From: Chloroflexota bacterium
GTDB taxonomy: Bacteria > Chloroflexota > FW602-bin22 > JACPRP01
DNA: 64,000 nt
Assembly: GCA_016210495.1 (NCBI GenBank)
Contig: JACQUC010000047.1
Span: forward strand, 1-64,000
Direction of reading: 5' to 3'
Notes under the pieces: model-generated
The model's database searches: none
What the model saw: only the letters and a program-made list of their open reading frames with translations
Told to the model about the DNA's origin: nothing
In this document: positions 1-64,000 of the stretch, piece by piece
How positions within the stretch are numbered: the stretch's first letter is position 1
Layout: each line of letters starts with the position of its first letter
Position numbers and translations under genes: made by a program

Positions 1-604
1 CGCCGTGGATAACCTCCCAGTCGTAGGCTCCTACCAGCTCCTCGTACTTTTGATGTCTCAGCGAGGTCACTAGCTCGTCTTTCTGTCCGACCAGCGCACG
101 CAGGTTGACTTTGTCGGCACGGGTCTCCAGTCCGGCAAAGGGATGATGCCTCGCCCGATCATAGGTCTCGGCCGCTCGCAGGAGCATCTTGGATGGCACG
201 CAGCCTACGTTGACGCAGGTGCCGCCTAACGTTCCGCGCTCGACCATCACGACGCGTGCCCCAAGCTCGCGGGCGCGGATGGCAGCGGCGAAGGCCGCGC
301 TACCCGAACCGACGATGGCCAGATCGTAGTCCCTGCCAGAAGCGTTCGAAGGTACAGCTCCGCCTGGCCTCTCCACGATCTCCACCGGTCCTGGTCGATA
401 TCCTGCCTCGCTGACCGCCCGTGCCAGAAGGGCCGTGTCGACGTTCGCCGGCGCCTTGAACAACGCCTCGCGGCGGTGCCAATCGACGTGAACGTCGCTG
501 GCTCCCGATTGCCGCAAGGCCCTGCCGACGGTCAATTCGCAGTGCTCGCAGGTCATCCCGTCGACCTGCATTCGCAACGCCAGATGGTTAGTCGGTTCGC
601 TCAT
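1..604 (-). CDS. merA: Mercuric reductase MerA, N-terminal part (runs off left edge)
   Basis: Reduces Hg(II) to Hg(0) with NADPH in the cytoplasm. The 201 codons present show an N-terminal heavy-metal-associated domain (about residues 5-65) with metal motif GMTCEHC, then a Rossmann FAD domain (DLAIVGSGSAAFAAAIRARE) and the redox-active disulfide motif GTCVNVGCVPSK. The start ATG is preceded by AGGAGGAGG at good spacing. The gene lies 102 bases downstream of an ArsR-type regulator on the same strand. Both visible cysteine motifs use ordinary Cys codons, unlike merB, merP and merT nearby. The C-terminal vicinal Cys pair lies outside the window. Family assignment is firm; the protein is partial only because of the window edge. 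Confidence 0.95.
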   Translation of the reverse strand, partial: MSEPTNHLALRMQVDGMTCEHCELTVGRALRQSGASDVHVDWHRREALFKAPANVDTALLARAVSEAGYRPGPVEIVERPGGAVPSNASGRDYDLAIVGSGSAAFAAAIRARELGARVVMVERGTLGGTCVNVGCVPSKMLLRAAETYDRARHHPFAGLETRADKVNLRALVGQKDELVTSLRHQKYEELVGAYDWEVIHG

Positions 605-706
605 AAACTTCCTCCTCCTGTTTGCCACCAACACTCCGTGGCGAGACTTATTGAGTCGCCATCCGTCGTTCGCTGCCATTTCTGCTCATTGCAGACGACG
701 GGCCAG

Positions 707-1054
707 CTACCGAAGGATGCTGCACGAAACGATGCGCTGCGCGTTGTCGAGAATCATCTCCTTGGCGAGCTGCAAGATGTCTCTGACTCGCTCGTCGTCA
801 ACTCGATAATAGACATTTCTACCGTTCTTGCTGGACGACACGTAGCCGCACCAGCGAAGACAAGCCAGGTGCGTCGAGACGCGGCCCTGTGGCAAGCCAA
901 GCAAGGTGACAAGATCGCCAACACTCTTTTCTCCGTCCAGAAGATACTCGATGATCTTCACTCGTGTAGGATCGCCGAGGCCACGGAAGAACTTGCTCAG
1001 CACTTCCGTTTGCAAGTCGATCTGCTGAGAGGGCGATTCAACCGCTTGCATCAT
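707..1054 (-). CDS. ArsR/SmtB-family metal-responsive repressor (mer regulator, copy 1)
   Basis: A 115-residue winged-helix repressor. The helix-turn-helix is around SVGDLVTLLGLPQGRVSTHL, followed by LACLRWCGYVSS, whose two cysteines are likely metal ligands together with the C-terminal SCSILR. It is closely similar to the copy at 6950-7294, so the two are recent paralogues. Start ATG has GGAGGTT upstream; a second ATG follows directly. The gene heads a short merA operon. ArsR-type mer regulators are known from Streptomyces, and I infer Hg(II)-controlled repression of merA. Arsenic or cadmium sensing cannot be excluded from sequence alone. Confidence 0.88.
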   Translation of the reverse strand: MMQAVESPSQQIDLQTEVLSKFFRGLGDPTRVKIIEYLLDGEKSVGDLVTLLGLPQGRVSTHLACLRWCGYVSSSKNGRNVYYRVDDERVRDILQLAKEMILDNAQRIVSCSILR

Positions 1055-1070
1055 CTAACCTCCAAACAAT

Positions 1071-1120
1071 AGATTATATCCTTATATCCGTATATTACAT
1101 CACAAAAACCGCGTTGTCAA
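1071..1120 (-). promoter_or_regulatory. Promoter and putative ArsR operator of the merA operon
   Basis: On the minus strand TTGACA (1115-1120) and TAATAT (1092-1097) are separated by exactly 17 bases. Overlapping and following the -10 box is ATACGGATATAAGGATAT, whose first part (TACGGATAT) recurs at the promoter of the second ArsR copy at 7331-7372. The shared position and sequence make it the likely repressor site. Confidence 0.75.
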
Positions 1121-1228
1121 TAGGCTGCGTTGTAACGAATTGCGGGCCGAACGCGACAATAGAATGTAGATAGCGCTCTCCAAGCCAGGCGGATTGTCCA
1201 ACCGTACCTGAAGAGCCCAGTAGGGAAT

Positions 1229-2026
1229 CTAGCGTCCAATGTAAGGAACCTCGTTCTTTCTTCGTCGCCCACGCCACCAACAAGACACATAGATACCAAC
1301 CGTTAAGATGCCAGCGATAGCTATCAACTGTGCCTGTCGCAATCCAAACGATACCACGGTATCCTCGCGGAAGAAGCCTGTCCAAAACCGCCCCACCGCG
1401 TACAGGGCCACATATGCCCAAAACAGCGTCCCTGACCTCGGAAGTCGGCCCAGTAGCCAGAGAAGAACACCGAAGACCGCGAGGTCCCAAACCAGCTCAT
1501 AGCCAACTGCCGGATGAACGGCCAGACCGCGCTCTCCTGCAGTGTTGGGATGGGTGTACACGACTGACCAGGGTAGATCTGCTGGTAGGCTACGATGCTC
1601 ACCGTTGATGACGTCGCCTATACGTCCGATAGCCTGCCCAAGGATAAGGGCAGGAGCAATCGCGTCGGCAAAGCGGCCCAGTGGCAGGTTGTGGCGACGG
1701 GCGTAAAGTACACCTGCAAGTATCCCACCGGCCAGCCCACCATAGATTGCCAGCCCCCCTTCCTGGATGGCGAGAATGGCCAGGGGATTGGCGGCGTAAT
1801 ACTCGAACTTGTCGACGACGTGGAAAAGGCGCGCGCCAACAATGCCGGCTGGCACGGCCCAAATCGCCGTGTTATACACGTGTTCCTTGTCGATGCCCGC
1901 CTTGCGCACGAGTTGCGCGGCTACCCAGAGCCCTATCAGGATGCCGACCGCGCTGAAAAAGCCGTGCCAGCTTACGGCAAACGGGCCAATCATTGCGAGA
2001 ATTGGGTCGATGTTGATGACGATCAC
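1229..2026 (-). CDS. lgt: Prolipoprotein diacylglyceryl transferase
   Basis: Transfers diacylglycerol from phosphatidylglycerol to the lipobox cysteine of prolipoproteins in the cytoplasmic membrane. The 265-residue product has the family length, about seven hydrophobic segments, the motif EGGLAIYGGLAGG and the signature GRIGDVINGEH (normally GRIGNFINGE), with R-F-x-x-G-F-F-R-E-D near the C-terminus. Start is GTG, with a GGGAGG rather far upstream. It lies between an arsR remnant and the arsR-merA unit. An lgt copy inside a mer locus may serve lipoprotein maturation linked to mercury handling, but that is inference. Confidence 0.93.
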   Translation of the reverse strand: MIVINIDPILAMIGPFAVSWHGFFSAVGILIGLWVAAQLVRKAGIDKEHVYNTAIWAVPAGIVGARLFHVVDKFEYYAANPLAILAIQEGGLAIYGGLAGGILAGVLYARRHNLPLGRFADAIAPALILGQAIGRIGDVINGEHRSLPADLPWSVVYTHPNTAGERGLAVHPAVGYELVWDLAVFGVLLWLLGRLPRSGTLFWAYVALYAVGRFWTGFFREDTVVSFGLRQAQLIAIAGILTVGIYVSCWWRGRRRKNEVPYIGR

Positions 2027-2047
2027 AGACTTTCGATGCCTCCCATC

Positions 2048-2131
2048 CTATTTGATGGTGTCGCAGCAAATGATCAGTTGGGTATTAGCGAAGATCATGT
2101 GCCTGGCGACACGCAGGATATCCCTGACGCT
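2048..2131 (-). pseudogene. C-terminal remnant of a third ArsR-type mer regulator
   Basis: Reading the minus strand from about 2131 gives SVRDILRVARHMIFANTQ followed by a C-terminal cysteine pair and stop TAG. This matches residues RVRDILRLAKEMIFENAQ and the ICC tail of the intact ArsR copy at 6950. There is no start codon and the upstream frame is unrelated, beginning right after the stop of the glucose dehydrogenase gene. It marks an old breakpoint where another ArsR-led unit was truncated, probably when the sugar-metabolism genes were joined to this locus. Confidence 0.82.
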
Positions 2132-2151
2132 ATGCAATGAACTCCAGAATT

Positions 2152-3240
2152 TCAACCGCCGATCATCTCGATGACCACCTTCACATCATCTTCGCTCTTG
2201 TCCAGGCCTTGTCTCCACTGACAAAGGGGCACCCGCCGGGTGAGCAAGCGCTCCAAGAGGCCGGGCCAGCGAGCCTGCAAGTCCGCCATGTGCTCCAAAG
2301 CCATCTCGAAGTGGCGGCGGCTGGCGTTAACGGTGCCAAAAACGACCCGGTTGCCCAGCACCATTTCCATGTTCAGGGCATCGACGGGTACTACCAGGTT
2401 GCGATTACCGGCGGAGACCCCAGTGAGACAAAGGACGCCATTGGTGCCCAGTATGCCCATGGCCTGGAAGGCTATGTTGCTATCCCCGGTGGCCTCCAAG
2501 ATGATGTCTAGGTTGCCAAACTCACGGTCCAGTCCCTGTACAGGCTTTTCCCCGGCACTTACGTAGACGGCACCACAGGCTTCCGCTAGAATAGCCTTGA
2601 GGCTGCTCTTGAGTCGGGTGGCCAGGGTATAGGTCTCCAGCCCCCTCGCTCGCAAGAGGAAAGTGGCCAGCAGACCGATGGTCCCGGCACCCAGGACCAA
2701 GGCCCGCCGGGGATCCCAGAACATCCGCTCCTGAATCTTGAAAGCCTGGTGGATAGCCTTCTCGACTATGCTCAGAGGCTCCAGCAGCACAGCCACCGGG
2801 CGCAGCTCGCCTGGAACGGACACCGTGTATCGTGGTTCGTCGGCGTAGTACTCTGCCATAAAGCCGTGGAGACCTTTGATACCTCGCTCCCGGTAGTTGC
2901 CGTAAAGGCACATATCATACTCGCCCCTGAGGCAGTTTGGGCAGTCGTCGGGGCGGCGCACCGTAGCGACCACCAGGTCCCCAGGATTCAGAGAAGTGAC
3001 GCCTGGCCCCGTCTCCTCAACCATGCCAAGGGATTCGTGACCCACGATGAGGTAGTCATCCCCTTCAGGCGCTTCCCCATACAGACCTGCTGCCAGTTCT
3101 TTGTCGGTGCCGTCGACACCCACCTCAAGCACCCGCACCAGAGCCTCGCCAGAGGCCGCCACCGGCTTTGGAGCATCTATCAGCCGGACAGCGTTTGGCC
3201 TGCCGGGTGTCACGGCTATGGCTTTCATAGATTGAGTCAT
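2152..3240 (-). CDS. Zinc-dependent glucose 1-dehydrogenase (MDR family)
   Basis: Oxidises glucose (or a related aldose) to the lactone with NAD(P). The 362-residue protein has the archaeal-type glucose dehydrogenase layout: GroES-like catalytic domain with GHESLG, the structural zinc motif DDCPNCLRGEYDMC, NYRERGIKGLHGFMAEYY, a ligand glutamate in LLEPLSIVEKA, then a Rossmann domain with VLGAGTIGLLAT. The ATG abuts the stop of the glucoamylase gene (TGA-ATG), so the two are coupled. It fits a starch/maltodextrin to glucose to gluconate route. Substrate is inferred from family resemblance. Confidence 0.85.
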   Translation of the reverse strand: MTQSMKAIAVTPGRPNAVRLIDAPKPVAASGEALVRVLEVGVDGTDKELAAGLYGEAPEGDDYLIVGHESLGMVEETGPGVTSLNPGDLVVATVRRPDDCPNCLRGEYDMCLYGNYRERGIKGLHGFMAEYYADEPRYTVSVPGELRPVAVLLEPLSIVEKAIHQAFKIQERMFWDPRRALVLGAGTIGLLATFLLRARGLETYTLATRLKSSLKAILAEACGAVYVSAGEKPVQGLDREFGNLDIILEATGDSNIAFQAMGILGTNGVLCLTGVSAGNRNLVVPVDALNMEMVLGNRVVFGTVNASRRHFEMALEHMADLQARWPGLLERLLTRRVPLCQWRQGLDKSEDDVKVVIEMIGG

Positions 3241-5037
3241 TCACACACACTCCTCTCTGATCTGGCCCCCTAGCTCCAGGGCGGTCAGGATAACCGCCCG
3301 GTGGGTGAATGCCTGGGGGAAGTTTCCCAGCATATCGCCGGTGGTTGGATCGGTCATCTCCGAAAAAAGGCCCAGGTGGTTGGCGTAGCCAAGCATGCGC
3401 TGAAAGTGGTCCCTGGCCTCCTCCAGCCGCCCAAGCTTCGCCAGACAGCGAATAAGCCAGAAAGTACACAAGTTGAAGGCCCCCTCCGAACCGGTCACGC
3501 CGTCGTTGGTCTCGTCAGAATTATAGCGCCGCAGGAAGCCCCCAAAGCTAAGCTCTTCTACAGTCCGCTCGATAGTGGCCGTCATACGGTGGTCATTAGC
3601 AGGCAAGAACCCGAAGATAGGCATAAGCAGGCTGCTGGCGTCCAGCGCCTCCGTGTCATAGTGCTGCACGAAGGACCGCTTTCTGGGACTCCACCCCCGC
3701 CTCAAGACTTCCTCGCGGATCTCTTCGGCGCACTGCTGCCACCGCGGCTTGGGATGTCGTCCGAGCAGCCTGGCCAGCTTTGCAGCTCGATTCAGGGCTA
3801 CCCAGCACACGAACTTAGAATAGACGAAGTGGTACGGGCCAGCCCGCACCTCCCAGATGCCTTGGTCCGGATAGCGCCAGTTCTCGCAGACGGCGTCAGC
3901 AAATTGCGCCAGGAGACTCCAGACACGCCGACTAATCCTTCCACCTTCCCCTGCCCAAATGTAAGCAGTGTTGAGTATTTCCCCGAAAACATCTAGCTGA
4001 AGCTGATGCTGTGCGGCGTTGCCGATCCTGACAGGACGGGAACCCTTGTAACCCTCAAGGTGAGTTAGCTCCACCTCTCGCAGGTCTGCTCCCACATCTA
4101 TCCCGAACATAATGCGGGACTTTATGCCGCAGGGCACGCAGACCCTGGTCAGCCAGCCCATGAACCGCGCCGCCTCGTCGGTATGGCCCAGCCCCAGGAA
4201 GGCATCCAGGCTAAAGGAAGCATCTCGCAGCCAGGTATAGCGGTAGTCCCAGTTGCGCACGCCCCCCACCTCCTCGGGAAGAGATGTGGTAGCAGCAGCC
4301 AACATAGCCCCGGTGGGGCTGTATTCCAGAAGGCGGAGGGCCAGGTAGGAGCGCACGACCATTCGCCGCCAGGGTCCATGGCAGACGCACCGTTCGGCCT
4401 GTTTCTGCCAGTAGGAGACAGTTCTGGCCAGCTTGTCCTTTCCCCTATAAAGGTGGGCCGGCAGTGGCGCCTTCTGACCATAGCGAAGCACAAACCAGGC
4501 CTCCCGGCCAGGTTCCAGTGACAGGCGGCTATGGGCAGCATCCCCATCTATCGCCAGCGGCCAAGGGCTGGCTAGGGCCAGGTACTCCCCGTTTCCGCTA
4601 GCGGAGACCCCGGTGGAGTGGCTCCTCATCTCTGGAGTTACGCGCGCATAGTCGAAACGGGGCTGGAAGAAGACCTCCATATCCACCCGGCCCTCCAGAC
4701 ACCGGACCACCCGGTGGATCTCGTGGAAAGCGGCAATGTGTCCGTTGGCCTGCTCATAGCACGGCATGAAATCGGTTACCTCGCTTACCCCGAAGTCCGT
4801 CACGAAACGCGTGACCAGGATGTTGGTATCGCCCAGATAGCTCTGGTCCGAGTGGTAATGGGCGGCCGGGGCCAGGCGAAACCTGCCACCTATTTGGTCA
4901 TCCAGTATAGCCGCAAAGACGCTGGCAGAATCGAAGCGGGGGAAACACGCCCAATCTATGGAGCCATCCGCCGCCACAAGGGCGGCGGAATGGGTATCAC
5001 CTATGACGCCGTAGTCGTTGATTCTTTTGTATGGCAT
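3241..5037 (-). CDS. GH15 glycoside hydrolase (glucoamylase/trehalase-like)
   Basis: A 598-residue protein of the bacterial GH15 family, which releases glucose from alpha-glucans or, in actinobacterial members, splits trehalose. Hallmarks are NDYGVIGDTHSAALVAADG near the N-terminus, RNWDYRYTWLRDASFSLDAF, the acidic motif GIWEVRAGPYHFVYSKFVCW and SEMTDPTTGDMLGNFPQAFT, which carry the catalytic carboxylates. No signal peptide is visible, so it is probably cytoplasmic. The start chosen is ATG at 5037, with GAGGGGAAG just upstream; the open frame extends further but without family similarity. Directly coupled to the glucose dehydrogenase gene. Confidence 0.9.
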   Translation of the reverse strand: MPYKRINDYGVIGDTHSAALVAADGSIDWACFPRFDSASVFAAILDDQIGGRFRLAPAAHYHSDQSYLGDTNILVTRFVTDFGVSEVTDFMPCYEQANGHIAAFHEIHRVVRCLEGRVDMEVFFQPRFDYARVTPEMRSHSTGVSASGNGEYLALASPWPLAIDGDAAHSRLSLEPGREAWFVLRYGQKAPLPAHLYRGKDKLARTVSYWQKQAERCVCHGPWRRMVVRSYLALRLLEYSPTGAMLAAATTSLPEEVGGVRNWDYRYTWLRDASFSLDAFLGLGHTDEAARFMGWLTRVCVPCGIKSRIMFGIDVGADLREVELTHLEGYKGSRPVRIGNAAQHQLQLDVFGEILNTAYIWAGEGGRISRRVWSLLAQFADAVCENWRYPDQGIWEVRAGPYHFVYSKFVCWVALNRAAKLARLLGRHPKPRWQQCAEEIREEVLRRGWSPRKRSFVQHYDTEALDASSLLMPIFGFLPANDHRMTATIERTVEELSFGGFLRRYNSDETNDGVTGSEGAFNLCTFWLIRCLAKLGRLEEARDHFQRMLGYANHLGLFSEMTDPTTGDMLGNFPQAFTHRAVILTALELGGQIREECV

Positions 5038-5074
5038 CTTCCCCTCCCGCAGCTTACTCCCGAAAGAAGCTTTT

Positions 5075-5455
5075 TCACAGAATGCCCTGCCGCCTTTGGT
5101 GAACCAGGTGCCCGCCGAACCCGTGGCGAAGGATGGCCACTGCCCTGGCAGCGGGGGATTCCAAGTCCCGATACTGCACCAGCGCCGTTTGGGCAGTGCT
5201 AACCGCAAGGGCCGGTACATCTTTTTCCAGCGCCCAGGCCAGGATCCACTTTACTTCTCCGGTGTCCTCGACATATGTAGATAGCTCGCCCATGTCCTGG
5301 AATTCGCGCAGCCCCTTGCCCATCAGTTCGACCAGCCAACTCCGGATGACGGATCCGTGCATCCAGTTATTGAAAAGCCTCACCAAGTCGATCTGGTAGT
5401 CTGAGCGCATAAGCAGCTCGACTCCTTCGGCGATGGCCTGCACCATCCCAATTAT
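5075..5455 (-). pseudogene. C-terminal fragment of a 6-phosphogluconate dehydrogenase-like gene
   Basis: About 125 residues starting GMVQAIAEGVELLMRSDYQI and containing WMHGSVIRSWLVELM, which is the C-terminal helical domain of the short (about 300-residue) decarboxylating 6-phosphogluconate dehydrogenase family. The whole N-terminal NADP-binding half is missing: the open frame begins a few codons after the merT stop. It lies just upstream of the glucoamylase and glucose dehydrogenase genes, consistent with a former glucose-oxidation operon whose first gene was cut when it was joined to the mer genes. Probably not functional. Confidence 0.8.
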
Positions 5456-5461
5456 TCTACT

Positions 5462-5773
5462 CTAGGTTGGCGATAGCAACAGAGTGTTAACCACTGAGTA
5501 TCCCAGTTGGGTCACGACCAATGCAGTTGCGCCCCAGACGATCACCTTGTTCCACGGGTTGCGATTCGACTTCGTGTACAGCAGATAGTGCGCTGAGCCG
5601 AGCAGGAAAATCGTCACAACCAGGAAATAGGCGCGGTACTCAGAAAGCGAACCCGCCAGAGATACACCAACACCGCTAAGACCTAGCGATGCAAAAACCG
5701 GCATGCCCAGTCAGCAGATGGACGACAGAAAGGCTGTGCCGATTGAGCCCAGACTTGAAAACCTCTCCTTCAT
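5462..5773 (-). CDS. merT: MerT-like mercury transporter with in-frame TGA (putative selenocysteine 21)
   Basis: A 103-residue inner-membrane protein if TGA at 5711-5713 is read through. The N-terminal helix reads GTAFLSSIC-U-LGMPVFASLG, matching the MerT segment SACCLGPLVLIALG, with TGA at the second residue of the Cys pair that takes Hg(II) from MerP. The later SEYRAYFLVVTIFLLGSAHY matches LEPYRPIFI and the second helix, and a third hydrophobic segment follows. The frame stays open and homologous on both sides of the TGA, and a 9-bp hairpin with a GGUCU loop follows 18 bases downstream. Last gene of the merB-merP-merT operon, 45 bases after merP. A pseudogene or a start at the downstream ATG (5704) are the alternatives; the latter would lose the metal-binding pair. 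Confidence 0.82.
5670..5692 (-). promoter_or_regulatory. Predicted bacterial SECIS hairpin in merT
   Basis: In the minus-strand RNA, GCAUCGCUA pairs with UAGCGGUGU (nine pairs, three of them G-U at the outer part) around the loop GGUCU. The stem begins 18 bases after the UGA, so the loop G is at +28. The loop sequence equals that of the E. coli fdhF SECIS recognised by SelB. Confidence 0.75.
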
Positions 5774-5818
5774 TCCCCTTCCCAGCAATCTAAGGTTGTT
5801 CGTCGTCTAATCACGAAC

Positions 5819-6253
5819 CTACTCGATTTCCATCTTGGATATCCTGTCCCCTCCATCCTTGAGCGCCTGAGCGATAGCCTCCGGATTGGTCTTACTTGCA
5901 TCGTAGGTAACTGTGACCGTCTGATTTCTTAGGTCCACCTGGACCTTCTCCACGCCGTCAACACGCCGGGCGCTTTCGTTGACGCGCGCTACACAGCTTG
6001 GTCAGGTTATCGTGGGAACCATAAACCTCACGATCTTCGACCTCCCGCCGCTCTCTTCGGAGGCGGCGCCGCTCTGATTTCCTGACGCTTGATCAACGGT
6101 CTGACTTGCATCGACTTGCGCGGAGCTTACGCTAGTCTCGCGACCACGGTTGCTTGATGAACCACCATTGGAGCCTGCAAGCAGAATAACGAGCGCCGAT
6201 GCCAGCAGCAGCAACAACAGCATCGGTTTCCCCACAATTTCCCGTACCGACAA
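5819..6253 (-). CDS. merP: MerP-like mercury-binding protein with in-frame TGA (putative selenocysteine 84)
   Basis: A 144-residue product if TGA at 6002-6004 is decoded. An N-terminal hydrophobic anchor (about residues 10-26, PMLLLLLLASALVILLAG) is followed by a Ser/Gly-rich linker, then a heavy-metal-associated domain: KIVRFMVPTIT-U-PSCVARVNESA, VDGVEKVQVDLRNQTVTVTY, and a C-terminal helix. In MerP the motif is GMTCxxC; here TGA replaces the first Cys, giving UxxC. Start is TTG with GAGGAGGA eight bases upstream, 31 bases after merB. It probably captures Hg(II) outside the membrane and passes it to MerT. Without readthrough the product would lack the entire metal domain. Confidence 0.83.
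5953..5986 (-). promoter_or_regulatory. Candidate SECIS hairpin in merP (weaker)
   Basis: GUCAAC pairs with GUUGAC, extended by CGC/GCG across a bulged G; the six-pair stem starts 18 bases after the UGA. The 15-base apical part can form a small CGC/GCG inner helix with a loop containing G, but it lacks the GGUC loop seen in merT and merB. Position fits a bacterial SECIS; sequence support is moderate. Confidence 0.5.
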
Positions 6254-6284
6254 CGTTCGATCCTCCTCTCAACCTTCGCCGACC

Positions 6285-6914
6285 CTATCTTCTGTTCAGT
6301 TCACCCCACAACAAATGACCCATTGCAACAGCTTCCTCCAAGGTCGCCGAATGCCCTTCCTGCGCAGGGTTTTGCTGACGCCACGCCTGCAAGTGCTCGA
6401 CCGAGCAAAAGAAATTGATGTGCGGTCAGGTACAACCGACGATAGAGCGACCAACCTCTGCTTCAGCCATCCACAGACGAATCCCTTGCGGAGCTGCTTT
6501 AACAACTTCTCCACGCTGCAGCTCAATGGCTACCTTGTGGCCGCATCGAAAGCAGGAAGAGTTTATCGCAGCATCTACCTTGAGCGCCGCAGGTATGCCC
6601 ACGGCATCCTCGGCGCACCACGCATAGTAGCTGTTGCCCAGCATGCGGAGCCGATGGCTCGTGGGCACGAGCGTCAGGCCCCAGCTACCGACGACCACCC
6701 CTGCGTCATCGCGGACCAGGAGGCCCAGTTCGACAAGATTGTCTGTCGCGTCGGCCACGGCATCGGGAGCCAAGCCTGCGCGCTCCGAAAGCCACTGGAG
6801 AGACGCAGGCGAATTCGCAAGAATAGCGTCGAAGGCTGCCAACAGCACGGCCTTCTCGTCGGCGGTTATGGACTCCACCATCTTCTTGAGTTGTGCAGGG
6901 CTGGAATTAGTCAT
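6285..6914 (-). CDS. merB: Organomercurial lyase MerB with in-frame TGA at the catalytic cysteine (putative selenocysteine 163)
   Basis: Cleaves carbon-mercury bonds by protonolysis. With TGA at 6426-6428 read through the product is 209 residues, against 212 for E. coli MerB, and aligns end to end: GSWGLTLVPTSHRL, YYAWCAEDAVGIPA (Cys100, Asp103), then GCT-U-PHINFFCSVEHLQAW and a normal C-terminus ending LLWGELNRR. E. coli MerB uses Cys96, Asp99 and Cys159; the spacing Cys96-Cys159 is 63, and here Cys100 to the TGA residue is also 63. The TGA is thus exactly at the essential second cysteine. A hairpin with loop GGUC follows 18 bases after the TGA. First structural gene after the ArsR copy at 6950, 35 bases downstream. 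Confidence 0.87.
6394..6407 (-). promoter_or_regulatory. Predicted bacterial SECIS hairpin in merB
   Basis: UGCUC pairs perfectly with GAGCA around the loop GGUC in the minus-strand RNA. The stem begins 18 bases after the UGA, placing the loop G at +24, inside the usual window for bacterial SECIS elements. Loop sequence matches merT and E. coli fdhF. Confidence 0.7.
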
Positions 6915-6949
6915 TTCTCACCCCTGGTGCAAAATGAGAAACTAGGAAA

Positions 6950-7294
6950 CTAGCGAATAATGTTGCAGCAGATGATCCGCTGCGCATTCTCAAAGATCAT
7001 CTCTTTGGCGAGGCGCAGGATGTCCCTGACACGCTGATCGTCGACACGATAATAGACGTTGCGTCCGTTCTTGAACGACGAGACGTAGCCACACCAGCGG
7101 AGACAGGCCAGGTGCGTCGAGACACGACCTTGCGGGGAGCCAAGCAAAGCCACGAGCTCGCCGACGCTCCTGTCTCCTTCGAGGAGATATTCGATGATCT
7201 TCACCCGCGTGGGATCGCCCAAGCCGCGGAAGAACTTGCTCAATACTTCCGTCTGCAGTTCGACGTGCCGGGCAGGCATTTCCAAGGATTGCAC
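6950..7294 (-). CDS. ArsR/SmtB-family metal-responsive repressor (mer regulator, copy 2)
   Basis: A 114-residue winged-helix repressor, near-identical over most of its length to the copy at 707-1054 (shared FFRGLGDPTRVKIIEYLL, LACLRWCGYVSS, KNGRNVYYRVDD). The C-terminus has a vicinal pair, ICCNIIR, where copy 1 has VSCSILR, so their metal sites may differ. The start is GTG at 7294 with AGGAGGTGA six bases upstream; the upstream GTG at 7324 lacks a site. It heads the merB-merP-merT operon and is divergent from the merR pair. Hg(II) derepression is inferred. Confidence 0.87.
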   Translation of the reverse strand: MQSLEMPARHVELQTEVLSKFFRGLGDPTRVKIIEYLLEGDRSVGELVALLGSPQGRVSTHLACLRWCGYVSSFKNGRNVYYRVDDQRVRDILRLAKEMIFENAQRIICCNIIR

Positions 7295-7324
7295 CCTCTC
7301 ACCTCCTGAGAAGCTACTCTTCAC

Positions 7325-7372
7325 ATATATCGGGATATCCGTATGTTACACCATAAGAAGTAACGATGTCAA
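7325..7372 (-). promoter_or_regulatory. Promoter and putative ArsR operator of the merBPT operon
   Basis: TTGACA (7367-7372) and TAACAT (7343-7348) on the minus strand with 18 bases between them, followed by ATACGGATATCCCGATATAT. The stretch TGTAACATACGGATATC nearly matches the same region of the merA-operon promoter (TGTAATATACGGATATA), and GGATATCC is itself palindromic. Confidence 0.75.
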
Positions 7373-7447
7373 CAAGGAAACTGCGAACCTACATGATAAC
7401 GCAGGACTGACTCCCAAGCATATCCGGAGCACCGGTGCCAGAAACAC

Positions 7448-7479
7448 TTGACTCCGTACCAAGGCCAATGGTTTATACT
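7448..7479 (+). promoter_or_regulatory. MerR-type promoter
   Basis: TTGACT (7448-7453) and TATACT (7474-7479) are separated by 20 bases, the over-long spacing typical of MerR-activated promoters. The spacer begins CCGTACC, matching the first half-site of classical mer operators (TCCGTAC); the second half-site is degenerate. Confidence 0.6.
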
Positions 7480-7503
7480 ATGATCTGAATGGAGGCAGGG
7501 GCA

Positions 7504-7914
7504 ATGAGAGATTTCACGATAGGCCAGTTGGCCAAAATGGCACGGGTGAACGTGGAAACGGTTCGTTATTACGAGCGAAGGGGACTCATACCCGAGCCGC
7601 CGCGCAGCGAGTCGGGATACCGGCGGTACTCGCAGAACGTCGCCACCACAATCGAGTTCATTAAGCGGGCTAAGGAGCTTGGTTTCTCGCTCAGGGAGAT
7701 CTTGGAACTTCTCTCTTTGCAGACAGGCCCTGACGTCGACTGCGGCGACATCAAGAAACGGGCACAGGCGAAGCTCGCCGACGTCGAAGCGAGGATTCGA
7801 GATCTGGAGAGGATCAGGGAAGTCTTATCGGAACTCGTGTTGACGTGCGCCGGACTTGGCCCGACCAGCGAATGTCCGATATTGCGGGCACTGGGCACAG
7901 CCGAGGAAGCGTGA
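7504..7914 (+). CDS. merR: MerR-family Hg(II)-responsive regulator
   Basis: A 136-residue MerR protein: HTH with FTIGQLAKMARVNVETVRYYERRGLI, GYRRYSQ, long dimerisation helix, and the mercury-type cysteines DVDCGDIKKRA, LVLTCAGLG and SECPIL, the spacing seen in true MerR (Cys82, Cys117, Cys126 in Tn501). The start chosen is ATG at 7504 because GGAGG lies eight bases upstream. Only 99 bases separate it from the thioredoxin-like gene, suggesting one transcript. The locus therefore carries both ArsR-type and MerR-type mercury regulators. Confidence 0.92.
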   Translation: MRDFTIGQLAKMARVNVETVRYYERRGLIPEPPRSESGYRRYSQNVATTIEFIKRAKELGFSLREILELLSLQTGPDVDCGDIKKRAQAKLADVEARIRDLERIREVLSELVLTCAGLGPTSECPILRALGTAEEA

Positions 7915-8013
7915 CGCCCACCCTCATTGCTGAGTTGTCGAGGAAGATGAGTCACACGAGAGACAGATCATTAGCACAACTATCCGATCATTGTGTGGGG
8001 AAAGGAGGTGACA

Positions 8014-8283
8014 ATGGTGACTAGCAGACGCAAGATCGAGGTCTTCAGCGCCGGATGCCCTGTCTGCCAGGAGACGATCCAGATGGTGAATCGGCTCGCC
8101 TGCCCATCGTGTGAGGTCAGCGTTCTGGACCTGCACGACCCGGAGGTCCAGACCCGAGCCAGGGATCTGGGCATTCGTTCGGTTCCAGCCGTTGTGATCG
8201 ACGGCAAGCTTGCCGATTGCTGCGCCGGGCGCGGTCCTGATGAGGCTACCTTGCGGGCGGCCGGGCTTGGCCAACCGCTCTGA
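8014..8283 (+). CDS. Small thioredoxin/glutaredoxin-like protein (CPVC motif)
   Basis: An 89-residue thioredoxin-fold protein. KIEVFSAGCPVCQETIQMV has the redox motif CPVC after the first strand, a second CPSC follows in helix 1/strand 2, IRSVPAVVIDGK is the cis-proline loop, and a vicinal pair occurs in LADCCAGRGP. No signal peptide, so cytoplasmic. Start ATG is preceded by AAAGGAGGTG. Such small thiol proteins accompany merR in several Gram-positive mer loci; transfer of Hg(II) or reduction of thiol adducts is a reasonable inference. All its motif positions are Cys, not TGA. Confidence 0.8.
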   Translation: MVTSRRKIEVFSAGCPVCQETIQMVNRLACPSCEVSVLDLHDPEVQTRARDLGIRSVPAVVIDGKLADCCAGRGPDEATLRAAGLGQPL

Positions 8284-8305
8284 TTCGGTGAGGGAATCGC
8301 TAACC

Positions 8306-8395
8306 GGAGCCAGACTGCCTCCCGCTGAGGTATCTGGCTCCGCCCTTTTGCCCAAGCTTCGTCATGGAACTAGAGGGGTGGCGCCACCCCTTTTC
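8306..8395 (+). terminator. Tandem hairpins, likely terminators
   Basis: Two hairpins follow the thioredoxin-like gene: GGAGCCAGA (8306-8314) with TCTGGCTCC (8333-8341) followed by GCCCTTTT, and a perfect GGGGTGGC/GCCACCCC palindrome (8375-8390) followed by TTTT. The second is symmetrical and may also end the opposing transcript of the small Cys-rich peptide. Confidence 0.7.
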
Positions 8396-8416
8396 TTCGT
8401 GACGGTGTTCGGCGGC

Positions 8417-8500
8417 TTACTTCTTGTCTGCGATGCAGCCGCAGCCGCAGTTCTTGGCGTCCTTCTTGGTATTCGCCCCCTTCTTGTCCTTGTCGGCCAT
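8417..8500 (-). CDS. 27-residue Lys-rich peptide with CxCxC motif (metallothionein-like)
   Basis: A short gene preceded by AAAGGAGGTTGCCAA and ATG, encoding a 27-residue Lys/Asp-rich peptide containing NCGCGCIADKK. Three cysteines alternate with glycines, a geometry suited to binding soft metals. It lies 66 bases downstream of a MerR-type regulator on the same strand and behind that regulator's metal-type promoter, so it is probably co-induced. I do not recognise a named family. A cytoplasmic metal-buffering or chaperone peptide is inferred. The strong ribosome-binding site is the main evidence that it is translated. Confidence 0.65.
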   Translation of the reverse strand: MADKDKKGANTKKDAKNCGCGCIADKK

Positions 8501-8566
8501 TTGGCAACCTCCTTTCTTGAGTATTCGTATCCTTACGCATTCCGGTACCAGAGAGCAGCTAAGGCC

Positions 8567-9025
8567 CTATAGGTCTCTCCGATCTGCACCTGCGGTGCCG
8601 TCCCCGACACAGATACAATCGGCCAGGCTTCTCCTGCCTGTTGGTTGCGGTACATCCTGCGTGCGGCACGCGAGTTCGAGCTCGTACCTTTGCAGGTCCA
8701 CCTTGAGTGCAACCAGTTCGGCGATTCTTGCGTCTATTTCGCTGATCTTGCCGCCGATCATCGCCGCGAGCCGTGATTGCGCATTATCACAGCGGCCGGC
8801 CGCCGCGTAGTCGGTGATCTCTTTGATTTCTTTCAGGGAGAGCCCCAGCAACTTCGACCTCGAGATGAGTTTGAGACGGGCAGCTTCACTTTCCGGATAC
8901 ACCCTGTACCCCGAGCTATCGCGCTGCGCCTTTGGGATCAGACCTATGTCCTCATAGTAGCGTATGGTCTTCGGATGCATCCCCACTCTTTCCGCCAGTT
9001 GGCCGATCCTCAACTTTCGCAGCAT
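8567..9025 (-). CDS. MerR-family heavy-metal regulator (CadR/ZntR-like)
   Basis: A 152-residue MerR-type activator: LRIGQLAERVGMHPKTIRYYEDIGLI and GYRVYPE form the winged HTH, GLSLKEIKEI and a coiled-coil dimerisation helix follow, and cysteines occur in AGRCDNAQ, LACRTQD and ADCICVG near the C-terminus. Cys112/119-type ligands are as in CadR/PbrR proteins, suggesting a soft divalent metal. Start ATG at 9025 follows AAAGGAGGTTGATAT. Its own promoter has the diagnostic 19-base spacer, so it likely autoregulates and drives the small CxCxC peptide gene. Confidence 0.87.
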   Translation of the reverse strand: MLRKLRIGQLAERVGMHPKTIRYYEDIGLIPKAQRDSSGYRVYPESEAARLKLISRSKLLGLSLKEIKEITDYAAAGRCDNAQSRLAAMIGGKISEIDARIAELVALKVDLQRYELELACRTQDVPQPTGRRSLADCICVGDGTAGADRRDL

Positions 9026-9050
9026 ATATATCAACCTCCTTTCGGAGACT

Positions 9051-9081
9051 ATCATACACATTCCAGCAACTGGAATGTCAA
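9051..9081 (-). promoter_or_regulatory. MerR-type promoter/operator with 19-base spacer
   Basis: On the minus strand TTGACA (9076-9081) and TATGAT (9051-9056) are separated by 19 bases that contain the inverted repeat TTCCAGTTGCTGGAA. An elongated spacer with a centred dyad is the hallmark of promoters activated by MerR-family proteins. Confidence 0.85.
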
Positions 9082-9205
9082 TAGCCTTTTTCAATCGCCG
9101 GAAAGATTCAGTCAGGCATTCACGATAATCTCGCGGATGACGTAGAAGAGGGCCAGCCCGGCCAAGAAGGCCGCGCCCATATTTACGATGGCGATACACT
9201 TGGTC

Positions 9206-9252
9206 TTGACAACCCGTATCTCCGCGAGTATTATATCATCAGATAATGATAT
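9206..9252 (+). promoter_or_regulatory. Promoter and ArsR/CmtR-type operator before the metal ATPase remnant
   Basis: TTGACA (9206-9211), a 17-base spacer and TATTAT (9229-9234) form a strong promoter. The dyad ATATCA-N8-TGATAT (9233-9252) overlaps the -10 end and start point. The same dyad with the same N8 spacing occurs before the ArsR-family gene at 11166. Confidence 0.75.
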
Positions 9253-9261
9253 GTCAATATC

Positions 9262-11099
9262 GTGGAGACGTCGCAACTGAACACTTCGCCGAAAACCATT
9301 GAGGTTCCTATTCGCGGGATGGACTGCACGGAATGCACGCAACACGTCAGGCACGCTATCTCGGCGCTCCCTGGCGTCGAGTCGGTCGAGGTCTTTCTGT
9401 CTTCGGAGAAAGCTGTCGTCCGGCTCGACCCCGCGCTTGTGGACCTGCCGGCCATTCACAAAGTGGTAAAAGGAGCGGGCTATTCGGTAGCCGCCACTGC
9501 CGCCGAGCCTCAGTCTGCTCCATCGCCGCTTGGCGATTTCACCAACCGCATTCTCGCCCTATTCGGCATAGTCTTTGGCGCGGTGCTGTTCGTAGTCGTC
9601 GTCGGTGAGTGGCTGGGACTATTCGAAGCCTTCACCGAACGTGTGCCCTGGCCCATCGGCCTGGCTATCGTTCTTGTCGGCGGCTACCCCGTATTCCGCA
9701 ACGTCGTCCGCGCCGCGCTCAAGGTGCAGATCATCTCCCACACGTTGATGACGCTGGGAGTCCTGGCCGCCATCGTGGTCGGTGAATGGGCCACGGCAGC
9801 CGTCATCGTGTTCTTTATGCGTATCGGCGATTACGCCGAGAACTTCACCACTGAACGTGCCCGCCGCGCGGTGAAGAACCTTACGGCGATGGCCCCCCAG
9901 ACCGCACGAGTGGAACGTGACGGCGTGGAGCAGGAAGTGCCCGTTGCCGAAGTGCAGGTTGGAGAAACGGTCGTCGTGCGGCCGGGCGAGAACATCCCGG
10001 TGGACGGCGAAGTCGTGGGTGGTCACGCGACAGTGGATCAGGCGGCCATCACCGGCGAGTCGATGCCTGTCGAGGTCGGGCCGGGCGCCAGGGTCTTCGC
10101 CGCCACTCTGGCGCGCCTGGGCGGTCTTCGCGTCCGCACCACTCACGTGGGAGCGGATACCACCTTCGGGCGCGTCGTCAAGATGGTGGAGGAAGCCGAA
10201 GCGCACCGGGCGGATGTGCAGCGCATCGCCGACAGGTTTTCGGCCTATTTCCTGCCCTTCGTGGCGGGCATCACGGCACTCACCTTTCTGATTCGCCGCG
10301 GAGCGTTACTCGGAACATCCGTTGGCGGAGGCCGTGCGCGATGCGGCGAGGAGGCGTGGCCTACCCGTATTCGAGCAAGAGCAGTTTGAAGCTATCCCGG
10401 GCCACGGCGTGCGCGCCCGCATCAATGGGCGGCATAGTTGCTGTCGGCAACCGCCGATTGATTCTCCAGGCTTCATCCCTCCCCATCGTTTCCGAACTCG
10501 AATCACAGGGGAAAACCCTGCTATTTGTGGCCAGGGATGGTGAGGTGACCGGCGTGCTTGCCGCTGCCGACACCCTACGACCGGAGGTCCCAGCATCTCT
10601 CGACGCTGTGCGAGCCCTCGGCCTCAGGGACGTCGAGCTGCTAACCGGCGACAACGAGCGGACGGCCGCCGCTCTTGCCGAGCGCATTGGCGTACGCTAC
10701 CGCGCCAATCTCTTACCGGAGGACAAGATCGCCATCGTGAAAGAATACCAGGCCCAGGGCCGTACCGTCGTGATGGTGGGCGATGGCGTGAATGACGCGC
10801 CAGCGCTGGCCCAGGCCGAGGTCGGCATCGCGATGGGTGCCGCTGGAACCGACGTGGCCATCGAAGCCGCTCATCTGGCATTGATGCGCGAAGACTGGAT
10901 GCTTGTGCCCGAAGTGTTACGCATTGCCCGTCGCACGATGCGAGTGGTGAAGATGAACATCGCTTTCACTGCCGTGTACAACCTTGTCGGGCTCTCGCTG
11001 GCTGCCCTGGGCTTCCTGCCGCCCATTCTTGCTGCTGCGGCCCAGTCCCTGCCTGACCTCGGCATTCTGGCCAACTCATCTCGTCTGCTGCGCTCTTGA
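9262..11099 (+). pseudogene. Soft-metal P1B-type ATPase with internal deletion and frameshifts
   Basis: Remnant of a Zn/Cd/Pb-type ATPase. The N-terminal part encodes an HMA domain (RGMDCTECTQHVRHAI), transmembrane helices and the actuator motif ITGESMPVEVGPG up to FVAGITALTFLI near 10293. The next homologous segment, in another frame, is RYSEHPLAEAVRDAARRRG, so the CPx membrane motif and the DKTGT phosphorylation site (roughly 110 residues) are missing. A further frame change near 10430 leads to GGIVAVGNRRLI, TGDNERTAAALAE, MVGDGVNDAPALAQAEVGIA and a normal C-terminus. Start is GTG at 9262. It cannot be an active pump as it stands. Flanked by matching CmtR-type operators. Confidence 0.87.
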
Positions 11100-11143
11100 C
11101 AACGTGATACAAGCGCAGGTATCATATCATTGCCTAGTGATAT
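11096..11143 (+). promoter_or_regulatory. Promoter and ATATCA-N8-TGATAT operator of the CmtR-like gene
   Basis: TTGACA (11096-11101), an 18-base spacer and TATCAT (11120-11125), overlapped by the dyad ATATCA-N8-TGATAT (11124-11143). Identical in half-sites and spacing to the element at 9233-9252, which supports a shared ArsR-family repressor, most simply the gene just downstream. Confidence 0.75.
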
Positions 11144-11165
11144 ATCGATACGTTGCAGGTAGCCT

Positions 11166-11510
11166 ATGCCGGTCGCCGCTAATGCTCAAGCCATCGGCTT
11201 GAAAGCGAAGCTCTTTCGCGGCTTTTCCGACCCTTCCCGTCTGTCGATTGTCGATGCGCTGCGTGGCGGTCCCCTGACGGTCACAGAGATCGTTGAAGCC
11301 ACCGGCTTGAGCCAGTCGAACGTCTCTAACCACCTCGGCTGTCTCCGAGAATGTGGACTGGTCACCTGCGAACAAGAGGGCCGCTACGTTCGCTATCAAC
11401 TGAGCGATGCGCGGGTCGCCACGATTCTGGGCCTTGCCGAGGGCCTGCTGGCAGACGTGGCAAAGGGCGTTTACGAATGCACTCGCTACAGCTCTTCGGA
11501 GGAAGCCTGA
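11166..11510 (+). CDS. ArsR-family Cd/Pb-type repressor (CmtR-like)
   Basis: A 114-residue winged-helix repressor. LTVTEIVEATGLSQSNVSNHLGCL is the recognition region, and GCLRECGLV with a C-terminal Cys in YECTRYSS resembles CmtR of mycobacteria, where Cys57, Cys61 and Cys102 bind Cd(II)/Pb(II). No RBS is strong; ATG at 11166 gives the family length. It sits right behind the deleted metal ATPase, which it probably once co-regulated through the two matching dyads. It is clearly distinct from the two mer-associated ArsR copies. Confidence 0.85.
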   Translation: MPVAANAQAIGLKAKLFRGFSDPSRLSIVDALRGGPLTVTEIVEATGLSQSNVSNHLGCLRECGLVTCEQEGRYVRYQLSDARVATILGLAEGLLADVAKGVYECTRYSSSEEA

Positions 11511-11549
11511 CTGTGGCAAGTAACCAGGAGGTGCGCCGAAGAGGCAGAG

Positions 11550-11760
11550 ATGCGTAGTCTGCGGATTCAATTGATCGGAGCCTTCGCCCTGGTTGTTGCT
11601 GTCTCGATGTCTACAGTGGCATTCCTGGCGAACCGTGCCACGGCGAGCGAGTTTCGACTGTACGTTCCCTAACGTGCTTGCGGATGCCGACAGGATCGAG
11701 CAGGTGATCCGCAACCTGGTCTCGAACGCGCTGCGCTACACTCCCAACTCTGGTTTACCT
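11550..11760 (+). pseudogene. Sensor histidine kinase remnant with large internal deletion
   Basis: An ATG behind a weak purine-rich stretch opens a 40-codon frame, MRSLRIQLIGAFALVVAVSM and LANRATASEFRLYV, typical of the N-terminal membrane helix of a BaeS-like kinase. Immediately after, in another frame, comes VLADADRIEQVIRNLVSNAL and RYTPNSG, the N-box region of the ATPase domain. The sensor, HAMP, phosphoacceptor and C-terminal ATP-binding parts are gone. The same pattern (both ends kept, middle lost) is seen in the metal ATPase remnant just upstream. Confidence 0.8.
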
Positions 11761-11802
11761 TGCCCCCGACCCCAGGAGCTACGGCTTTCCTGAGATGGCG
11801 CC

Positions 11803-12261
11803 CTATCGCCACGGCCTGGTGAGGTACCCTCCGATCGCCACGAAAGCCAGGGCGAAGTACGTCGGACCAAGGTGCGCCAGCGTGCCGAAGCCATATACAT
11901 AATGGAAAGGGGTGGCGATAGCCACCCAGGCGACAGTCGTGATCACAACGCCCCACCACGCCCAACTCTCCCCGCGTCGCACCCCGTACCAGGCCATGAA
12001 AGCAATCGCCACGCCGGTTGCGGCGATGAAGCCGCCGAGGGCGACCTGGACGTGACTGATGTAGTTGTAGACCCCTGGCGAGAAGGTCCGGATTTGCTCC
12101 CCAGTCTTGCCTACCTCGTCGGGCGAGAGCCCGATCTCGATGAGCGTCTTGAAGTTCTGGATTATGAACCAGAGCCCATAGACAACGAGCCCCACTCCAA
12201 CCAGTGCCACCAATAGAGCGCCGATCGCTTGCGAACCTGCCGTTCTCTCTGTAACTTGCAT
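11803..12261 (-). CDS. Four-helix membrane protein of unknown function
   Basis: A 152-residue protein with four hydrophobic segments (about residues 12-33, 66-90, 98-116 and 122-145), joined by a short charged loop after helix 1 (SPDEVGKTGEQIRTFSPGVY). I do not recognise the family. ATG at 12261 is preceded by GGGGAGGTGATGG with good spacing, so it is very likely expressed. It lies alone on the minus strand between the kinase remnant and the divergent CopB-type ATPase. A role in metal stress is suggested only by the neighbourhood. Confidence 0.75.
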   Translation of the reverse strand: MQVTERTAGSQAIGALLVALVGVGLVVYGLWFIIQNFKTLIEIGLSPDEVGKTGEQIRTFSPGVYNYISHVQVALGGFIAATGVAIAFMAWYGVRRGESWAWWGVVITTVAWVAIATPFHYVYGFGTLAHLGPTYFALAFVAIGGYLTRPWR

Positions 12262-12359
12262 GGTCCATCACCTCCCCGGCTCAAGAAAGGTTTTCATCTG
12301 TCGGCCGTTACATCGTCGGGCTAACTGTAGGAGCTTGCCTCCATTCTTGCCGCATTTTT

Positions 12360-12388
12360 GGCGCTCCAGCTTTGCAGACTGGAGCGCC
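12360..12388. repeat. Perfect 10-bp inverted repeat between divergent genes
   Basis: GGCGCTCCAG and CTGGAGCGCC are separated by nine bases in the 252-base gap between the membrane protein (minus) and the CopB-type ATPase (plus). No T-run follows on either strand, so it is not an evident terminator; a regulator site or transcript 5' hairpin is possible. Confidence 0.5.
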
Positions 12389-12513
12389 TACCTCCACGCT
12401 GCATGATTTGTGCCGTGACCGGCGCTACGAGTGGCAGAAGGGATGGCACAGCAAATGCCGCATCATACTCGAGTTTGTAGTGGACCAGTTCAGTTTGCAG
12501 TGGAGATTATCAT

Positions 12514-14535
12514 ATGGTGGAGCGACATCAGCCACCTATGGCCGGCCATCCTATGCGCCACGCCGTTGCTCACGAGCATCGGCCTGAAGACTTTCGCCAG
12601 CGCTTCTGGGTCTGCCTCGTGCTTACGCTGCCAATTCTCGCCTACACCGATCTGATCCAGGATGTGTTTGGCTTCAGAACCCCAACCTTCCCTGGCTCGC
12701 AGTACGTGCCCTTTGTGCTGGGCAGCATCGTTTTCTTTTACGGCGGCGGCATCTTTCTGAGCGGCGCCCGGATGGAGCTTTCGATGCGAACCGCGGGTAT
12801 GATGACTCTCGTGGCCCTGGCTATCACGACTGCCTACCTGTATAGCGTCGCAACGGAGTTTGTCCTTCGCGGCGAGCCATTGTACTGGGAGCTATCCACT
12901 CTAGTTGTTGTTATGCTACTCGGACATTGGATCGAGTTAAGCGCTGTGGGAAGGGCGCGGGGAGCGCTGGCCGAGCTGGCCAAGCTGCTACCGGATACCG
13001 CCGAGAGGATTGTGGATGGAAGGACGGAGGAAGTGCGCATCGAGGAGTTACGCGTAGGGGATACCGTCCTCGTCCGGCCCGGGGGGAGAATTGCCGCAGA
13101 TGGTGAGGTGGCCCAGGGGGAATCCTCCGTGAACGAGGCAATGATCACGGGTGAATCCCGGCCAGTGTCCAAAGCTCCAGGCAGCGAGGTCATAGGGGGT
13201 ACAATCAACGGCGAGGGATCGTTGCGAGTACGGGTGACGAAGGTAGGAGAGGAAACGATGCTAGCGGGCATTATGAGGCTTGTAGAACAAGCGCAGAAGT
13301 CGCGCTCGCAAGCCCAGGCGCTGGCGGACCGAGCAGCCTACTGGCTGGTGCTCGTTGCGATCGGCTCTAGCGCTATCACTTTCGTCGGCTGGCTTGTGCT
13401 TGGCCAATCTGTCGGTTTCGCCCTTGAGCGAACGGTTACGGTGCTCGTTATCGCCTGCCCCCACGCTCTTGGCCTGGCCATACCGCTGGTCATTGCCATC
13501 TCCACGACCCTGGCTGCGCGTAGTGGGCTCCTGGTTCGCGAGCGATTGGCCCTGGAGCAGGCCCGGGAGCTGGATATCGTGGTGCTCGACAAGACCGGCA
13601 CGCTGACGCGCGGTGAGTTTGGCGTGGTAGGTGTGGCAACCGCGGAAGGGCTGCCCGAAAACGAGGCTCTGGCGCTGGCCGCCGCGGCGGAGGGGGATTC
13701 AGAACACGTGATCGCTCGAGCCATCCGGTCAGAAGCTGAACAACGCGGGGTGCGTCGGCCAGTTGTGGCGGGCTTCGAGTCCCTCCCCGGCCGAGGTGTT
13801 CGGGCGAATCTGGACGGACGATCGGTGCAGGTGGGTGGGCCGCGGCTGCTGGAGTTCCTGGGGCAAACGTTGCCCGCTGAATTGCAGCAGAAGGCGGAGC
13901 GATGGGGACAAGAAGGCAAGACCGTCGTATACCTGACTATGGGCAGTCGTCCTCAAGCCGCGATCGCGTTGGCCGATGTCATCAGGCCCGAGTCCTATCA
14001 AGCGGTGGCAAAGCTGCGACAAATGGCGGTCAGGGTGGTGATGCTGACCGGCGACAGCGAGGATGTAGCTCGCTCGGTTGCACGAGAACTGGGGATCGAC
14101 GAGTATTTTGCCGAGGTGCTGCCGGAGCAAAAGGTGGATAAGGTGAGAGATCTGCGCCGGCGGGATCTTCGCGTGGCGATGGTCGGCGATGGAGTAAACG
14201 ATGCCCCGGCGCTGCTTGCCGCCGACGTGGGAATCGCCATCGGCGCGGGCACGCAGGTGGCGATAGAAAGCGCGGGCATCATACTAGTGAAGAACGATCC
14301 TCGCGACGTCGTCCGTGTGGTCGAGCTTAGCCGAGCCAGCTACCGCAAGATGATCGAGAACCTCCTCTGGGCGACGGGCTACAACGTCGTGGCGCTGCCT
14401 CTTGCCGCAGGAGTGCTTGCTCCTATTGGCATTGTGCTAATCCCGGCTGTCGGCGCGCTGCTTATGTCTGTAAGCACGGTCATCGTGGCTCTAAATGCAC
14501 AGCTACTGAGGCGCCTGAATCTGCAGCAGATTTGA
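12514..14535 (+). CDS. copB: P1B-3-type copper/silver-translocating ATPase (CopB-like)
   Basis: A 673-residue metal-exporting ATPase. The N-terminus is His-rich (MAGHPMRHAVAHEHRPED) with no HMA domain. Landmarks in order: GHWIELSAVGRARGAL, actuator MITGESRPVS, transmembrane CPH motif in VLVIACPHALGLAIPL, phosphorylation DKTGTLTRGEFGV, SEHVIARAI, TGDSEDVARSVAREL and MVGDGVNDAPALLAADVGIA. The CPH triad and His-rich tail define the P1B-3 (CopB) group, associated with Cu(II)/Cu(I) or Ag export. ATG follows GGAG eight bases upstream. Intact, unlike the soft-metal ATPase at 9262. It faces the convergent CcdA-like operon. Confidence 0.93.
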   Translation: MVERHQPPMAGHPMRHAVAHEHRPEDFRQRFWVCLVLTLPILAYTDLIQDVFGFRTPTFPGSQYVPFVLGSIVFFYGGGIFLSGARMELSMRTAGMMTLVALAITTAYLYSVATEFVLRGEPLYWELSTLVVVMLLGHWIELSAVGRARGALAELAKLLPDTAERIVDGRTEEVRIEELRVGDTVLVRPGGRIAADGEVAQGESSVNEAMITGESRPVSKAPGSEVIGGTINGEGSLRVRVTKVGEETMLAGIMRLVEQAQKSRSQAQALADRAAYWLVLVAIGSSAITFVGWLVLGQSVGFALERTVTVLVIACPHALGLAIPLVIAISTTLAARSGLLVRERLALEQARELDIVVLDKTGTLTRGEFGVVGVATAEGLPENEALALAAAAEGDSEHVIARAIRSEAEQRGVRRPVVAGFESLPGRGVRANLDGRSVQVGGPRLLEFLGQTLPAELQQKAERWGQEGKTVVYLTMGSRPQAAIALADVIRPESYQAVAKLRQMAVRVVMLTGDSEDVARSVARELGIDEYFAEVLPEQKVDKVRDLRRRDLRVAMVGDGVNDAPALLAADVGIAIGAGTQVAIESAGIILVKNDPRDVVRVVELSRASYRKMIENLLWATGYNVVALPLAAGVLAPIGIVLIPAVGALLMSVSTVIVALNAQLLRRLNLQQI

Positions 14536-14664
14536 GAGAGGTAGTAGCGGCAACGTTCTGGAATCGGCTGTCGGCGCGACACACGGCGCAAGGAAGGAGA
14601 GGACCCCGCGCTAAAGGCCACGAGCCATCCAACCCGCGGTACAAGTTCGTTCACCTCGGTCACC

Positions 14665-15435
14665 TCACAGGAACCAGTAGGTGAAGATGTCGTTAAATCC
14701 GGCCAGAACCAAGACTACTCCAGCCACTCGCTCGAGAATTCGATTGGCGCGGCGCAAACCCCGGAAGCGACCAGCCCCGTTTCCGATGCCCAGCACGATC
14801 AAAGCCGTGAGGCCCAGCAGCGGCAACGTCGTGCCAAGCGCGAAGGCCGGCGAATAGAGCAGCCCGAATGGCGAGCGCAATGCCATCGGGATGGTCAGGC
14901 CGAAAAAGAGCCAGAACAGGGTCGGGCAAAAGGCCAGGGCGAACGCGACACCCAGAAGAAAGCTCCCGCGTAAGCCACCGCCAGTAGCTCGCTCCTGAAG
15001 CCATGAGCTGAGCCCGTGACCGATCGACACGTTCAACCGCAACACGCCCAGCATGAAGAGACCGATGAGGAGCATAAGCGGTCCAAGCGCCTTTCGAGCG
15101 ACGACGATAATCGGGATAGTGCCGGTGGCCAACTCCCGTCCAGCTAACACTACGGCCGTTCCTACCAGCGTGTAGATCAACATTTTGCCGAGCAGATATG
15201 CCAATGCCGAAAACACCGGCGCTCGTGGCGTATCCAAACGCCGCGCGACGAACGCCAGCGCGCTGGCGTTCGTCGAGACCTGGCACGGCGATGTTGCCCC
15301 GAGCAGGCCCAAGAGAAACGCCGCGACGATGGGCACGCCGATGCTGTTGCTGAGGGATAACAGCGGTTCGCTGACGGCAGCGTTGACCGTCGTCAGGAGG
15401 GTGTACCAGTTAAGTGCGAGCTCCCGCAGGTCCAT
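14665..15435 (-). CDS. CcdA/DsbD-like membrane thiol-disulfide transporter
   Basis: A 256-residue membrane protein with six or seven hydrophobic segments. Two conserved Cys-Pro-type motifs, GATSPCQVSTNASALAF in the first and ALAFCPTLFWLFFG in the fourth helix, are the paired redox cysteines of the CcdA/DsbD transmembrane family, which carries reducing equivalents from thioredoxin across the membrane. In metal loci such proteins probably keep extracytoplasmic metal-binding thiols reduced. Last gene of the minus-strand operon beginning near 19.4 kb, 15 bases after the DUF2933-like gene. Confidence 0.85.
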   Translation of the reverse strand: MDLRELALNWYTLLTTVNAAVSEPLLSLSNSIGVPIVAAFLLGLLGATSPCQVSTNASALAFVARRLDTPRAPVFSALAYLLGKMLIYTLVGTAVVLAGRELATGTIPIIVVARKALGPLMLLIGLFMLGVLRLNVSIGHGLSSWLQERATGGGLRGSFLLGVAFALAFCPTLFWLFFGLTIPMALRSPFGLLYSPAFALGTTLPLLGLTALIVLGIGNGAGRFRGLRRANRILERVAGVVLVLAGFNDIFTYWFL

Positions 15436-15450
15436 CTTCGCCGTCTCTCG

Positions 15451-15891
15451 CTAGTTTCGTGCCAGGGAGGTCTCGCCGTCATCCCCGCTTGAGATGGCAG
15501 CCGCCACCGGCAGGCCCTGCGGAGCCTCCCCCGAACCGTCGTCGTTCGAGGTCGACTGTGGCGGCTCGGCTTGATCCAGTGTCTTGATCTGGGCGGCAAG
15601 TGCCGCTTGCTGCGCCTGCACCATCAAGAGTTGCTCTTTCAGTTGCCTTAGCTGCTCTTCCCGCGTCAGGGCTGTGCCCGCGGCTTTGGGCACCTGCTGC
15701 CCCTGCTGCTCGCACTGACCTCCCCCCATGCCTTTGCCCATAAACCACATCATCAACAGCATCGAAAGCGGGCATGCCGCCAGCAGCAGTAGCGGCAACG
15801 CGCCCAGCCCGAAGTTCGGAGCAAACGCGTAAATCCCGACGGCCGCCACCGCGAGGCCAGCAAGCACTTTCCAGTTCAAACACGTCTTCAT
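15451..15891 (-). CDS. DUF2933-like small membrane protein
   Basis: A 146-residue protein. Two hydrophobic segments (about residues 8-28 and 31-50, with LLLLAACPLSMLLMMWFMG) precede GKGMGGGQCEQQ, then a coiled-coil-like region (EEQLRQLKEQLLMVQAQQAA) and an acidic, Ser-rich tail. The Cys-Pro helix followed by a Met/Gly/His-type stretch resembles DUF2933 proteins, which recur in copper-resistance loci. The longer coiled-coil tail is unusual for the family. Function unknown. Confidence 0.7.
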   Translation of the reverse strand: MKTCLNWKVLAGLAVAAVGIYAFAPNFGLGALPLLLLAACPLSMLLMMWFMGKGMGGGQCEQQGQQVPKAAGTALTREEQLRQLKEQLLMVQAQQAALAAQIKTLDQAEPPQSTSNDDGSGEAPQGLPVAAAISSGDDGETSLARN

Positions 15892-15912
15892 CTGATAGAT
15901 TCTCCTTTGTTG

Positions 15913-16185
15913 CTACGGGATTCGACCAGCTTGGCTAGGTTCGTTCTCAGATGCCGGCGTCGAGCCGTGCTGCAAGGCGCGTCCCAGCCGCCACAAGGCC
16001 GGCAGCCCGAGATCCTGCTGCCCTTCCGGCGTGATACCTGCCAACCGGTGCGCATCCCGCGCGGTTCGACAGAGGAGGACAAAGCCGCCAACAATGAGGC
16101 CGGCCAGACCCACTGCCACCAGTGTGCACAGGGTTATCGCATCCACGCCAGAAACATCGAGCCCGAAAAGCGTTAGAACGTCCAT
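15913..16185 (-). CDS. Small single-helix membrane protein, function unknown
   Basis: A 90-residue protein with one long hydrophobic stretch (about residues 14-40, ITLCTLVAVGLAGLIVGGFV and following) and a polar C-terminal half. ATG at 16185 is chosen because GAAGGA lies six bases upstream and it sits eight bases after the M56 peptidase gene. No family recognised. Part of the BlaI-regulated minus-strand operon. Confidence 0.65.
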   Translation of the reverse strand: MDVLTLFGLDVSGVDAITLCTLVAVGLAGLIVGGFVLLCRTARDAHRLAGITPEGQQDLGLPALWRLGRALQHGSTPASENEPSQAGRIP

Positions 16186-16193
16186 GTCGTCCT

Positions 16194-17141
16194 TCAAAAC
16201 GAATGTGCGCTGCACACTAGCGGGAACGCACTGGCCGCCAGCAACCGAGGCACTAATCCCGTGACAAGTGCCAGGCCCACTCCAGCTAATAGCCAGGCAG
16301 CAAGTGAAGACGGGCACTTCGCCCTATCGTCGAGTAGGCGGCTCAGGCGCTCTTCCAGCAACGTCGCGTTCCCGGCATAGCCGGGCAGGCCAGCAATGGC
16401 GAGTGGTTGCGTCTGAGTGCTGCCACGCCAGATCTTCCCCAGCGCCCTCGCCATCGCCAGCGGCCGGTTTGTGGCCTCCACGGCCAGGGCATCGGCCACC
16501 AGCTCCTCGTCGGCCTCCAGCACGCGTAAGGCATACCAAGCGCCGGGCAGGTAGACCATCATATCGCGCAGCAGGCGCCCGAGCCAACGCGTCAAGTAAT
16601 CTCGCTGTGCCAAATGGGCCAGCTCGTGGGCGAGCACTGCCTCCACCTCACGATGCTCCAGTCGCTCGATCAACCAGCGCGAGAGCACGATGGTTGGCTG
16701 CCGCAGTCCGCCGCCGACCGCTAACGGCAGGTCGACCTCTAGCACCCGCAACAATGGCGTGTTGATGCCCAGGCGCCCACCTAACCGGGCAACAGTCGGT
16801 GCAATTCCCCCTTCGCCAAGTGGCGGACAAACCGCTAGCAGTCGTTCGACTAACATCAGGCGCGCAAGGTTCACGCCGACGGCGATCACAGCAATGCTCC
16901 CAACCGCCAGCACCAGGGCTGAGCTGGCCACCAGATCCCAACCGGCGATTGGGGCACATTCTGGCCAGAAGCGCGGGACAATGTGGAAGCCTGCCAGCCC
17001 CAAGACGAACGGCGGTGCGGCCAACACAACTAAAGCCAGCGGACGTCGTGCCCCGACAGGAGCGAGTCGTAGCCCCAGCGCACCAAGGCCACCTAACACG
17101 CCAGCCAGCAGCAGCGCCGACAGGAGGAAAAGCGTGTGCAC
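16194..17141 (-). CDS. M56-family membrane metallopeptidase (BlaR1/CopR-like)
   Basis: A 315-residue integral membrane protease. Hydrophobic segments at the N-terminus and around residues 80-105 flank the zinc motif HELAHLAQRDYLTRWLGR (HExxH), with a downstream glutamate in VLEADEELVADALAV as third ligand, and a C-terminal helix. Unlike BlaR1 there is no penicillin-binding sensor domain. GTG at 17141 overlaps the stop of the BlaI-type gene (TAGTG), the classic BlaI-M56 pair in which the peptidase triggers repressor cleavage. In this context the signal is probably a metal rather than a beta-lactam. Confidence 0.88.
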   Translation of the reverse strand: MHTLFLLSALLLAGVLGGLGALGLRLAPVGARRPLALVVLAAPPFVLGLAGFHIVPRFWPECAPIAGWDLVASSALVLAVGSIAVIAVGVNLARLMLVERLLAVCPPLGEGGIAPTVARLGGRLGINTPLLRVLEVDLPLAVGGGLRQPTIVLSRWLIERLEHREVEAVLAHELAHLAQRDYLTRWLGRLLRDMMVYLPGAWYALRVLEADEELVADALAVEATNRPLAMARALGKIWRGSTQTQPLAIAGLPGYAGNATLLEERLSRLLDDRAKCPSSLAAWLLAGVGLALVTGLVPRLLAASAFPLVCSAHSF

Positions 17142-17581
17142 TACTCTGTCTCCTCGGCCGCCTGCCGCCGCTCGATGCTCTCCAGCAACCGTTCCAATCG
17201 CATCTGCAAAGCCGGGTCGTCCAGTCGCCGCAAGTGCGCCCGGGTGGCGCCGCTGAAATTCGCCAGCAGTCGCTCCAATGCTTCGCCGACGAACCGTTCG
17301 ACAAACGCGTCTCGGCTCAGCGCCGCCTGATAGACGTAGGCCGTTCCGCTGCGCTCGGCCGCCAGCAGCCCCTTGCGGGCCAGGCGGGTCATCGTATTCA
17401 TTACCGTCGTGTACATTATGTCCCGCTGAGCGTGGATCCCCTCCCAGACCTCACGAACGGTAATACCCTCATTGCCGGGCTTCCGCCACACCGCTTCCAT
17501 GACCTCCGCCTCGAGATCGCCCAAGGCAGCGCGAACGCCTGGCCGATCCAGGCGCAGTGTATTGATTTCCGGTTCGGTCAT
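17141..17581 (-). CDS. BlaI/MecI/CopY-family repressor
   Basis: A 146-residue winged-helix repressor: LGDLEAEVMEAVWRKPGNEG, VREVWEGIHAQRDIMYTTVM and NTMTRLARKGLLAAERSG are the typical BlaI DNA-binding region, and the C-terminal dimer region holds AFVERFVGEALERLLANFSG. ATG at 17581 is chosen for the AAAGGAGC six bases upstream. Coupled to the M56 peptidase. TACTACA half-sites of BlaI type lie in the promoter at 19460-19520, so it most likely represses its own operon. Confidence 0.9.
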   Translation of the reverse strand: MTEPEINTLRLDRPGVRAALGDLEAEVMEAVWRKPGNEGITVREVWEGIHAQRDIMYTTVMNTMTRLARKGLLAAERSGTAYVYQAALSRDAFVERFVGEALERLLANFSGATRAHLRRLDDPALQMRLERLLESIERRQAAEETE

Positions 17582-17680
17582 CGCAAGCTCCTTTCCGCTG
17601 GCGAATGTAAGCGTCACTGCCTACCGATCATCGCCACTATGAAATACCACGTCCGCCTCCGTCAGCAGGCGGTGACCACG

Positions 17681-18433
17681 CTATCTGCCCGTCCTTGACC
17701 ATCCGGGAAACAACATAGGCGTGCGAGCGGCATAGGCGGTCCAACGCTCGCCGAAATGTGCCGCTAGCTCGCGTTCCTCCCGCCGGGCCAGTCGCACGTA
17801 CATCACGACCAGGAATGGAAACAGCGCCAGCGTTGGCAGCGTCGGCCACTGGATCAGGAAGCCGACGATCACGAGCAAGAACCCAATGTACTGGGGATGG
17901 CGCACGAAGCGATACAGGCCAGTAGTCACAAGCTCTCCCTTCGCTCGCCAGACCTGCCACCAGCCAGCGGCCATCAACGCCAATCCAAAGACGATCAGCA
18001 CAGAGCTAATCGCCATCACGAGAGCTACACCCTGGGCCAGCGGGACAAAGCCAAGCCGGTCGAGCAGCACAGCCCAGAGGTGCCCCTCAAGCCCGCCCAG
18101 GCCGAGGTTCACTCCCAGCACTGACCCTACCAGGTAGATGGTGAGTGGCAGGCCGAACATCTCGGCGAACAGGGCTACCAGGTAGGCCTCGGCTAGCCCC
18201 AGGTGGCGCCACTCACGGCGCCGTGGCGAGCGCAGGAATGCCAGCACGAAGGCAGAGAAGAAGAGCACGGCAAAGACCACTAGGCCCCAATTACCATACC
18301 ACGGCCGGTCCACCCGCTCTGCCTGAACGGCCGCGTCCCCGAACACGTAGGCGTAAGCAAACGAGCCCGCGAGGAACAGGACCGCAAGGGCGAAGGCGGC
18401 CCAGGCGAGACGACCAAGATCCCGGCTCGTCAT
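17681..18433 (-). CDS. Membrane methyltransferase of the ICMT/PEMT-like family
   Basis: A 250-residue protein with about six hydrophobic segments and the motif GLYRFVRHPQYIGFLLVIVG, followed by RREERELAAHFGERWTAYAA, the SAM-binding C-terminal signature of isoprenylcysteine carboxyl methyltransferase-like proteins. Substrate unknown; bacterial members may methylate lipids or thiols. ATG at 18433 overlaps the stop of the BNR-repeat gene (ATGA) and has GGGAGGG upstream. Homologues often sit in bacterial metal-resistance operons. Confidence 0.85.
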   Translation of the reverse strand: MTSRDLGRLAWAAFALAVLFLAGSFAYAYVFGDAAVQAERVDRPWYGNWGLVVFAVLFFSAFVLAFLRSPRRREWRHLGLAEAYLVALFAEMFGLPLTIYLVGSVLGVNLGLGGLEGHLWAVLLDRLGFVPLAQGVALVMAISSVLIVFGLALMAAGWWQVWRAKGELVTTGLYRFVRHPQYIGFLLVIVGFLIQWPTLPTLALFPFLVVMYVRLARREERELAAHFGERWTAYAARTPMLFPGWSRTGR

Positions 18434-19386
18434 AGGTTCCCTCCCCACGTCGAGCCACCATCCTCGCTCCGGTACAACCGTCCTTCACCCGCGCGCACAA
18501 ACTCGATGGCCAATACGACCTTGGCATTGCTTGGGCTGATCGCAAGGGTGACAACATTCTTGCCGGGGAAGGGCAGCTTGCGCCAACTCGCGCCAACATC
18601 GTCGCTTCGGTACAGGCCGCTGTCGGTGCCGGCGAAGACTGTCTGCCGATTCGTTAGGTCGACCGCCAAAGCTGCCACGTTTGAGCCGCCGAGACCTTTG
18701 TTGCTCTGAGTCCAGGTCTTACCAGCATCGACGCTCTTCAGCACGCCTTTGCTCATGCTCCCCGCGAAAAGCGTCTGGGTGGAACCAGCCACCAACGCCA
18801 TAACGTCCTTTGGCAACTGGTCGCTTTGCTTCTGCCACTGCTTGCCGCCATCAGAGCTGGTGAACACGCCATAGCCGACGACGTAGGCGAAGAGCCGGTT
18901 GGGCTCATCCGGGCTCAACGCGAAGCCGTGAATGTCGCTGCCCGGCAGATTGTTGGCGAGTGGCTGCCAGGCGACACCGCCGTCCATACTGGCATAAAGG
19001 ATGTCGTGGCCAGCCAGGTACACCTGGCGCGGGCTAGCTGGGCTAATGTTCAGTCCCATAGCATCGAAGTTGCGGCGTGAGACCAACGAGCGCCAGGTTC
19101 GGCCACCATCGTCGCTGCGCATGACGCCGTTATGGTGACCGAACAAGACGACGTTGGCGTCGTCAGGGCTAAGCGCCAGCGCGTGAAAGTCGCTGGCCTG
19201 GAGCACGGCGAGCGGTGTGTCGCCGCTGGGTCTGGCCATTAGGTACACCACAGTAGCGGCTACGAGAGAGAGCGCTAGCCCGAGCACGAGCCAACGCCGC
19301 GACAGACCGCCGCCGCTCCTCTGCTCTTTGGGCCGCGCATCAGCACGGCCGGCTTTGGAAAAATGCCTACTGGTCGAATGCGACAT
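18430..19386 (-). CDS. Membrane-anchored BNR/VPS10-type repeat protein
   Basis: A 318-residue protein with an N-terminal anchor helix (RRWLVLGLALSLVAATVVYL, about residues 30-50) and a beta-propeller made of repeated SxDGGxTW motifs: SDDGGRTWRSL, SMDGGVAWQPL, SSDGGKQWQKQ, SVDAGKTWTQS, SDDVGASWRKL and SEDGGSTWGG. It resembles the F510_1955-type glycosylhydrolase-like proteins; no catalytic residues can be assigned. The domain should face outwards. Start ATG at 19386 follows GGAGGTTTATGG. First gene of the BlaI-controlled operon. Confidence 0.85.
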   Translation of the reverse strand: MSHSTSRHFSKAGRADARPKEQRSGGGLSRRWLVLGLALSLVAATVVYLMARPSGDTPLAVLQASDFHALALSPDDANVVLFGHHNGVMRSDDGGRTWRSLVSRRNFDAMGLNISPASPRQVYLAGHDILYASMDGGVAWQPLANNLPGSDIHGFALSPDEPNRLFAYVVGYGVFTSSDGGKQWQKQSDQLPKDVMALVAGSTQTLFAGSMSKGVLKSVDAGKTWTQSNKGLGGSNVAALAVDLTNRQTVFAGTDSGLYRSDDVGASWRKLPFPGKNVVTLAISPSNAKVVLAIEFVRAGEGRLYRSEDGGSTWGGNL

Positions 19387-19459
19387 CCATAAACCTCCAA
19401 TAAGCTCTCCGTCTGAGTGGGCAAGATGAGCACTCGCCGCTAGCCACATTATTTGTTGC

Positions 19460-19520
19460 TGTAGTACGACCGCTCATCGTAAAGCGGCTAGATCATATTC
19501 CATTGTAGTACGATTGTCAA
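19460..19520 (-). promoter_or_regulatory. Promoter with two BlaI/CopY-type half-sites
   Basis: Minus strand TTGACA (19515-19520), 17-base spacer, TATGAT (19492-19497). The spacer contains CGTACTACA (19504-19512) and the same nonamer recurs at 19460-19468. TACTACA is the MecI/BlaI half-site, so repression by the operon's own BlaI-family protein is likely. Confidence 0.75.
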
Positions 19521-19635
19521 TCATAGATCGACGGAAGCTGGCACAACCAGCACGACTTGTGCCGCTCTCATCGCTGTGCGACGGCACGCATTCTGCGGCC
19601 TGGGTCTGGAGAGTCCACGGAAGGAGGGCGATAGT

Positions 19636-19908
19636 ATGATCAGAATCGTGCCATTCGCCACCGCCCTGGCGGCGATTTCGGCGGTTTGCTACTTGATAGG
19701 TGTGGTAATTGCCCTGGCAGCCCCAGGTGCGTTTATGGCACTCATGGAGGCCTGGTCACTGCTGAACCTGGCCGGTCTCGTTGCGCTCGTGACGCTCCCA
19801 GGGTTCATTGTCGGGCTCGTTACGGTGACCGCGGGCGCCTGGCTGTTTGGCGCAGCGTTTGCCGCGATTTACAACCTGCTGACCCAGGCTGACACGGCTC
19901 GCGCGTAA
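19636..19908 (+). CDS. DUF5676-like two-helix membrane protein
   Basis: A 90-residue protein with two long hydrophobic segments (about residues 8-35 and 40-75), containing FATALAAISAVCYLIGVVIA and WLFGAAFAAIYNLL. It resembles the short DUF5676 proteins that recur near copper and other metal-resistance genes. AAGGAGGG lies upstream of the ATG. Divergent from the BlaI-controlled operon. Function unknown. Confidence 0.75.
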   Translation: MIRIVPFATALAAISAVCYLIGVVIALAAPGAFMALMEAWSLLNLAGLVALVTLPGFIVGLVTVTAGAWLFGAAFAAIYNLLTQADTARA

Positions 19909-20025
19909 CGGCGACAAAATCCATGCCAAGCGGCCGTTTCGTGCTGCCGAGACAGGGGACGGACTGCGCCTCCTGCAACTGGGGCATTGTTGCAATCTAG
20001 CGTACGCTACTTGGGATGACGGCAC

Positions 20026-20054
20026 TTGACAAGCAGGAGTGGGCCTGCTACCAT
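20026..20054 (+). promoter_or_regulatory. Promoter of the riboswitch-controlled cbtBA transcript
   Basis: TTGACA (20026-20031) with TACCAT (20049-20054) 17 bases downstream, immediately before the cobalamin riboswitch. The -10 box is imperfect and TATAGT at 20054 is an alternative. Confidence 0.55.
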
Positions 20055-20065
20055 ATAGTCACGTG

Positions 20066-20215
20066 ATCCACAACTGAATAGTGTTGGCAGAGATGCTCCA
20101 GCCGGGATTGGGGCTCGCGAGGGGAAATCCGGTGTGATTCCGGTGCTGTCCCGCAACTGTGATTCGGTCAACGCCGATAAGCCAGGCCTACCGCCTCTGC
20201 CGCGTGCTGACGGCC
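20066..20215 (+). ncRNA. Cobalamin (B12) riboswitch
   Basis: Conserved aptamer blocks are present in order: GGGGAAATCCGGTGTGATTC, CCGGTGCTGTCCCGCAACTG (the B12 box) and AAGCCAGGCCTACC at the 3' side. It precedes an intrinsic terminator and the cobalt-transporter genes cbtB-cbtA, so cobalamin should switch cobalt uptake off by premature termination. The 5' boundary is approximate. Confidence 0.93.
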
Positions 20216-20252
20216 TTCGAGGAAAGGTGCGGGCAGGTGTAGTCGAAGAAGA

Positions 20253-20294
20253 CTCCCCCTCCCTGTCATTGTACAAGGGCTGGGGGTGTTTTGT
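20253..20294 (+). terminator. Intrinsic terminator of the B12 riboswitch expression platform
   Basis: CCCCC-T-CCCT (20255-20264) pairs with AGGG-CT-GGGGG (20276-20286), followed by TGTTTTGTT. Its position 40 bases after the aptamer and 250 bases before cbtB fits ligand-dependent attenuation. The remaining leader up to 20548 holds no convincing gene. Confidence 0.8.
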
Positions 20295-20548
20295 TGCCCC
20301 TGGTCTGGCGAAGGACAGGGTGTTTCTGTTACGCCTTGCATCTTTTACCACATCCTTGGCCCGCTCCTGATTGGCCGTCGAACAGTTTTGTAAAGCCTCT
20401 GGCATGTTAGCTTGCTTGCTGCCAGCGCAAGGCCCAATTTGGTATGCCGGAGCCAGAGGCGAAGTCGGAAGGAGGTGATGCCACCGTTCACTTCTTATTG
20501 TTACGAGCGTTACCAAGATCGCTTTGATTTGAAGGAGGAGTATCTTCG

Positions 20549-20755
20549 ATGGGACATGTCTTTACGCCAGTGGCGACACACGACTGGCGAATTCCCACGG
20601 GCGCACTTCTGGTGGGCCTACTAGCATTCTACATCCTGGCGCTCGATCAGGGGTTACTCTTGTCGTTGGTCCAGGGAAACGTCGCTTTCGATCACAACCT
20701 GGTTCACGAGATCGTCCACGATGCACGGCACGCGGCCGGTTTTCCCTGCCATTGA
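20549..20755 (+). CDS. cbtB: Cobalt transporter subunit CbtB
   Basis: A 68-residue protein with one transmembrane helix (PTGALLVGLLAFYILALDQG) and the signature C-terminal His-rich metal motif VHEIVHDARHAAGFPCH, which defines CbtB. Start ATG has GGAGGAG upstream. The gene follows a B12 riboswitch and precedes cbtA by 217 bases. CbtAB is a predicted cobalt importer serving B12 synthesis or use. Confidence 0.93.
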   Translation: MGHVFTPVATHDWRIPTGALLVGLLAFYILALDQGLLLSLVQGNVAFDHNLVHEIVHDARHAAGFPCH

Positions 20756-20854
20756 TAACCAGGGACTAAAGTAGGCGAGGTTTCGCATCTTCTACTGTAA
20801 GTGGTCGTCCGCTCACGGACTCCGCGTACACCTGTGGTGTTGGGCGGAGAGACC

Positions 20855-20902
20855 TGAGGAGGGCTGCTCTAACTACGGGCGATCAGCTCGCAGCCTTCCT
20901 CA
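20855..20902 (+). promoter_or_regulatory. Strong hairpin between cbtB and cbtA
   Basis: TGAGGAGGGCTGC (20855-20867) pairs with GCAGCCTTCCTCA (20890-20902) over 13 positions with one mismatch. No T-run follows, so it may stabilise or partly attenuate the cbtB-cbtA transcript rather than end it. Confidence 0.55.
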
Positions 20903-20972
20903 TCACCACTACTGAATTTGTCTAGTGTCTACACACGGGTGAGATGAGAGCCACGAGTTGAGAGGAGAGGTG

Positions 20973-21737
20973 ATGGCATCAAGATCGTTAGGGAGCATTA
21001 TCGTGAGCGCGGTCATCGTAGGGTTGATAGCTGGGCTGCTGGTGGCAGTATTCCATCTCGTGCTAACCGAGCCCATCATCGAGCGCTCGATAGAAATAGA
21101 GAAATCGCTACGTCAGATCCAGGAGGCTACCGGCGAAACCCTCCTGGTGGACCGCAATACACAGCGGGGAGGACTGTTCCTGGGCTTCCTGATGTACGGG
21201 CTCACGTGGGGTCTTCTTTTTAGTGTGACGTATCATCTTGTGCAGAATCGGCTGCACGATATGAGTACGTCGTTGCGCAGCTCAGTCCTGGCGCTGCTCA
21301 CCGGTTGGTCGGTGGCCCTTTTCCCCTTCCTGAAGTATCCCGCAAATCCGCCGGGCGTGGGCGATCCGGAGACTATTCAGTATCGACAGATCTTATACCT
21401 GGCCTTCATCGCTCTCTCGGTGGTGATCACTTGCCTGGCTTTTGTGATTCAACGGCATCTGAGTCGCCCTAGTGCCAGAGGTCGAAGCACATGGTCGAAG
21501 TGGGCAATCGTGCTGGGGGCCTACGCTGCGCCGGCGTTGCTGTTGTACACAGCGTTTCCGCCAAATCCCGATGCCGTCCTGATGCCGGCCGGCCTGGTGT
21601 GGATGTTCCGTGTTCTGTCCTTCGCCGGCCTGGCCCTTTTCTGGATCGCCTATGCAGCAGGGTTTGCCTGGTTGGCCATTCGAGCCGAGCGACCAGAGCG
21701 GGCCAGGAATGTTACGTTTGCCACCAAGAAGGCCTGA
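20973..21737 (+). CDS. cbtA: Cobalt transporter subunit CbtA
   Basis: A 254-residue membrane protein with five or six hydrophobic segments. The first helix GSIIVSAVIVGLIAGLLVAV, RGGLFLGFLMYGLTWGLLFS, FLKYPANPPGVGDPETI and YTAFPPNPDAVLMPAGLVW are CbtA landmarks. ATG at 20973 is chosen for AGAGGAGAGGTG directly upstream. It works with CbtB in predicted cobalt uptake under the B12 riboswitch. Confidence 0.9.
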   Translation: MASRSLGSIIVSAVIVGLIAGLLVAVFHLVLTEPIIERSIEIEKSLRQIQEATGETLLVDRNTQRGGLFLGFLMYGLTWGLLFSVTYHLVQNRLHDMSTSLRSSVLALLTGWSVALFPFLKYPANPPGVGDPETIQYRQILYLAFIALSVVITCLAFVIQRHLSRPSARGRSTWSKWAIVLGAYAAPALLLYTAFPPNPDAVLMPAGLVWMFRVLSFAGLALFWIAYAAGFAWLAIRAERPERARNVTFATKKA

Positions 21738-21851
21738 TACATGTTCTTGTTGAGCTTGTGATCTGCGACGTCGCTGGTGTCAAGGAACGTAGCTTCCAAT
21801 GGAACGTGCCGCGATGAGCTAGACACGGGAGAACTGGCAGACGCAGCCTGA

Positions 21852-22472
21852 TCACCTCAAAGCACCAATTTGCCGTAGCGCATCTCCCAGGGGCACGTTG
21901 ATGGCAAAACGCTTGACCTCCCCGTCAAAGGGCCAGAGATCGTACGTCGTGGGGGCTTCGTGCATCTCTTCTTGATTGATCATAACCTTGGAGGGCAGCC
22001 TTGGCGTCTTTAGAGCCTGCTCGATCAGCCCCAGCGGAGGGTGGCCAAGCAGCACGACGATCGCATCTTCCCGCTGAACAAAAGTGAACATGTAGCTACT
22101 GAAGTCCTTCGGGAGCGCCGTCGCGTCCGCCATGGTCGTGAGGGCCTTCATTCCGTCCGGTTGTTGGAAGTTGTGCGAAACCACCTTGGACCATCCACGA
22201 CCTCTCGCCGCTGGATTCAGTACCTCTTCCACGAAGGGTGGGCAATCGTGTCAGGTCGGGCTGAAGAATGTGTGCATGTCGCCAACCTTGGAGTCGGAGC
22301 TCAGTGGAACTCTTGGCTTCGCGCTCGCCGGCTGGGGAGAAAATGCGATGAGCGCGATCACGATAGCCGAGATGGCCGCAACAACAGCAGTTGCTAGCCA
22401 AACCTTGCTCCGCCGCGCTCCTCCCTCTCGCCTCTGAACCTGTAGCGTCTGCTTCCGGCTTTTCTTGGTCAT
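21852..22472 (-). CDS. Membrane-anchored UxxC protein with in-frame TGA (putative selenocysteine 74)
   Basis: A 206-residue product if TGA at 22251-22253 is decoded. A basic N-terminus and one helix (VWLATAVVAAISAIVIALIA, about residues 24-43) anchor an extracytoplasmic domain that begins KVGDMHTFFSPT-U-HDCPPFVEEVLNPAARG, a thioredoxin-like strand followed by UxxC where CxxC is expected. The frame stays open for 132 codons after the TGA, with a sensible soluble domain (FTFVQREDAIVVLLGHPP and DLWPFDGEVKRFAINVPLG). A hairpin with loop GUG starts 11 bases after the TGA. The named function is unknown; a redox or metal-thiol role is inferred. Convergent with cbtA. Confidence 0.75.
22222..22239 (-). 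promoter_or_regulatory. Candidate SECIS hairpin in the UxxC gene
   Basis: ACCCUUC pairs with GAAGAGGU (one bulged A) around the loop GUG. The loop G is 19 bases after the UGA, the same distance as in E. coli fdhF. The loop has G-U but only three bases, so support is moderate. Confidence 0.5.
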
Positions 22473-22631
22473 AGAGCAAACATAAGTCCCGTACCTTAGA
22501 GCAAGCTGAGATGAAGCTTAGAGAAAGGCTACTATCTAGGTTTCCACCCACCCCACTCTGATCGGTGAAACAGAATAGTTCGCAATGCGACTATATCAGA
22601 TAGCGCAGATCAAAAAAATACGATTAAGCAC

Positions 22632-22661
22632 TTGACAGTACTCTTTTCTTTATGCTAAGAT
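22632..22661 (+). promoter_or_regulatory. Likely promoter of the polysaccharide cluster
   Basis: TTGACA (22632-22637), an 18-base spacer and TAAGAT (22656-22661), at the head of a run of more than 40 kb of plus-strand genes. Confidence 0.65.
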
Positions 22662-23350
22662 GTGCACACTTCTTCAGGCTGGATCAGGCACGATCGTTCG
22701 GCTGAGCTGGATACGATACGGTTACCTCTGTTTCGGGCGCCCTTTTCGGCAAACGAACAGCGGCCGGCGCTGAATGGTCTGCACCTTCGCCCACTCGTTG
22801 GTCTGGTGCACGGCGCTACCCTGTCAAATGTCGTACTCCTTTGCCCGAATCGATCTGGGCTCGCGATGTGGGAACAGGGAAACGAATCGCTGGGTTGCAA
22901 AATCGAGGCTTGCGCGAGCGGCGCAGACGTCGAATCGGCGGTAGCATGTCCTCCGAAGCCAGCGAGTTCCGCCGGCGGCCAATTGCCCGCTTGAGTGCCA
23001 CGACTTGATGGACCGGCATCGGGGGAGTGCATTCCTTCATTTCATCAGGCTTCTTCTTGTATCACATTCCAGGAGCAATCTGGGACCAGACGGGCGGAGC
23101 CCCGTTTCTTCGCCCGCTGCCAACCGCCCGTTGCCCGCTATAGTCGGTAACGTCGTGCCGGATAGCGCGGAACAAAACCGTAACGCAGCAGTACCTCACT
23201 CATCACAGCTAAACGATCCCTTGAAACCGCGTTGCCGCTTCTCTCTTGAGGTGCTCAACAACGGAGTGCGAGCACGCAGCCGTTGAGAGATCTGTGACCA
23301 TTGCGCTGAATTGTAGGCTCGGCCGAGTCTGGAAGTGGAGTGATCAACCA
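22662..23350 (+). other. Long leader without a convincing gene
   Basis: About 690 bases between the promoter and the first likely start codon of the polysaccharide cluster. Short open frames exist on both strands but lack ribosome-binding sites, domain similarity or consistent composition. No riboswitch consensus or T-rich terminator was recognised. It may be a long 5' untranslated region or hold a decayed gene. Confidence 0.4.
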
Positions 23351-23581
23351 GTGGACACGATTAAGGACGACGAACTTATCTTGGATTTCAGGGAAGCGAT
23401 GGTTTTTCTCCGTTGTAGTCGACAGAAACTGTACAAACTGATGGTCAAGGGGGCAATTAAGGGTTACAAGGTAGGCAGCACCCGGGTCTTTTACAAGCGG
23501 GACCTCAAAGACCTGATCAGAGAATGCCCCCCTCCTCCATCGTTCTTGCGGTTAACATCGGACTCGGATGGCGACTCATGA
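23351..23581 (+). CDS. Excisionase-family helix-turn-helix protein
   Basis: A 76-residue protein with FREAMVFLRCSRQKLYKLMV, KGAIKGYKVGSTRVFYKRDL and KDLIRE, the winged HTH pattern of excisionase/MerR-like DNA-binding domains (HTH_17). The start chosen is GTG at 23351; an open frame extends upstream to 23246 without similarity. Its stop overlaps the start of the HlyD-like gene (ATGA), so it is translationally coupled. As first gene of the cluster it may be its transcriptional regulator rather than a phage excisionase; no integrase is nearby. Confidence 0.75.
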   Translation: MDTIKDDELILDFREAMVFLRCSRQKLYKLMVKGAIKGYKVGSTRVFYKRDLKDLIRECPPPPSFLRLTSDSDGDS

Positions 23582-25035
23582 GAACTCTGGCGAATGGCAT
23601 TCTTGGCCTCTTGGTGTTCAGTTTCGTGATCCTCGCTCTGATGACTGGTTGCGAGCTGCTCAACCCACCCGAGAAAGGCGTCGGCCAGGTTCCTAATTCT
23701 AAGATCCTTCCCCCCACGCCTACGCCATCCCCGGCTAGTTCGGAGACCACGGTGAAGGTCAGTCGAGCAGACCTGTCCGTTAAGCTCAAGCTGCGAGGTA
23801 GGGTAGTCGCCCGAAACGAGGTTCCTCTGTTCTTTCGCCGCGCGGGCTGGATCAGGTCGTCCGACCTCCAGATCGGGACTCAAATCGAGAAGGGAGCGCT
23901 GCTAGCAGAGTTGGACGACCCTGCCTTGGAAGATCAGATACAGGCAGCGCGGTTCAGTCTTGAGATGGCGCGCGTCGCCTTTGCTCAGGCGCAGGTGCCC
24001 TTGGCTCCTGGGAGAATCGCGGCGGCGGCGGACGCCATAACCGCCGCGCAACGCGACGTGGACACCGCCAAACTCAGGCTAGAGAAGGCGAAGATTCGCC
24101 CGCCTGAACAGGATCTCGTCTCCTTCCGGGCGGCCGTAGAAAAGGCTCGGGTGGCAGTCACCCTGGCTCAGAATGAATACGATCGTTTTGGTTGGCAGCG
24201 CGGTGGTCAGGCCTCTGCCGAGGCAAGAGTCTTGCACGCTGCGACACTCGATCTGCAAACGGCTCAGGCCGACCTGGATCGGGCGTTGAAAGGCACCAGG
24301 CCTGAGGACATCGCCATTCTCGAGGCCGAGGTTCGGGCCGCCGAGGCAGTTATGCAGGTGGCCAAGTCCAACCACGAATACGAGCTCCAGGCAGAGCAGA
24401 CCCGTGCTGAGCAGCGCGAGGCCGCGATCAAGCGCGCCCAGGCTGAGGTGAGCTTGCGTGATGGTGAGGTCGCGCGCCTGCAGGGCCGTTTGCAGGACCT
24501 GAAGCTTGTGGCCCCGTTCTCCGGCAGCATAGTCTCGCTCGAAGTCCGCGCAGGCGACAAGGTGAATCCCTTTCAGACCCTGGCGATCTTGGCCGATCCC
24601 AGCGACATTGAGATCGAGGCCAACGTGCCCGAAGATGATATGCTTCAGGTCTCCATTGGGCAAGATGCACAACTAGTTATGGATGGCTTTCCCAATCAGC
24701 GGTACAAAGCAAAGGTCGCTCAGATCCCTTCGAAGCCGATGCTTTGGCAGGGCAAGCAGGTCTACCAGGTGCGACTAGACTTTGCCGGCGACGAGAGGGC
24801 GCCCGCCACCATTCGTATGGGTTCTGATGTCGAGTTTAACGTCATCAAATCCAAGGTGCTTCTGTTGCCTGTGGGCGCCTTGCTGGGCGACGAGGGCAGA
24901 CGTTACGTCGAAGTGCCCTCGGGGAGCAGCACTTCCAAAGTGAATGTTGTCGTAGGCTCTACAAACGGTACCTATGCTGAGGTAGTTAGCGGGCTGCGCG
25001 AGGGTGACTCTGTGGTGGTGCGGCAGCAAAAGTAG
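23578..25035 (+). CDS. HlyD/RND-type periplasmic adaptor lipoprotein
   Basis: A 485-residue protein. The N-terminus LVFSFVILALMTGCELLN is a lipoprotein signal with Cys near residue 24, followed by a Pro/Thr linker, a biotinyl-lipoyl-like half (GWIRSSDLQIGTQIEKGALL), a long alpha-helical hairpin rich in Ala/Glu/Gln (about residues 115-310), the second lipoyl half (LVAPFSGSIVSLEVRAGDKV) and beta-barrel domains (VGALLGDEGRRYVEV). This is the membrane fusion protein layout. No partner RND or ABC permease lies beside it; a role in polysaccharide export or anchoring is inferred. ATG at 23578 overlaps the upstream stop. Confidence 0.87.
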   Translation: MRTLANGILGLLVFSFVILALMTGCELLNPPEKGVGQVPNSKILPPTPTPSPASSETTVKVSRADLSVKLKLRGRVVARNEVPLFFRRAGWIRSSDLQIGTQIEKGALLAELDDPALEDQIQAARFSLEMARVAFAQAQVPLAPGRIAAAADAITAAQRDVDTAKLRLEKAKIRPPEQDLVSFRAAVEKARVAVTLAQNEYDRFGWQRGGQASAEARVLHAATLDLQTAQADLDRALKGTRPEDIAILEAEVRAAEAVMQVAKSNHEYELQAEQTRAEQREAAIKRAQAEVSLRDGEVARLQGRLQDLKLVAPFSGSIVSLEVRAGDKVNPFQTLAILADPSDIEIEANVPEDDMLQVSIGQDAQLVMDGFPNQRYKAKVAQIPSKPMLWQGKQVYQVRLDFAGDERAPATIRMGSDVEFNVIKSKVLLLPVGALLGDEGRRYVEVPSGSSTSKVNVVVGSTNGTYAEVVSGLREGDSVVVRQQK

Positions 25036-25116
25036 TTTCTGAAGGCGCAGGCGTACTCGGGTCCTTCCCGTTCGGAGCCAAGATATTCCCTGGGTACGCT
25101 TGGGAGAGGGCGGACA

Positions 25117-26205
25117 ATGCTCTATGTGGCGATGTTGTTACTGTCGTTTGCAGTGACGTTTGTAACGACGCCTGTCTCGCGCCAGCTTGCCTATCGCCTC
25201 GGCGCCATCGACGCGCCGAAGGAGCTCGGCATTCACCGCGACCCTGTGCCACGTGCAGGGGGCGTCGCTATCTACCTCGGTTGGCTGGCAGGCATCGTCG
25301 CCGGCGGCGTTGTCGTCGGCTTCGCCGAAGCGCCACCGCTTCTATGGCTAGGCACGATTCTCGCCGGCACTTCTATTCTCGTGCTTGGGCTAATCGACGA
25401 CGTTCGTGGGCTCTCGCCACTGGCCAGGCTCGTCGGGCAGATAGCCACTGGAATAGTTCTTCTGGTGGCGGGAGTTGCGGCTCACATCCTGCCGCCGATC
25501 TGGCTCGACCTTGCCGTCAGCCTAATCTGGTTCGTGGCTCTCACGAACGCGCTGAATTTCCTCGACGGAATGGACGGACTGGCAGCAGGCGTCGCCATTG
25601 TGGCAGCGAGCTTCTTCGCAGCACTGGCCGCGATTCAGGGCAATACGCTGGCCTTGGCATTCGCTGCGGCGCTTATTGGCTCCGCCCTGGCGTTCCTTCG
25701 TTTCAACGTCTTTCCTGCCAGCATCTTTATGGGAGATGGGGGAAGCTTGTTCCTCGGTTCACAACTTGCCATCTTGGGTGTGACGGTAGCACAAGGACAG
25801 ACCTCTGTTGCCTGGCCTCTTGCTTCTCTTCTCGTCTTGGGCGTCCCGCTACTGGATGGACTTGGGGCGATCGTGCGCCGTCTCCGATCGAGACGCTCTT
25901 TGTTCGATGGGGATCGGAGACATTCTTACGACCTTATTTTCGCCCGGGGGCTCAGCCACGCCGCTACCGTTCGGGTAATGTGGCTTCTCACAGCTCTTGC
26001 TGGGCTCTGCGCCGTTTTCCTGGTACAGCAACCCTGGAGTATTCAGTCTGCTGTGGTGGTCACCAGCTTTGTCGCGGGCGCTGTAGCCCTCTCGGCCTGG
26101 CTGGGTTTGTTTTCTCCCGCGGGTCCGGCACGACCAGGCGGCGATCAAGTTCGGAAAGTTAGCGAGCGGCGGGTGCTTCAAAATGGATCTATCAAAAAGG
26201 CGTAA
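25117..26205 (+). CDS. WecA/MraY-family undecaprenyl-phosphate sugar-1-phosphate transferase
   Basis: A 362-residue polytopic enzyme that starts glycan assembly by moving a HexNAc-1-phosphate onto undecaprenyl phosphate. Hallmarks: HRDPVPRAGGVAIYLGWLAG, VLGLIDDVRGLSPLARLVGQ, NALNFLDGMDGLAAG (catalytic Asp pair), FMGDGGSLFLG and the cytoplasmic His motif DRRHSYDLIFARGLSH. ATG start is preceded by GGGAGAGGG. It overlaps the following dehydratase gene by 23 bases. Donor sugar cannot be read from sequence. Confidence 0.92.
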   Translation: MLYVAMLLLSFAVTFVTTPVSRQLAYRLGAIDAPKELGIHRDPVPRAGGVAIYLGWLAGIVAGGVVVGFAEAPPLLWLGTILAGTSILVLGLIDDVRGLSPLARLVGQIATGIVLLVAGVAAHILPPIWLDLAVSLIWFVALTNALNFLDGMDGLAAGVAIVAASFFAALAAIQGNTLALAFAAALIGSALAFLRFNVFPASIFMGDGGSLFLGSQLAILGVTVAQGQTSVAWPLASLLVLGVPLLDGLGAIVRRLRSRRSLFDGDRRHSYDLIFARGLSHAATVRVMWLLTALAGLCAVFLVQQPWSIQSAVVVTSFVAGAVALSAWLGLFSPAGPARPGGDQVRKVSERRVLQNGSIKKA

Positions 26206-28237
26206 CGGACGTATGCCCAAGGTCCGCATTTTCACGGCGAGCCTCAGACGGGCTAGCCGCACTAGCTTGCGCAATCGCCACGTGTTCTTTGCCGATTGCG
26301 CACTCATTCCTCTGGCAGCGTTGGCCGCCTTTGCCTTGCGCTTCGATGGGTTTGGCCGAGACTTTGTCACGTATCTGCCCACCTGCATCGCCTTCATGGC
26401 TCTGGCAACCGGGATAAGGCTGCCGCTGCTGAAGGGCACAGGAATGTATGCGCAGGCCTGGCGCTACGCGGGCCGGCGCGAGGTCATGGCTCTCGGCAAG
26501 GCAGTCCTCCTGTCAACTGCTGTTCTCACCGCACTGATGTTCGTCGTTTTCGCCGACGACGGGCTCTGGGAGACTCTCACCGGGACGACAAGTCCCGGCT
26601 TGCCCCGTTCTGTGTTGCTGATTGACGCCTTGCTGGCCTTCAACGTGCTGGGGACCATTCGGCTGGCCGCAAAGCTTCTTAGCATCAGCTCCTCCAGCAA
26701 TCGTGTCGCGCGCGTGCTGCACACGCCGGCTCCCACCACCCAGCGCGTCCTTTTGGTTGGCGCCGGCGACGCTGGGGCCAAAATCGCCGACGAAATGCGC
26801 CACAATCCGGGCCTGGGCCTGGTACCCGTCGGTTTCGTCGACGACGACCCTCACAAGCATGGAGTATTCGTACACGGTATCAGGGTGCTGGGAACCCGCA
26901 AGGACATCCCTGCGCTGGTGGGACGCCACCATGCCGAGCAGGTGCTTATGACCATGCCAACTGCCTCCGGATGGGTTGTACGCAACACCTTCAGCCTGTG
27001 CCAGCAGGCCGGCGTGCCGTGTCGAACGGTGCCCGGTATCTACGAGCTGATCAACGGATCGGTCAGTTTGCAACAGTCGCGCGATGTGAGAATCGAGGAC
27101 CTTTTGCGTCGAGAGCCTGTGAACTTGAACACTTCGGCCATCGCCGACTATCTCAGTGGCGCACGCGTTTTGGTGACTGGCGCGGGAGGATCCATTGGCA
27201 GTGAGCTTTGTCGTCGCATTGGAAGCTATTCTCCCGAACTGGTCATTCTGCTGGGCCATGGCGAGAACAGCATCTATCATATCGAGAAGGACCTTCGGCA
27301 TCGAATGCCCAATCTTTCCACCGCCCCTGTCATTGCCGACATCAGGGACACCCACCGTATCCGCGCAATAATGTCAGAATACCAGCCTACCGTAGTATTC
27401 CACGCCGCGGCACACAAGCACGTGCCGCTGATGGAAAGCCATGCCCAAGAGGTAGTTACGAACAACGTCTTCGGCACCTACACGATGCTTCGCGAAGCCG
27501 AGAGGGCGGGGGTTGACCGCTTCATCCTGGTCTCGACAGATAAGGCGGCCAATCCTGCGAATCTGCTAGGCGCCACAAAGCGGCTGGCTGAAATGCTTGT
27601 ATGTGAGTCTGCGTACCGAACCGGAAACGCTTACGCCTCGGTTCGATTTGGAAACGTGCTGGGCAGCCGTGGGAGCGTCGTCCCTCTCTTCCTGGATCAG
27701 ATCGCCGCTGGCGGCCCTATCACGGTCGTCCATCCTGACGTAACCCGCTATTTTATGACCATCCCTGAGGCAGCGCAGCTCATCGTCCACGCCGGAGCCT
27801 TGAGCGAAGGCGGCGAGGTCTTCATCCTGGATATGGGAGAGCCAATCAAGATCGTCGATTTGGCCGCGGACCTGGTCCGTCTCTCCGGCTTGCGGCTTGG
27901 TTCAGACATCGATCTCGCCTTCGTCGGCTTGCGTCCGGGCGAGAAGCTGCAGGAAGTCCTCATGACCGAGGTGGAGAGGGCCAGCGCCAGCAGGCGCCAG
28001 GGGGTGCTCGTATCCCGCCTCGAACAGGTAGCGAACTTGGACGCCGATATCGAGGCGCTGGAGGAATTGGCGAGGGCAGGAGCCCACGAGCCAATCGTTG
28101 CCAAACTTTGGCACCTACTGTTCGAGCATGACCCGGCTCGAACAGTTGATAATCCATCGCCAGCGCTCACCTATCGAGGCGCCGGAGCCGGCAACGAGCT
28201 TGGGGAAGTAAGCCCAAAGCTGGTAACCAGCAGCTAA
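26183..28237 (+). CDS. Membrane NDP-sugar 4,6-dehydratase (PglF/WbpM/CapD-like)
   Basis: A 684-residue protein: about four N-terminal membrane helices (to residue 180), a CoA-binding-like Rossmann region (RVLLVGAGDAGAKIADEM), then the SDR dehydratase domain with VTGAGGSIGSELCRRI, HAAAHKHVPLMES, STDKAANPANLLGATKRLAE, RFGNVLGSRGSVVPLF and RPGEKLQEVLM. Members convert UDP-HexNAc to 4-keto-6-deoxy sugars. Start is uncertain: ATG at 26183 overlaps the upstream gene, while ATG at 26213 gives almost the same protein. Confidence 0.93.
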   Translation: MDLSKRRNGRMPKVRIFTASLRRASRTSLRNRHVFFADCALIPLAALAAFALRFDGFGRDFVTYLPTCIAFMALATGIRLPLLKGTGMYAQAWRYAGRREVMALGKAVLLSTAVLTALMFVVFADDGLWETLTGTTSPGLPRSVLLIDALLAFNVLGTIRLAAKLLSISSSSNRVARVLHTPAPTTQRVLLVGAGDAGAKIADEMRHNPGLGLVPVGFVDDDPHKHGVFVHGIRVLGTRKDIPALVGRHHAEQVLMTMPTASGWVVRNTFSLCQQAGVPCRTVPGIYELINGSVSLQQSRDVRIEDLLRREPVNLNTSAIADYLSGARVLVTGAGGSIGSELCRRIGSYSPELVILLGHGENSIYHIEKDLRHRMPNLSTAPVIADIRDTHRIRAIMSEYQPTVVFHAAAHKHVPLMESHAQEVVTNNVFGTYTMLREAERAGVDRFILVSTDKAANPANLLGATKRLAEMLVCESAYRTGNAYASVRFGNVLGSRGSVVPLFLDQIAAGGPITVVHPDVTRYFMTIPEAAQLIVHAGALSEGGEVFILDMGEPIKIVDLAADLVRLSGLRLGSDIDLAFVGLRPGEKLQEVLMTEVERASASRRQGVLVSRLEQVANLDADIEALEELARAGAHEPIVAKLWHLLFEHDPARTVDNPSPALTYRGAGAGNELGEVSPKLVTSS

Positions 28238-28275
28238 ACGAGAGGGATTGATACCTTGCAGGGAGGACTCGTAAC

Positions 28276-29979
28276 TTGGAACTGCGTCGATCCGTAGCGG
28301 TCATCTGGCGAAGGATTTGGCTTATCATTCTCGCGACGGCGTTGGTTGCCGGTGGAACCTACGGCCTCAGCATCAACTCCACACCTATCTATCAGGCGGT
28401 GTCCACGATCGAGATCAACTACGGCGCCGACCCGCGCAGCGACGCGTATGCATCACTGCTCTACGGTGAACGGGCGGCCAAGACCTATGTCGAGCAACTG
28501 CGTTCGCCACAACTGGCGCGTGAGGTAGCAAGTGCGCTGGGCATTTCCCTATCGCCAGGAGTCATTCTAGGCATGAGTCGCGTCGATCAGGTACGCGATA
28601 CCCAGCTCATTCGCGTCTACGTCGAGCACAGTAGCCCGGAGCTGGCTCAAGCGGTAGCAAACAAGATCGCCGAAGTCTTCATCGCGCAGACGGCCGCAAA
28701 GCAGGAAGCCCGTTACCAAAGCGCCAAACGCGATCTGGATGTGCAGATCGCCGATCTGGAAAAGCAGATTGCCGACACACAGAAGGCGATTTCCGCGCTT
28801 GGCGATCCGCGCGACCCGCGCAACGCGAACATTCCCGAGTTCGCCCGCGTGGAGCAAACCAGGTTTGAGACCACTCTCTCTAGCTACCAGACACGCTATG
28901 TCATCCTGCTGAGGAGCGCCGAGGATTTCCGCCTGGCCGCCGCTCGCAACTCCGACAACATCAATCTGTTCTCTCCTGCCGAGATGCCGCGCGCACCTAT
29001 CCGGCCCCAAACAACGGTTAATGTGATGCTCGGGGTGATAGCCGGCCTCGCGCTTGGTTTGTCCTTGGCGTTCCTGCTCGAATACCTCGACGACACGGTC
29101 AAAGGCCCCGAAGAAATCGAAACCGCTCAGAAGCTCACCACCTTGGGCGTAATCACTCGTATTCGCCACATCAAACAGCGCAACCGGGGCCTTGTGACAG
29201 CCGCCGACGGTAAGTCCACAATCGCTGAGGCCTACCGTGTGCTCCGCACCAACTTCCAGTTCGCCGGCCTTGCCAGTCCACACTCCAGTGTCGTCGTCAC
29301 CAGCGCCTGGCCGTCCGAGGGCAAGACCACCACGCTTGCGAATCTAGGCGTTGTCCTTGCTCAGGCCGGCAAGCGGGTCATCCTGGTGGACAGCGACCTG
29401 CGACGACCCACAGTGCACAAGCTATTCGAGATCCCTCGGGAGCCAGGCCTGACGGACTTGTTGCTCAACCCAGAGGCCAGCCTGGACCAGGTTCTGGTGC
29501 CCACACACGTCGAGGGCCTGCGTGTGCTCCCTAGCGGACCATTGCCACCGAATCCGGCTGAGATCCTCAGCTCGCCGCGGATGGAGAAGCTGATGCGGGC
29601 GCTAGAGGCCGAGGCAGACATAGTCCTCTTCGACAGTCCCCCCGTGCTCTCGGTAGCCGACTCTGCGCTGCTCGCCGCTGCCACGGGCCATGTCGTGCTT
29701 GTGGTCGCCGCCGGCGCAACACGCACGAACGCCTTGGCCCGTGCCAAGGAGGCCCTCACGCGCACCAACGCCCGCATTCTCGGCGTGGTTCTCAACAAGG
29801 TCGACATCGAGCGCGGAGGGTACTATTACTACTATTATCATCGCTATTATAACTACTACGGTCGCGACAAGTCAGATGGAAAGGGAAGCGGCGCGAGGCC
29901 CAAGAGAGGGGCAAATGGGCGTGGGGAACCCGTCAAACTGCCAGCTTCGGCCAGAATCTCGCAGTCGGAGGATCTTTAG
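28276..29979 (+). CDS. Wzz-type chain-length regulator fused to BY-kinase
   Basis: A 567-residue protein combining a Wzz domain (two membrane helices, near residues 14-33 and 250-270, with periplasmic coiled coil) and a bacterial tyrosine kinase: Walker A TSAWPSEGKTTTLANLG, Walker A' VILVDSDLRRPTVHKLF and Walker B ADIVLFDSPPVLS. The tail is a tyrosine cluster (GGYYYYYYHRYYNYYGRDK), the usual autophosphorylation region, then a basic end. It controls polysaccharide chain length and export. Start is TTG with GGGAGG nine bases upstream. Confidence 0.93.
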   Translation: MELRRSVAVIWRRIWLIILATALVAGGTYGLSINSTPIYQAVSTIEINYGADPRSDAYASLLYGERAAKTYVEQLRSPQLAREVASALGISLSPGVILGMSRVDQVRDTQLIRVYVEHSSPELAQAVANKIAEVFIAQTAAKQEARYQSAKRDLDVQIADLEKQIADTQKAISALGDPRDPRNANIPEFARVEQTRFETTLSSYQTRYVILLRSAEDFRLAAARNSDNINLFSPAEMPRAPIRPQTTVNVMLGVIAGLALGLSLAFLLEYLDDTVKGPEEIETAQKLTTLGVITRIRHIKQRNRGLVTAADGKSTIAEAYRVLRTNFQFAGLASPHSSVVVTSAWPSEGKTTTLANLGVVLAQAGKRVILVDSDLRRPTVHKLFEIPREPGLTDLLLNPEASLDQVLVPTHVEGLRVLPSGPLPPNPAEILSSPRMEKLMRALEAEADIVLFDSPPVLSVADSALLAAATGHVVLVVAAGATRTNALARAKEALTRTNARILGVVLNKVDIERGGYYYYYYHRYYNYYGRDKSDGKGSGARPKRGANGRGEPVKLPASARISQSEDL

Positions 29980-30267
29980 ATGGGAGATACGCTCAGTTGG
30001 TTGGCGTTGATCTTTCTGATGATCGCTGGGTACTCGGCGGGGGCAACGCTCAGCGCTCGGATGGCCGGCCTAGGCGCCGGGGCCTCTCCCAGCCTTCTGG
30101 ACACCGCGATGGTGGTCGTGCTGTGGGTCGGCGGATTTGCGACGCGACTGACCATTCTCGAGCCGTGGACGGCCGTGCTCGTGTGGCTCTTGGTAGCCAT
30201 GGCCGCCGGCTTTTCGTTGAACCGGGTTCAGCCACATTCAAGTGAAAGCAAGGCGCTACTGCCGTAA
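29980..30267 (+). CDS. Small multi-helix membrane protein, function unknown
   Basis: A 95-residue protein with three hydrophobic segments (about residues 5-27, 38-58 and 62-82). ATG follows the BY-kinase stop directly. No family recognised. It belongs to a set of three small membrane genes that precede the carbamoyltransferase. Confidence 0.7.
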   Translation: MGDTLSWLALIFLMIAGYSAGATLSARMAGLGAGASPSLLDTAMVVVLWVGGFATRLTILEPWTAVLVWLLVAMAAGFSLNRVQPHSSESKALLP

Positions 30268-30291
30268 ATGCATACTGAGGGAGGTCCCGTT

Positions 30292-30522
30292 ATGCTGCGA
30301 CGTTGGTGGAATGCTTGGAGAGGGTTTGCTAGAGCAATGGCGGATTTCCAGACGCGTATCCTCCTGGGCCTGTTCTACTTTTTCGTGGTTATGCCCTTCG
30401 GCGCGGGTGTCAGCGCGTTTGGCGATCCGTTGGGTCTCAAGCGAAGGACGAGCCCATCGAACTGGTTAGCGAGGAACAGCACCACCGGCACAGACCTGGA
30501 CCTCGCAAGGAAGCAGTACTGA
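30292..30522 (+). CDS. Small membrane protein of the carbamoyltransferase neighbourhood
   Basis: A 76-residue protein: basic N-terminus (MLRRWWNAWRGFARAMADFQ), one hydrophobic segment (ILLGLFYFFVVMPFGAGVSA), then a polar tail. ATG at 30292 has GGGAGGT six bases upstream. Similar small proteins commonly precede DUF5989 and NodU/HypF-type carbamoyltransferase genes in polysaccharide loci. Role unknown. Confidence 0.7.
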   Translation: MLRRWWNAWRGFARAMADFQTRILLGLFYFFVVMPFGAGVSAFGDPLGLKRRTSPSNWLARNSTTGTDLDLARKQY

Positions 30523-30545
30523 GGCTAGGAGGTATAAAGAGACCT

Positions 30546-30725
30546 ATGCAAGCCCTAAAGAGCGCCATCTCACATCTTGGCATAGTGGGTGAGCTGCTTC
30601 TCTTCTTCTGGGATCGCAAGCTGTGGTGGTTGATTCCTATGTTGTTGATGCTGCTGCTGTTTGGACTGCTCCTGGTATTCGCTCAGGCGTCCAGCGTCGC
30701 ACCGTTTATCTATACGCTGTTCTAA
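30546..30725 (+). CDS. DUF5989-like single-pass membrane protein
   Basis: A 59-residue protein preceded by GGAGGTATAAAGAGACCT and ATG. Sequence features GELLLFFWDRKLWWLIPMLL, a Leu-rich helix, and the conserved ending SSVAPFIYTLF, all typical of DUF5989. This family is regularly found directly before carbamoyltransferases, as here (25 bases). A helper or membrane anchor for the carbamoyltransferase is a reasonable inference. Confidence 0.85.
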   Translation: MQALKSAISHLGIVGELLLFFWDRKLWWLIPMLLMLLLFGLLLVFAQASSVAPFIYTLF

Positions 30726-30750
30726 CAGGTTTCGATTGAGGGATTAGGGA

Positions 30751-32538
30751 ATGAACATTCTTGGCGTCTCGTGCTACTATCATGACGCGGCGGCGGCGCT
30801 GCTACAGGACGGACTGCTGGTGGCGGCGGCGGAGGAGGAGCGCTTTTCGCGCAAGAAGCATGACGCCGGCTTTCCGACCAACGCCATCGACTTCTGCCTT
30901 CGCCTGGGTGGCATAACCGGCGCGGACCTGGACTACGTGGTCTTCTACGAGAAGCCCATGGTCAAGTTCGAGCGCATCCTGATGACCAACCTCGGTACGT
31001 TTCCTCGCTCGTGGAAGGTCTTCCGCGAGGCAATGATCACGTGGTTTGACGAGAAGCTGTGGATCAAGAATCGGTTGATGAGTTACCTGCGTCTCCCAGC
31101 GGAGAAGGTGCTGTTCGTGGACCACCACGCCGCCCACGCCGCCAGCGCGTTTTTCTGCTCACCCTTCAAGCAATCGGCGATCTTAACCGTCGATGGAGTC
31201 GGAGAGTGGGCATCGGCTACCGTCGGTACCGCCGAGGCTTGTTGGAACGGAACTGGCAAGACGGCCATCAAGCTGACCGGCGAAATGCGTTTTCCTCATT
31301 CACTCGGTCTGCTCTATTCGGCCTTCACCGCCTTTCTTGGGTTCGAGGTGAACGAAGGCGAATACAAGGTAATGGGCATGGCCCCTTACGGGCAGCCGAT
31401 TTACCAGGATCGTGTGTACAAGCTGCTCGATCTCGCCGATGACGGCAGCTTTCGTCTGAACATGGACTACTTTAGCTACCACTATTCGACCAGTAATACC
31501 TTCAACGGCCGGTTCGTAAAGCTGTTTGGCGAGCCCCGTGACCCCAAATCCGAGTTTATCACCCGCCTCACCCACCAGGACGTTTCCGGCCACGAGCCCG
31601 AGGTGGAGCGAAACCAGTACTACGCCGACGTAGCCGCCAGCATTCAGCGGGTGACGGAAGACATCCTGCTGAAGATGGCAAACCACTTGCACCAGGAGAC
31701 GGGCTTGAAGCAGTTGTGCATGGCCGGTGGCGTAGCCCTTAATAGCGTTGCCAACGGGCGCATTCTACGAGAGACGGCATTTGAGGACCTCTTCATTCAT
31801 CCTGCGCCGGGAGATTCAGGCGGCGCCGTGGGCGCCGCCCTCTATGCGTGGCATGTTCTACTTGGTAAGCCGCGCCAGTTTGTAATGGAGCACGCCTACC
31901 TGGGACAGTGCTACGAGGATGGCGAGATAACTGCCTTCCTGAACCGAAATGGCATCGCCTACCAGAGATACGAGGACGACGACAAGCTGTTTGACCGACT
32001 GGTCGACGACCTGACGGCAGGGAAGGTCATCGGCTGGTTCCAGGGACGGTTCGAGTGGGGACCCCGCGCGCTGGGTAACCGCAGCATCCTGGCCGACCCA
32101 CGCCGCGCCGATATGAAGCATATCGTCAACAGCAAGATCAAGTTCCGCGAGCCCTTCCGGCCCTTTGCGCCGGTGATCCTGGAAGACCGGGCCAGCGAGT
32201 TCTTTGACGGGTTACCCGACCCGGCGCGTCACTACCCCGCGCGCTTTATGCTGCTGGTCTTGCCCTGGAAAGGCGAGGCTGGCGAGCTGATTCCTGCCGT
32301 CAACCACCTGGGCACCGGGCGGCTTCAGACCGTGCGGCGCGAGTGGAATCCGCGGTATTACCGCTTGGTTGAGAAATTCGGAGAGTCCACCGGCATCCCG
32401 GTGCTCATGAACACCAGCTTCAACCTCAGGGGCGAGCCAATTGTGACCAGTCCGGCCAACGCCTTCAATACCTTCAGCAAGAGCGGCATCGACGTGCTGG
32501 TGCTGGACAGGTACGTCGTGACCAGGGCGTCGGAATGA
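30751..32538 (+). CDS. Carbamoyltransferase (NodU/CmcH family)
   Basis: A 595-residue enzyme that transfers a carbamoyl group to a sugar hydroxyl via carbamoyl adenylate. N-terminal Kae1-like half: GVSCYYHDAAAALL, EEERFSRKKHDAGFP, VDHHAAHAASAFF, LTVDGVGEWAS. C-terminal half: LCMAGGVALNSVANGRI, GWFQGRFEWGPRALGNRSIL and PVLMNTSFNLRGEPIV. ATG follows a purine-rich GGGATTAGGGA. It predicts O-carbamoyl decoration of the polysaccharide. Confidence 0.93.
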   Translation: MNILGVSCYYHDAAAALLQDGLLVAAAEEERFSRKKHDAGFPTNAIDFCLRLGGITGADLDYVVFYEKPMVKFERILMTNLGTFPRSWKVFREAMITWFDEKLWIKNRLMSYLRLPAEKVLFVDHHAAHAASAFFCSPFKQSAILTVDGVGEWASATVGTAEACWNGTGKTAIKLTGEMRFPHSLGLLYSAFTAFLGFEVNEGEYKVMGMAPYGQPIYQDRVYKLLDLADDGSFRLNMDYFSYHYSTSNTFNGRFVKLFGEPRDPKSEFITRLTHQDVSGHEPEVERNQYYADVAASIQRVTEDILLKMANHLHQETGLKQLCMAGGVALNSVANGRILRETAFEDLFIHPAPGDSGGAVGAALYAWHVLLGKPRQFVMEHAYLGQCYEDGEITAFLNRNGIAYQRYEDDDKLFDRLVDDLTAGKVIGWFQGRFEWGPRALGNRSILADPRRADMKHIVNSKIKFREPFRPFAPVILEDRASEFFDGLPDPARHYPARFMLLVLPWKGEAGELIPAVNHLGTGRLQTVRREWNPRYYRLVEKFGESTGIPVLMNTSFNLRGEPIVTSPANAFNTFSKSGIDVLVLDRYVVTRASE

Positions 32539-32575
32539 AGTTTGACGGGCCACTTGCGAGAAGGTTCTAACGACT

Positions 32576-33490
32576 TTGAAGACACTCCATCCACCTGAGC
32601 AAGCGGCCTCCCTTGATGGCGGTTCATGCCAGAAGGACAGCCTGCCAGAGGCTGCCGAAGTTGTGCAGTCATCACGCGTTACATTAATCGAGCCTACTCG
32701 TGGCTGGCTATCACTCGACCTCGGCGCAGTCTGGGAATACCGTGAGCTGCTCTACTTCTTGATCTGGCGCGATCTCAAGGTTCGGTACAAGCAGACCGCT
32801 CTAGGCGCGAGCTGGATAATCGTCCAACCCCTGGCAACGATGATCGTTTTCAGCGTGGTCTTTGGCCGGCTGGCGGGACTTCCCTCGGATGGCATCCCAT
32901 ATCCGATCTTTTCCTATGCCGGCCTCCTACCGTGGAACTATTTCTCAAGCGGCGTCGCCCGTTCCGGCAACAGCCTTGTCAGCAACGGTCGTCTAATCAC
33001 CAAGGTCTACTTCCCGCGTCTGGTCATACCGATCGCCGCCGCCGCCAGCGGCATCGTGGACTTTGGCGTAGCCTTCGTCATCTTGCTTGGATTGATGGCC
33101 TTCTACGGCGTCGCCCCCACCATCGCGCTGCTCGCCTTGCCGGCCTTCTTGTTGATGGCCGCGGCGTTGGGGCTTGGTGTCGGGCTGTGGCTTTCGGCGA
33201 TCAACGTTCGATACCGTGACGTCGGCTTCGCGATGCCCTTCTTGCTGCAGCTCTGGATGTTTCTCTCGCCCGTTGCGTACGCAACCAGTCTGGTCCCGGC
33301 GAACTGGCAGTGGGTGTACGCCTTGAATCCGATGGCAGGCGTCGTTGAAGGATTCCGCTGGGCACTTCTTGGCACCGCACCCCCATCGGGTCTAGCCCTG
33401 GCGGTCTCGTTACTTATCGTCGGCATCGCCCTCGTATCTGGCTCGTTCGCCTTCACGCGCATGGAGAGGGACTTCGCAGATGTGGTTTGA
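32576..33490 (+). CDS. wzm: Polysaccharide ABC exporter permease (Wzm/TagG-like)
   Basis: A 304-residue protein with a variable N-terminus, the motif LLYFLIWRDLKVRYKQTALG at the amphipathic entry helix, six membrane helices and the QxW-type segment LLQLWMFLSPVAYA, as in ABC-2 polysaccharide permeases. Start TTG is uncertain. The ATP-binding partner is not adjacent but at 42089, within the same gene run. Confidence 0.9.
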   Translation: MKTLHPPEQAASLDGGSCQKDSLPEAAEVVQSSRVTLIEPTRGWLSLDLGAVWEYRELLYFLIWRDLKVRYKQTALGASWIIVQPLATMIVFSVVFGRLAGLPSDGIPYPIFSYAGLLPWNYFSSGVARSGNSLVSNGRLITKVYFPRLVIPIAAAASGIVDFGVAFVILLGLMAFYGVAPTIALLALPAFLLMAAALGLGVGLWLSAINVRYRDVGFAMPFLLQLWMFLSPVAYATSLVPANWQWVYALNPMAGVVEGFRWALLGTAPPSGLALAVSLLIVGIALVSGSFAFTRMERDFADVV

Positions 33491-33547
33491 TTGGTATCAC
33501 GGATTCGCGCAATGTCCACCCAACAACTCGTGCGGGAAGAGCACAAG

Positions 33548-34561
33548 ATGAAGATCAAGCGAACAGTATCGCTCGTCACCGGCGGCGCGGGCTTCATCGG
33601 TAGCCACCTGGTCGAGCGATTGCTCACGGACGGCCACCAGGTGGTGGTTCTGGACAACCTGGCAACCGGTAGGCTCAGCAACCTGAGTGGAATCGGCAAT
33701 GGCTCCAACCTTTCCGTCCACCTCGTCGACGTTTCTGAACCAGGGATCGAGCCGTTCTTTGAAGGCGTCGACTGGGTTTTCCATCTGGCGGCCCTTGCCG
33801 ACATCGTGCCATCCATCCAGCAGCCCCTGGCCTACCACAGGGCAAACGTCGACGGTACCGCTGCCGTGCTGGAAGCGGCACGCTTGGCCGGGATCAAGCG
33901 GTTTGTCTACGTCGCTTCTTCCTCCTGCTATGGGATACCAGACCGATTTCCTACTCCCGAGACGGCTCCCATCAGGCCGATGTACCCGTACGCGCTGACG
34001 AAGTACCTGGGCGAGCAGTACGTGCTCCACTGGAACAAGATCTACAGGATGCCCTGCGTTTCGCTGCGTCTATTCAACGTCTATGGCCCTCGCGCCCGAA
34101 CGACCGGGGCCTACGGCGCCGTCTTCGGCGTTTTCCTCGCCCAGAAGCTGGCCTCAAAGCCGCTCACAGTGGTGGGCGACGGAACTCAGACCAGGGATTT
34201 CACCTTCGTCACCGATGTGGCCGATGCCCTGGTCGAGGCAGCGGCCTCCGACATCGTCGGCGAGGTTTTCAACGTTGGGTCGGGCAACACCTACAGCGTC
34301 AACCACCTGGTAGAGCTTCTCGACTCCGATGTAGTGCACATTCCAAAGCGGCCTGGCGAGCCGGATTGCACCTTCGCTGACATCAGTAAGATAAAGCGGG
34401 CGCTAGGTTGGCAACCAAAGGTGAGCTTCGAGCAAGGAGTACGCGTCATGATCGAGAACATCGAGCAGTGGCGCGACGCGCCTGTTTGGGAAGACAAGTC
34501 CATCGCGGAAGCCACTCGGGATTGGTTCAGGTATCTTGGCATTGCCCAAGGAGTGGAATAA
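33548..34561 (+). CDS. NAD-dependent UDP-sugar epimerase (extended SDR)
   Basis: A 337-residue extended SDR: VTGGAGFIGSHLVERLL (NAD site), DNLATGR, HLAALADIVPSIQQP, the Ser of VASSSCYG, catalytic YALTKYLGEQ and RLFNVYGPRAR. It resembles UDP-glucose/UDP-GlcNAc 4-epimerases (GalE/WbpP type). ATG at 33548 is chosen over upstream in-frame codons because GGGAAGAG precedes it and the Rossmann motif follows at once. Confidence 0.88.
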   Translation: MKIKRTVSLVTGGAGFIGSHLVERLLTDGHQVVVLDNLATGRLSNLSGIGNGSNLSVHLVDVSEPGIEPFFEGVDWVFHLAALADIVPSIQQPLAYHRANVDGTAAVLEAARLAGIKRFVYVASSSCYGIPDRFPTPETAPIRPMYPYALTKYLGEQYVLHWNKIYRMPCVSLRLFNVYGPRARTTGAYGAVFGVFLAQKLASKPLTVVGDGTQTRDFTFVTDVADALVEAAASDIVGEVFNVGSGNTYSVNHLVELLDSDVVHIPKRPGEPDCTFADISKIKRALGWQPKVSFEQGVRVMIENIEQWRDAPVWEDKSIAEATRDWFRYLGIAQGVE

Positions 34562-34565
34562 GTCT

Positions 34566-36113
34566 ATGGTCGTGCAAGGCAGCGCGGTCAAAGGGCGCAA
34601 CAAAATCAAAAACATCGAGGAAATGTCAGAGATCGTAGCCTTGCTGCGAGCCGACGGCAAAAGGATCGTGCATTGCCACGGCGTCTTCGACCTGCTCCAT
34701 GTGGGACACATACGCCACTTCGAGGAGGCTAAGGCGCGGGGAGACATCCTGGTGGTGACCATCACGCCGGATAGGTTCGTGAACAAGGGCCCGCACCGTC
34801 CCGCGTTCCCCGAAGAGCTGCGGGCCGAGTCTGTTGCCGCGCTGCACTGCGTTGACTTTGTGGCCATCAACCGCTGGCCATTGGCCAGGGAGGCCATTCT
34901 GCTGGTTCGGCCAGACTTCTACGTCAAAGGCAGTGATTACAGAGAGGCAGAGAAGGATCCAACCGGCGGCATCAAGCTGGAAGAAGAGGCGGTTAAGTCG
35001 GTGGGTGGTCAGATCGCTTTTACCGACGACATCACCTTCAGCTCTTCCAGCCTTATCAACCGTTACCTGCCGGCCTTTCCCGAGGAAGTCACTAACTATC
35101 TCATTTCTTTCGCCACTAAGCACAGCGCGGACGACGTCATACGTTACCTCGACCAAGCGCGGGCACTCAAGGTGTTGGTCGTGGGTGAGGCCATCGTCGA
35201 CGAATATCAGTATTGCCAGGCAATAGGCAAATCCTCCAAGGAGCCGACGCTGGCGGTGAAGCTGCTAGCGACCGAGAAGTTCGCCGGGGGCATCCTGGCC
35301 GTGGGCAATCACGTCTCCAACTTCTGCGACACGGTCGGACTCATCACATTCCTGGGATCCCACAGATCGCACGAAGAATTCATCAGAGAGAAGCTAAGCG
35401 GCAACATAGAGGCGCGGTTCCTTTACCGCAGGGACTCGCCTACCATCGTGAAGCGGCGGTTCATCGACAAGTACTTCTTTACCAAGCTGTTGGAAACCTA
35501 CGAGATAAACGATGGTGCGCTGGACCAGAAAGACAACAAGGAACTGTGTGGCGTGCTGGACGACCTGGCGCCCCGTTACGATGTCGTTATCGTGGTCGAC
35601 TTCGGCCACGGTATGCTCAGCGCGGAGGCAGTCGACGTCCTGTGCGGGAAATCCCGTTTCCTGGCCGTAAACGCGCAGTCCAACGCCGGCAACCTTGGTT
35701 ATCACACCATATCTCGCTATTCGCGTGCGGACTATGTTTGCATGGCCGAGAACGAGATGAGGCTGGAGGCCAGAGACCGGGGGGGCGATCTCAGAAGCAT
35801 TGTCATTGGGGTTTCCGACCGTCTGCGGTGCCGACAAGTCGCGGTCACCCGTGGAAATCTCGGCTGTCTCTGCTTCGGCAACGGCGAGGGCTTCTTCGAA
35901 GCTCCCGCGTTGACTCGCAACGTCGTGGATCGCGTGGGTGCCGGCGACGCCTTTCTCTCGCTAACCGCGCCGTGCGTGGCCCAGGGGGCACCTATGGAGG
36001 TTGTCGGCTTTCTGGGCAACGTCGTGGGGGCGCAGGCGGTCGCCACCGTTGGCAACAGAACTCCCGTCGAGCGCGTGCCGTTGATCAAGCACATTCAATC
36101 GTTGCTGAAATGA
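34566..36113 (+). CDS. Nucleotidyltransferase-PfkB kinase fusion (HldE-like, reversed domain order)
   Basis: A 515-residue fusion. Residues 30-160 form a cytidylyltransferase-like domain with HCHGVFDLLHVGHIRHFEEA (HxGH) and RPDFYVKGSDY, as in the nucleotidyltransferase part of HldE/RfaE. Residues 195-510 are a PfkB/ribokinase-like kinase with TRNVVDRVGAGDAFLSL (anion hole and catalytic Asp). In E. coli HldE the kinase comes first, so the order here is reversed. Together with the GmhB-like phosphatase overlapping its stop (ATGA), it suggests activation of a heptose or related sugar. Start at ATG 34566. Confidence 0.85.
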   Translation: MVVQGSAVKGRNKIKNIEEMSEIVALLRADGKRIVHCHGVFDLLHVGHIRHFEEAKARGDILVVTITPDRFVNKGPHRPAFPEELRAESVAALHCVDFVAINRWPLAREAILLVRPDFYVKGSDYREAEKDPTGGIKLEEEAVKSVGGQIAFTDDITFSSSSLINRYLPAFPEEVTNYLISFATKHSADDVIRYLDQARALKVLVVGEAIVDEYQYCQAIGKSSKEPTLAVKLLATEKFAGGILAVGNHVSNFCDTVGLITFLGSHRSHEEFIREKLSGNIEARFLYRRDSPTIVKRRFIDKYFFTKLLETYEINDGALDQKDNKELCGVLDDLAPRYDVVIVVDFGHGMLSAEAVDVLCGKSRFLAVNAQSNAGNLGYHTISRYSRADYVCMAENEMRLEARDRGGDLRSIVIGVSDRLRCRQVAVTRGNLGCLCFGNGEGFFEAPALTRNVVDRVGAGDAFLSLTAPCVAQGAPMEVVGFLGNVVGAQAVATVGNRTPVERVPLIKHIQSLLK

Positions 36114-36781
36114 ACACACAAAGCGTACTCGAGGGCTTCAACCCGGCCCCGGCCGCGGTCACGATCGAGGCCGTTGGGCAGTTTTGTCACGTGCCCAGCA
36201 ACAGTCGTTGTCTTTCGCCCAATGCTACCTCTGACGCTCGATCCAGGAAAGCCGCCGTCTTCCTGGACCGGGATGGGGTGCTGCTGGAGGACGTCAATTT
36301 TCTCACCAGCCCATCGGAGATCCGCCTGTTGCCGGGGGTGACGCGGGCGCTTCGAGCTTTGCAAGACCATTTTTGTGTCGTCGTCGTGACCAATCAATCG
36401 GGCGTCGCTCGGGGACTTCTCACCGAAGCGGACCTGCTGGCGATCCATCTCGACCTAGTTCGCCGTCTCGACGCAGCGGGCGCCGTCGTCGATGCCCTGT
36501 ACTACTGCCCTCATCTGCCCGAGGCGAAGGTGCCAGAGTACCGTGTCGAGTGTGAGTGCCGCAAGCCGAAGCCTGGAATGCTGCGCCGCGCCGAGCGCGA
36601 TTGGAACATCGACCTGGCTCGCTCGTTCATCGTGGGCGATTCGCCGCGCGACGTCGAGGCCGGACGCCGTGTGGGGGTAAAAGGCACCCTGCTAGGCGCC
36701 GGTCACTACACCTTGCCAAATGCGTGTGAGCGCGCGCCCGATCTGGCAACTGCGGCAGAATTGATTCTTGGTAGTGCGTAG
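36110..36781 (+). CDS. gmhB: D-glycero-D-manno-heptose-1,7-bisphosphate phosphatase-like HAD protein
   Basis: A 223-residue HAD-IIIA phosphatase: FLDRDGVLLEDVNFLTSP (nucleophile Asp), VVVVTNQSGVARGLL, the zinc-binding CPHLPEAK...CECRKPKPGML and IVGDSPRDVEAGRRVGVKG. All four GmhB motifs are present. A 40-residue N-terminal extension before the first motif is unusual. ATG overlaps the kinase-fusion stop. The stop codon TAG lies inside a GTAGGGGCGGAC palindrome. Supports a nucleotide-heptose branch, though no GmhA is in view. Confidence 0.9.
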   Translation: MNTQSVLEGFNPAPAAVTIEAVGQFCHVPSNSRCLSPNATSDARSRKAAVFLDRDGVLLEDVNFLTSPSEIRLLPGVTRALRALQDHFCVVVVTNQSGVARGLLTEADLLAIHLDLVRRLDAAGAVVDALYYCPHLPEAKVPEYRVECECRKPKPGMLRRAERDWNIDLARSFIVGDSPRDVEAGRRVGVKGTLLGAGHYTLPNACERAPDLATAAELILGSA

Positions 36782-36805
36782 GGGCGGACGTCCTCTGTCC
36801 GCCCC
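36778..36805. repeat. GTAGGGGCGGAC palindromic repeat, copy 1
   Basis: GGGGCGGAC and GTCCGCCCC form a 9-bp perfect hairpin around GTCCTCT. The repeat begins at, and supplies, the TAG stop of the GmhB-like gene. Confidence 0.75.
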
Positions 36806-36885
36806 GGGGCGGGGTGGCGTGGAGGCGTTTCCGCAGACCTACGCACACTACTCGATTCTTCCTCTTTGATAGAAAAGGAGTTACC

Positions 36886-37887
36886 GTGGGGAAATTGATA
36901 CGTCAGGTCCTCGTAACAGGTGGAGCAGGATACGTGGGTGCCGTCCTCGTCCCCAAGCTACTTCGCGCGGGCTACCGTGTGAAGGTCTTGGACTTGTTTA
37001 TCTACGGCGACGACGTGTTGGGCGCCGTGAAGGACCACCCTGGTCTTCAGCAAATCAAAGGCGATATCCGCGACGAGAACCTACTGGCACGCGTCGTGCC
37101 CGGTTGCGACGCCGTCATCCACCTGGCCTGCATTTCCAACGACCCAAGCTTCGAGCTGGACCCGGCTCTGGGCCGCTCCATAAACTACGATGCCTTCTTT
37201 GGGTTGGTCCGTGCGGCCAAGCGGAATCGCGTTCGCAGATTCATCTATGCTTCCTCGTCCAGCGTGTACGGCATCAAGACCGACGAGAACGTCACCGAGG
37301 ACCTTCCCCTGGAACCTCTGACGGACTACTCCAAGTACAAGGCCCTCTGCGAAGAGGTGTTGCTCAGAGAACGGGAAGCCGGCTTCGTCCCCCTGATCCT
37401 TCGGCCGGCCACAGTCTGCGGCTACTCGCCACGCCTCCGGCTCGACCTGACGGTCAACATCCTGACCAATCACGCCGTCAACAACGGTAGGATAGTCGTG
37501 TTCGGCGGAGATCAGAAACGGCCCAACATCCACATCGAAGATGTAACCGACCTGTACGTCAAGTCGCTGGAATGGCCCGATGACCTCGTGGACGGAAAAG
37601 TGTTCAACGCGGGCTACGAGAACCACAGAGTGATCGACATAGCGCGCATGGTGCGCAACGTCGTGGGACCGGGCGTGGAGATCGTTAGCTCTCCTACCGA
37701 CGACCACCGCTCGTACCACATATCCTCAGAAAAGATCCAGCGAGAGCTGGGCTTTACCCCTAGTCACACGATCGAAGATGCCGTGCGGGACCTCGTCGTC
37801 GCCTTCCGGTCCGGCAAGATACCCAACTCGATGACAGATATCCGCTACTACAACATCAAAACAATGCAGGCCCTCAAGCTACTGTAG
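36886..37887 (+). CDS. NAD-dependent sugar-nucleotide epimerase/dehydratase
   Basis: A 333-residue extended SDR: VLVTGGAGYVGAVLVPKLL, DLFIYGDD, HLACISNDPSFELDP, YASSSSVYGIK, catalytic TDYSKYKALCEE and RPATVCGYSPRLR. The ISNDPS region and RLRLDLTVN are found in a subgroup of bacterial polysaccharide and dTDP-sugar SDRs. GTG at 36886 has AAAAGGAG six bases upstream. Its TAG stop is contributed by repeat copy 2. Confidence 0.87.
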   Translation: MGKLIRQVLVTGGAGYVGAVLVPKLLRAGYRVKVLDLFIYGDDVLGAVKDHPGLQQIKGDIRDENLLARVVPGCDAVIHLACISNDPSFELDPALGRSINYDAFFGLVRAAKRNRVRRFIYASSSSVYGIKTDENVTEDLPLEPLTDYSKYKALCEEVLLREREAGFVPLILRPATVCGYSPRLRLDLTVNILTNHAVNNGRIVVFGGDQKRPNIHIEDVTDLYVKSLEWPDDLVDGKVFNAGYENHRVIDIARMVRNVVGPGVEIVSSPTDDHRSYHISSEKIQRELGFTPSHTIEDAVRDLVVAFRSGKIPNSMTDIRYYNIKTMQALKLL

Positions 37888-37907
37888 GGGCGGACGGCTG
37901 TCCGCCC
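37884..37907. repeat. GTAGGGGCGGAC palindromic repeat, copy 2
   Basis: GGGCGGAC and GTCCGCCC pair around GGCT. Begins at the TAG stop codon of the preceding epimerase gene. Confidence 0.72.
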
Positions 37908-37990
37908 TGGGTGGGGCAGGGACACCGCTTTACCTATAGCTGACAATCCAACTAGACTTTTGGACAATTAGACTTTTGGACAATTAGGCG

Positions 37991-38977
37991 ATGGAACGCG
38001 CGATCGATATATCTCCGGACACACTTCTCTCCTTGTTCTCCGACATGCTTAGAATACGAAAGGTGGAGGAGGCGATTGCCGAGCTCTACGCAGAGCAGGA
38101 GATGAGGTGCCCGGTGCACCTGTGCATTGGCCAGGAGGCGATCCCGGCCGGGGTCTGTGCCAACCTCTCTTGCGACGATTACGTGTTCAGCGGCCATCGG
38201 TCGCACGGGCACTATCTGGCCAAGGGCGGTGACCTCAAGGCGATGATGGCGGAGATCTATGGCAAGGTAACCGGGTGCTCGCAGGGCAAAGGCGGGTCTA
38301 TGCACCTGGTCGATCTCGCCGCTGGCTTCCTCGGCGCCACGCCCATCGTCGGCAGCACGATTGCGGTTGCCACGGGCGCGGCCTTCGGATCAGTTGTGCG
38401 CGGCGAGCCACGCGTGACGGTCGTCTTCTTCGGCGACGGCGCCACCGAGGAAGGCATCTTTCACGAGAGCCTGAACTTCGCCGCGCTGAAGAATCTGCCC
38501 ATCGTGTTTGTCTGCGAAAACAACCTCTATTCGGTGTACTCGCCTCTCCCCGTTCGCCAGCCGGCCCAAAGAGACGTGCTCGGGATTGCGCGGGCACACG
38601 GCGTAGACGCGCACGAGGGGGATGGCAACGACGTGAGAACAGTGTATCTGCTCGCCCAGCAGGCAATTCTGAAAGCCAGACAGGGTGGGGGACCAACCTT
38701 CCTGGAGTTCGACACCTATCGCTGGCGCGAGCACTGTGGCCCCAACTACGACGACGACCTGGGCTATCGGCCCGTTGGCGAGCTCCAAGATTGGAAGCGA
38801 CGCTGCCCCGTCGGGATGTTGCGGCAACATCTGCTGGCGACCGGCATCCTCTCCAATGGCGATTTCGACGATATGGCACGCAGCATCGAGAGCGAGATGG
38901 ATGACGCCGTGGGATTCGCGAAGCGAAGCCCGTTCCCAGACGAGCAGCTTCTCCTTTCGCAGATCTATGCCACATAA
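37991..38977 (+). CDS. TPP-dependent dehydrogenase/transketolase-like E1 alpha subunit
   Basis: A 328-residue E1 alpha homologue: RIRKVEEAIAELYAEQEMRC, GQEAIPAGVCANL, FSGHRSHGHYLAKGG, the TPP motif GDGATEEGIFHESLNFAALK...NNLYSVYSP. With the beta subunit at 39107 it forms a TPP enzyme, but no E2/E3 genes are present. In a sugar cluster the pair may make or transfer an acyl or ketol unit, for example for a branched or acylated sugar; the substrate is unknown. Catabolic acetoin dehydrogenase is the alternative reading. Confidence 0.87.
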   Translation: MERAIDISPDTLLSLFSDMLRIRKVEEAIAELYAEQEMRCPVHLCIGQEAIPAGVCANLSCDDYVFSGHRSHGHYLAKGGDLKAMMAEIYGKVTGCSQGKGGSMHLVDLAAGFLGATPIVGSTIAVATGAAFGSVVRGEPRVTVVFFGDGATEEGIFHESLNFAALKNLPIVFVCENNLYSVYSPLPVRQPAQRDVLGIARAHGVDAHEGDGNDVRTVYLLAQQAILKARQGGGPTFLEFDTYRWREHCGPNYDDDLGYRPVGELQDWKRRCPVGMLRQHLLATGILSNGDFDDMARSIESEMDDAVGFAKRSPFPDEQLLLSQIYAT

Positions 38978-39006
38978 GCAATCCCATCGTGCGAATTCCC
39001 AGCAAC

Positions 39007-39026
39007 GTAGGGGCGGACGTCCGCCC
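39007..39026. repeat. GTAGGGGCGGAC palindromic repeat, copy 3
   Basis: GGGGCGGAC is followed directly by GTCCGCCC, a near-perfect palindrome 30 bases after the E1 alpha stop. Shorter centre than copies 1 and 2. Confidence 0.7.
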
Positions 39027-39106
39027 AGGGGTGTGGCCAAATTGGCATATTTCCGAGAAGTCCGCTAATCAAGCAAAACACAGGCGCTTGACATAATGGT
39101 GCTGTG

Positions 39107-40159
39107 ATGAGACAACTCAAGTTCTTCCAGGCGATCAACGAAGCCGTCGATCTGTGCATGGCCAAGGATCCCGCGGTTTATGTTATGGGACTGGGCGTTC
39201 CCGACCCCAAGGGCATTTTTGGCACAACCCTGGGGCTGCAACAAAAGTACGGTGCCGCGCGTGTGCTGGACATGCCGACGTCCGAGAACGCCATGACCGG
39301 AGTAGCCATCGGCTCGGCACTGGTCGGAATGAGGCCGATAATGACGCACCAGCGCATCGACTTCGCCCTGCTTGCCATCGAGCAGATCGTCAACCAGGCC
39401 GCCAACTGGCACTATATGTTCGGCGGTTCGGCGAGCGTGCCATTGGTGATCCGAATGATCGTCGGTCGCGGTTGGGGCCAGGGGCCTCAGCACTCTCAGA
39501 GTCTGCAGGCCTGGTTCGCTCACGTTCCCGGCCTCAAGGTAGTAATGCCCACCACCGCCTACGATGCCAAGGGCCTGTTCATCTCGAGCATAGAGGACGA
39601 CAACCCGGTCATCTTCATCGAGCACCGCTGGCTCCACAATTTGACTGGCCTGGTACCCGAGGGCGTCTACCGCGTACCCCTTGGTACGGCCAGGGTAGCC
39701 CGAGAAGGCAGGGATCTGACCATCGCCGCGACGTCGTTTATGACCATAGAAAGCCTCCAGGCGGCGGAGATGCTCGCCACGGACGGCGTCAGCGCCGAAG
39801 TAGTGGACATCCGTTCCTTGAAGCCGATGGACGACGCGCTGATCCTCGATTCTGTGCGCAAGACCGGGCGCCTGCTAGTTGCCGACACCGGCTGGAAAAC
39901 GGCCGGATTCGCCGCAGAGATAATGGCACGGGTTGTCGAAGAGGCATTCGGCGACCTGAAGTGCCCACCCAGGCGCGTGACCTTGCCCGATTGCCCGACT
40001 CCGACCACGCGCGCCCTCGCCAACCATTACTATCCGCGAGCTATTCACATCGTCGAGGCAGCGAGAGCAATGCTTGGGCTTGGTCTGGACGGGCATTCCG
40101 CCGAGGATGCATCCACCCCCCTCGACGTCCCACACCTGAGCTTTACCGGTCCGTTCTGA
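39107..40159 (+). CDS. TPP-dependent E1 beta subunit (transketolase C-terminal type)
   Basis: A 350-residue E1 beta homologue: VYVMGLGVPDPKGIFGTTLG, DMPTSENAMTGVAIGSALVG, HQRIDFALLAIEQIVNQAA, GRGWGQGPQHSQSLQAWFAH, then the transketolase C-terminal domain with VVDIRSLKPMDDALILDSV. The glutamate in SENAMTG is the TPP-activating residue. ATG at 39107 or GTG at 39104; no strong RBS. Works with the alpha subunit just upstream. Confidence 0.87.
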   Translation: MRQLKFFQAINEAVDLCMAKDPAVYVMGLGVPDPKGIFGTTLGLQQKYGAARVLDMPTSENAMTGVAIGSALVGMRPIMTHQRIDFALLAIEQIVNQAANWHYMFGGSASVPLVIRMIVGRGWGQGPQHSQSLQAWFAHVPGLKVVMPTTAYDAKGLFISSIEDDNPVIFIEHRWLHNLTGLVPEGVYRVPLGTARVAREGRDLTIAATSFMTIESLQAAEMLATDGVSAEVVDIRSLKPMDDALILDSVRKTGRLLVADTGWKTAGFAAEIMARVVEEAFGDLKCPPRRVTLPDCPTPTTRALANHYYPRAIHIVEAARAMLGLGLDGHSAEDASTPLDVPHLSFTGPF

Positions 40160-40309
40160 CCCGTCGACGGGCCTGCCGTCCCGTTTGGAGGTTTTGGGAG
40201 GCAGCCGGGGCAGGCTTGAACTTGCAGCCGCAGGCTAGCAAGCTGCGACCGAGTTGCCGACCTCAAGGCGAGAGGGGCACGGTTCTTGCTCGGGCACTCG
40301 ATAGAACAG

Positions 40310-40339
40310 TTGACTTTTGCCTAGCAATTCTGCTAGTAT
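40310..40339 (+). promoter_or_regulatory. Promoter of the embedded TumE-like gene pair
   Basis: TTGACT (40310-40315), 18-base spacer, TAGTAT (40334-40339), 44 bases before the first gene of the pair. An own promoter inside a long operon fits a toxin-antitoxin module. Confidence 0.65.
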
Positions 40340-40382
40340 CCAGATCAGGTAGACTGGACATTCTGGCGGCAAGGAGGCTCCC

Positions 40383-40634
40383 GTGTCAGTGCAAGTTCGA
40401 CACATCCCCAGACACACGTTACTGGCCCGCCTGCGTAGATTGGTCCGTAACTCTGAGCTGCGCTATGAGGTGCCCTCTGACGAGATGCTATCACGCCTGC
40501 GAAGCGGTCAAGTGTCTGAGACAAGGGATATTGGGAAGTGGATGCAAGCCTATCTGGTACTCCGGAAGCTGAGCGTGACCGCCACGGCTGGAACTCATTC
40601 GAAAACTACATCGAAATTCACGAACGCCGACTAG
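40383..40634 (+). CDS. Small protein upstream of TumE-like gene (candidate antitoxin)
   Basis: An 83-residue basic protein (HTLLARLRRLVRNSELRYEV, SRLRSGQVSETRDIGKWMQA) with GTG start after AAGGAGG. It overlaps the following gene by 97 bases, much more than usual, so either the downstream start is later or one base is wrong near 40560. Position and size fit an antitoxin of the TumA kind, but similarity is not obvious. Function inferred from context. Confidence 0.5.
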   Translation: MSVQVRHIPRHTLLARLRRLVRNSELRYEVPSDEMLSRLRSGQVSETRDIGKWMQAYLVLRKLSVTATAGTHSKTTSKFTNAD

Positions 40635-41023
40635 CAGAACACCCTTTCGTTGATAAGTCCAGACCGCATACCATTACGTTTTCGGTTTCCGAACCGGATG
40701 GGATCGTCGTAGTCACGGGAAGAGTGTACTGTCACCACGGCGTAGTGGTCGACGTAGAGAAGTACCTTGACTTGGAATACCGACAGGGCGGCCGACGCTT
40801 TGTGCGCGCTTACTCCTACGCTTACAATGCCTACTTCAAGGGAAAGCACAACATCCTTCGGTACGACAATAACCACGACTTTGAGCAATACCATTGTCAC
40901 AGGCTTGATCTGGCGTCAGGTAGGCAGATCGGAGACCCGATTCCCCTGACAAGGCAACAGTTTCCTCACCTCTCTGAAGTGCTTGACGAATTGGAGAGAA
41001 TGCTCCAGTCCAGCGAAGGCTAA
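40538..41023 (+). CDS. TumE/DUF6516-like putative toxin
   Basis: A 161-residue protein with NYIEIHERRLAEHPFVDKSR, FSVSEPDGIVVVTGRVYCHH, VDVEKYLDLEYRQGGRRFV, YAYNAYFKGKHNILRYDNNH and a C-terminal DFEQYHCHRLD. The R-Y-D-N-x-H and H-x-H elements are typical of DUF6516 (TumE-like) toxins. GTG at 40538 gives the longest frame; a start nearer 40600 is possible. It interrupts the polysaccharide gene run and has its own promoter. Confidence 0.65.
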   Translation: MDASLSGTPEAERDRHGWNSFENYIEIHERRLAEHPFVDKSRPHTITFSVSEPDGIVVVTGRVYCHHGVVVDVEKYLDLEYRQGGRRFVRAYSYAYNAYFKGKHNILRYDNNHDFEQYHCHRLDLASGRQIGDPIPLTRQQFPHLSEVLDELERMLQSSEG

Positions 41024-41093
41024 TCGAGAGATCTGCGTGGCCAGCACAACTTGGACATGTTGGCGGCGATCAAGAAGAATTGGAGAATACCAT

Positions 41094-42092
41094 TTGTCAA
41101 TCAAACGCAGAATCGTCGTCATCGGCAGCAACTCGTTCTCCGGTAGCGACTTCGTCGACCTGCTCCTCGACGACGAGAACAACGACGTCGTCGGTGTAAG
41201 CCGATCACCGGAGAAAAGCGCCCTGTTCCTACCGTACAAGCGGCGCCATGGCGTATGCTTCAGGTTCCATCAATTGGACCTAAACAAGCACACGAACGAG
41301 ATCATCGCGTTACTCGACTCTTTCGAGCCCGAGTACATCGTCAACTTCGCCGCGCAAAGCGAGGTCGCTCCCAGTTGGGATCATCCTGAGCAGTGGTTTC
41401 AGACCAACGTTGTGGCCCTCGCGCTCCTGATGAACGCGTTGCGGAAGCGCGACTACCTCAAGCGCTACGTGCATATTTCGTCGCCCGAGGTGTACGGCAC
41501 CTGCGAAGGCACGGTAATCGAGTCCGCGCCGCTGAATCCCACCACGCCATACGCGGCCTCCAAGGCAGCGGCAGACCTGTTCCTGGCCACCTTAGTAAAG
41601 AACTTCGGGTTCCCGCTCGTGACGATTCGCTCCACGAACGTCTACGGTGCGCACCAGCAACTGTGGAAGATCATTCCCAGATCGGTCATCTACCTGAAAC
41701 TGGGTAGGCAGATCGAGATGCACGGCGGTGGGGTGGCGGTGAAGTCCTATATTCACATCCGAGACATCTCCAGGGGTGAACTGGCGGCAATGGAAGCGGG
41801 CATCCCCGGGGCCATCTACCACCTTTCGCCGGACCGTGGCTACGCCGTGCGCGACGTCGTGCAGATGATCTGCGAGCTAATGGGCCGCGACTTCGCGGCT
41901 TCCACCCTCGCCGTGGGCGAGCGGCTGGGTCAGGACGCCGCCTACGTGATCGACTCAACCCGCGCGCGACAGGAGCTCGACTGGCGTCCCCGAGTGCAAC
42001 TGCAAGATGGGCTTGCCGAGGTGGTGGACTGGGTCGAAGGCAACTGGGAGCAGATTCGAGCGCAATCCCTCGAATACGTGCATCAGCCGTGA
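41094..42092 (+). CDS. NAD-dependent sugar-nucleotide dehydratase/epimerase
   Basis: A 332-residue extended SDR: RIVVIGSNSFSGSDFVDLLL (variant glycine motif), EPEYIVNFAAQSEVAPSWDH, HISSPEVYGTCEG, catalytic TPYAASKAAADLFL and RSTNVYGAHQQLWKI. The AAQSEVAPSW and VYGAHQQLWKI signatures place it with dTDP-glucose or CDP-glucose 4,6-dehydratase-type enzymes. TTG at 41094, with GGAGAA upstream, starts right before the Rossmann strand; upstream open codons look non-coding. Overlaps wzt by four bases. Confidence 0.85.
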   Translation: MSIKRRIVVIGSNSFSGSDFVDLLLDDENNDVVGVSRSPEKSALFLPYKRRHGVCFRFHQLDLNKHTNEIIALLDSFEPEYIVNFAAQSEVAPSWDHPEQWFQTNVVALALLMNALRKRDYLKRYVHISSPEVYGTCEGTVIESAPLNPTTPYAASKAAADLFLATLVKNFGFPLVTIRSTNVYGAHQQLWKIIPRSVIYLKLGRQIEMHGGGVAVKSYIHIRDISRGELAAMEAGIPGAIYHLSPDRGYAVRDVVQMICELMGRDFAASTLAVGERLGQDAAYVIDSTRARQELDWRPRVQLQDGLAEVVDWVEGNWEQIRAQSLEYVHQP

Positions 42093-43438
42093 GCGAGGTC
42101 GCGATCCGCGTGCAGGGGCTCGGTAAGAAATATCGCATTGGCAGCCCGCAGGCTCGATACGATAACCTGCAGGACGCACTGAAGCACGCCCTGGCCTCGC
42201 CGTTTCGTCGGGCGAAGAGGCTGCTCGGGGGCCGAGGCGACGGAGCGGCGGACTCGAACCGCATCATCTGGGCGCTTAAGGACGTCGGCTTCGAGGTCCG
42301 GCGTGGCGAGGTGGTCGGCATAATCGGCAGCAACGGGGCCGGCAAGTCCACCCTGCTGAAGATTCTTTCGCGCATCACCGAGCCGACTGAAGGACTAGCC
42401 GAGATTCACGGGCACGTGGGCAGCCTGCTGGAGGTTGGCACCGGCTTCCACCCCGAGCTGACCGGGCGCGACAACATATATCTCAACGGTGCCATTTTGG
42501 GACTGAGGCGCGCAGAGATCGACCGCAAGTTCGATGAAATCGTCGCCTTCTCCGAGATCGAGAAGTTCATCGACACTCCAGTTAAGCATTATTCCAGCGG
42601 GATGTACGTTCGCCTGGCATTCGCAGTCGCGGCGCATATGGACCCGGAGATTCTTCTCGTCGACGAAGTCTTGGCCGTGGGGGACTACAGGTTCCAGGAC
42701 AAGTGCCTCGGCAAGATGCAAGAGGCAACTGGCCAGGGCAGGACGATCCTGTTTGTTAGCCACAACATGAAGGCCATATCCCAGATCTGCGACCGGGCCA
42801 TATTGTTGGCCGATGGCCGTGTCGAAATCGACGATACCACTTCGGATGTTATCCGCAGATACACCGGCGTCGAACGGCAGGACAACGCCGATATCCGATG
42901 GTCCCTTGACGACGCCCCCGGCAACCATTCGGTCAGATTGTTGAGGGTGCACGTCTGTGACGACCAGGGTCAGGTCAAGTCGTCGTTCGCCTACCGCGAG
43001 GCTATTAGCATTTGCGTGACTTATGAGGTACTGGACGACACCGTTAATCTGTACCTTCGCACATATCTCGACAACGAAGCGGGCGTCGACATCCTGGTGA
43101 CCACCGAGCTGGACAATTCGCGTTTCAGTAAAGGTGTGCACCAGGGGAAGTACACTATTCCCCCTCATTTTCTCAACGAGGGCCGCTATGTCGTGCAACA
43201 GGTGCTATTCAAGGAGGGGAGCGTCACATCTCCGGAGGACGTAGCTCGCGTGGACTATCCTGTGAATTTTTCTATCGACTATTCCGGGATGTTTAACGGT
43301 GGCGTGATGGCAAAGCCAGTTGGCGTGATTCGCCCGGACTGGGGTTGGGCGTTCTCCGAAATCTCGCGATCGCCAGCCCAAAACGCAAAACATGTGGGGG
43401 CACTTGGAGAACAACTCACGGGGTCGAGGAACTCTTGA
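42089..43438 (+). CDS. wzt: Polysaccharide ABC exporter ATPase with C-terminal glycan-binding domain (Wzt-like)
   Basis: A 449-residue ATPase. Residues 1-245 carry Walker A GSNGAGKSTLLKILSRI, the signature VKHYSSGMYVRLAFAVAAHM, Walker B EILLVDEVLAVGD and the switch His in FVSHNMKAIS. Residues 265-430 form a Wzt-type immunoglobulin-like domain that binds the polysaccharide end, implying export of a capped chain. Pairs with the permease at 32576. GTG overlaps the preceding stop (GTGA). Confidence 0.92.
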   Translation: MSEVAIRVQGLGKKYRIGSPQARYDNLQDALKHALASPFRRAKRLLGGRGDGAADSNRIIWALKDVGFEVRRGEVVGIIGSNGAGKSTLLKILSRITEPTEGLAEIHGHVGSLLEVGTGFHPELTGRDNIYLNGAILGLRRAEIDRKFDEIVAFSEIEKFIDTPVKHYSSGMYVRLAFAVAAHMDPEILLVDEVLAVGDYRFQDKCLGKMQEATGQGRTILFVSHNMKAISQICDRAILLADGRVEIDDTTSDVIRRYTGVERQDNADIRWSLDDAPGNHSVRLLRVHVCDDQGQVKSSFAYREAISICVTYEVLDDTVNLYLRTYLDNEAGVDILVTTELDNSRFSKGVHQGKYTIPPHFLNEGRYVVQQVLFKEGSVTSPEDVARVDYPVNFSIDYSGMFNGGVMAKPVGVIRPDWGWAFSEISRSPAQNAKHVGALGEQLTGSRNS

Positions 43439-44214
43439 TGAAGGTCATCATTCTGGCCGGCGGTTACGGCTCTCGGTTGGAAGGCATCACAGAGATAATT
43501 CCCAAACCCATGGTGCCAATTGGAGAGATGCCCATTCTATGGCACATTATGAAGATCTACTCCCATTACGGCTTCGACGATTTCTTGGTCGCTCTGGGGT
43601 ACAAGGGAAGTGTCATCAAGGATTTCTTCTACCGATACGCGATGATCAGCAAGGACTTTACCATAGATCTGTCTACTAAAGACATTGAGTTTCACGACGG
43701 AGGAATGGCAGACGACTGGCGAGTGACGCTCGTGGACACTGGCCTCGACACGAAGAAAGGTGGCCGGATAAAGCGGCTCGCGAAGTACCTTCGCTCGGAC
43801 GTCAACATGCTGACCTACGGAGATGGCTTGGCCGACATTAACCCGGCTGATGTGCTGGAATTCCACAAATCCCACAACAAGATCCTGACCGTCACAGGCG
43901 TTTACCCTCCTTCCCTCTTTGGCGAGATAGTCGACGATGGCAGTAGAGTCGTTTCGTTCGTAGAGAAGCCACAGACATCGTCTGGCTTGATCAACGGTGG
44001 CTTCATGGTGTTTGATAGGCGAATGCTCGATTATCTTGAAGACGACGAGGAGTGTGACTTTGAGTCGGGCGCGTTGGAGAAGCTCGCACGGGAGGGCCAG
44101 GTTATGGTCTATAAGCACACCGGTTCCTGGGTCTGTATGGACAGCAAAAGGGACCTCGAGTACCTGAACCGGCTATGGAAAGCCAAACAGGCGTTTTGGA
44201 AGGTCTGGGGCTGA
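43438..44214 (+). CDS. rfbF: Glucose-1-phosphate cytidylyltransferase
   Basis: Makes CDP-glucose from CTP and glucose-1-phosphate. The 258-residue protein matches RfbF/DdhA: VIILAGGYGSRLEGITEIIP, KPMVPIGEMPILWHIMKIYS, FDDFLVALGYKGSVIKDFF, LTYGDGLADIN, GLINGGFMVF and ESGALEKLAREGQVMVYKHT. ATG overlaps the wzt stop. It opens a CDP-sugar branch shared with the neighbouring dehydratase, C-methyltransferase and aminotransferase genes. Confidence 0.93.
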   Translation: MKVIILAGGYGSRLEGITEIIPKPMVPIGEMPILWHIMKIYSHYGFDDFLVALGYKGSVIKDFFYRYAMISKDFTIDLSTKDIEFHDGGMADDWRVTLVDTGLDTKKGGRIKRLAKYLRSDVNMLTYGDGLADINPADVLEFHKSHNKILTVTGVYPPSLFGEIVDDGSRVVSFVEKPQTSSGLINGGFMVFDRRMLDYLEDDEECDFESGALEKLAREGQVMVYKHTGSWVCMDSKRDLEYLNRLWKAKQAFWKVWG

Positions 44215-45351
44215 TTGGCCAAGGTAGAAACGTCGATGCACCCAGTTGTAGTCGAAGACATCGCGATGATTATCGATCGTGTGGGGCCCGCCTGGGAACG
44301 CCTTGCACACAAAGAACTGCTTTTGACAGGCTACGCCGGATTCCTCGGCTATTATTTTGTCGCCTGCCTGGCCAGAGTGAATGACACGGTTCTCAAAGGC
44401 AAGGAGTGCAGACTCATAGGCGTCGATAATCTCGTTCGTGGAAAACCTGCCTGGCTGGAGGAGTTTGCTCAGCGAGCAGACTTCTCTTTGGTCGATGCAA
44501 GTGTCCTCACTCCCGTCGGAGACCTCCTGGGGCTTGCGGGTTGGTCTGGATCCGTGCGCTTCATCGTCCACGCCGCCTCAATCGCCTCTCCGACGTACTA
44601 CCGCAAACATCCAATAGAGACAATGGACGCCAACGTCGGCGGACTGCGCAACATCTTGGAATACGTGGTTGGCCAGAGGCAGACTCCAGTACCCGCAGAG
44701 AGCTTGTTGTTCTTCTCGTCATCGGAGGTTTATGGGGATCCATCGCCTGACAGCATTCCCACTCCTGAATCCTATTGGGGTAGGGTTTCATTCACCGGCC
44801 CTAGAGCCTGTTACGACGAATCCAAGCGCTATGGAGAAACGCTTTGCGTTAACTTCTATCGAGTTCACGGGGTGCCGGTAAAGATTGCCCGCCCCTTCAA
44901 CAACTTCGGCCCCGGTCTCAACATTGACGACCGGCGAGTAATTCCAGACCTTATGAGGAACGTGTTGTCCGGGCAGGATTTGGTTCTCCATTCCGACGGC
45001 TCCCCTACGCGAACGTTTTGCTACGTGGCTGACGCCGTCACCGGCTACTGGCAACTTCTGCTCAGTGATCAAAATGGCGAATCCTTCAATATTGGGACCG
45101 ACGGGCCTGAAATCAGCATACGCGAGTTGGCAGAGTTAGTCCTGAGAGTTGCCCGCGAAGAGTATGACATTCACTGCAAGGCTGAATACCGGCAAAGCGA
45201 CGAGACCAATTACCTGACGGACAACCCGAACCGGCGTTGCCCCAACATCCAAAAGGCAAGACAACTGATTGCCTACAATCCTCGTATGGGACTCGAGGAG
45301 GGGATTCGTCGCACTATGAGATGGTACCACGATCAGGCGGGGCAAACGTGA
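44215..45351 (+). CDS. NAD-dependent sugar-nucleotide decarboxylase/epimerase-like SDR
   Basis: A 378-residue extended SDR resembling UDP-glucuronate decarboxylase: LLTGYAGFLGYYFVACLARV, RFIVHAASIASPTYYRKHPI, FFSSSEVYGDPSPDSIPTPE, catalytic RACYDESKRYGETL, IARPFNNFGPGLNIDDRRVI and SPTRTFCYVADAVTGYWQLL. TTG at 44215 directly follows the rfbF stop; ATG at 44236 is an alternative start. Adjacent to a UDP-glucose dehydrogenase-like gene, which could supply UDP-glucuronate. Confidence 0.85.
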   Translation: MAKVETSMHPVVVEDIAMIIDRVGPAWERLAHKELLLTGYAGFLGYYFVACLARVNDTVLKGKECRLIGVDNLVRGKPAWLEEFAQRADFSLVDASVLTPVGDLLGLAGWSGSVRFIVHAASIASPTYYRKHPIETMDANVGGLRNILEYVVGQRQTPVPAESLLFFSSSEVYGDPSPDSIPTPESYWGRVSFTGPRACYDESKRYGETLCVNFYRVHGVPVKIARPFNNFGPGLNIDDRRVIPDLMRNVLSGQDLVLHSDGSPTRTFCYVADAVTGYWQLLLSDQNGESFNIGTDGPEISIRELAELVLRVAREEYDIHCKAEYRQSDETNYLTDNPNRRCPNIQKARQLIAYNPRMGLEEGIRRTMRWYHDQAGQT

Positions 45352-46751
45352 TGTCGACGCTGGATTCCTGCCGTCAGCCGATTGCGGTTTCAGTGGTAGG
45401 GACGGGCTATGTAGGACTTGTCACAGGTGCGTGCCTTGCCGACAAGGGTTTGGACGTTACCTGTGTTGACATCCTCGACCACAAAGTGGAATCAATTAAC
45501 TTGGGGCGGGCCCCGTTTTATGAACCAGGACTGGACCAGCTTCTGGCGAAAATTGTCTCCGAAGGCAAGCTGCGAGCCACCCGAAGCATCAACGAAGCCG
45601 TCCGCGATTCTTCAGTGACGCTTGTGGCCGTCGGTACGCCAAACCTCGACGGCTTCATTGATCTCGCAGACGTTATGACCGCCGTGCGGCAGATTGCCCT
45701 GGCAGTCGCCGAGAAAGACAGCTATCACGTAGTCGTTGTGAAGAGCACCGTTGTTCCAGGCACGACAGACCAGGCGCTGCTTGGGATCCTCGAAAGCGTA
45801 TTGGGAAGCAAAGAGAACAGAAAGTTTGGCCTGTGCGTAAACCCGGAATTCTTGCGGCAGGGCTCAGCCGTTAGTGATTTTCAGGAGCCGGACAGGATTG
45901 TTATCGGCGCGTTGGATATGGCGTCATTCGATGCTTGCTCGCGCCTGTACGATTGGGTTTGCTGCCCGGTTCTCAGGACCAACCTGCGCACCGCCGAGAT
46001 GATAAAGTATGCTTCCAACGCGCTCCTGGCAACTCTGATTAGCTACTCCAATGAAATCGCCTCTGTGGCAGAGGGCATCGGCGATATCGTTGTCAGAGAC
46101 ATCTTCGAGGGCATCCGCCTGGACCGGCGATGGACACCCGTGGTCGGCCCGGAATCGGTTTCTGCCGAGCGCGACCGCCCGGGCATTCTTAGCTACCTCT
46201 GGCCCGGCTGCGGGTATGGCGGTAGCTGCCTCCCCAAGGACGTGCAGGCCCTCAGAACGCACGCAAGGTCTAGTGGCATCGAAACGCCTATGATGGATGC
46301 GACGATCGCTATTAATGCTCAGCAACCGCACAAGATGGTGCTCAAGACGAAGCAACTCCTGGGGGATTTAGGAGGAAAGAGCCTTGCCGTACTAGGGCTT
46401 GCTTTCAAGCCCGATACGGATGACCTGCGGGAGTCTCCAGGTATCGTCATAGTTGAAGAGCTCGTTCGCCAGGGCGCCTGCGTCACGGTCAGCGATCCCA
46501 AAGTCAGCGGAGCACATCGCGGGAGCTTATTCGCGAACGGCAATGTTCGCTTCGAAGCCGACCCGAAAGAGGCCATCAGAGGTGCCCACGCGGTGCTACT
46601 CGTAACGGCCTGGCCTGAGTTCGAAACCCTTTCGAAAGAGGATTTCTTGGCATTGATGGAGACGCCATGTGTTATCGACGGTAGGCTGTTCTTCGACGGC
46701 AGCAATCTCAAAGACGCCGGCATTGCGTACGTCTGTTTTGGAGGCTGCTAG
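45351..46751 (+). CDS. UDP-glucose/GDP-mannose 6-dehydrogenase family protein
   Basis: A 466-residue enzyme oxidising a nucleotide sugar to the uronate: VVGTGYVGLVTGACLADKGL, VAVGTPNLDGFIDLADVM, VVKSTVVPGTTDQALLGIL, NPEFLRQGSAVSDFQEPDRI, AEMIKYASNALLATLISYSN, catalytic Cys in GPGCGYGGSCLPKDVQAL-type motif (GCGYGGSCLPKD), and LGLAFKPDTDDLRESPGI. ATG at 45351 overlaps the preceding stop (TGATG). Probably makes UDP-glucuronate for the SDR upstream. Confidence 0.92.
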   Translation: MSTLDSCRQPIAVSVVGTGYVGLVTGACLADKGLDVTCVDILDHKVESINLGRAPFYEPGLDQLLAKIVSEGKLRATRSINEAVRDSSVTLVAVGTPNLDGFIDLADVMTAVRQIALAVAEKDSYHVVVVKSTVVPGTTDQALLGILESVLGSKENRKFGLCVNPEFLRQGSAVSDFQEPDRIVIGALDMASFDACSRLYDWVCCPVLRTNLRTAEMIKYASNALLATLISYSNEIASVAEGIGDIVVRDIFEGIRLDRRWTPVVGPESVSAERDRPGILSYLWPGCGYGGSCLPKDVQALRTHARSSGIETPMMDATIAINAQQPHKMVLKTKQLLGDLGGKSLAVLGLAFKPDTDDLRESPGIVIVEELVRQGACVTVSDPKVSGAHRGSLFANGNVRFEADPKEAIRGAHAVLLVTAWPEFETLSKEDFLALMETPCVIDGRLFFDGSNLKDAGIAYVCFGGC

Positions 46752-46848
46752 TGCCTTGGGCTTACAAGCATCGAGCGCTCATCCTCAAAGTACCTGCACC
46801 GGAAACACCTGTTTGAGATCTTTGATTGTGAGGAAGGACTGAGGACTT

Positions 46849-48120
46849 ATGGGTGTGACGCTTCCCCAAAGTTCCGAATTATCTGCTGACGGTTTCCTGC
46901 TTTCGGGGTGCCGCTGTTGCGGCAACCCGAAATTGGAGGAGGTACTTTCCCTAGGCAATTTGCCCCTTGCAAATGCATTGCTGAGGGCAGAACAGCTAAG
47001 CGATCCGGAACCCAGGTTTCCGCTCGATTTGGTGCTATGCCCAGATTGCTCGTTGCTACAGATCACGGCGACTGTGCCACCGGAGATGCTCTTCCAAGAC
47101 TACCCATATTTCTCGTCCTTCTCTGACACTATGCTGTCCCACGCGCGGCAGCTAGCGGAACACCTGACCTCGTCGCTGGGACTCACTGCCGAAAGCCTGG
47201 TTATCGAAGCGGCCAGCAACGACGGGTATCTGCTCCAGTTTTTCAAGTCGATAGGAATCCCGGTCCTTGGGATAGAACCGGCGACGAACATTTCCCGTGT
47301 AGCCGAAGCGAAAGGCATCCAGACCATCAATAAGTTCTTTGATAATCGGTTGGCAGCGGAGTTGAGACAGCAGGGCAAACTCGCTGACCTATTTGTCGCG
47401 AACAACGTGCTGGCGCACGTTGCCCACTTGCACGAGTTTGTGGAGGGAGTGCGACTGCTGCTCAAGCCGCGCGGGACTGCTGTGTTCGAAGCTGCCTATG
47501 CGCGTGAGACAATCGATCACTGCGAATTCGACCAGATTTACCACGAACACCTATGCTATTACTCTCTGACGGCTCTGGCGCGCCTCTTTGAGTTGCACGG
47601 CTTAAGGGTTGCCGATGCCGAGATGATCGACATGCATGGCGGCTCGCTAAGAACATTTGTCCAGGCGCAGGATCACGCGTCCCCAAGCAAGCGGGTGTCA
47701 GCGCTATTAGAGGCGGAACGGGCTTGGGGGATCAGGGATAGGCAGGCCTACGCCGATTTCGCTGCCCAGGTCGCGGCAAAACGCGAGTCGCTGCTAGCCC
47801 TGCTCCGCGACCTCAAGACGGCTGGCAAGCGCATTGCTGGCTACGGGGCACCTGCCAAGGGTGCCATCTTGCTCAACACTTTTGGCATCGGGTCAGATCT
47901 GATCGACTACGTTGTGGACCGCAGCACCCATAAGCAAGGCCTGTACATGCCGGGGTGCCATTTGCCCATTTTTGCACCGGAGCGGTTGCTGGCAGACCAT
48001 CCGGATTATGCGTTGATGTTAGCCTGGAATGTCAAGGACGAGATCCTTGAACAGCAACAGGCTTACCGCCAGGCCGGGGGACGATTCATCATCCCGGCGC
48101 CGACTGTGGAGATCATTTGA
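46849..48120 (+). CDS. Sugar C-methyltransferase (TylCIII/NovU type)
   Basis: A 423-residue three-domain enzyme. An N-terminal zinc domain has CRCCGNPKLEEVLSLGNLPL and LCPDCSLLQ; the SAM domain has VIEAASNDGYLLQFFKSIGI; YHEHLCYYSLTALARLFELH holds the Glu/His pair used to deprotonate the keto sugar; and the C-terminal domain has GKRIAGYGAPAKGAILLNTF. These are hallmarks of NDP-4-keto-sugar 3-C-methyltransferases. Predicts a branched-chain methyl sugar. ATG preceded by GAGGAAGGACTGAGG. Confidence 0.92.
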   Translation: MGVTLPQSSELSADGFLLSGCRCCGNPKLEEVLSLGNLPLANALLRAEQLSDPEPRFPLDLVLCPDCSLLQITATVPPEMLFQDYPYFSSFSDTMLSHARQLAEHLTSSLGLTAESLVIEAASNDGYLLQFFKSIGIPVLGIEPATNISRVAEAKGIQTINKFFDNRLAAELRQQGKLADLFVANNVLAHVAHLHEFVEGVRLLLKPRGTAVFEAAYARETIDHCEFDQIYHEHLCYYSLTALARLFELHGLRVADAEMIDMHGGSLRTFVQAQDHASPSKRVSALLEAERAWGIRDRQAYADFAAQVAAKRESLLALLRDLKTAGKRIAGYGAPAKGAILLNTFGIGSDLIDYVVDRSTHKQGLYMPGCHLPIFAPERLLADHPDYALMLAWNVKDEILEQQQAYRQAGGRFIIPAPTVEII

Positions 48121-48168
48121 ATGTTCAGTCCGCTGGGACGGAACAACCTTTCAGTGAAGGACAACTCT

Positions 48169-49317
48169 ATGGAACGAATCCCTGTGGCTGGGCCGTGGAT
48201 CACCCAAAAGGAAATAGACTACGTTACCGACGCCGTCACTAATGCCTGGTATAGTAACGCCAACGTGTATGTTGACCGATTCGAACGCGCTTTCGCCGAT
48301 TGCGTAGGTCTTCGTTTTGCGGTTTCGTTGCCTTCTTGTACCTCGGCGATTCATCTTTCATTGCTGGCATTCGGCGTCGGGCCAGGCGACGAGGTGATTG
48401 TTCCGGATTTGACCTGGATCGCTTCGTCGGCGCCCGTTTCATACGTGGGTGCTGTGCCAGTTTTTGCCGACGTCGATATTACAACCTGGTGCCTGTCGGC
48501 TGAATCGTTCCAGGAATGTGTTACGCCGAGGACGAAGGCGGTCATTCCAGTCGACCTGTACGGCAACCTGCCGGATGTCGATGCCATCCGCGAAGTCGCC
48601 GACCGACACCGTATTCTCGTTATCGAAGATGCAGCCGAGGCCCTCGGTTCGGAATACCGCGGCAAGAGGGCGGGCAGCTTTGGCGATTGCGGCGCCTTCA
48701 GCTTTCACGGTACCAAGACCCTCACGACGGGTGAGGGCGGCATGCTCACCACCGACAGCGAGGACATTTACCGTCGGGTCCTGGTCCTGCGCGACCACGG
48801 TCGCCAGCCCGGGGACAAGATGTTCCGGAACACCGAAGTGGGATATAAATACAAGATGAGCAGTCTCCAGGCAGCTTTAGGTCTGGCCCAACTAGAGCGG
48901 ATCCAAGAGTTGGTTGCCCACAAGCGTGAGATATTCGCTTGGTACGAGAGCCGGATAGCTGACCTGGAGGGCCTAACTCTGAACTACGAGGCACCGGACT
49001 CAAAGAACTCGTATTGGATGACCACCGTAGTTCTGGACGAAGAGCTCGGCATCACCAAAGACCAATTGATGAAGAAGATGAGTCAGAACAATATCGACTG
49101 TCGCCCATTCTTTCATCCCCTGAGTTCACTAAGGGCTTATGAACACCTCCCGCAGGCCCAGCAAGCTCGCAAACGAAATCACGTCGGTTATCAAATCAGC
49201 CCTTACGGCATAAACCTTCCGTCTGCAATGAATATGACCGAAGAAAAGGTCGATTACGTTTGTGAAGTGCTCAAGTCGATTCTCAACAATTCCCGAGCAA
49301 GGCGCGCAGGCATATGA
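48169..49317 (+). CDS. DegT/DnrJ/EryC1-type PLP sugar aminotransferase
   Basis: A 382-residue PLP enzyme adding an amino group to a keto sugar nucleotide: GPWITQKEIDYVTDAVTNAW, LPSCTSAIHLSLLAFGVGPG, DLTWIASSAPVSYVGAVPVF, IEDAAEALGSEYRGKRAGSF and FSFHGTKTLTTGEGGML with the PLP lysine, then MSSLQAALGLAQLERI. Closest in style to GDP-perosamine synthase (PerA/RfbE). ATG at 48169 has AAGGAC upstream; ATG at 48121 is an alternative without a site. Confidence 0.92.
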   Translation: MERIPVAGPWITQKEIDYVTDAVTNAWYSNANVYVDRFERAFADCVGLRFAVSLPSCTSAIHLSLLAFGVGPGDEVIVPDLTWIASSAPVSYVGAVPVFADVDITTWCLSAESFQECVTPRTKAVIPVDLYGNLPDVDAIREVADRHRILVIEDAAEALGSEYRGKRAGSFGDCGAFSFHGTKTLTTGEGGMLTTDSEDIYRRVLVLRDHGRQPGDKMFRNTEVGYKYKMSSLQAALGLAQLERIQELVAHKREIFAWYESRIADLEGLTLNYEAPDSKNSYWMTTVVLDEELGITKDQLMKKMSQNNIDCRPFFHPLSSLRAYEHLPQAQQARKRNHVGYQISPYGINLPSAMNMTEEKVDYVCEVLKSILNNSRARRAGI

Positions 49318-50120
49318 GTGAAGAGATCGTCAACAACCAAATAAGGCCCTCGGTCGTGGACGAAGATGTTGAGAACGTGCTGGATAGACTGCTTAGAAAC
49401 GGGTGCACGTTCCAGGCCAATGTTACTTTCACCGCAGGCCGAGTCGATCGAATCGAGGCGAGTTCGCCTAGGGTTGTCAACGACTTCCGGGTCCTGCACC
49501 ACGTCGAGCGATACTGGTTTGCCAAAGCCTTCGTCAGGTCACTCGCCGGGCAAAACGTTTCCGTTGTCGACATTGGCTCAGGCGAGGCACTCGGTCTTAG
49601 GGAACTTATGAGAGGCTGCCCCGAGATCGTCAGAGCCGTTGGCGTTGAGGTCGACGAGACCATAGCCAATGCGGTGCGGGACAGATATCCTTTCGTAGAT
49701 ACAATAGTCGCAAATATCGAGGAGCTCGACGTCCCAGATCCTTTCGACATAGTCCTCTGTTTCGAATTGATGGGCAACAACTCGTTGACATCCGACGAAG
49801 CTCTGTTGCAGCGACTCGACAAGCTCTGCGCCCCGGGCGGGCACGTTTTCCTCTCCACCGCTGCCTACGGTGACACGAAGACGGGTCGTACAAGGGCAAA
49901 GGACTACTCGGCAAGGATATACGACAGCAGAAGCTTCATAGATATTATGACGCGTAGCTTTCCTGATTACTCCATTCGCTTCTTCGGACAGACTTATCCC
50001 CTGAAAAGAATGAGCACGCGTCAGGTTGGTGTGTGGGAGAATCCGGGTCTGGAGAAAGAAACGGATTTTCTGATCTGTGTTGCCAGGAAACCAAGCCGGT
50101 TAGGGGAGGCGCCACATTAG
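49314..50120 (+). CDS. Class I SAM-dependent methyltransferase
   Basis: A 268-residue methyltransferase: VVDIGSGEALGLRELMRGCP (motif I), VGVEVDETIANAVRDRYPFV, FDIVLCFELMGNNSL and CAPGGHVFLSTAAYGDTKTG. Start ATG overlaps the aminotransferase stop. Substrate is probably a sugar or phosphoramidate-linked group in the polysaccharide; not determinable from sequence. Confidence 0.82.
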   Translation: MSEEIVNNQIRPSVVDEDVENVLDRLLRNGCTFQANVTFTAGRVDRIEASSPRVVNDFRVLHHVERYWFAKAFVRSLAGQNVSVVDIGSGEALGLRELMRGCPEIVRAVGVEVDETIANAVRDRYPFVDTIVANIEELDVPDPFDIVLCFELMGNNSLTSDEALLQRLDKLCAPGGHVFLSTAAYGDTKTGRTRAKDYSARIYDSRSFIDIMTRSFPDYSIRFFGQTYPLKRMSTRQVGVWENPGLEKETDFLICVARKPSRLGEAPH

Positions 50121-50122
50121 TC

Positions 50123-51307
50123 GTGAGAACTGAGGAGTATCCCCTCGTCAGCGTACTAATACCTACGTACAACCGGGCCATCTATCTGGATGAATGCTTG
50201 TATAGCCTTGCCGTTCAGGACTACCCGAACTACGAGGTGCTGATTAGGGACAACGATTCCACCGATGACACCGCCGCCGTCGTCAAGAAGAATGAGCCTC
50301 AGTTTGCCCATATTGTTGAGTTCAGATACAAGAAGAACGAGACCAATGTCGGTTTTCGTGACAACTTCATTCACGGCGTGGCCGAGTGCAAGGGCAAGTA
50401 CACGATCATCCTTATGGACGACGACTTCCTGTGTTCGCCTACGGCCATTAGCTCCTTTGCCAAAGCACTTGAGGCCACTGCAAAGACATCGTTGGTCGTA
50501 GCACCCACAGAACACTATAGGCAGGGCCGGATGGATCTTTCGCCCAAACAGATCGTCGATGGTGGTAGCAGGCGAACTTCTTGTTCCCAGTTCTCCACCA
50601 TTTCAGGCGAAGAGTACTTCCTGAATTCGTGGACAAAGTATGGCCCGCTGTGTTTTTCTTCCTCGATGTTCAATACACAGTTGGCGCTGCAAAGTCCGTG
50701 GGCGACGTGGACCCGCAAGGCTAGCCTGGACATAAACCTCTATCACGCTATCTCGCTGAATCAGAACGTCGCCATCATTAAGGAGCCCTTGGCATTCTAC
50801 CGCGTTCACGGCGCACAGGATTTCCACACGGCGCCGCTCGAAGACAAGCTCGACGGCCACACCCGCATAGATTTGTGGTATGCTTTCGCCAAGCAGCACG
50901 CCCATTCGTCCAGGCTTTCACTTTTTGTTTGGCTGCTGAAAACGCTTATGCTCAGGGAGGAGGGCGTCATTCGGGACTTGGCCGACCGAGACCCCTGGTT
51001 CCTGGAACAGTTCCTGCGCTGGCTGAAAGGCTACGACTACCTGCACTACTTGGTCTTGAGGTACCTCAGCCCTCAAATGCGAAAATACGACTATCGTGAG
51101 GCCGCGAGAACGAAGCGTGGCCTGTCCCGCGCCCGTTGCGAGATGTCGATCTGGCTGAGGAGACGCATTGCCTCGCTGGTTCTCTACCTGGACCGAGCGA
51201 TGCACGATTCGCAGGCTTCGTCGCTCGACAACTCGTGCAGCCACACACAAGATCGAAATGCCGGGCAGCTCGCGTTGCCATCGCAAGAGGGATCTAGTGG
51301 CCGATAG
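50123..51307 (+). CDS. Family 2 glycosyltransferase
   Basis: A 394-residue cytoplasmic-face glycosyltransferase: VSVLIPTYNRAIYLDECLYS, YPNYEVLIRDNDSTDDTAAV, GKYTIILMDDDFLCSP (DxD metal motif) and a C-terminal acceptor region ending in a basic/aromatic segment. GTG at 50123 follows the upstream stop by two bases. The end overlaps the kinase-fusion start by 11 bases. Confidence 0.88.
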   Translation: MRTEEYPLVSVLIPTYNRAIYLDECLYSLAVQDYPNYEVLIRDNDSTDDTAAVVKKNEPQFAHIVEFRYKKNETNVGFRDNFIHGVAECKGKYTIILMDDDFLCSPTAISSFAKALEATAKTSLVVAPTEHYRQGRMDLSPKQIVDGGSRRTSCSQFSTISGEEYFLNSWTKYGPLCFSSSMFNTQLALQSPWATWTRKASLDINLYHAISLNQNVAIIKEPLAFYRVHGAQDFHTAPLEDKLDGHTRIDLWYAFAKQHAHSSRLSLFVWLLKTLMLREEGVIRDLADRDPWFLEQFLRWLKGYDYLHYLVLRYLSPQMRKYDYREAARTKRGLSRARCEMSIWLRRRIASLVLYLDRAMHDSQASSLDNSCSHTQDRNAGQLALPSQEGSSGR

Positions 51308-54300
51308 CTCGTCAGTCCAGGCTCTCATCCTCGGTGCCGGACGCGATCCTGCCGGGAAGGATGGCCCAGCGCGCCCCCCTAAGTGCCTGGTGACAGACCC
51401 ACAGGGCAGCCGTGTCTTGGACTGGATTCTGTCTGCCCTGCACGCCTCGGGGATAGATGAAATCACATTTGTGGGCGGATACCACATCGAGGAAGTGGGC
51501 GAGAAGTACCCGAACTTGAACTATGTCTACAACCCCGAGTGGGAGACATCGGGGGTTTTGGAGTCACTCTATCACGGGAGACAGGCAATTCGAGATTCCC
51601 TCTTGGTATCCTACGCAGATATCGTTTACCACCCCGACGTGTGCAAAAAGCTCGTTCGATGCAACCCCTCTTCTGTCACTATCGCCTTCGACTCGAGCTG
51701 GCGTGGGCGGGACTATGATCCCGGCTCAACCAGAAAGAACCTTGTCGTCGCCACCGACGGTCGCGTCACGGACATAGGGTTTCTACCGATGGCGGATAAT
51801 ATCGCCGGCGAATTCATCGGTCTTGCGTACTTCGGTCCAGGCTCTATAGCCTATTTGAGCTCCTTTCTTAACGATGAGTTTCTTCGCCTCATTGGGAAAC
51901 CGTTCGAACAAGCGATGGACGTCAAGTATGGTTACCTGACGGACTTGCTGCGCCATCTTATGAGGAAAGGGGTCGAAATCGACGCCTTGGATATCGGACC
52001 CGAATGGGCGGAAATTGATGACCCTTCCAGTCTCGCTAGGTTTGTTCTGCGCACGAAGGGCGAGACACTCAGTCGCCTCGCTCCGTTACTTAAGAAGGGC
52101 ACATTCTGCAAACAACAGGTCTTTCGAGCTACTGCGTGGCAAAGCGCCAGAGCACAGATCGTCACGACAATCTGTAATGAGTTCGCACCCCACCCTATTT
52201 GCGTTCGTAGCAGCGCCGCAACGGAGGACTCGTGGAAGGAATCATTTGCTGGCGTGTTTGAGAGTGTTCTGAATGTAGACTCTACCGACCCTGTTCGCAT
52301 TGCTGACTCTATCGACCGTGTGGTCTCGAGCTACTCCAGGAACGGCTGCGACAACCACAAAGACAATCAGGTTCTCGTGCAGAAGATGGTCCAGCAAGTA
52401 GCAATGAGCGGCGTGGTCCTGACGCGGGATCTCAATAGCGGAGCGCCTTACTTCGTCGTCAACTACGACGACGTCACCAAGCGAACCGACTCGGTGACAA
52501 GTGGCAATTCGCGCGATCAGCGAACCGTGCTCGTCAGCCGGTCCCGCACCGCGTGTCCCCAGAATCCTCGGCTGAGAAAGCTCCTTGAGACAGTTCGTGA
52601 ATTGGAAGACATCTCGGGATGCAGCACGCTGGACATAGAATTCGCCATCGACGCCCACGAACAGGTCTACGTTCTCCAGGTACGTCCGATCACGACTATT
52701 TCGCAAGACGCCGGACTAGTAGAAATCGATAACTCGCGAGAGCTTGACCTAATTAGCGAATTCGTGTCACAGAGATTCATACGCGTCCCGTATTTGTATG
52801 GTGAAACCACCGTCTTCGGCGATATGCCAGACTGGAATCCAGCCGAGATGATCGGGACGAGCCCTCGACCTCTAGCCCTCTCGCTGTATGATTACTTGAT
52901 TATGCAAAGCGCCTGGCGCGTCGCCAGGTCACGCATTGGGTACCACGACCCGGACCCGGCCAGTCTGATGGTCTCCCTCGCCGGTCACCCCTACGTCGAC
53001 GTTAGGTGCAGCTTTAACAATCTGCTTCCAGCGGGAATTCCCGACGATTTGGCCGAAAGACTGGTTAACCACTATATCAACCGTCTCAAGTGCAATCCGG
53101 ATATGCACGACAAGGTCGAGTTCGAGGTATGTTTTACTTGTCTGGACTTTGACTTTCGCAATCAATCGAAACGTTTGCTGCGAGAAGGCTTTTCGGCAGA
53201 CGACGTCTCCATCCTCGAGTCGGCACTGCACGAGCTAACAAATAACATTGTGGCAGGGCATGTTGAACCCATCGATAAGCTGTTGTCAGACATAAGGACG
53301 CTCAGGGCCCGAAACCAAAAAGCGTTACAAGCCTCCTACGGAACCCTGGGCATACCTATGCTGGCAAGTCAGCTTTTGGACGACTGTGTCACGTACGGAA
53401 CCATACCATTCAGCATACTTGCTCGCTATGCATTTATAGCCAATTCGCTACTTCGTTCCCTGGTGGCGCGGGGCGCGCTCACATCTGAACGACAGTATGC
53501 GTTCTTGCGTTCCGTAGATTCGGTGGCGACACAGTTGGTTCGGGCTATGGACGCGGTGATCGGTGGCCAAATGTCTCGGGAAGCCTTCTTGAGCTCCTAT
53601 GGGCACCTGCGACCGGGCACCTACGACATTGTCTCGCCGCGCTACGACGAAAGCCCCGAGTCGTACTTCGGTCTGAATGGCCTTACGAGTCGGGAAAACC
53701 AGCCTGCCCAGCGCGGGCACGACCTGGAACTGTTCGAGCTCACAACGCGGGAGAGGGAGGCCATCGAGGCTTTGTCGCGGGAGCTGCAATTCAGCTTTGC
53801 TGCTGACCAGATGTTTGCGTTTATGCGAGCGGCAATCTCGCTCCGCGAGTACGCAAAATTCGAGTTCACAAAGACCGTTAGCGAGGTTCTTGTTCTTCTC
53901 TGCCGGCTTGGGGAGCAGTACGACATCTCCAGGGATGACCTGTCCTATCTAACATTGCAGACTGTGCGTTCTCTAGGCCACAATGTTCTTACGTCAGCCC
54001 CCCGCTCGCTGCTGCTGGCTCAGATCGCTCGCGAACGCGAGTCCTACGAGCGGGCACATATGGTTCGGCTTCCTCACCTGATCACCAGCGTGGAAGATAT
54101 CGCCGTGATGGAGCTTCCCACCTGTCGGCCAAACTACGTTACCCTCAGAAAAGTGTCAGGACGCCCCGTCCTCGTCGACCATGGCACGACCCCTACATCC
54201 CTGCGGGGCAATATCGCCGTTATTAGAGGCGCGGACCCCGGGTTCGACTGGATATTTGCTCACGACATCGCCGGCCTGATAACTATGTATGGTGGCTCGG

Positions 54301-54437
54301 CCTCGCACATGACCATCCGCGCCTCCGAGTTCGATATTCCGGCCGCTATCGGCTGTGGCGAGGTGCTGTTCAACCGCGTCCTGAGGGCCAACATTGTAGA
54401 GCTCAACTGCGCCGAGGGGCATATTGCCACCATCTAG
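51297..54437 (+). CDS. Cytidylyltransferase-like domain fused to L-glutamine kinase/PEP synthase-like domain
   Basis: A 1046-residue fusion. Residues 5-245 form a nucleotidyltransferase fold (VQALILGAGRDPAGKDGPAR, VYNPEWETSGVLESLYHGRQ) whose G-x-G-T-R signature is degenerate. Residues 275-1046 resemble Cj1418-type glutamine kinase: ATP-grasp PPDK/PEP-synthase domain with CVRSSAATEDSWKESFAGVF and LDIEFAIDAHEQVYVLQVRP, and a C-terminal phosphohistidine domain with MYGGSASHMTIRASEFDIPA. In Campylobacter jejuni, Cj1418 phosphorylates the amide N of glutamine as the first step to cytidine diphosphoramidate. The next two genes match Cj1417 and Cj1416. GTG at 51297. Confidence 0.82.
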   Translation: MADSSSVQALILGAGRDPAGKDGPARPPKCLVTDPQGSRVLDWILSALHASGIDEITFVGGYHIEEVGEKYPNLNYVYNPEWETSGVLESLYHGRQAIRDSLLVSYADIVYHPDVCKKLVRCNPSSVTIAFDSSWRGRDYDPGSTRKNLVVATDGRVTDIGFLPMADNIAGEFIGLAYFGPGSIAYLSSFLNDEFLRLIGKPFEQAMDVKYGYLTDLLRHLMRKGVEIDALDIGPEWAEIDDPSSLARFVLRTKGETLSRLAPLLKKGTFCKQQVFRATAWQSARAQIVTTICNEFAPHPICVRSSAATEDSWKESFAGVFESVLNVDSTDPVRIADSIDRVVSSYSRNGCDNHKDNQVLVQKMVQQVAMSGVVLTRDLNSGAPYFVVNYDDVTKRTDSVTSGNSRDQRTVLVSRSRTACPQNPRLRKLLETVRELEDISGCSTLDIEFAIDAHEQVYVLQVRPITTISQDAGLVEIDNSRELDLISEFVSQRFIRVPYLYGETTVFGDMPDWNPAEMIGTSPRPLALSLYDYLIMQSAWRVARSRIGYHDPDPASLMVSLAGHPYVDVRCSFNNLLPAGIPDDLAERLVNHYINRLKCNPDMHDKVEFEVCFTCLDFDFRNQSKRLLREGFSADDVSILESALHELTNNIVAGHVEPIDKLLSDIRTLRARNQKALQASYGTLGIPMLASQLLDDCVTYGTIPFSILARYAFIANSLLRSLVARGALTSERQYAFLRSVDSVATQLVRAMDAVIGGQMSREAFLSSYGHLRPGTYDIVSPRYDESPESYFGLNGLTSRENQPAQRGHDLELFELTTREREAIEALSRELQFSFAADQMFAFMRAAISLREYAKFEFTKTVSEVLVLLCRLGEQYDISRDDLSYLTLQTVRSLGHNVLTSAPRSLLLAQIARERESYERAHMVRLPHLITSVEDIAVMELPTCRPNYVTLRKVSGRPVLVDHGTTPTSLRGNIAVIRGADPGFDWIFAHDIAGLITMYGGSASHMTIRASEFDIPAAIGCGEVLFNRVLRANIVELNCAEGHIATI

Positions 54438-55164
54438 GATCGCCGTAACTATGCGGGTCGTCGACGCGGAAGGCTATCACGAACCCCGTGATGCCATAAG
54501 CCACGACTGGATACTTTTCCTCCGAGATCTTGGATGCGAGCCAGTGTTGGTGCCCAACCTGCTAGCGAATCCGGTTTCCTTTGTTGAGCGTGCCGGGGTC
54601 CACGCTATGCTCCTCACCAATGGTGAGGACGTTCGCCGATCTCGCACTGGGAACGATGCGTCGGTCGGATCCGTCGGATCGGTCGGCCCCTCAAATCGCG
54701 ACGACACAGAATTCGCCCTGCTGGACTGGGCTTTGGGCCGCAACCTTCCTGTCCTGGCCGTTTGCCGAGGTCTACATCTGGTCAACGTGTATTTCGGTGG
54801 CTCCGTCGTTCGCGAAATCGAGCAAACGGTTAACGGGGCGCTGAATCACGTGGCCACATTACATAACATTCAGATTATTGATGCCACTACCAGGAATTCG
54901 TTGAAGACGGAAGGCGGACAGGTGAACTCATTTCATCGGCACGGGATTTCTGACTCAACTCTTGGCGACCGCCTGGTACCCTTCGCCAAGGCCAGCGATG
55001 AGATTATCGAAGCCTTCTATGTCGCCGACAAGCCCGTACTAGCTATTCAGTGGCACCCAGAAAGACCTGGGCCGAGGGATTTCTGCCAGAGGAATTTGGC
55101 CGTATCGTTCCTTATGCAGGGTGCTTGGTGGCACGTGGGCGGCGCACTGGGGGAAAGACGTTGA
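54424..55164 (+). CDS. Class I glutamine amidotransferase-like (peptidase C26), Cj1417-like hydrolase
   Basis: A 246-residue class I amidotransferase fold: HAMLLTNGEDVRRSRTGND, nucleophile Cys in LPVLAVCRGLHLVNVYFGGS, and the His/Glu pair in VLAIQWHPERPGPRD. In C. jejuni, Cj1417 hydrolyses gamma-glutamyl-CDP-amidate to glutamate and cytidine diphosphoramidate; gene order beside the glutamine kinase supports that role here. TTG start overlaps the upstream gene by 14 bases. Other C26 enzymes (gamma-Glu-GABA hydrolase) are the alternative. Confidence 0.82.
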   Translation: MPPSRIAVTMRVVDAEGYHEPRDAISHDWILFLRDLGCEPVLVPNLLANPVSFVERAGVHAMLLTNGEDVRRSRTGNDASVGSVGSVGPSNRDDTEFALLDWALGRNLPVLAVCRGLHLVNVYFGGSVVREIEQTVNGALNHVATLHNIQIIDATTRNSLKTEGGQVNSFHRHGISDSTLGDRLVPFAKASDEIIEAFYVADKPVLAIQWHPERPGPRDFCQRNLAVSFLMQGAWWHVGGALGERR

Positions 55165-55949
55165 AGGCCGTTATCTTGGCCGCCGGAAAAGGGACTCGAA
55201 TGGGCAAGTATACGGAGAACTTGCCAAAGGGGATGCTTCGCTTCGGGTCCAAGACCCTGGTTCAGCATCAGATAGACGTCCTTCGCACGGCTGGCATAGA
55301 AGAAATCGTCATTGTGACGGGCTACAGGAGCGACACGATTAAGTACCCTGCTGTCAAGTATTGCCACAACCCGAATTATGCCGAGACTAATATGGTTGAA
55401 TCGCTGATGTGTGCCAGGGAAGAAATGGACGGCGACCTCCTGGTTGCCTATTCGGACGTTCTCTACACGCCGAAGCTGGCGAAGAGAATGGTGGAACAGC
55501 CTGCCGACATCTCCGTGGCTGTAGACCCGGAGTGGCGCGAGTATTGGCTCGCCCGATACGGTACTACTGAGACAGATTTGGAAACCCTGACCATTCGTGG
55601 CCGCTTCGTTGTCGACCTTGGCGTGCCAGCAAACTCGTCCGCCGGCATCGACCATCGTTACGTGGGCTTGATCAGGTTCTCGACAGCTGGCCTTGACAAG
55701 GCCCTAACGCTCTACGACTCGAAAAAGGCGAGTGGCGAAAGCTGGACGAAATCAGGAAATGAGTTTCAAAAAGGGTATATGACCGATTTCCTTGGAGAGC
55801 TCATTCAAGCTGGCGCCAAGGTCACACCGGTTATGGCTGCAAAGCAATGGCTTGAATTCGATACGGAGCAAGACTACGAGCTGATCCTTAAGCATCTTCA
55901 AACCGGCACTCTTACTACCTTTTTTGAGCTGGGAGAGATACTTGTCTGA
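55161..55949 (+). CDS. Nucleotidyltransferase of LicC/Cj1416 type
   Basis: A 262-residue enzyme: MKAVILAAGKGTRMGKYTEN (intact signature), LPKGMLRFGSKTLVQHQIDV, YCHNPNYAETNMVESLMCA, LLVAYSDVLYTPKLAKRMV and FDTEQDYELIL. It matches phosphocholine or phosphoglutamine cytidylyltransferases. With the glutamine kinase and amidase genes it is the likely CTP:phosphoglutamine cytidylyltransferase. Related to the degenerate N-terminal domain of the upstream fusion, suggesting duplication. TTG overlaps the preceding stop. Confidence 0.83.
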   Translation: MKAVILAAGKGTRMGKYTENLPKGMLRFGSKTLVQHQIDVLRTAGIEEIVIVTGYRSDTIKYPAVKYCHNPNYAETNMVESLMCAREEMDGDLLVAYSDVLYTPKLAKRMVEQPADISVAVDPEWREYWLARYGTTETDLETLTIRGRFVVDLGVPANSSAGIDHRYVGLIRFSTAGLDKALTLYDSKKASGESWTKSGNEFQKGYMTDFLGELIQAGAKVTPVMAAKQWLEFDTEQDYELILKHLQTGTLTTFFELGEILV

Positions 55950-56571
55950 CGGCGTCACGGCGGATTTCTCAAACCCGGCTCCCGCCTATTCCTACGCCGC
56001 GCTGGACATCGCTGGGTACCTCAAAAGGTTTGCAGGGTCGAGGGTAACCACGGTGAACAGGATTCTGCCCCGCACGACTTTCCAGGAAATGCGGATGCAG
56101 CACCCGACTTGGCAACATGTCGTCAACGCGGTGGCGGCCTTGCCACTGGCGTCGCGGGTCACAGGGTCTGGTGGCACCAGCCTGGAAACATTCGTCCTGC
56201 TGCTCGACATGTTTGAGACCTTGCAACAGGGACGGGGCCTGGCGGAGCACCAGGCTACCTTGCTCGCGCAACTCCGCCACAAGATCGAGGTCTTCGGCAG
56301 GTTGTTCGAATTCTACGACGCTACCTTGCATCGCCGGGGCAGCGACTTGGCTACGGCGGGAACATACGCTATGCTCTCCATAGTGTCAAACATGACCTAT
56401 CTGTCCGAAGGAGATCCCAGGGCATTCAACGCGGCGACCAAAGCTAACGATATTATCCTACATTCCGGCTGGCAGTACGAGCCGATTGACACAGAGCTTG
56501 TCTGCTTCTCCGTTCTTCTGGAAGATAACGTCGTCCAACGAATACTACAACCGTATGTTACTTACGTGTAG
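55942..56571 (+). CDS. Protein of unknown function in the phosphoramidate-type module
   Basis: A 209-residue, largely helical soluble protein without membrane segments. Notable stretches are SYAALDIAGYLKRFAGSRVT, RVTGSGGTSLETFVLLLDMF and AMLSIVSNMTYLSEGDP. I do not recognise a family. TTG start with GGGAGAG upstream, overlapping the cytidylyltransferase stop, so it is co-translated and probably part of the same pathway. Confidence 0.65.
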   Translation: MSDGVTADFSNPAPAYSYAALDIAGYLKRFAGSRVTTVNRILPRTTFQEMRMQHPTWQHVVNAVAALPLASRVTGSGGTSLETFVLLLDMFETLQQGRGLAEHQATLLAQLRHKIEVFGRLFEFYDATLHRRGSDLATAGTYAMLSIVSNMTYLSEGDPRAFNAATKANDIILHSGWQYEPIDTELVCFSVLLEDNVVQRILQPYVTYV

Positions 56572-56682
56572 CACAAAGCAAACGAACACTCAGTGGCATT
56601 CTGACAACATAACTATCTTAACGTGCAGTTGCGCCGGCAAACTGGTAGAATACAGAAAGACATCTCTGCTTGGAGGCAACCA

Positions 56683-56889
56683 ATGGAACGCAGAAGGGAA
56701 ACAGAGCCGGTCAGGCGTTTAGGACGCGAACTCCCCATAATAATCCTGCCGCCCTATCACCCGCCGACAGCAGAGGAATTGGAACGGCGACGTGCTTTAG
56801 GAGAAAGAGCACGGGCAATCAGGAAGAGAATTGGACCACTTGGATTCTCTGTGATTGATCTCATCCGTGAAGACCGGGATAATAACTGA
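56683..56889 (+). CDS. Small antitoxin-like protein upstream of vapC fragment
   Basis: A 68-residue charged protein (PPYHPPTAEELERRRALGER, ARAIRKRIGPLGFSVIDLIR) with GGAGGCAACCA before the ATG. The stop is followed directly by the ATG of a PIN-domain fragment, the usual antitoxin-toxin arrangement. Functional antitoxin status is uncertain since the toxin is broken. Confidence 0.6.
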   Translation: MERRRETEPVRRLGRELPIIILPPYHPPTAEELERRRALGERARAIRKRIGPLGFSVIDLIREDRDNN

Positions 56890-57045
56890 ATGACCGAAGT
56901 ACCTCGTTATGTTCTTGACGCCTCGGTTGCTGTGAAGTGGTATCTTCCCGATGAGCAGCATATGGAAGAAGCAAACCGGGTGCAGGAGGATTTTGAAGCA
57001 GGTTATGTTCTGCTTTGCCATAACTTGCGTCTCGTTACCTCCTGA
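56890..57045 (+). pseudogene. Truncated VapC (PIN-domain) toxin
   Basis: Fifty-one codons beginning MTEVPRYVLDASVAVKWYLP with the first PIN-domain acidic residue and DEQHMEEANRVQEDFEAGYV, then a stop. A full PIN toxin has about 130 residues; the following bases up to 57131 show no continuation in any frame. Remnant of an inserted VapBC pair. Confidence 0.75.
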
Positions 57046-57131
57046 GCCACTTGGAAATCAGGTAAGCGTGTATCGCTATTGCCACTGCCCCAACATCAAA
57101 GAAGTCAATTTGGTGAATGCATCACTGAGCT

Positions 57132-57929
57132 ATGTCGGCTAACTTGCCTCAACTCGGCGTGCTGCTGTGGCCATCCATCCGGTCACTTGCCTACGCGTGC
57201 GTGTTTCGTGAATTGGATCTCTGGCCAAACGAAGTCATTTGGCTGGAGAACAGTATTGAAAACCTGCCTGGCCTTCGCCACGAGGCGATAAGGTTCCACT
57301 ACGAAGCGTTCTTCGACGTGAGCCAGGATCTACTCGAGCTCGTCCGGAAGAATGCCGTAGCGTTCCACCGCCCCGGCACCGCAGACATCAATTCTCCGCA
57401 GGTGCTCCACCTGATCTCCAGGTGCCAAACCGAGAACTTCGTCTTCACGGGCGGAGGGATCTTACGTCGCGAGTTGCTGGGGCTCGGCAAACGCTTCATT
57501 CACGTGCATCCAGGTATCATTCCAGAATATCGTGGGAGCACCTGTTTCTACTACAGCTTGCTCAAGGACTTCTCGCTGGGAACCACGGCCTTCTTTATGG
57601 GCGAACAGATCGACGCGGGCGATATAATGATACAGACGCGGTTCAGGCTAAACTATCTCATCCGCCCGGATCAGCCACTCTTCATGGACTATGTTTTGGA
57701 CCCTTACATCAGAGCTACTACGCTGAAGAGCGTCCTTAATAAGCTGGCTTCTTCCGAGAGCATTGCAACGTGGAGAGAGGATTGCGAGACGCCGTTCTGC
57801 TATGTTATGCATCCTCTCCTGAGACACCTGACGATCCATCGCATCAACCGAGAGTTCGATCCAAAACAACCGATTGGGATCTTCGAGATGGCAAACTCGG
57901 ACCGCAGGGGAACAGGGTGGCAAGTTTGA
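57132..57929 (+). CDS. Formyltransferase-fold protein (methionyl-tRNA/sugar N-formyltransferase-like)
   Basis: A 265-residue protein whose middle part, FVFTGGGILRRELLGLGKRF and IHVHPGIIPEYRGSTCFYYS, matches the catalytic core of formyltransferases (H-P-x-x-x-P-x-Y-R-G); GTTAFFMGEQIDAGDIMIQT follows as usual. The N-terminal third is atypical, and the N-x-H catalytic motif reads HVH. In this cluster it may formylate an amino sugar made by the DegT-type aminotransferase. Weak RBS at ATG 57132. Confidence 0.72.
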   Translation: MSANLPQLGVLLWPSIRSLAYACVFRELDLWPNEVIWLENSIENLPGLRHEAIRFHYEAFFDVSQDLLELVRKNAVAFHRPGTADINSPQVLHLISRCQTENFVFTGGGILRRELLGLGKRFIHVHPGIIPEYRGSTCFYYSLLKDFSLGTTAFFMGEQIDAGDIMIQTRFRLNYLIRPDQPLFMDYVLDPYIRATTLKSVLNKLASSESIATWREDCETPFCYVMHPLLRHLTIHRINREFDPKQPIGIFEMANSDRRGTGWQV

Positions 57930-58942
57930 CTGAGAGCACGATCGCGGATCAAGCCTTTTCCTATCTGGAGTTTGGCTCCATAGATCTGGCGGGATGCAAG
58001 AAGGAAGTCTGGGATTTCCGACTTGGGGACAAAGCGTATGATTGGTTGATGTGCGCCAGATACCTGAATGATATGCTTGGCTATATCAAGCTGGCGGAGG
58101 GACTAGGTCGGCTTGGTGAAACAGAGCTATGCAGTATCTACTCGCAGGAGATTCACCACCGCAATGATGCATCGGTGAACCTCGGCAAGCTGATAGCTTT
58201 GTGGTGTGCCGCTTCACCCCCGGCTGATGGGGAGCGGCCCGTTTTCTTTGCCGAGTTGGGCTCAACGCTCTTCGGCTGCATTGAGGGCTTGCTCTTCTGT
58301 GAACGGCTTCTATCGCACTACAGAGTGGACTGTCCCCGCCATTGTCTCGACGAGGTGCGATGGCTTGGGGTGGACATATCTGACATGTTCAACAGACTGG
58401 CAGGGCTATTACATCCTGGACACGACATACACACTATGACGCATTTCGACGATTTGCCACCCGAGCTAGGCGTGTTTTTCGCCAAGGGGGTGAGCTTGCT
58501 TTATGCCATCCGTGCGCCACAGCAGCTCTTTTCGCTAGTTGACCGGGCGCGCATCTGCATCTTCGATTATTCGTTTTCGATGAATGGCGACCAGGCGACT
58601 ACCATTGGCACGGGCAAGCACGTCCGTTACCTTGATTACTACACCTTCTCGGCGATGCTCGGCAACTCCAACAAGAAGGCTTTCGTTCGCAAGAACAAAT
58701 CGTATTACACGAAAGATACGAACCGGATCTTTGTCGACCTTGTCCTCGCCGAACAGCCGGTAGCACAGGCATACGTAGCACTGGACACGAGAATGCGTAC
58801 CGCTTTGCGGGAAAGATTCGAGGCAAGAGAGAGCGTCGGGGTCCTCCTCGACCTTGGTCCGAACGAGCAAGTGGAGTGGATTGCGCTGGAGCAGTTCGTA
58901 GATTCAATTCAATTGGCAAACTCTGGGGAGCGGCTGTCGTAG
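57917..58942 (+). CDS. Unrecognised 341-residue protein
   Basis: A soluble protein with features such as [59 protein letters not shown] and [15 protein letters not shown]. It is fairly rich in cysteine and aromatic residues and has no membrane segment. I cannot name a family. GTG at 57917 overlaps the formyltransferase-like stop, so it is translated with it. Lies just before the LicD-like transferase, so a role in synthesis or transfer of the phospho-substituent is conceivable but unproven. Confidence 0.65.
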
Positions 58943-58943
58943 A

Positions 58944-59822
58944 GTGACAAAGAAAGAGCATACAATCGAAGTCGACAAGAGCTCAATCGATAACGACTCG
59001 ACCTCTATGCTGAGAGAGATCAAAACCATCCTGGACCGGTATAACGTCACGTTCTGGCTTGACCAGGGAACGGTGTTGGGCGCCATAAGAGACGGGGGCT
59101 GGATTCCGTGGGACTGGGACATCGACCTCAGCGCCTGGAAATCAGAATGTCATCCGCGCCACAGAGTGTGGGAAGACATGAGGAGGGCAGGATATCTCGT
59201 GTTCTTTCTCAGGAAGTCACAGACCATAAGGTTGGAAAGAAAGGAACCGACAGTTGGATGCCGCCAGGTCGATATCCACCTCTATGACGTTAAGGACAGC
59301 ACCGCCATCGCTTATTTCTACAGCTTCAAGAGGAACACACTCCAATGGTGTTTGTTCAAAGCTCTGAATTTCATCACGTTGCTGTACGAGCTCAGAAACG
59401 GACCCACGCTGTCGTACAAGGCCATAGCTGAGCATCTGGTCCAGATTCCTAATGACACTGGCACCATCGTCGTGCCGAGCCCCGGCGCCGGAATGTCTCG
59501 ACTGGGCCTTGGAGTTGCCGAGGTGCTAGGCCGGCTTCTACCTAACACGTTACTTGTCTCCCTGCGCAATACTGTTTATCAGTTAAGGCTTGAGCTGTGC
59601 GCTATCTTGTTTACTGTTAGAACGCCGTGTAAATATTATCGGAATCTCCAGGAAATCGAAGTCTTGGGAGACCATTATATGATCCCAGCCCATGTGGAGG
59701 AATACCTGACATTCAAATACGGGCAAAACTGGCGAGTACCCCGCAAAGACTACAATTGGCAGGAAGAGGACGGTTCGTTGAAGTCTGACAGGCTCTCAGT
59801 TAGTGCGAGGAACGCGGGATAA
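58944..59822 (+). CDS. LicD/fukutin-family phosphotransferase-like protein
   Basis: A 292-residue protein with the LicD core: [20 protein letters not shown] and [12 protein letters not shown] (D-x-D metal site), then RQVDIHLYD. LicD enzymes move phosphocholine from CDP-choline onto glycans. Here no choline genes are present, while a cytidine-diphosphoramidate-type module is, so this may be the transferase for that group (inference). GTG start one base after the upstream stop. Confidence 0.83.
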
Positions 59823-60733
59823 TGAGAGTTCTTGTCACCGGCGCGAACGGCTTTCTCGGTAGCTACCTTTGCAGCGCGATCTCCCAAGCAGACGGCAAAA
59901 ACGAAGTGCTTGCGGTCGTCCGCGGCGAACCTGGCGCACGACCTTCGGTACTGGCCCACCTGCCAAATCTCCGATCTTGCTATGCCGATCTGGCCCAGGG
60001 TCTGCACGTGGCCGAGCCAATCGACGTGATCGTCCATGCGGCTGGCCGTACGCCGGTGCCAGGAGTCGAGGTTACCGATTTCGTCCGCAATAACATCATC
60101 GCCACCCAGAACCTGGTTGAGTTTGCGGTTCGGAAACAGGTGAAAGTGTTCGTATACCTATCCGCACTCTCGGTGTACGGTCGGGTCGAGTCGATGGTTG
60201 TCGACGAAAGCACGCCTATGACAGATCCCACGCCCTACGGGATAACCAAATACATCGGCGAGTTACTACTGAAAGACAAGCAGGACGTCCTACGCTCCAT
60301 CGCCATCCGCCTGCCACTGGTTATGGGCATCGGCATGAGCACGGGATGGCTTTACGGAGCCTATGAGGCGTCCAAGCGAGGAGAAGCGATCAGGATCTAC
60401 AACGGCGACTCTCCTTACAATATGGTTCACGTCTCAGACGTCTGCGATCTAGTGTTGTCCAGCCTCAACAGTGACTTTCCCGGCCATTGCGCGTTCACGG
60501 TCGGCTGCGACAACCATATGTCCGTCAGAGAAATAGTCACAGCCATCACCCGCCACGTCGGATCAACATCGCCAATCATGGAAGAGTCCACCGCCACCAA
60601 AGGATTTCGCGTGTCCTCAGAAAAAGCCCGCCGGCTCCTCGCTTTCCGGCCGAAGGCAGCCAATGAGATACTCGATTTCTTCCTTGAAGAAGCAACTCTT
60701 GCGTCAGGAGCGATGACACCGTGCCAGAAATAA
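59822..60733 (+). CDS. NAD-dependent epimerase/dehydratase
   Basis: A 303-residue extended SDR: VLVTGANGFLGSYLCSAISQ, DVIVHAAGRTPVPGVEVTDF, VYLSALSVYGRVESM, catalytic TPYGITKYIGELLL and SIAIRLPLVMGIGM. Substrate unknown. ATG overlaps the LicD-like stop; its end overlaps the next gene by 13 bases. Confidence 0.85.
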   Translation: MRVLVTGANGFLGSYLCSAISQADGKNEVLAVVRGEPGARPSVLAHLPNLRSCYADLAQGLHVAEPIDVIVHAAGRTPVPGVEVTDFVRNNIIATQNLVEFAVRKQVKVFVYLSALSVYGRVESMVVDESTPMTDPTPYGITKYIGELLLKDKQDVLRSIAIRLPLVMGIGMSTGWLYGAYEASKRGEAIRIYNGDSPYNMVHVSDVCDLVLSSLNSDFPGHCAFTVGCDNHMSVREIVTAITRHVGSTSPIMEESTATKGFRVSSEKARRLLAFRPKAANEILDFFLEEATLASGAMTPCQK

Positions 60734-61380
60734 ACCTCTTGGACCTCTACCCTCGTTCCAAGCGCCCCATCGACGAGCGTGGCAGGCTGGTCACCGAAGA
60801 GCATCGCGCCATCGCGCGCCAGTTCGGCAAGGAGTACTTCGACGGCGACCGCCTGTACGGCTACGGCGGGTACCAATACCATCCGCGCTTCTGGCAGGCA
60901 ACCGTGAAGCGCTTCCGCGACCACTACGCGCTTGCCGACGACGCTCGTATACTCGATGTAGGCTGCGGCAAAGGCTTTATGCTTCACGACTTCAAAGGGT
61001 TGATGCCAGATGCCACTATCGCCGGCATCGACATTTCCGAGTATGCCATCGAGCGCGCGCTGGATACCGTCCGACCTTGTTTGCGCGTCGGCAACGCGGT
61101 TGAGCTTCCTTTCGAGGACGACTCCTTCGACCTCGTTATCTCCATCAACACCATCCACAACCTGCCACTGGAGCAGTGCAAGCGGGCGCTCCACGAGATT
61201 CAGCGCGTCTCTCGCGCGCACGCCTTCATCACGGTGGATGCGTGGCGAACGGAGGAAGAGCGCGAACGGCTAATGAAGTGGAACCTGACCGCGCTGACCT
61301 ATATGCACGTGGACGATTGGAAGAGCCTCTTCACCGAGGTCGGCTACACGGGCGACTACTATTGGTTCATTGCCGAGTGA
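60721..61380 (+). CDS. Class I SAM-dependent methyltransferase
   Basis: A 219-residue methyltransferase: ARILDVGCGKGFMLHDFKGL (motif I), IAGIDISEYAIERALDTVRP, VGNAVELPFEDDSFDLVISI and the UbiE-like HEIQRVSRAHAFITVDAWRT. The N-terminal FGKEYFDGDRLYGYGGYQYH is characteristic of a group found in polysaccharide loci. GTG start. Confidence 0.88.
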   Translation: MPEINLLDLYPRSKRPIDERGRLVTEEHRAIARQFGKEYFDGDRLYGYGGYQYHPRFWQATVKRFRDHYALADDARILDVGCGKGFMLHDFKGLMPDATIAGIDISEYAIERALDTVRPCLRVGNAVELPFEDDSFDLVISINTIHNLPLEQCKRALHEIQRVSRAHAFITVDAWRTEEERERLMKWNLTALTYMHVDDWKSLFTEVGYTGDYYWFIAE

Positions 61381-62426
61381 AAACTAAGGCCGCCGTTCTC
61401 TACCAGCCAGGCCAGCCTCTTTCCATCGAGGAGCTAGCCATCCCTGAGCTTTGCCCGGGGCAACTCTTGGTCGAGGTGGCGTTCAGCGGCCTCTGCCACA
61501 GCCAGCTACTGGAGGTGAACGGGAAGCGTGGCCCGGACCGTTTCCTCCCTCATACTCTCGGGCACGAGGGATCGGGCACGGTCGTGCAAATCGGCCCGGG
61601 CGTCACGAAGGTTAGCCCCGGCGACAGGGTCGTTCTGTCCTGGATCAAGGGCTCCGGCGCCGATGTGCCGTCCACCACCTATCAGAGCTCGCGCGTAACG
61701 GTCAATTCGGGTGCGCTAAGTACCTTTATGAGCCACACGGTCACGTGCGAAAACCGTGTCACCCCCATCCCTGACGCAATGCCGCTACGGGAGGCCGCTC
61801 TGCTTGGGTGCGCTATTCCGACCGGCGCAGGCATTGTGCTGAACACCGCGAAGGTTCAGCCCAACAGTTCGGTCGCGGTGTTTGGGGTCGGTGGCATCGG
61901 GCTCAGCGCCGTTCTTGCGGCCGACTTCGCCGGCGCCACAACGATTATCGCCGTGGACGTGTTCGATCACAAGCTGGAGCAGGCTCGAAGGGTCGGCGCC
62001 ACGCACCTGGTCAACACGCGCCGGGATGAGACCTTGGCGAAGCTTCGCGAGATCACCGGCGGATTTGGTGTCGACTACGCCATCGAGGCCGCTGGCCGCC
62101 GCGAGACGATGGAAACGGCGTTTAGGGCCGTGCGAGATGGCGGCGGACTGTGCGTGTTGGCCGGCAACCTGCCATCCGGACAGGTTATCGAGATCGACCC
62201 TTTCGACCTGATCAAAGGCAAAAGGATCGTCGGCACCTGGGGTGGAGAAACCAACCCAGACCGCGATATCCCGCTCTACGTCGACCTGTATCTCGCGGGA
62301 AGACTCAAGCTTGATTCGCTGATCACACATCAATACCATTTGGAAGCTATCAATAGCGCCTTGGAAGACCTGGAAGACGGCAACGTCGGGCGCGCGCTCA
62401 TCAGTATGGATGGTAAGGCGAAGTGA
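61377..62426 (+). CDS. Zinc-type alcohol dehydrogenase-like oxidoreductase
   Basis: A 349-residue MDR-family protein: catalytic zinc region FSGLCHSQLLEVNGKRG and LGHEGSGTVVQIGPGVTKVS, then Rossmann motif VAVFGVGGIGLSAVLAADFA and VDYAIEAAGRRETMETAF. The usual four-Cys structural zinc loop is absent (SGADVPSTTYQSSRV instead), as in some class III-like sugar-cluster dehydrogenases. GTG overlaps the methyltransferase stop (GTGA). Confidence 0.87.
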   Translation: MKTKAAVLYQPGQPLSIEELAIPELCPGQLLVEVAFSGLCHSQLLEVNGKRGPDRFLPHTLGHEGSGTVVQIGPGVTKVSPGDRVVLSWIKGSGADVPSTTYQSSRVTVNSGALSTFMSHTVTCENRVTPIPDAMPLREAALLGCAIPTGAGIVLNTAKVQPNSSVAVFGVGGIGLSAVLAADFAGATTIIAVDVFDHKLEQARRVGATHLVNTRRDETLAKLREITGGFGVDYAIEAAGRRETMETAFRAVRDGGGLCVLAGNLPSGQVIEIDPFDLIKGKRIVGTWGGETNPDRDIPLYVDLYLAGRLKLDSLITHQYHLEAINSALEDLEDGNVGRALISMDGKAK

Positions 62427-63403
62427 AAGACGTGCATCTACCCACGCTTAGCGTCACTATGAACTGTTACAACCACGCCAAGTACGTTGGCGAAGCCCTG
62501 GAAGCCATTCTCAGCCAGTCTTTCAGGCCTCTGGAGGTCATCGTGGTCGACGACGCATCGACCGACAATAGCGCCGCCATCATCGAGGACTTCGCCCGGC
62601 GAGACCCCGTAGTTCGCTTGCTACGGAACAAAGAGAACATGGGTCCGCCTGGCGCCAGAAAGCGGGCTTTGAAGAGTGCTTTGGGCGACTACATATTCAA
62701 CGCGGCGTCCGACGACAAAGTCCTTCCTGGCTTCTTCGAGAAGTCGATGGCAATGTTAGCGCAACACCCCGAGGCGGGGCTTTGCTTCTCAGACCCGGCC
62801 TGGCTAGACGATAGCACTGGTGCGGTCGATGCAACTCGACTGTACCTGAGCAGCGAACCCTGCTATTTCCCGCCCGGAGAACTCGTGGAACGACTGAGGC
62901 GGAGGCTGTTCATGATCGCTGGTCATACGGTCATTATGAAACGATCGCTCGTCGTCGAAGCTGGCGGCTCGGAGCTTCCGTGGATCCATCAAGGGTTGAG
63001 ATGGCACTCCGACTGGTTTTCCTGCCGCGTCGTCGCGTTTAGACACGGCGCGTGTTACGTGCCCGAGCCACTATCGTCCTGGCGAATGCTGCAAAATACC
63101 TATGGGACGTCAGCACGCAAGCAACCGTCACAGCAGCGGGAAGTGCTCTACCAAATGATGTCGTTGCTCAAATCACCTGCCTATCGTGACGTCCTACCTT
63201 TGTTCGAGCGCTCCAACGTGCTGGCAGGCCTCATAGAATGGCACGTTCCTACCGAAAAGGTTCGTCTTCTGTTTGGAAACCCGAAGCACTGGGACCACTT
63301 CTTGCCCTTGGCCTGGGTCCTTCTCCTGCGCCAGATGAAATCCCTGGTGTCGCAGGTGACCCCACTCAAACGATTGCGCCGGCGCGTGCTAGGCAGTGTT
63401 TGA
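62423..63403 (+). CDS. Family 2 glycosyltransferase
   Basis: A 326-residue GT2 enzyme: LSVTMNCYNHAKYVGEALEA, PLEVIVVDDASTDNSAAIIE, ALKSALGDYIFNAASDDKVL (DxD-like site) and WLDDSTGAV. Soluble with a basic C-terminus (PLKRLRRRVLGSV) that may bind the membrane. GTG overlaps the upstream stop. Confidence 0.9.
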   Translation: MKDVHLPTLSVTMNCYNHAKYVGEALEAILSQSFRPLEVIVVDDASTDNSAAIIEDFARRDPVVRLLRNKENMGPPGARKRALKSALGDYIFNAASDDKVLPGFFEKSMAMLAQHPEAGLCFSDPAWLDDSTGAVDATRLYLSSEPCYFPPGELVERLRRRLFMIAGHTVIMKRSLVVEAGGSELPWIHQGLRWHSDWFSCRVVAFRHGACYVPEPLSSWRMLQNTYGTSARKQPSQQREVLYQMMSLLKSPAYRDVLPLFERSNVLAGLIEWHVPTEKVRLLFGNPKHWDHFLPLAWVLLLRQMKSLVSQVTPLKRLRRRVLGSV

Positions 63404-63494
63404 GTCTCTTTTGATCGTCGCTGGGCGTGTGCGAAGTGTCGAGTGGCACTGCAAGCTTGCGTGCATAGCGGGAGATGGAAGGATGGTAACATAG

Positions 63495-64000
63495 GTGGCT
63501 GAAAACCGGCCTTCAAGGATTAAGAAAATCGTCCTGATTCAGCCCTCGTTTGGCTTCCCGCAGGAAGACGCGAAACCGGCCAGGGATCAGATGGTCTTCC
63601 CCTACGGGCTCGCTCACGTCGCCACTGCCCTATCGAACGCTGGCTACGAGGTCGAGGTCTTCGACATCTACGCCCACCAGTGGACACGAAGAGAGGTGCT
63701 GGCGAAGCTCCAGGACCTGCACTGCGACGTGATCGGCATCACCGCCATTTCCCCTCAATACGCTTACGTCAAGTGGCTGGCGGCCGAGTTGAAGAAGAGA
63801 AGCGACGCCAAGATCGTGCTCGGCGGCCTTCTCTCTACTTACAGCTATCACGTCGTGCTAGCTCACACGGCGGTCGACATCTGTGTGCTTGGAGAGGGAG
63901 AGATAACTGCCGTCGATCTGATGGAGAACCTGGATCATCCCGAGATGGTTCAGGGGCTCGCCTTCAAAGCGGACGGACAGATAACGACAACTCAGCAGCG
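63495..64000 (+). CDS. B12-binding-domain (probable radical SAM) protein, N-terminal part
   Basis: The first 168 residues are in the window: KIVLIQPSFGFPQ, QMVFPYGLAHVATALSNAGY, VEVFDIYAHQWTRREVLAKL, CDVIGITAISPQYAYVKWLA, AKIVLGGLLSTYSYHVV and DICVLGEGEITAVDLME. This is the cobalamin-binding-like domain that precedes the radical SAM domain in BchE/P-methylase-type enzymes; the radical SAM CxxxCxxC would lie to the right. GTG at 63495. Could be a C- or P-methyltransferase of the cluster. Confidence 0.82.
   Translation, partial: MAENRPSRIKKIVLIQPSFGFPQEDAKPARDQMVFPYGLAHVATALSNAGYEVEVFDIYAHQWTRREVLAKLQDLHCDVIGITAISPQYAYVKWLAAELKKRSDAKIVLGGLLSTYSYHVVLAHTAVDICVLGEGEITAVDLMENLDHPEMVQGLAFKADGQITTTQQ

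Follow-up and report, generated by a model that had tools for sequence, protein, structure and literature searches.

A predicted merB-merP-merT-type operon carries a single in-frame TGA in each of its three genes, and these codons are most probably decoded as selenocysteine (Sec). Within the window, by which we mean the whole stretch of 64,000 nucleotides analysed, the three frames are open except for exactly one TGA each, and in all three genes the UGA aligns with a cysteine of the homologues. The relevant features are as follows:

2..604, minus strand: N-terminal part of a mercuric reductase (MerA), extending past the window edge
5462..5773, minus strand: MerT-like gene, from a likely ATG at 5773, with the TGA in a C-U pair
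5670..5692, minus strand: 9-bp hairpin with a GGTCT loop in merT, likely SECIS
5711..5713, minus strand: in-frame TGA of merT, codon 26 of the TTG frame and codon 21 from the likely ATG
5819..6253, minus strand: MerP-like gene with a TTG start
6002..6004, minus strand: in-frame TGA of merP (codon 84), first position of CxxC
6285..6914, minus strand: MerB-like gene, 209 aa
6394..6407, minus strand: merB hairpin TGCTC(GGTC)GAGCA, likely SECIS apex
6426..6428, minus strand: in-frame TGA of merB (codon 163), at the C159 site
6950..7324, minus strand: ArsR/SmtB-type regulator
7489..7914, plus strand: MerR-like regulator, divergent

The preliminary description had placed one TGA at the mercury-ligating cysteine position of each of three consecutive genes, and this is what we find: the affected residues are the C159-type cysteine of MerB, the leading Cys of CxxC in MerP, and the latter Cys of the CC pair in MerT. 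As judged from sequence, decoding as Sec is very likely for the merB and merT codons and likely for that of merP. Codon-position GC is alike before and after the TGA in merB and merP, while the 20 codons that precede it in merT are too few for judging.

Gene products, neighbourhood and predicted substrate

The MerB-like protein, in which the TGA would place Sec at residue 163, falls within the MerB superfamily (PF03243) by both gathering score and fold, and the Pfam domain spans the TGA (residues 80-202, 5.6e-29). In an alignment with chain 3f2g, the C160S form of MerB, the TGA residue lies on the Cys just before the mutated position 160, namely C159; C100 and D103 are also retained. The protein differs from canonical MerB of plasmid R831b and from MerB2 5c17 by the Sec codon at this site, and it scores 100.8 against the equivalog cut-off of 193 (NF009710) and 85.6 against 200 (NF033555). 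The MerP-like protein consists of a membrane anchor or signal, a linker, and an HMA domain that spans the TGA (residues 77-134, 5.3e-16; PF00403, 59.2 vs 24.8), and scores 59.5 against 92.55 for MerP TIGR02052. For the third protein the scores are 26.7 bits against 32.9 (PF02411) and 60 against 130 (NF033560), so that it is referred to as MerT-like only.

On the minus strand the order is ArsR-type regulator, MerB-like, MerP-like, MerT-like, with gaps of 35, 31, and 45 bases and, by eye, purine-rich, ribosome-binding-site-like stretches upstream of the starts. The regulator (NF033788, 80.4 bits vs a cut-off of 55) is likely to share a transcript with merB, 35 bases downstream, and all four genes would form a single transcript. 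With regard to a mer operon in the sense of a MerR-type regulator and MerA near transport genes, the divergent MerR-like gene scores 144.3 bits against 150.85 (TIGR02051), and the partial MerA (TIGR02053, 141.6 bits) lies at the left edge with other genes intervening; its visible redox motif, GGTCVNVGC, has ordinary Cys codons. Further observations from the window include a tiny Cys-rich frame on the minus strand at 8417-8500, MADKDKKGANTKKDAKNCGCGCIADKK, which is possibly metal-binding, and a cobalamin riboswitch (20077-20209, 46.4 bits) upstream of a membrane-protein ORF at 20958 that resembles CbtA. A heavy-metal P-type ATPase (9262-11099) is split over three frames, lacks the CPC and DKTG motifs in every frame, and has apparently suffered a deletion and frame shifts.

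These scores leave room for a selenoprotein operon directed at a metal or organometal other than mercury: MerT and MerP fall under mercury-specific cut-offs, HMA domains also occur in copper chaperones, and the upstream regulator is of the ArsR type. We regard this as rather unlikely, since the MerB-family fold is kept together with C100, D103, and the C159 site, and the same stretch holds the MerR-like regulator, just under its cut-off, and the MerA N-terminus. Mercury is therefore retained as the putative substrate, by homology.

Hairpins behind the TGA codons

The likely SECIS hairpins of merB and merT have a GGUC loop in common. The fdhF gene of E. coli has a GGUCU loop. When the bacterial SECIS model was applied in the form given in PMC13188914, with an energy limit of -7.5, merT passed (-13.6), merB reached -7.1 and the viral contig L022, described below, -6.1, while merP gave no candidate; the model discriminates poorly, with 166 of 600 random TGAs passing. 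Folding of the 44 nt from the UGA gave z-scores against shuffles of -3.04 for merT, -0.17 for merB, +1.27 for merP, and -0.40 for L022, and the GGTC hairpin of merB is absent from the minimum-energy fold of these 44 nt. In a loose free-energy scan, by which merB and merP could not be told apart from random TGAs, 43%, 40%, and 12% of 300 random TGAs were as good as merB, merP, and merT, respectively. The stem had been described as beginning 18 bases after the UGA in all three genes; this applies to merB and merT, whereas the merP stem, at about 17-18, encloses a long loop and provides no SECIS candidate.

A GGTC-loop hairpin of at least 5 bp, a motif chosen after it had been seen and whose rates accordingly describe rather than test, stands behind 7 of the 1702 TGAs in the window, two of which are those of merB and merT, and behind 89 of 28,859 in random sequence; with the same proviso, it occurs behind one of the 174 TGAs that end ORFs of at least 60 aa, this being merB. 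A hairpin of 5-8 bp follows the TGA in all 14 of the other TGA-MerB loci, with the loop (GGTC in 12, AGTT in two) starting 18-23 nt downstream; that of L022 reads TGCTC(AGTT)GAGCA. Among these loci, a distant MerB-like subfamily combines a TGA at the C159 site with a strongly conserved hairpin of the TTCC(GGTC)GGAA type in 13 genomes, 12 of them from one phylum. This subfamily is mostly NC.WDA (L008, L009, L012-L015, L017, L018, L027, L028, L038-L040). In the distant MerB-like genes, covariation of the hairpin is no more than suggestive: double changes occur in two of seven pairs (six distinct sequences from 7 loci), a level equalled by 73 of 500 shuffles.

It could be argued from these results that Sec is real in MerB and MerT and that the merP TGA is a true truncation or an error. 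Indeed, merP is alone in having neither a SECIS candidate nor conserved database relatives, a search for the latter having returned the window's own copy only and hence no independent conservation evidence for its TGA. However, this TGA coincides with the first Cys of CxxC and the HMA domain continues intact and in frame behind it, a Sec MerP is listed as a predicted selenoprotein from marine metagenomes (PMC2398784), and some bacterial SECIS elements deviate from the model, as stated in PMC13188914. A truncated merP consequently appears distinctly unlikely, and we retain Sec in all three proteins.

Relatives and selenocysteine machinery

A protein search with MerB gave 33 proteins including the window's own, and 28 of the other 32 were aligned. 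Twenty of these 32 relatives (42-83% identical) have GRS(I/V)VGCT or a closely similar sequence as their last residues and stop exactly one codon short of the site, although such cut-off gene calls do not by themselves identify the stop as TGA. Seven read through the site, six with Cys and one (P0011, 50% identical) with Arg, and five end elsewhere: P0035 and P0036 at or close to this position but with different residues, and P0010, P0015, and P0027 earlier. P0015 is from Dehalococcoidales and P0018 from Chloroflexota; P0024, with 355 residues, has an HMA domain and other parts fused to a MerB likewise cut off at the C159 site. The MerT search returned, besides the window's own, two proteins (86% and 64% identical), whose gene calls each begin just after the TGA site. 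Their contigs (8,533 and 38,278 bases) match in size those of the cut-off MerB proteins P0007 and P0018, and the genes of the second pair bear the tags EPO21_15005 and EPO21_15040. As to the proposal to look for neighbouring merB, merP, and merT that all carry TGA, equal contig size pairs a cut-off MerB with a cut-off MerT in two further cases, with merP represented by the window copy only.

Searches of genomes with MerB matched 5 of 197, 13 of 199, and, with P0018 on a set overlapping the second, 21 of 396. The DNA has TGA at the MerB site in 13 genomes (G124, G183, G252, G270, G316, G318, G382, G388, G668, G723, G738, G753, G770), whose proteins are distant from the window MerB, and Cys in G001, G002 (two genes), G158, and G271; these counts leave out the loci of G198, G214, G223, G228, G364, G469, G612, G764, and G769. 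Among viral contigs there was no MerT match and one MerB match, L022 (IMGVR_UViG_3300035559_000012), with a gene product 38% identical to that of the window and TGA at the same codon. A comparison of the two merB genes is uninformative, with dN 0.70 and dS saturated upstream of the TGA and dN 0.53 and dS 1.69 downstream of it. At L022:3285-4422 the Sec-MerB gene adjoins another gene with a TGA, which is of the CopZ N-terminal/BFD selenoprotein type (NF045877, 128.2 vs 190 bits; NPTGRUCGP), and the two sit in a phage-type structural module of portal-, protease-, and capsid-like genes, named by eye. L022 thus carries a phage-borne predicted selenoprotein pair; a literature search on phage selenoproteins returned only animal viruses and nutrition topics. 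The phage search gave no MerB match, and a pattern match on L006 was rejected because it lay out of frame within a phage gene and was due to chance. Among plasmids, 560 records match MerB, none of the 15 matches listed being annotated as recoded, and one record matches MerT.

With regard to the suggested co-occurrence with Sec genes, SelB is above the cut-off in all 13 other TGA-MerB genomes, and tRNA-Sec was found at 64.8 bits or more in seven of the eight genomes tested, the eighth, G382, scoring 47.4 against 47. SelB is also present in three Cys-form genomes (G002, G158, G271) and absent from the fourth, G001. By itself SelB co-occurrence is weak evidence, because SelB is found in 29 of 40 genomes of the G183 phylum with no MerB match. 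The 64 kb window contains no sel genes, 0 tRNAs, and no tRNA-Sec, and Sec insertion in its host is presumed.

Were the TGAs ordinary nonsense codons in mer genes that are decaying or mis-sequenced, the broken metal-transport ATPase 2-4 kb away would be a precedent for decay nearby, and the missing SECIS candidate of merP would be accounted for. This is very unlikely: there is exactly one stop per gene, and it always falls on the position of a ligand Cys; 20 other MerB proteins are cut off identically, and 14 other loci share the TGA. The earlier contention that chance mutation or sequencing error is implausible consequently stands for merB and merT, error or decay being disfavoured because TGA is conserved in far-apart MerB relatives and calls are cut off in two further MerT proteins; for merP there is the window copy only. 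Genome-wide reassignment of TGA to a sense codon was rejected and has a negligible probability, as TGA is a normal stop elsewhere in the window, as had been claimed, and terminates 29 of 58 mechanical ORFs of at least 100 aa.

The Sec reading of the three TGAs is thus supported by the TGA kept in far-apart MerB relatives and by the agreeing cut-off calls of MerT. Counting against it are the lack of sel genes and tRNAs in the 64 kb, the merP evidence, the marginal merB hairpin, the poor discrimination of the SECIS model, the choice of the GGTC motif after the fact, the commonness of SelB, the Arg of P0011, and the scores of MerT and MerP below their cut-offs.

Previously predicted selenoproteins and a possible selenium route for mercury

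Sec in MerP- and MerT-like families, mentioned in the preliminary description, is in print. Sec MerT appears as 'putative mercuric transport protein' (PF02411) with the motif C/SxxU (PMC9312934, PMC13188914), which the SICU of the window MerT fits, and Sec MerP in PMC2398784; the entries concern the same two kinds of protein, but list them singly and with no operon including a Sec MerB. MerB2 stands in a table of predicted selenoproteins (PMC7435645), in an entry that gives neither site nor context, and SaoL (NF040728), a MerB-like protein of the SAO operon, is likewise a predicted selenoprotein (PMC13188914). The operon of SaoL has six selenoprotein genes, whereas the window MerB, at 54.4, stays below the SaoL cut-off of 140 and has MerP- and MerT-like proteins instead of Sao proteins as neighbours. 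An operon including MerB had seemed undescribed; as Sec MerT, MerP, MerB2, and SaoL have already been predicted one by one, the new point is the three-gene Sec combination. No such operon was found in a literature search conducted mostly at title level, so that other papers could describe one, and the mercury terms looked for were absent from PMC12013277 and PMC5029168. Finally, the MerT/CopZ fusion-like heavy metal transport selenoprotein (NF045683) unites MerT-like and HMA parts in one protein, while in the window these are two adjacent, separate genes, whose 28.3 and 38.7 bits compare with a cut-off of 375.

The affinity of mercury for selenium exceeds that for sulfur, yet accounts of the mer pathway usually involve cysteine alone. 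Given the established roles of MerP, MerT, and MerB, selenolates would here act at capture, import, and cleavage. The selenolate of U84 in the MerP-like protein, beside C87, would bind mercury, the C-U pair of the MerT-like protein would serve its passage across the membrane, and U163 of the MerB-like protein, in a putative catalytic role, would cleave the carbon-mercury bond with C100 and D103; Hg(II) would then be handed to the MerA that starts at the left edge of the window. The higher affinity of selenium for mercury may aid both the binding and the cleavage of organomercurials. Selones break Hg-C bonds faster than their sulfur analogues, which makes such a mechanism chemically plausible (PMC11639659). 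Taking these results together, we lean slightly towards a selenium relay for mercury, in which a lineage linked to Chloroflexota has Sec fixed in MerB and MerT, and in which Sec at the C159 site is widespread, old, and also phage-borne in a selenoprotein cassette.

On this reading, annotation misses such enzymes: the gene calls of the 20 cut-off MerB relatives are fragments that lack the catalytic residue. If Sec at the catalytic site of MerB is conserved, selenium supply would become a factor in the natural breakdown of methylmercury.
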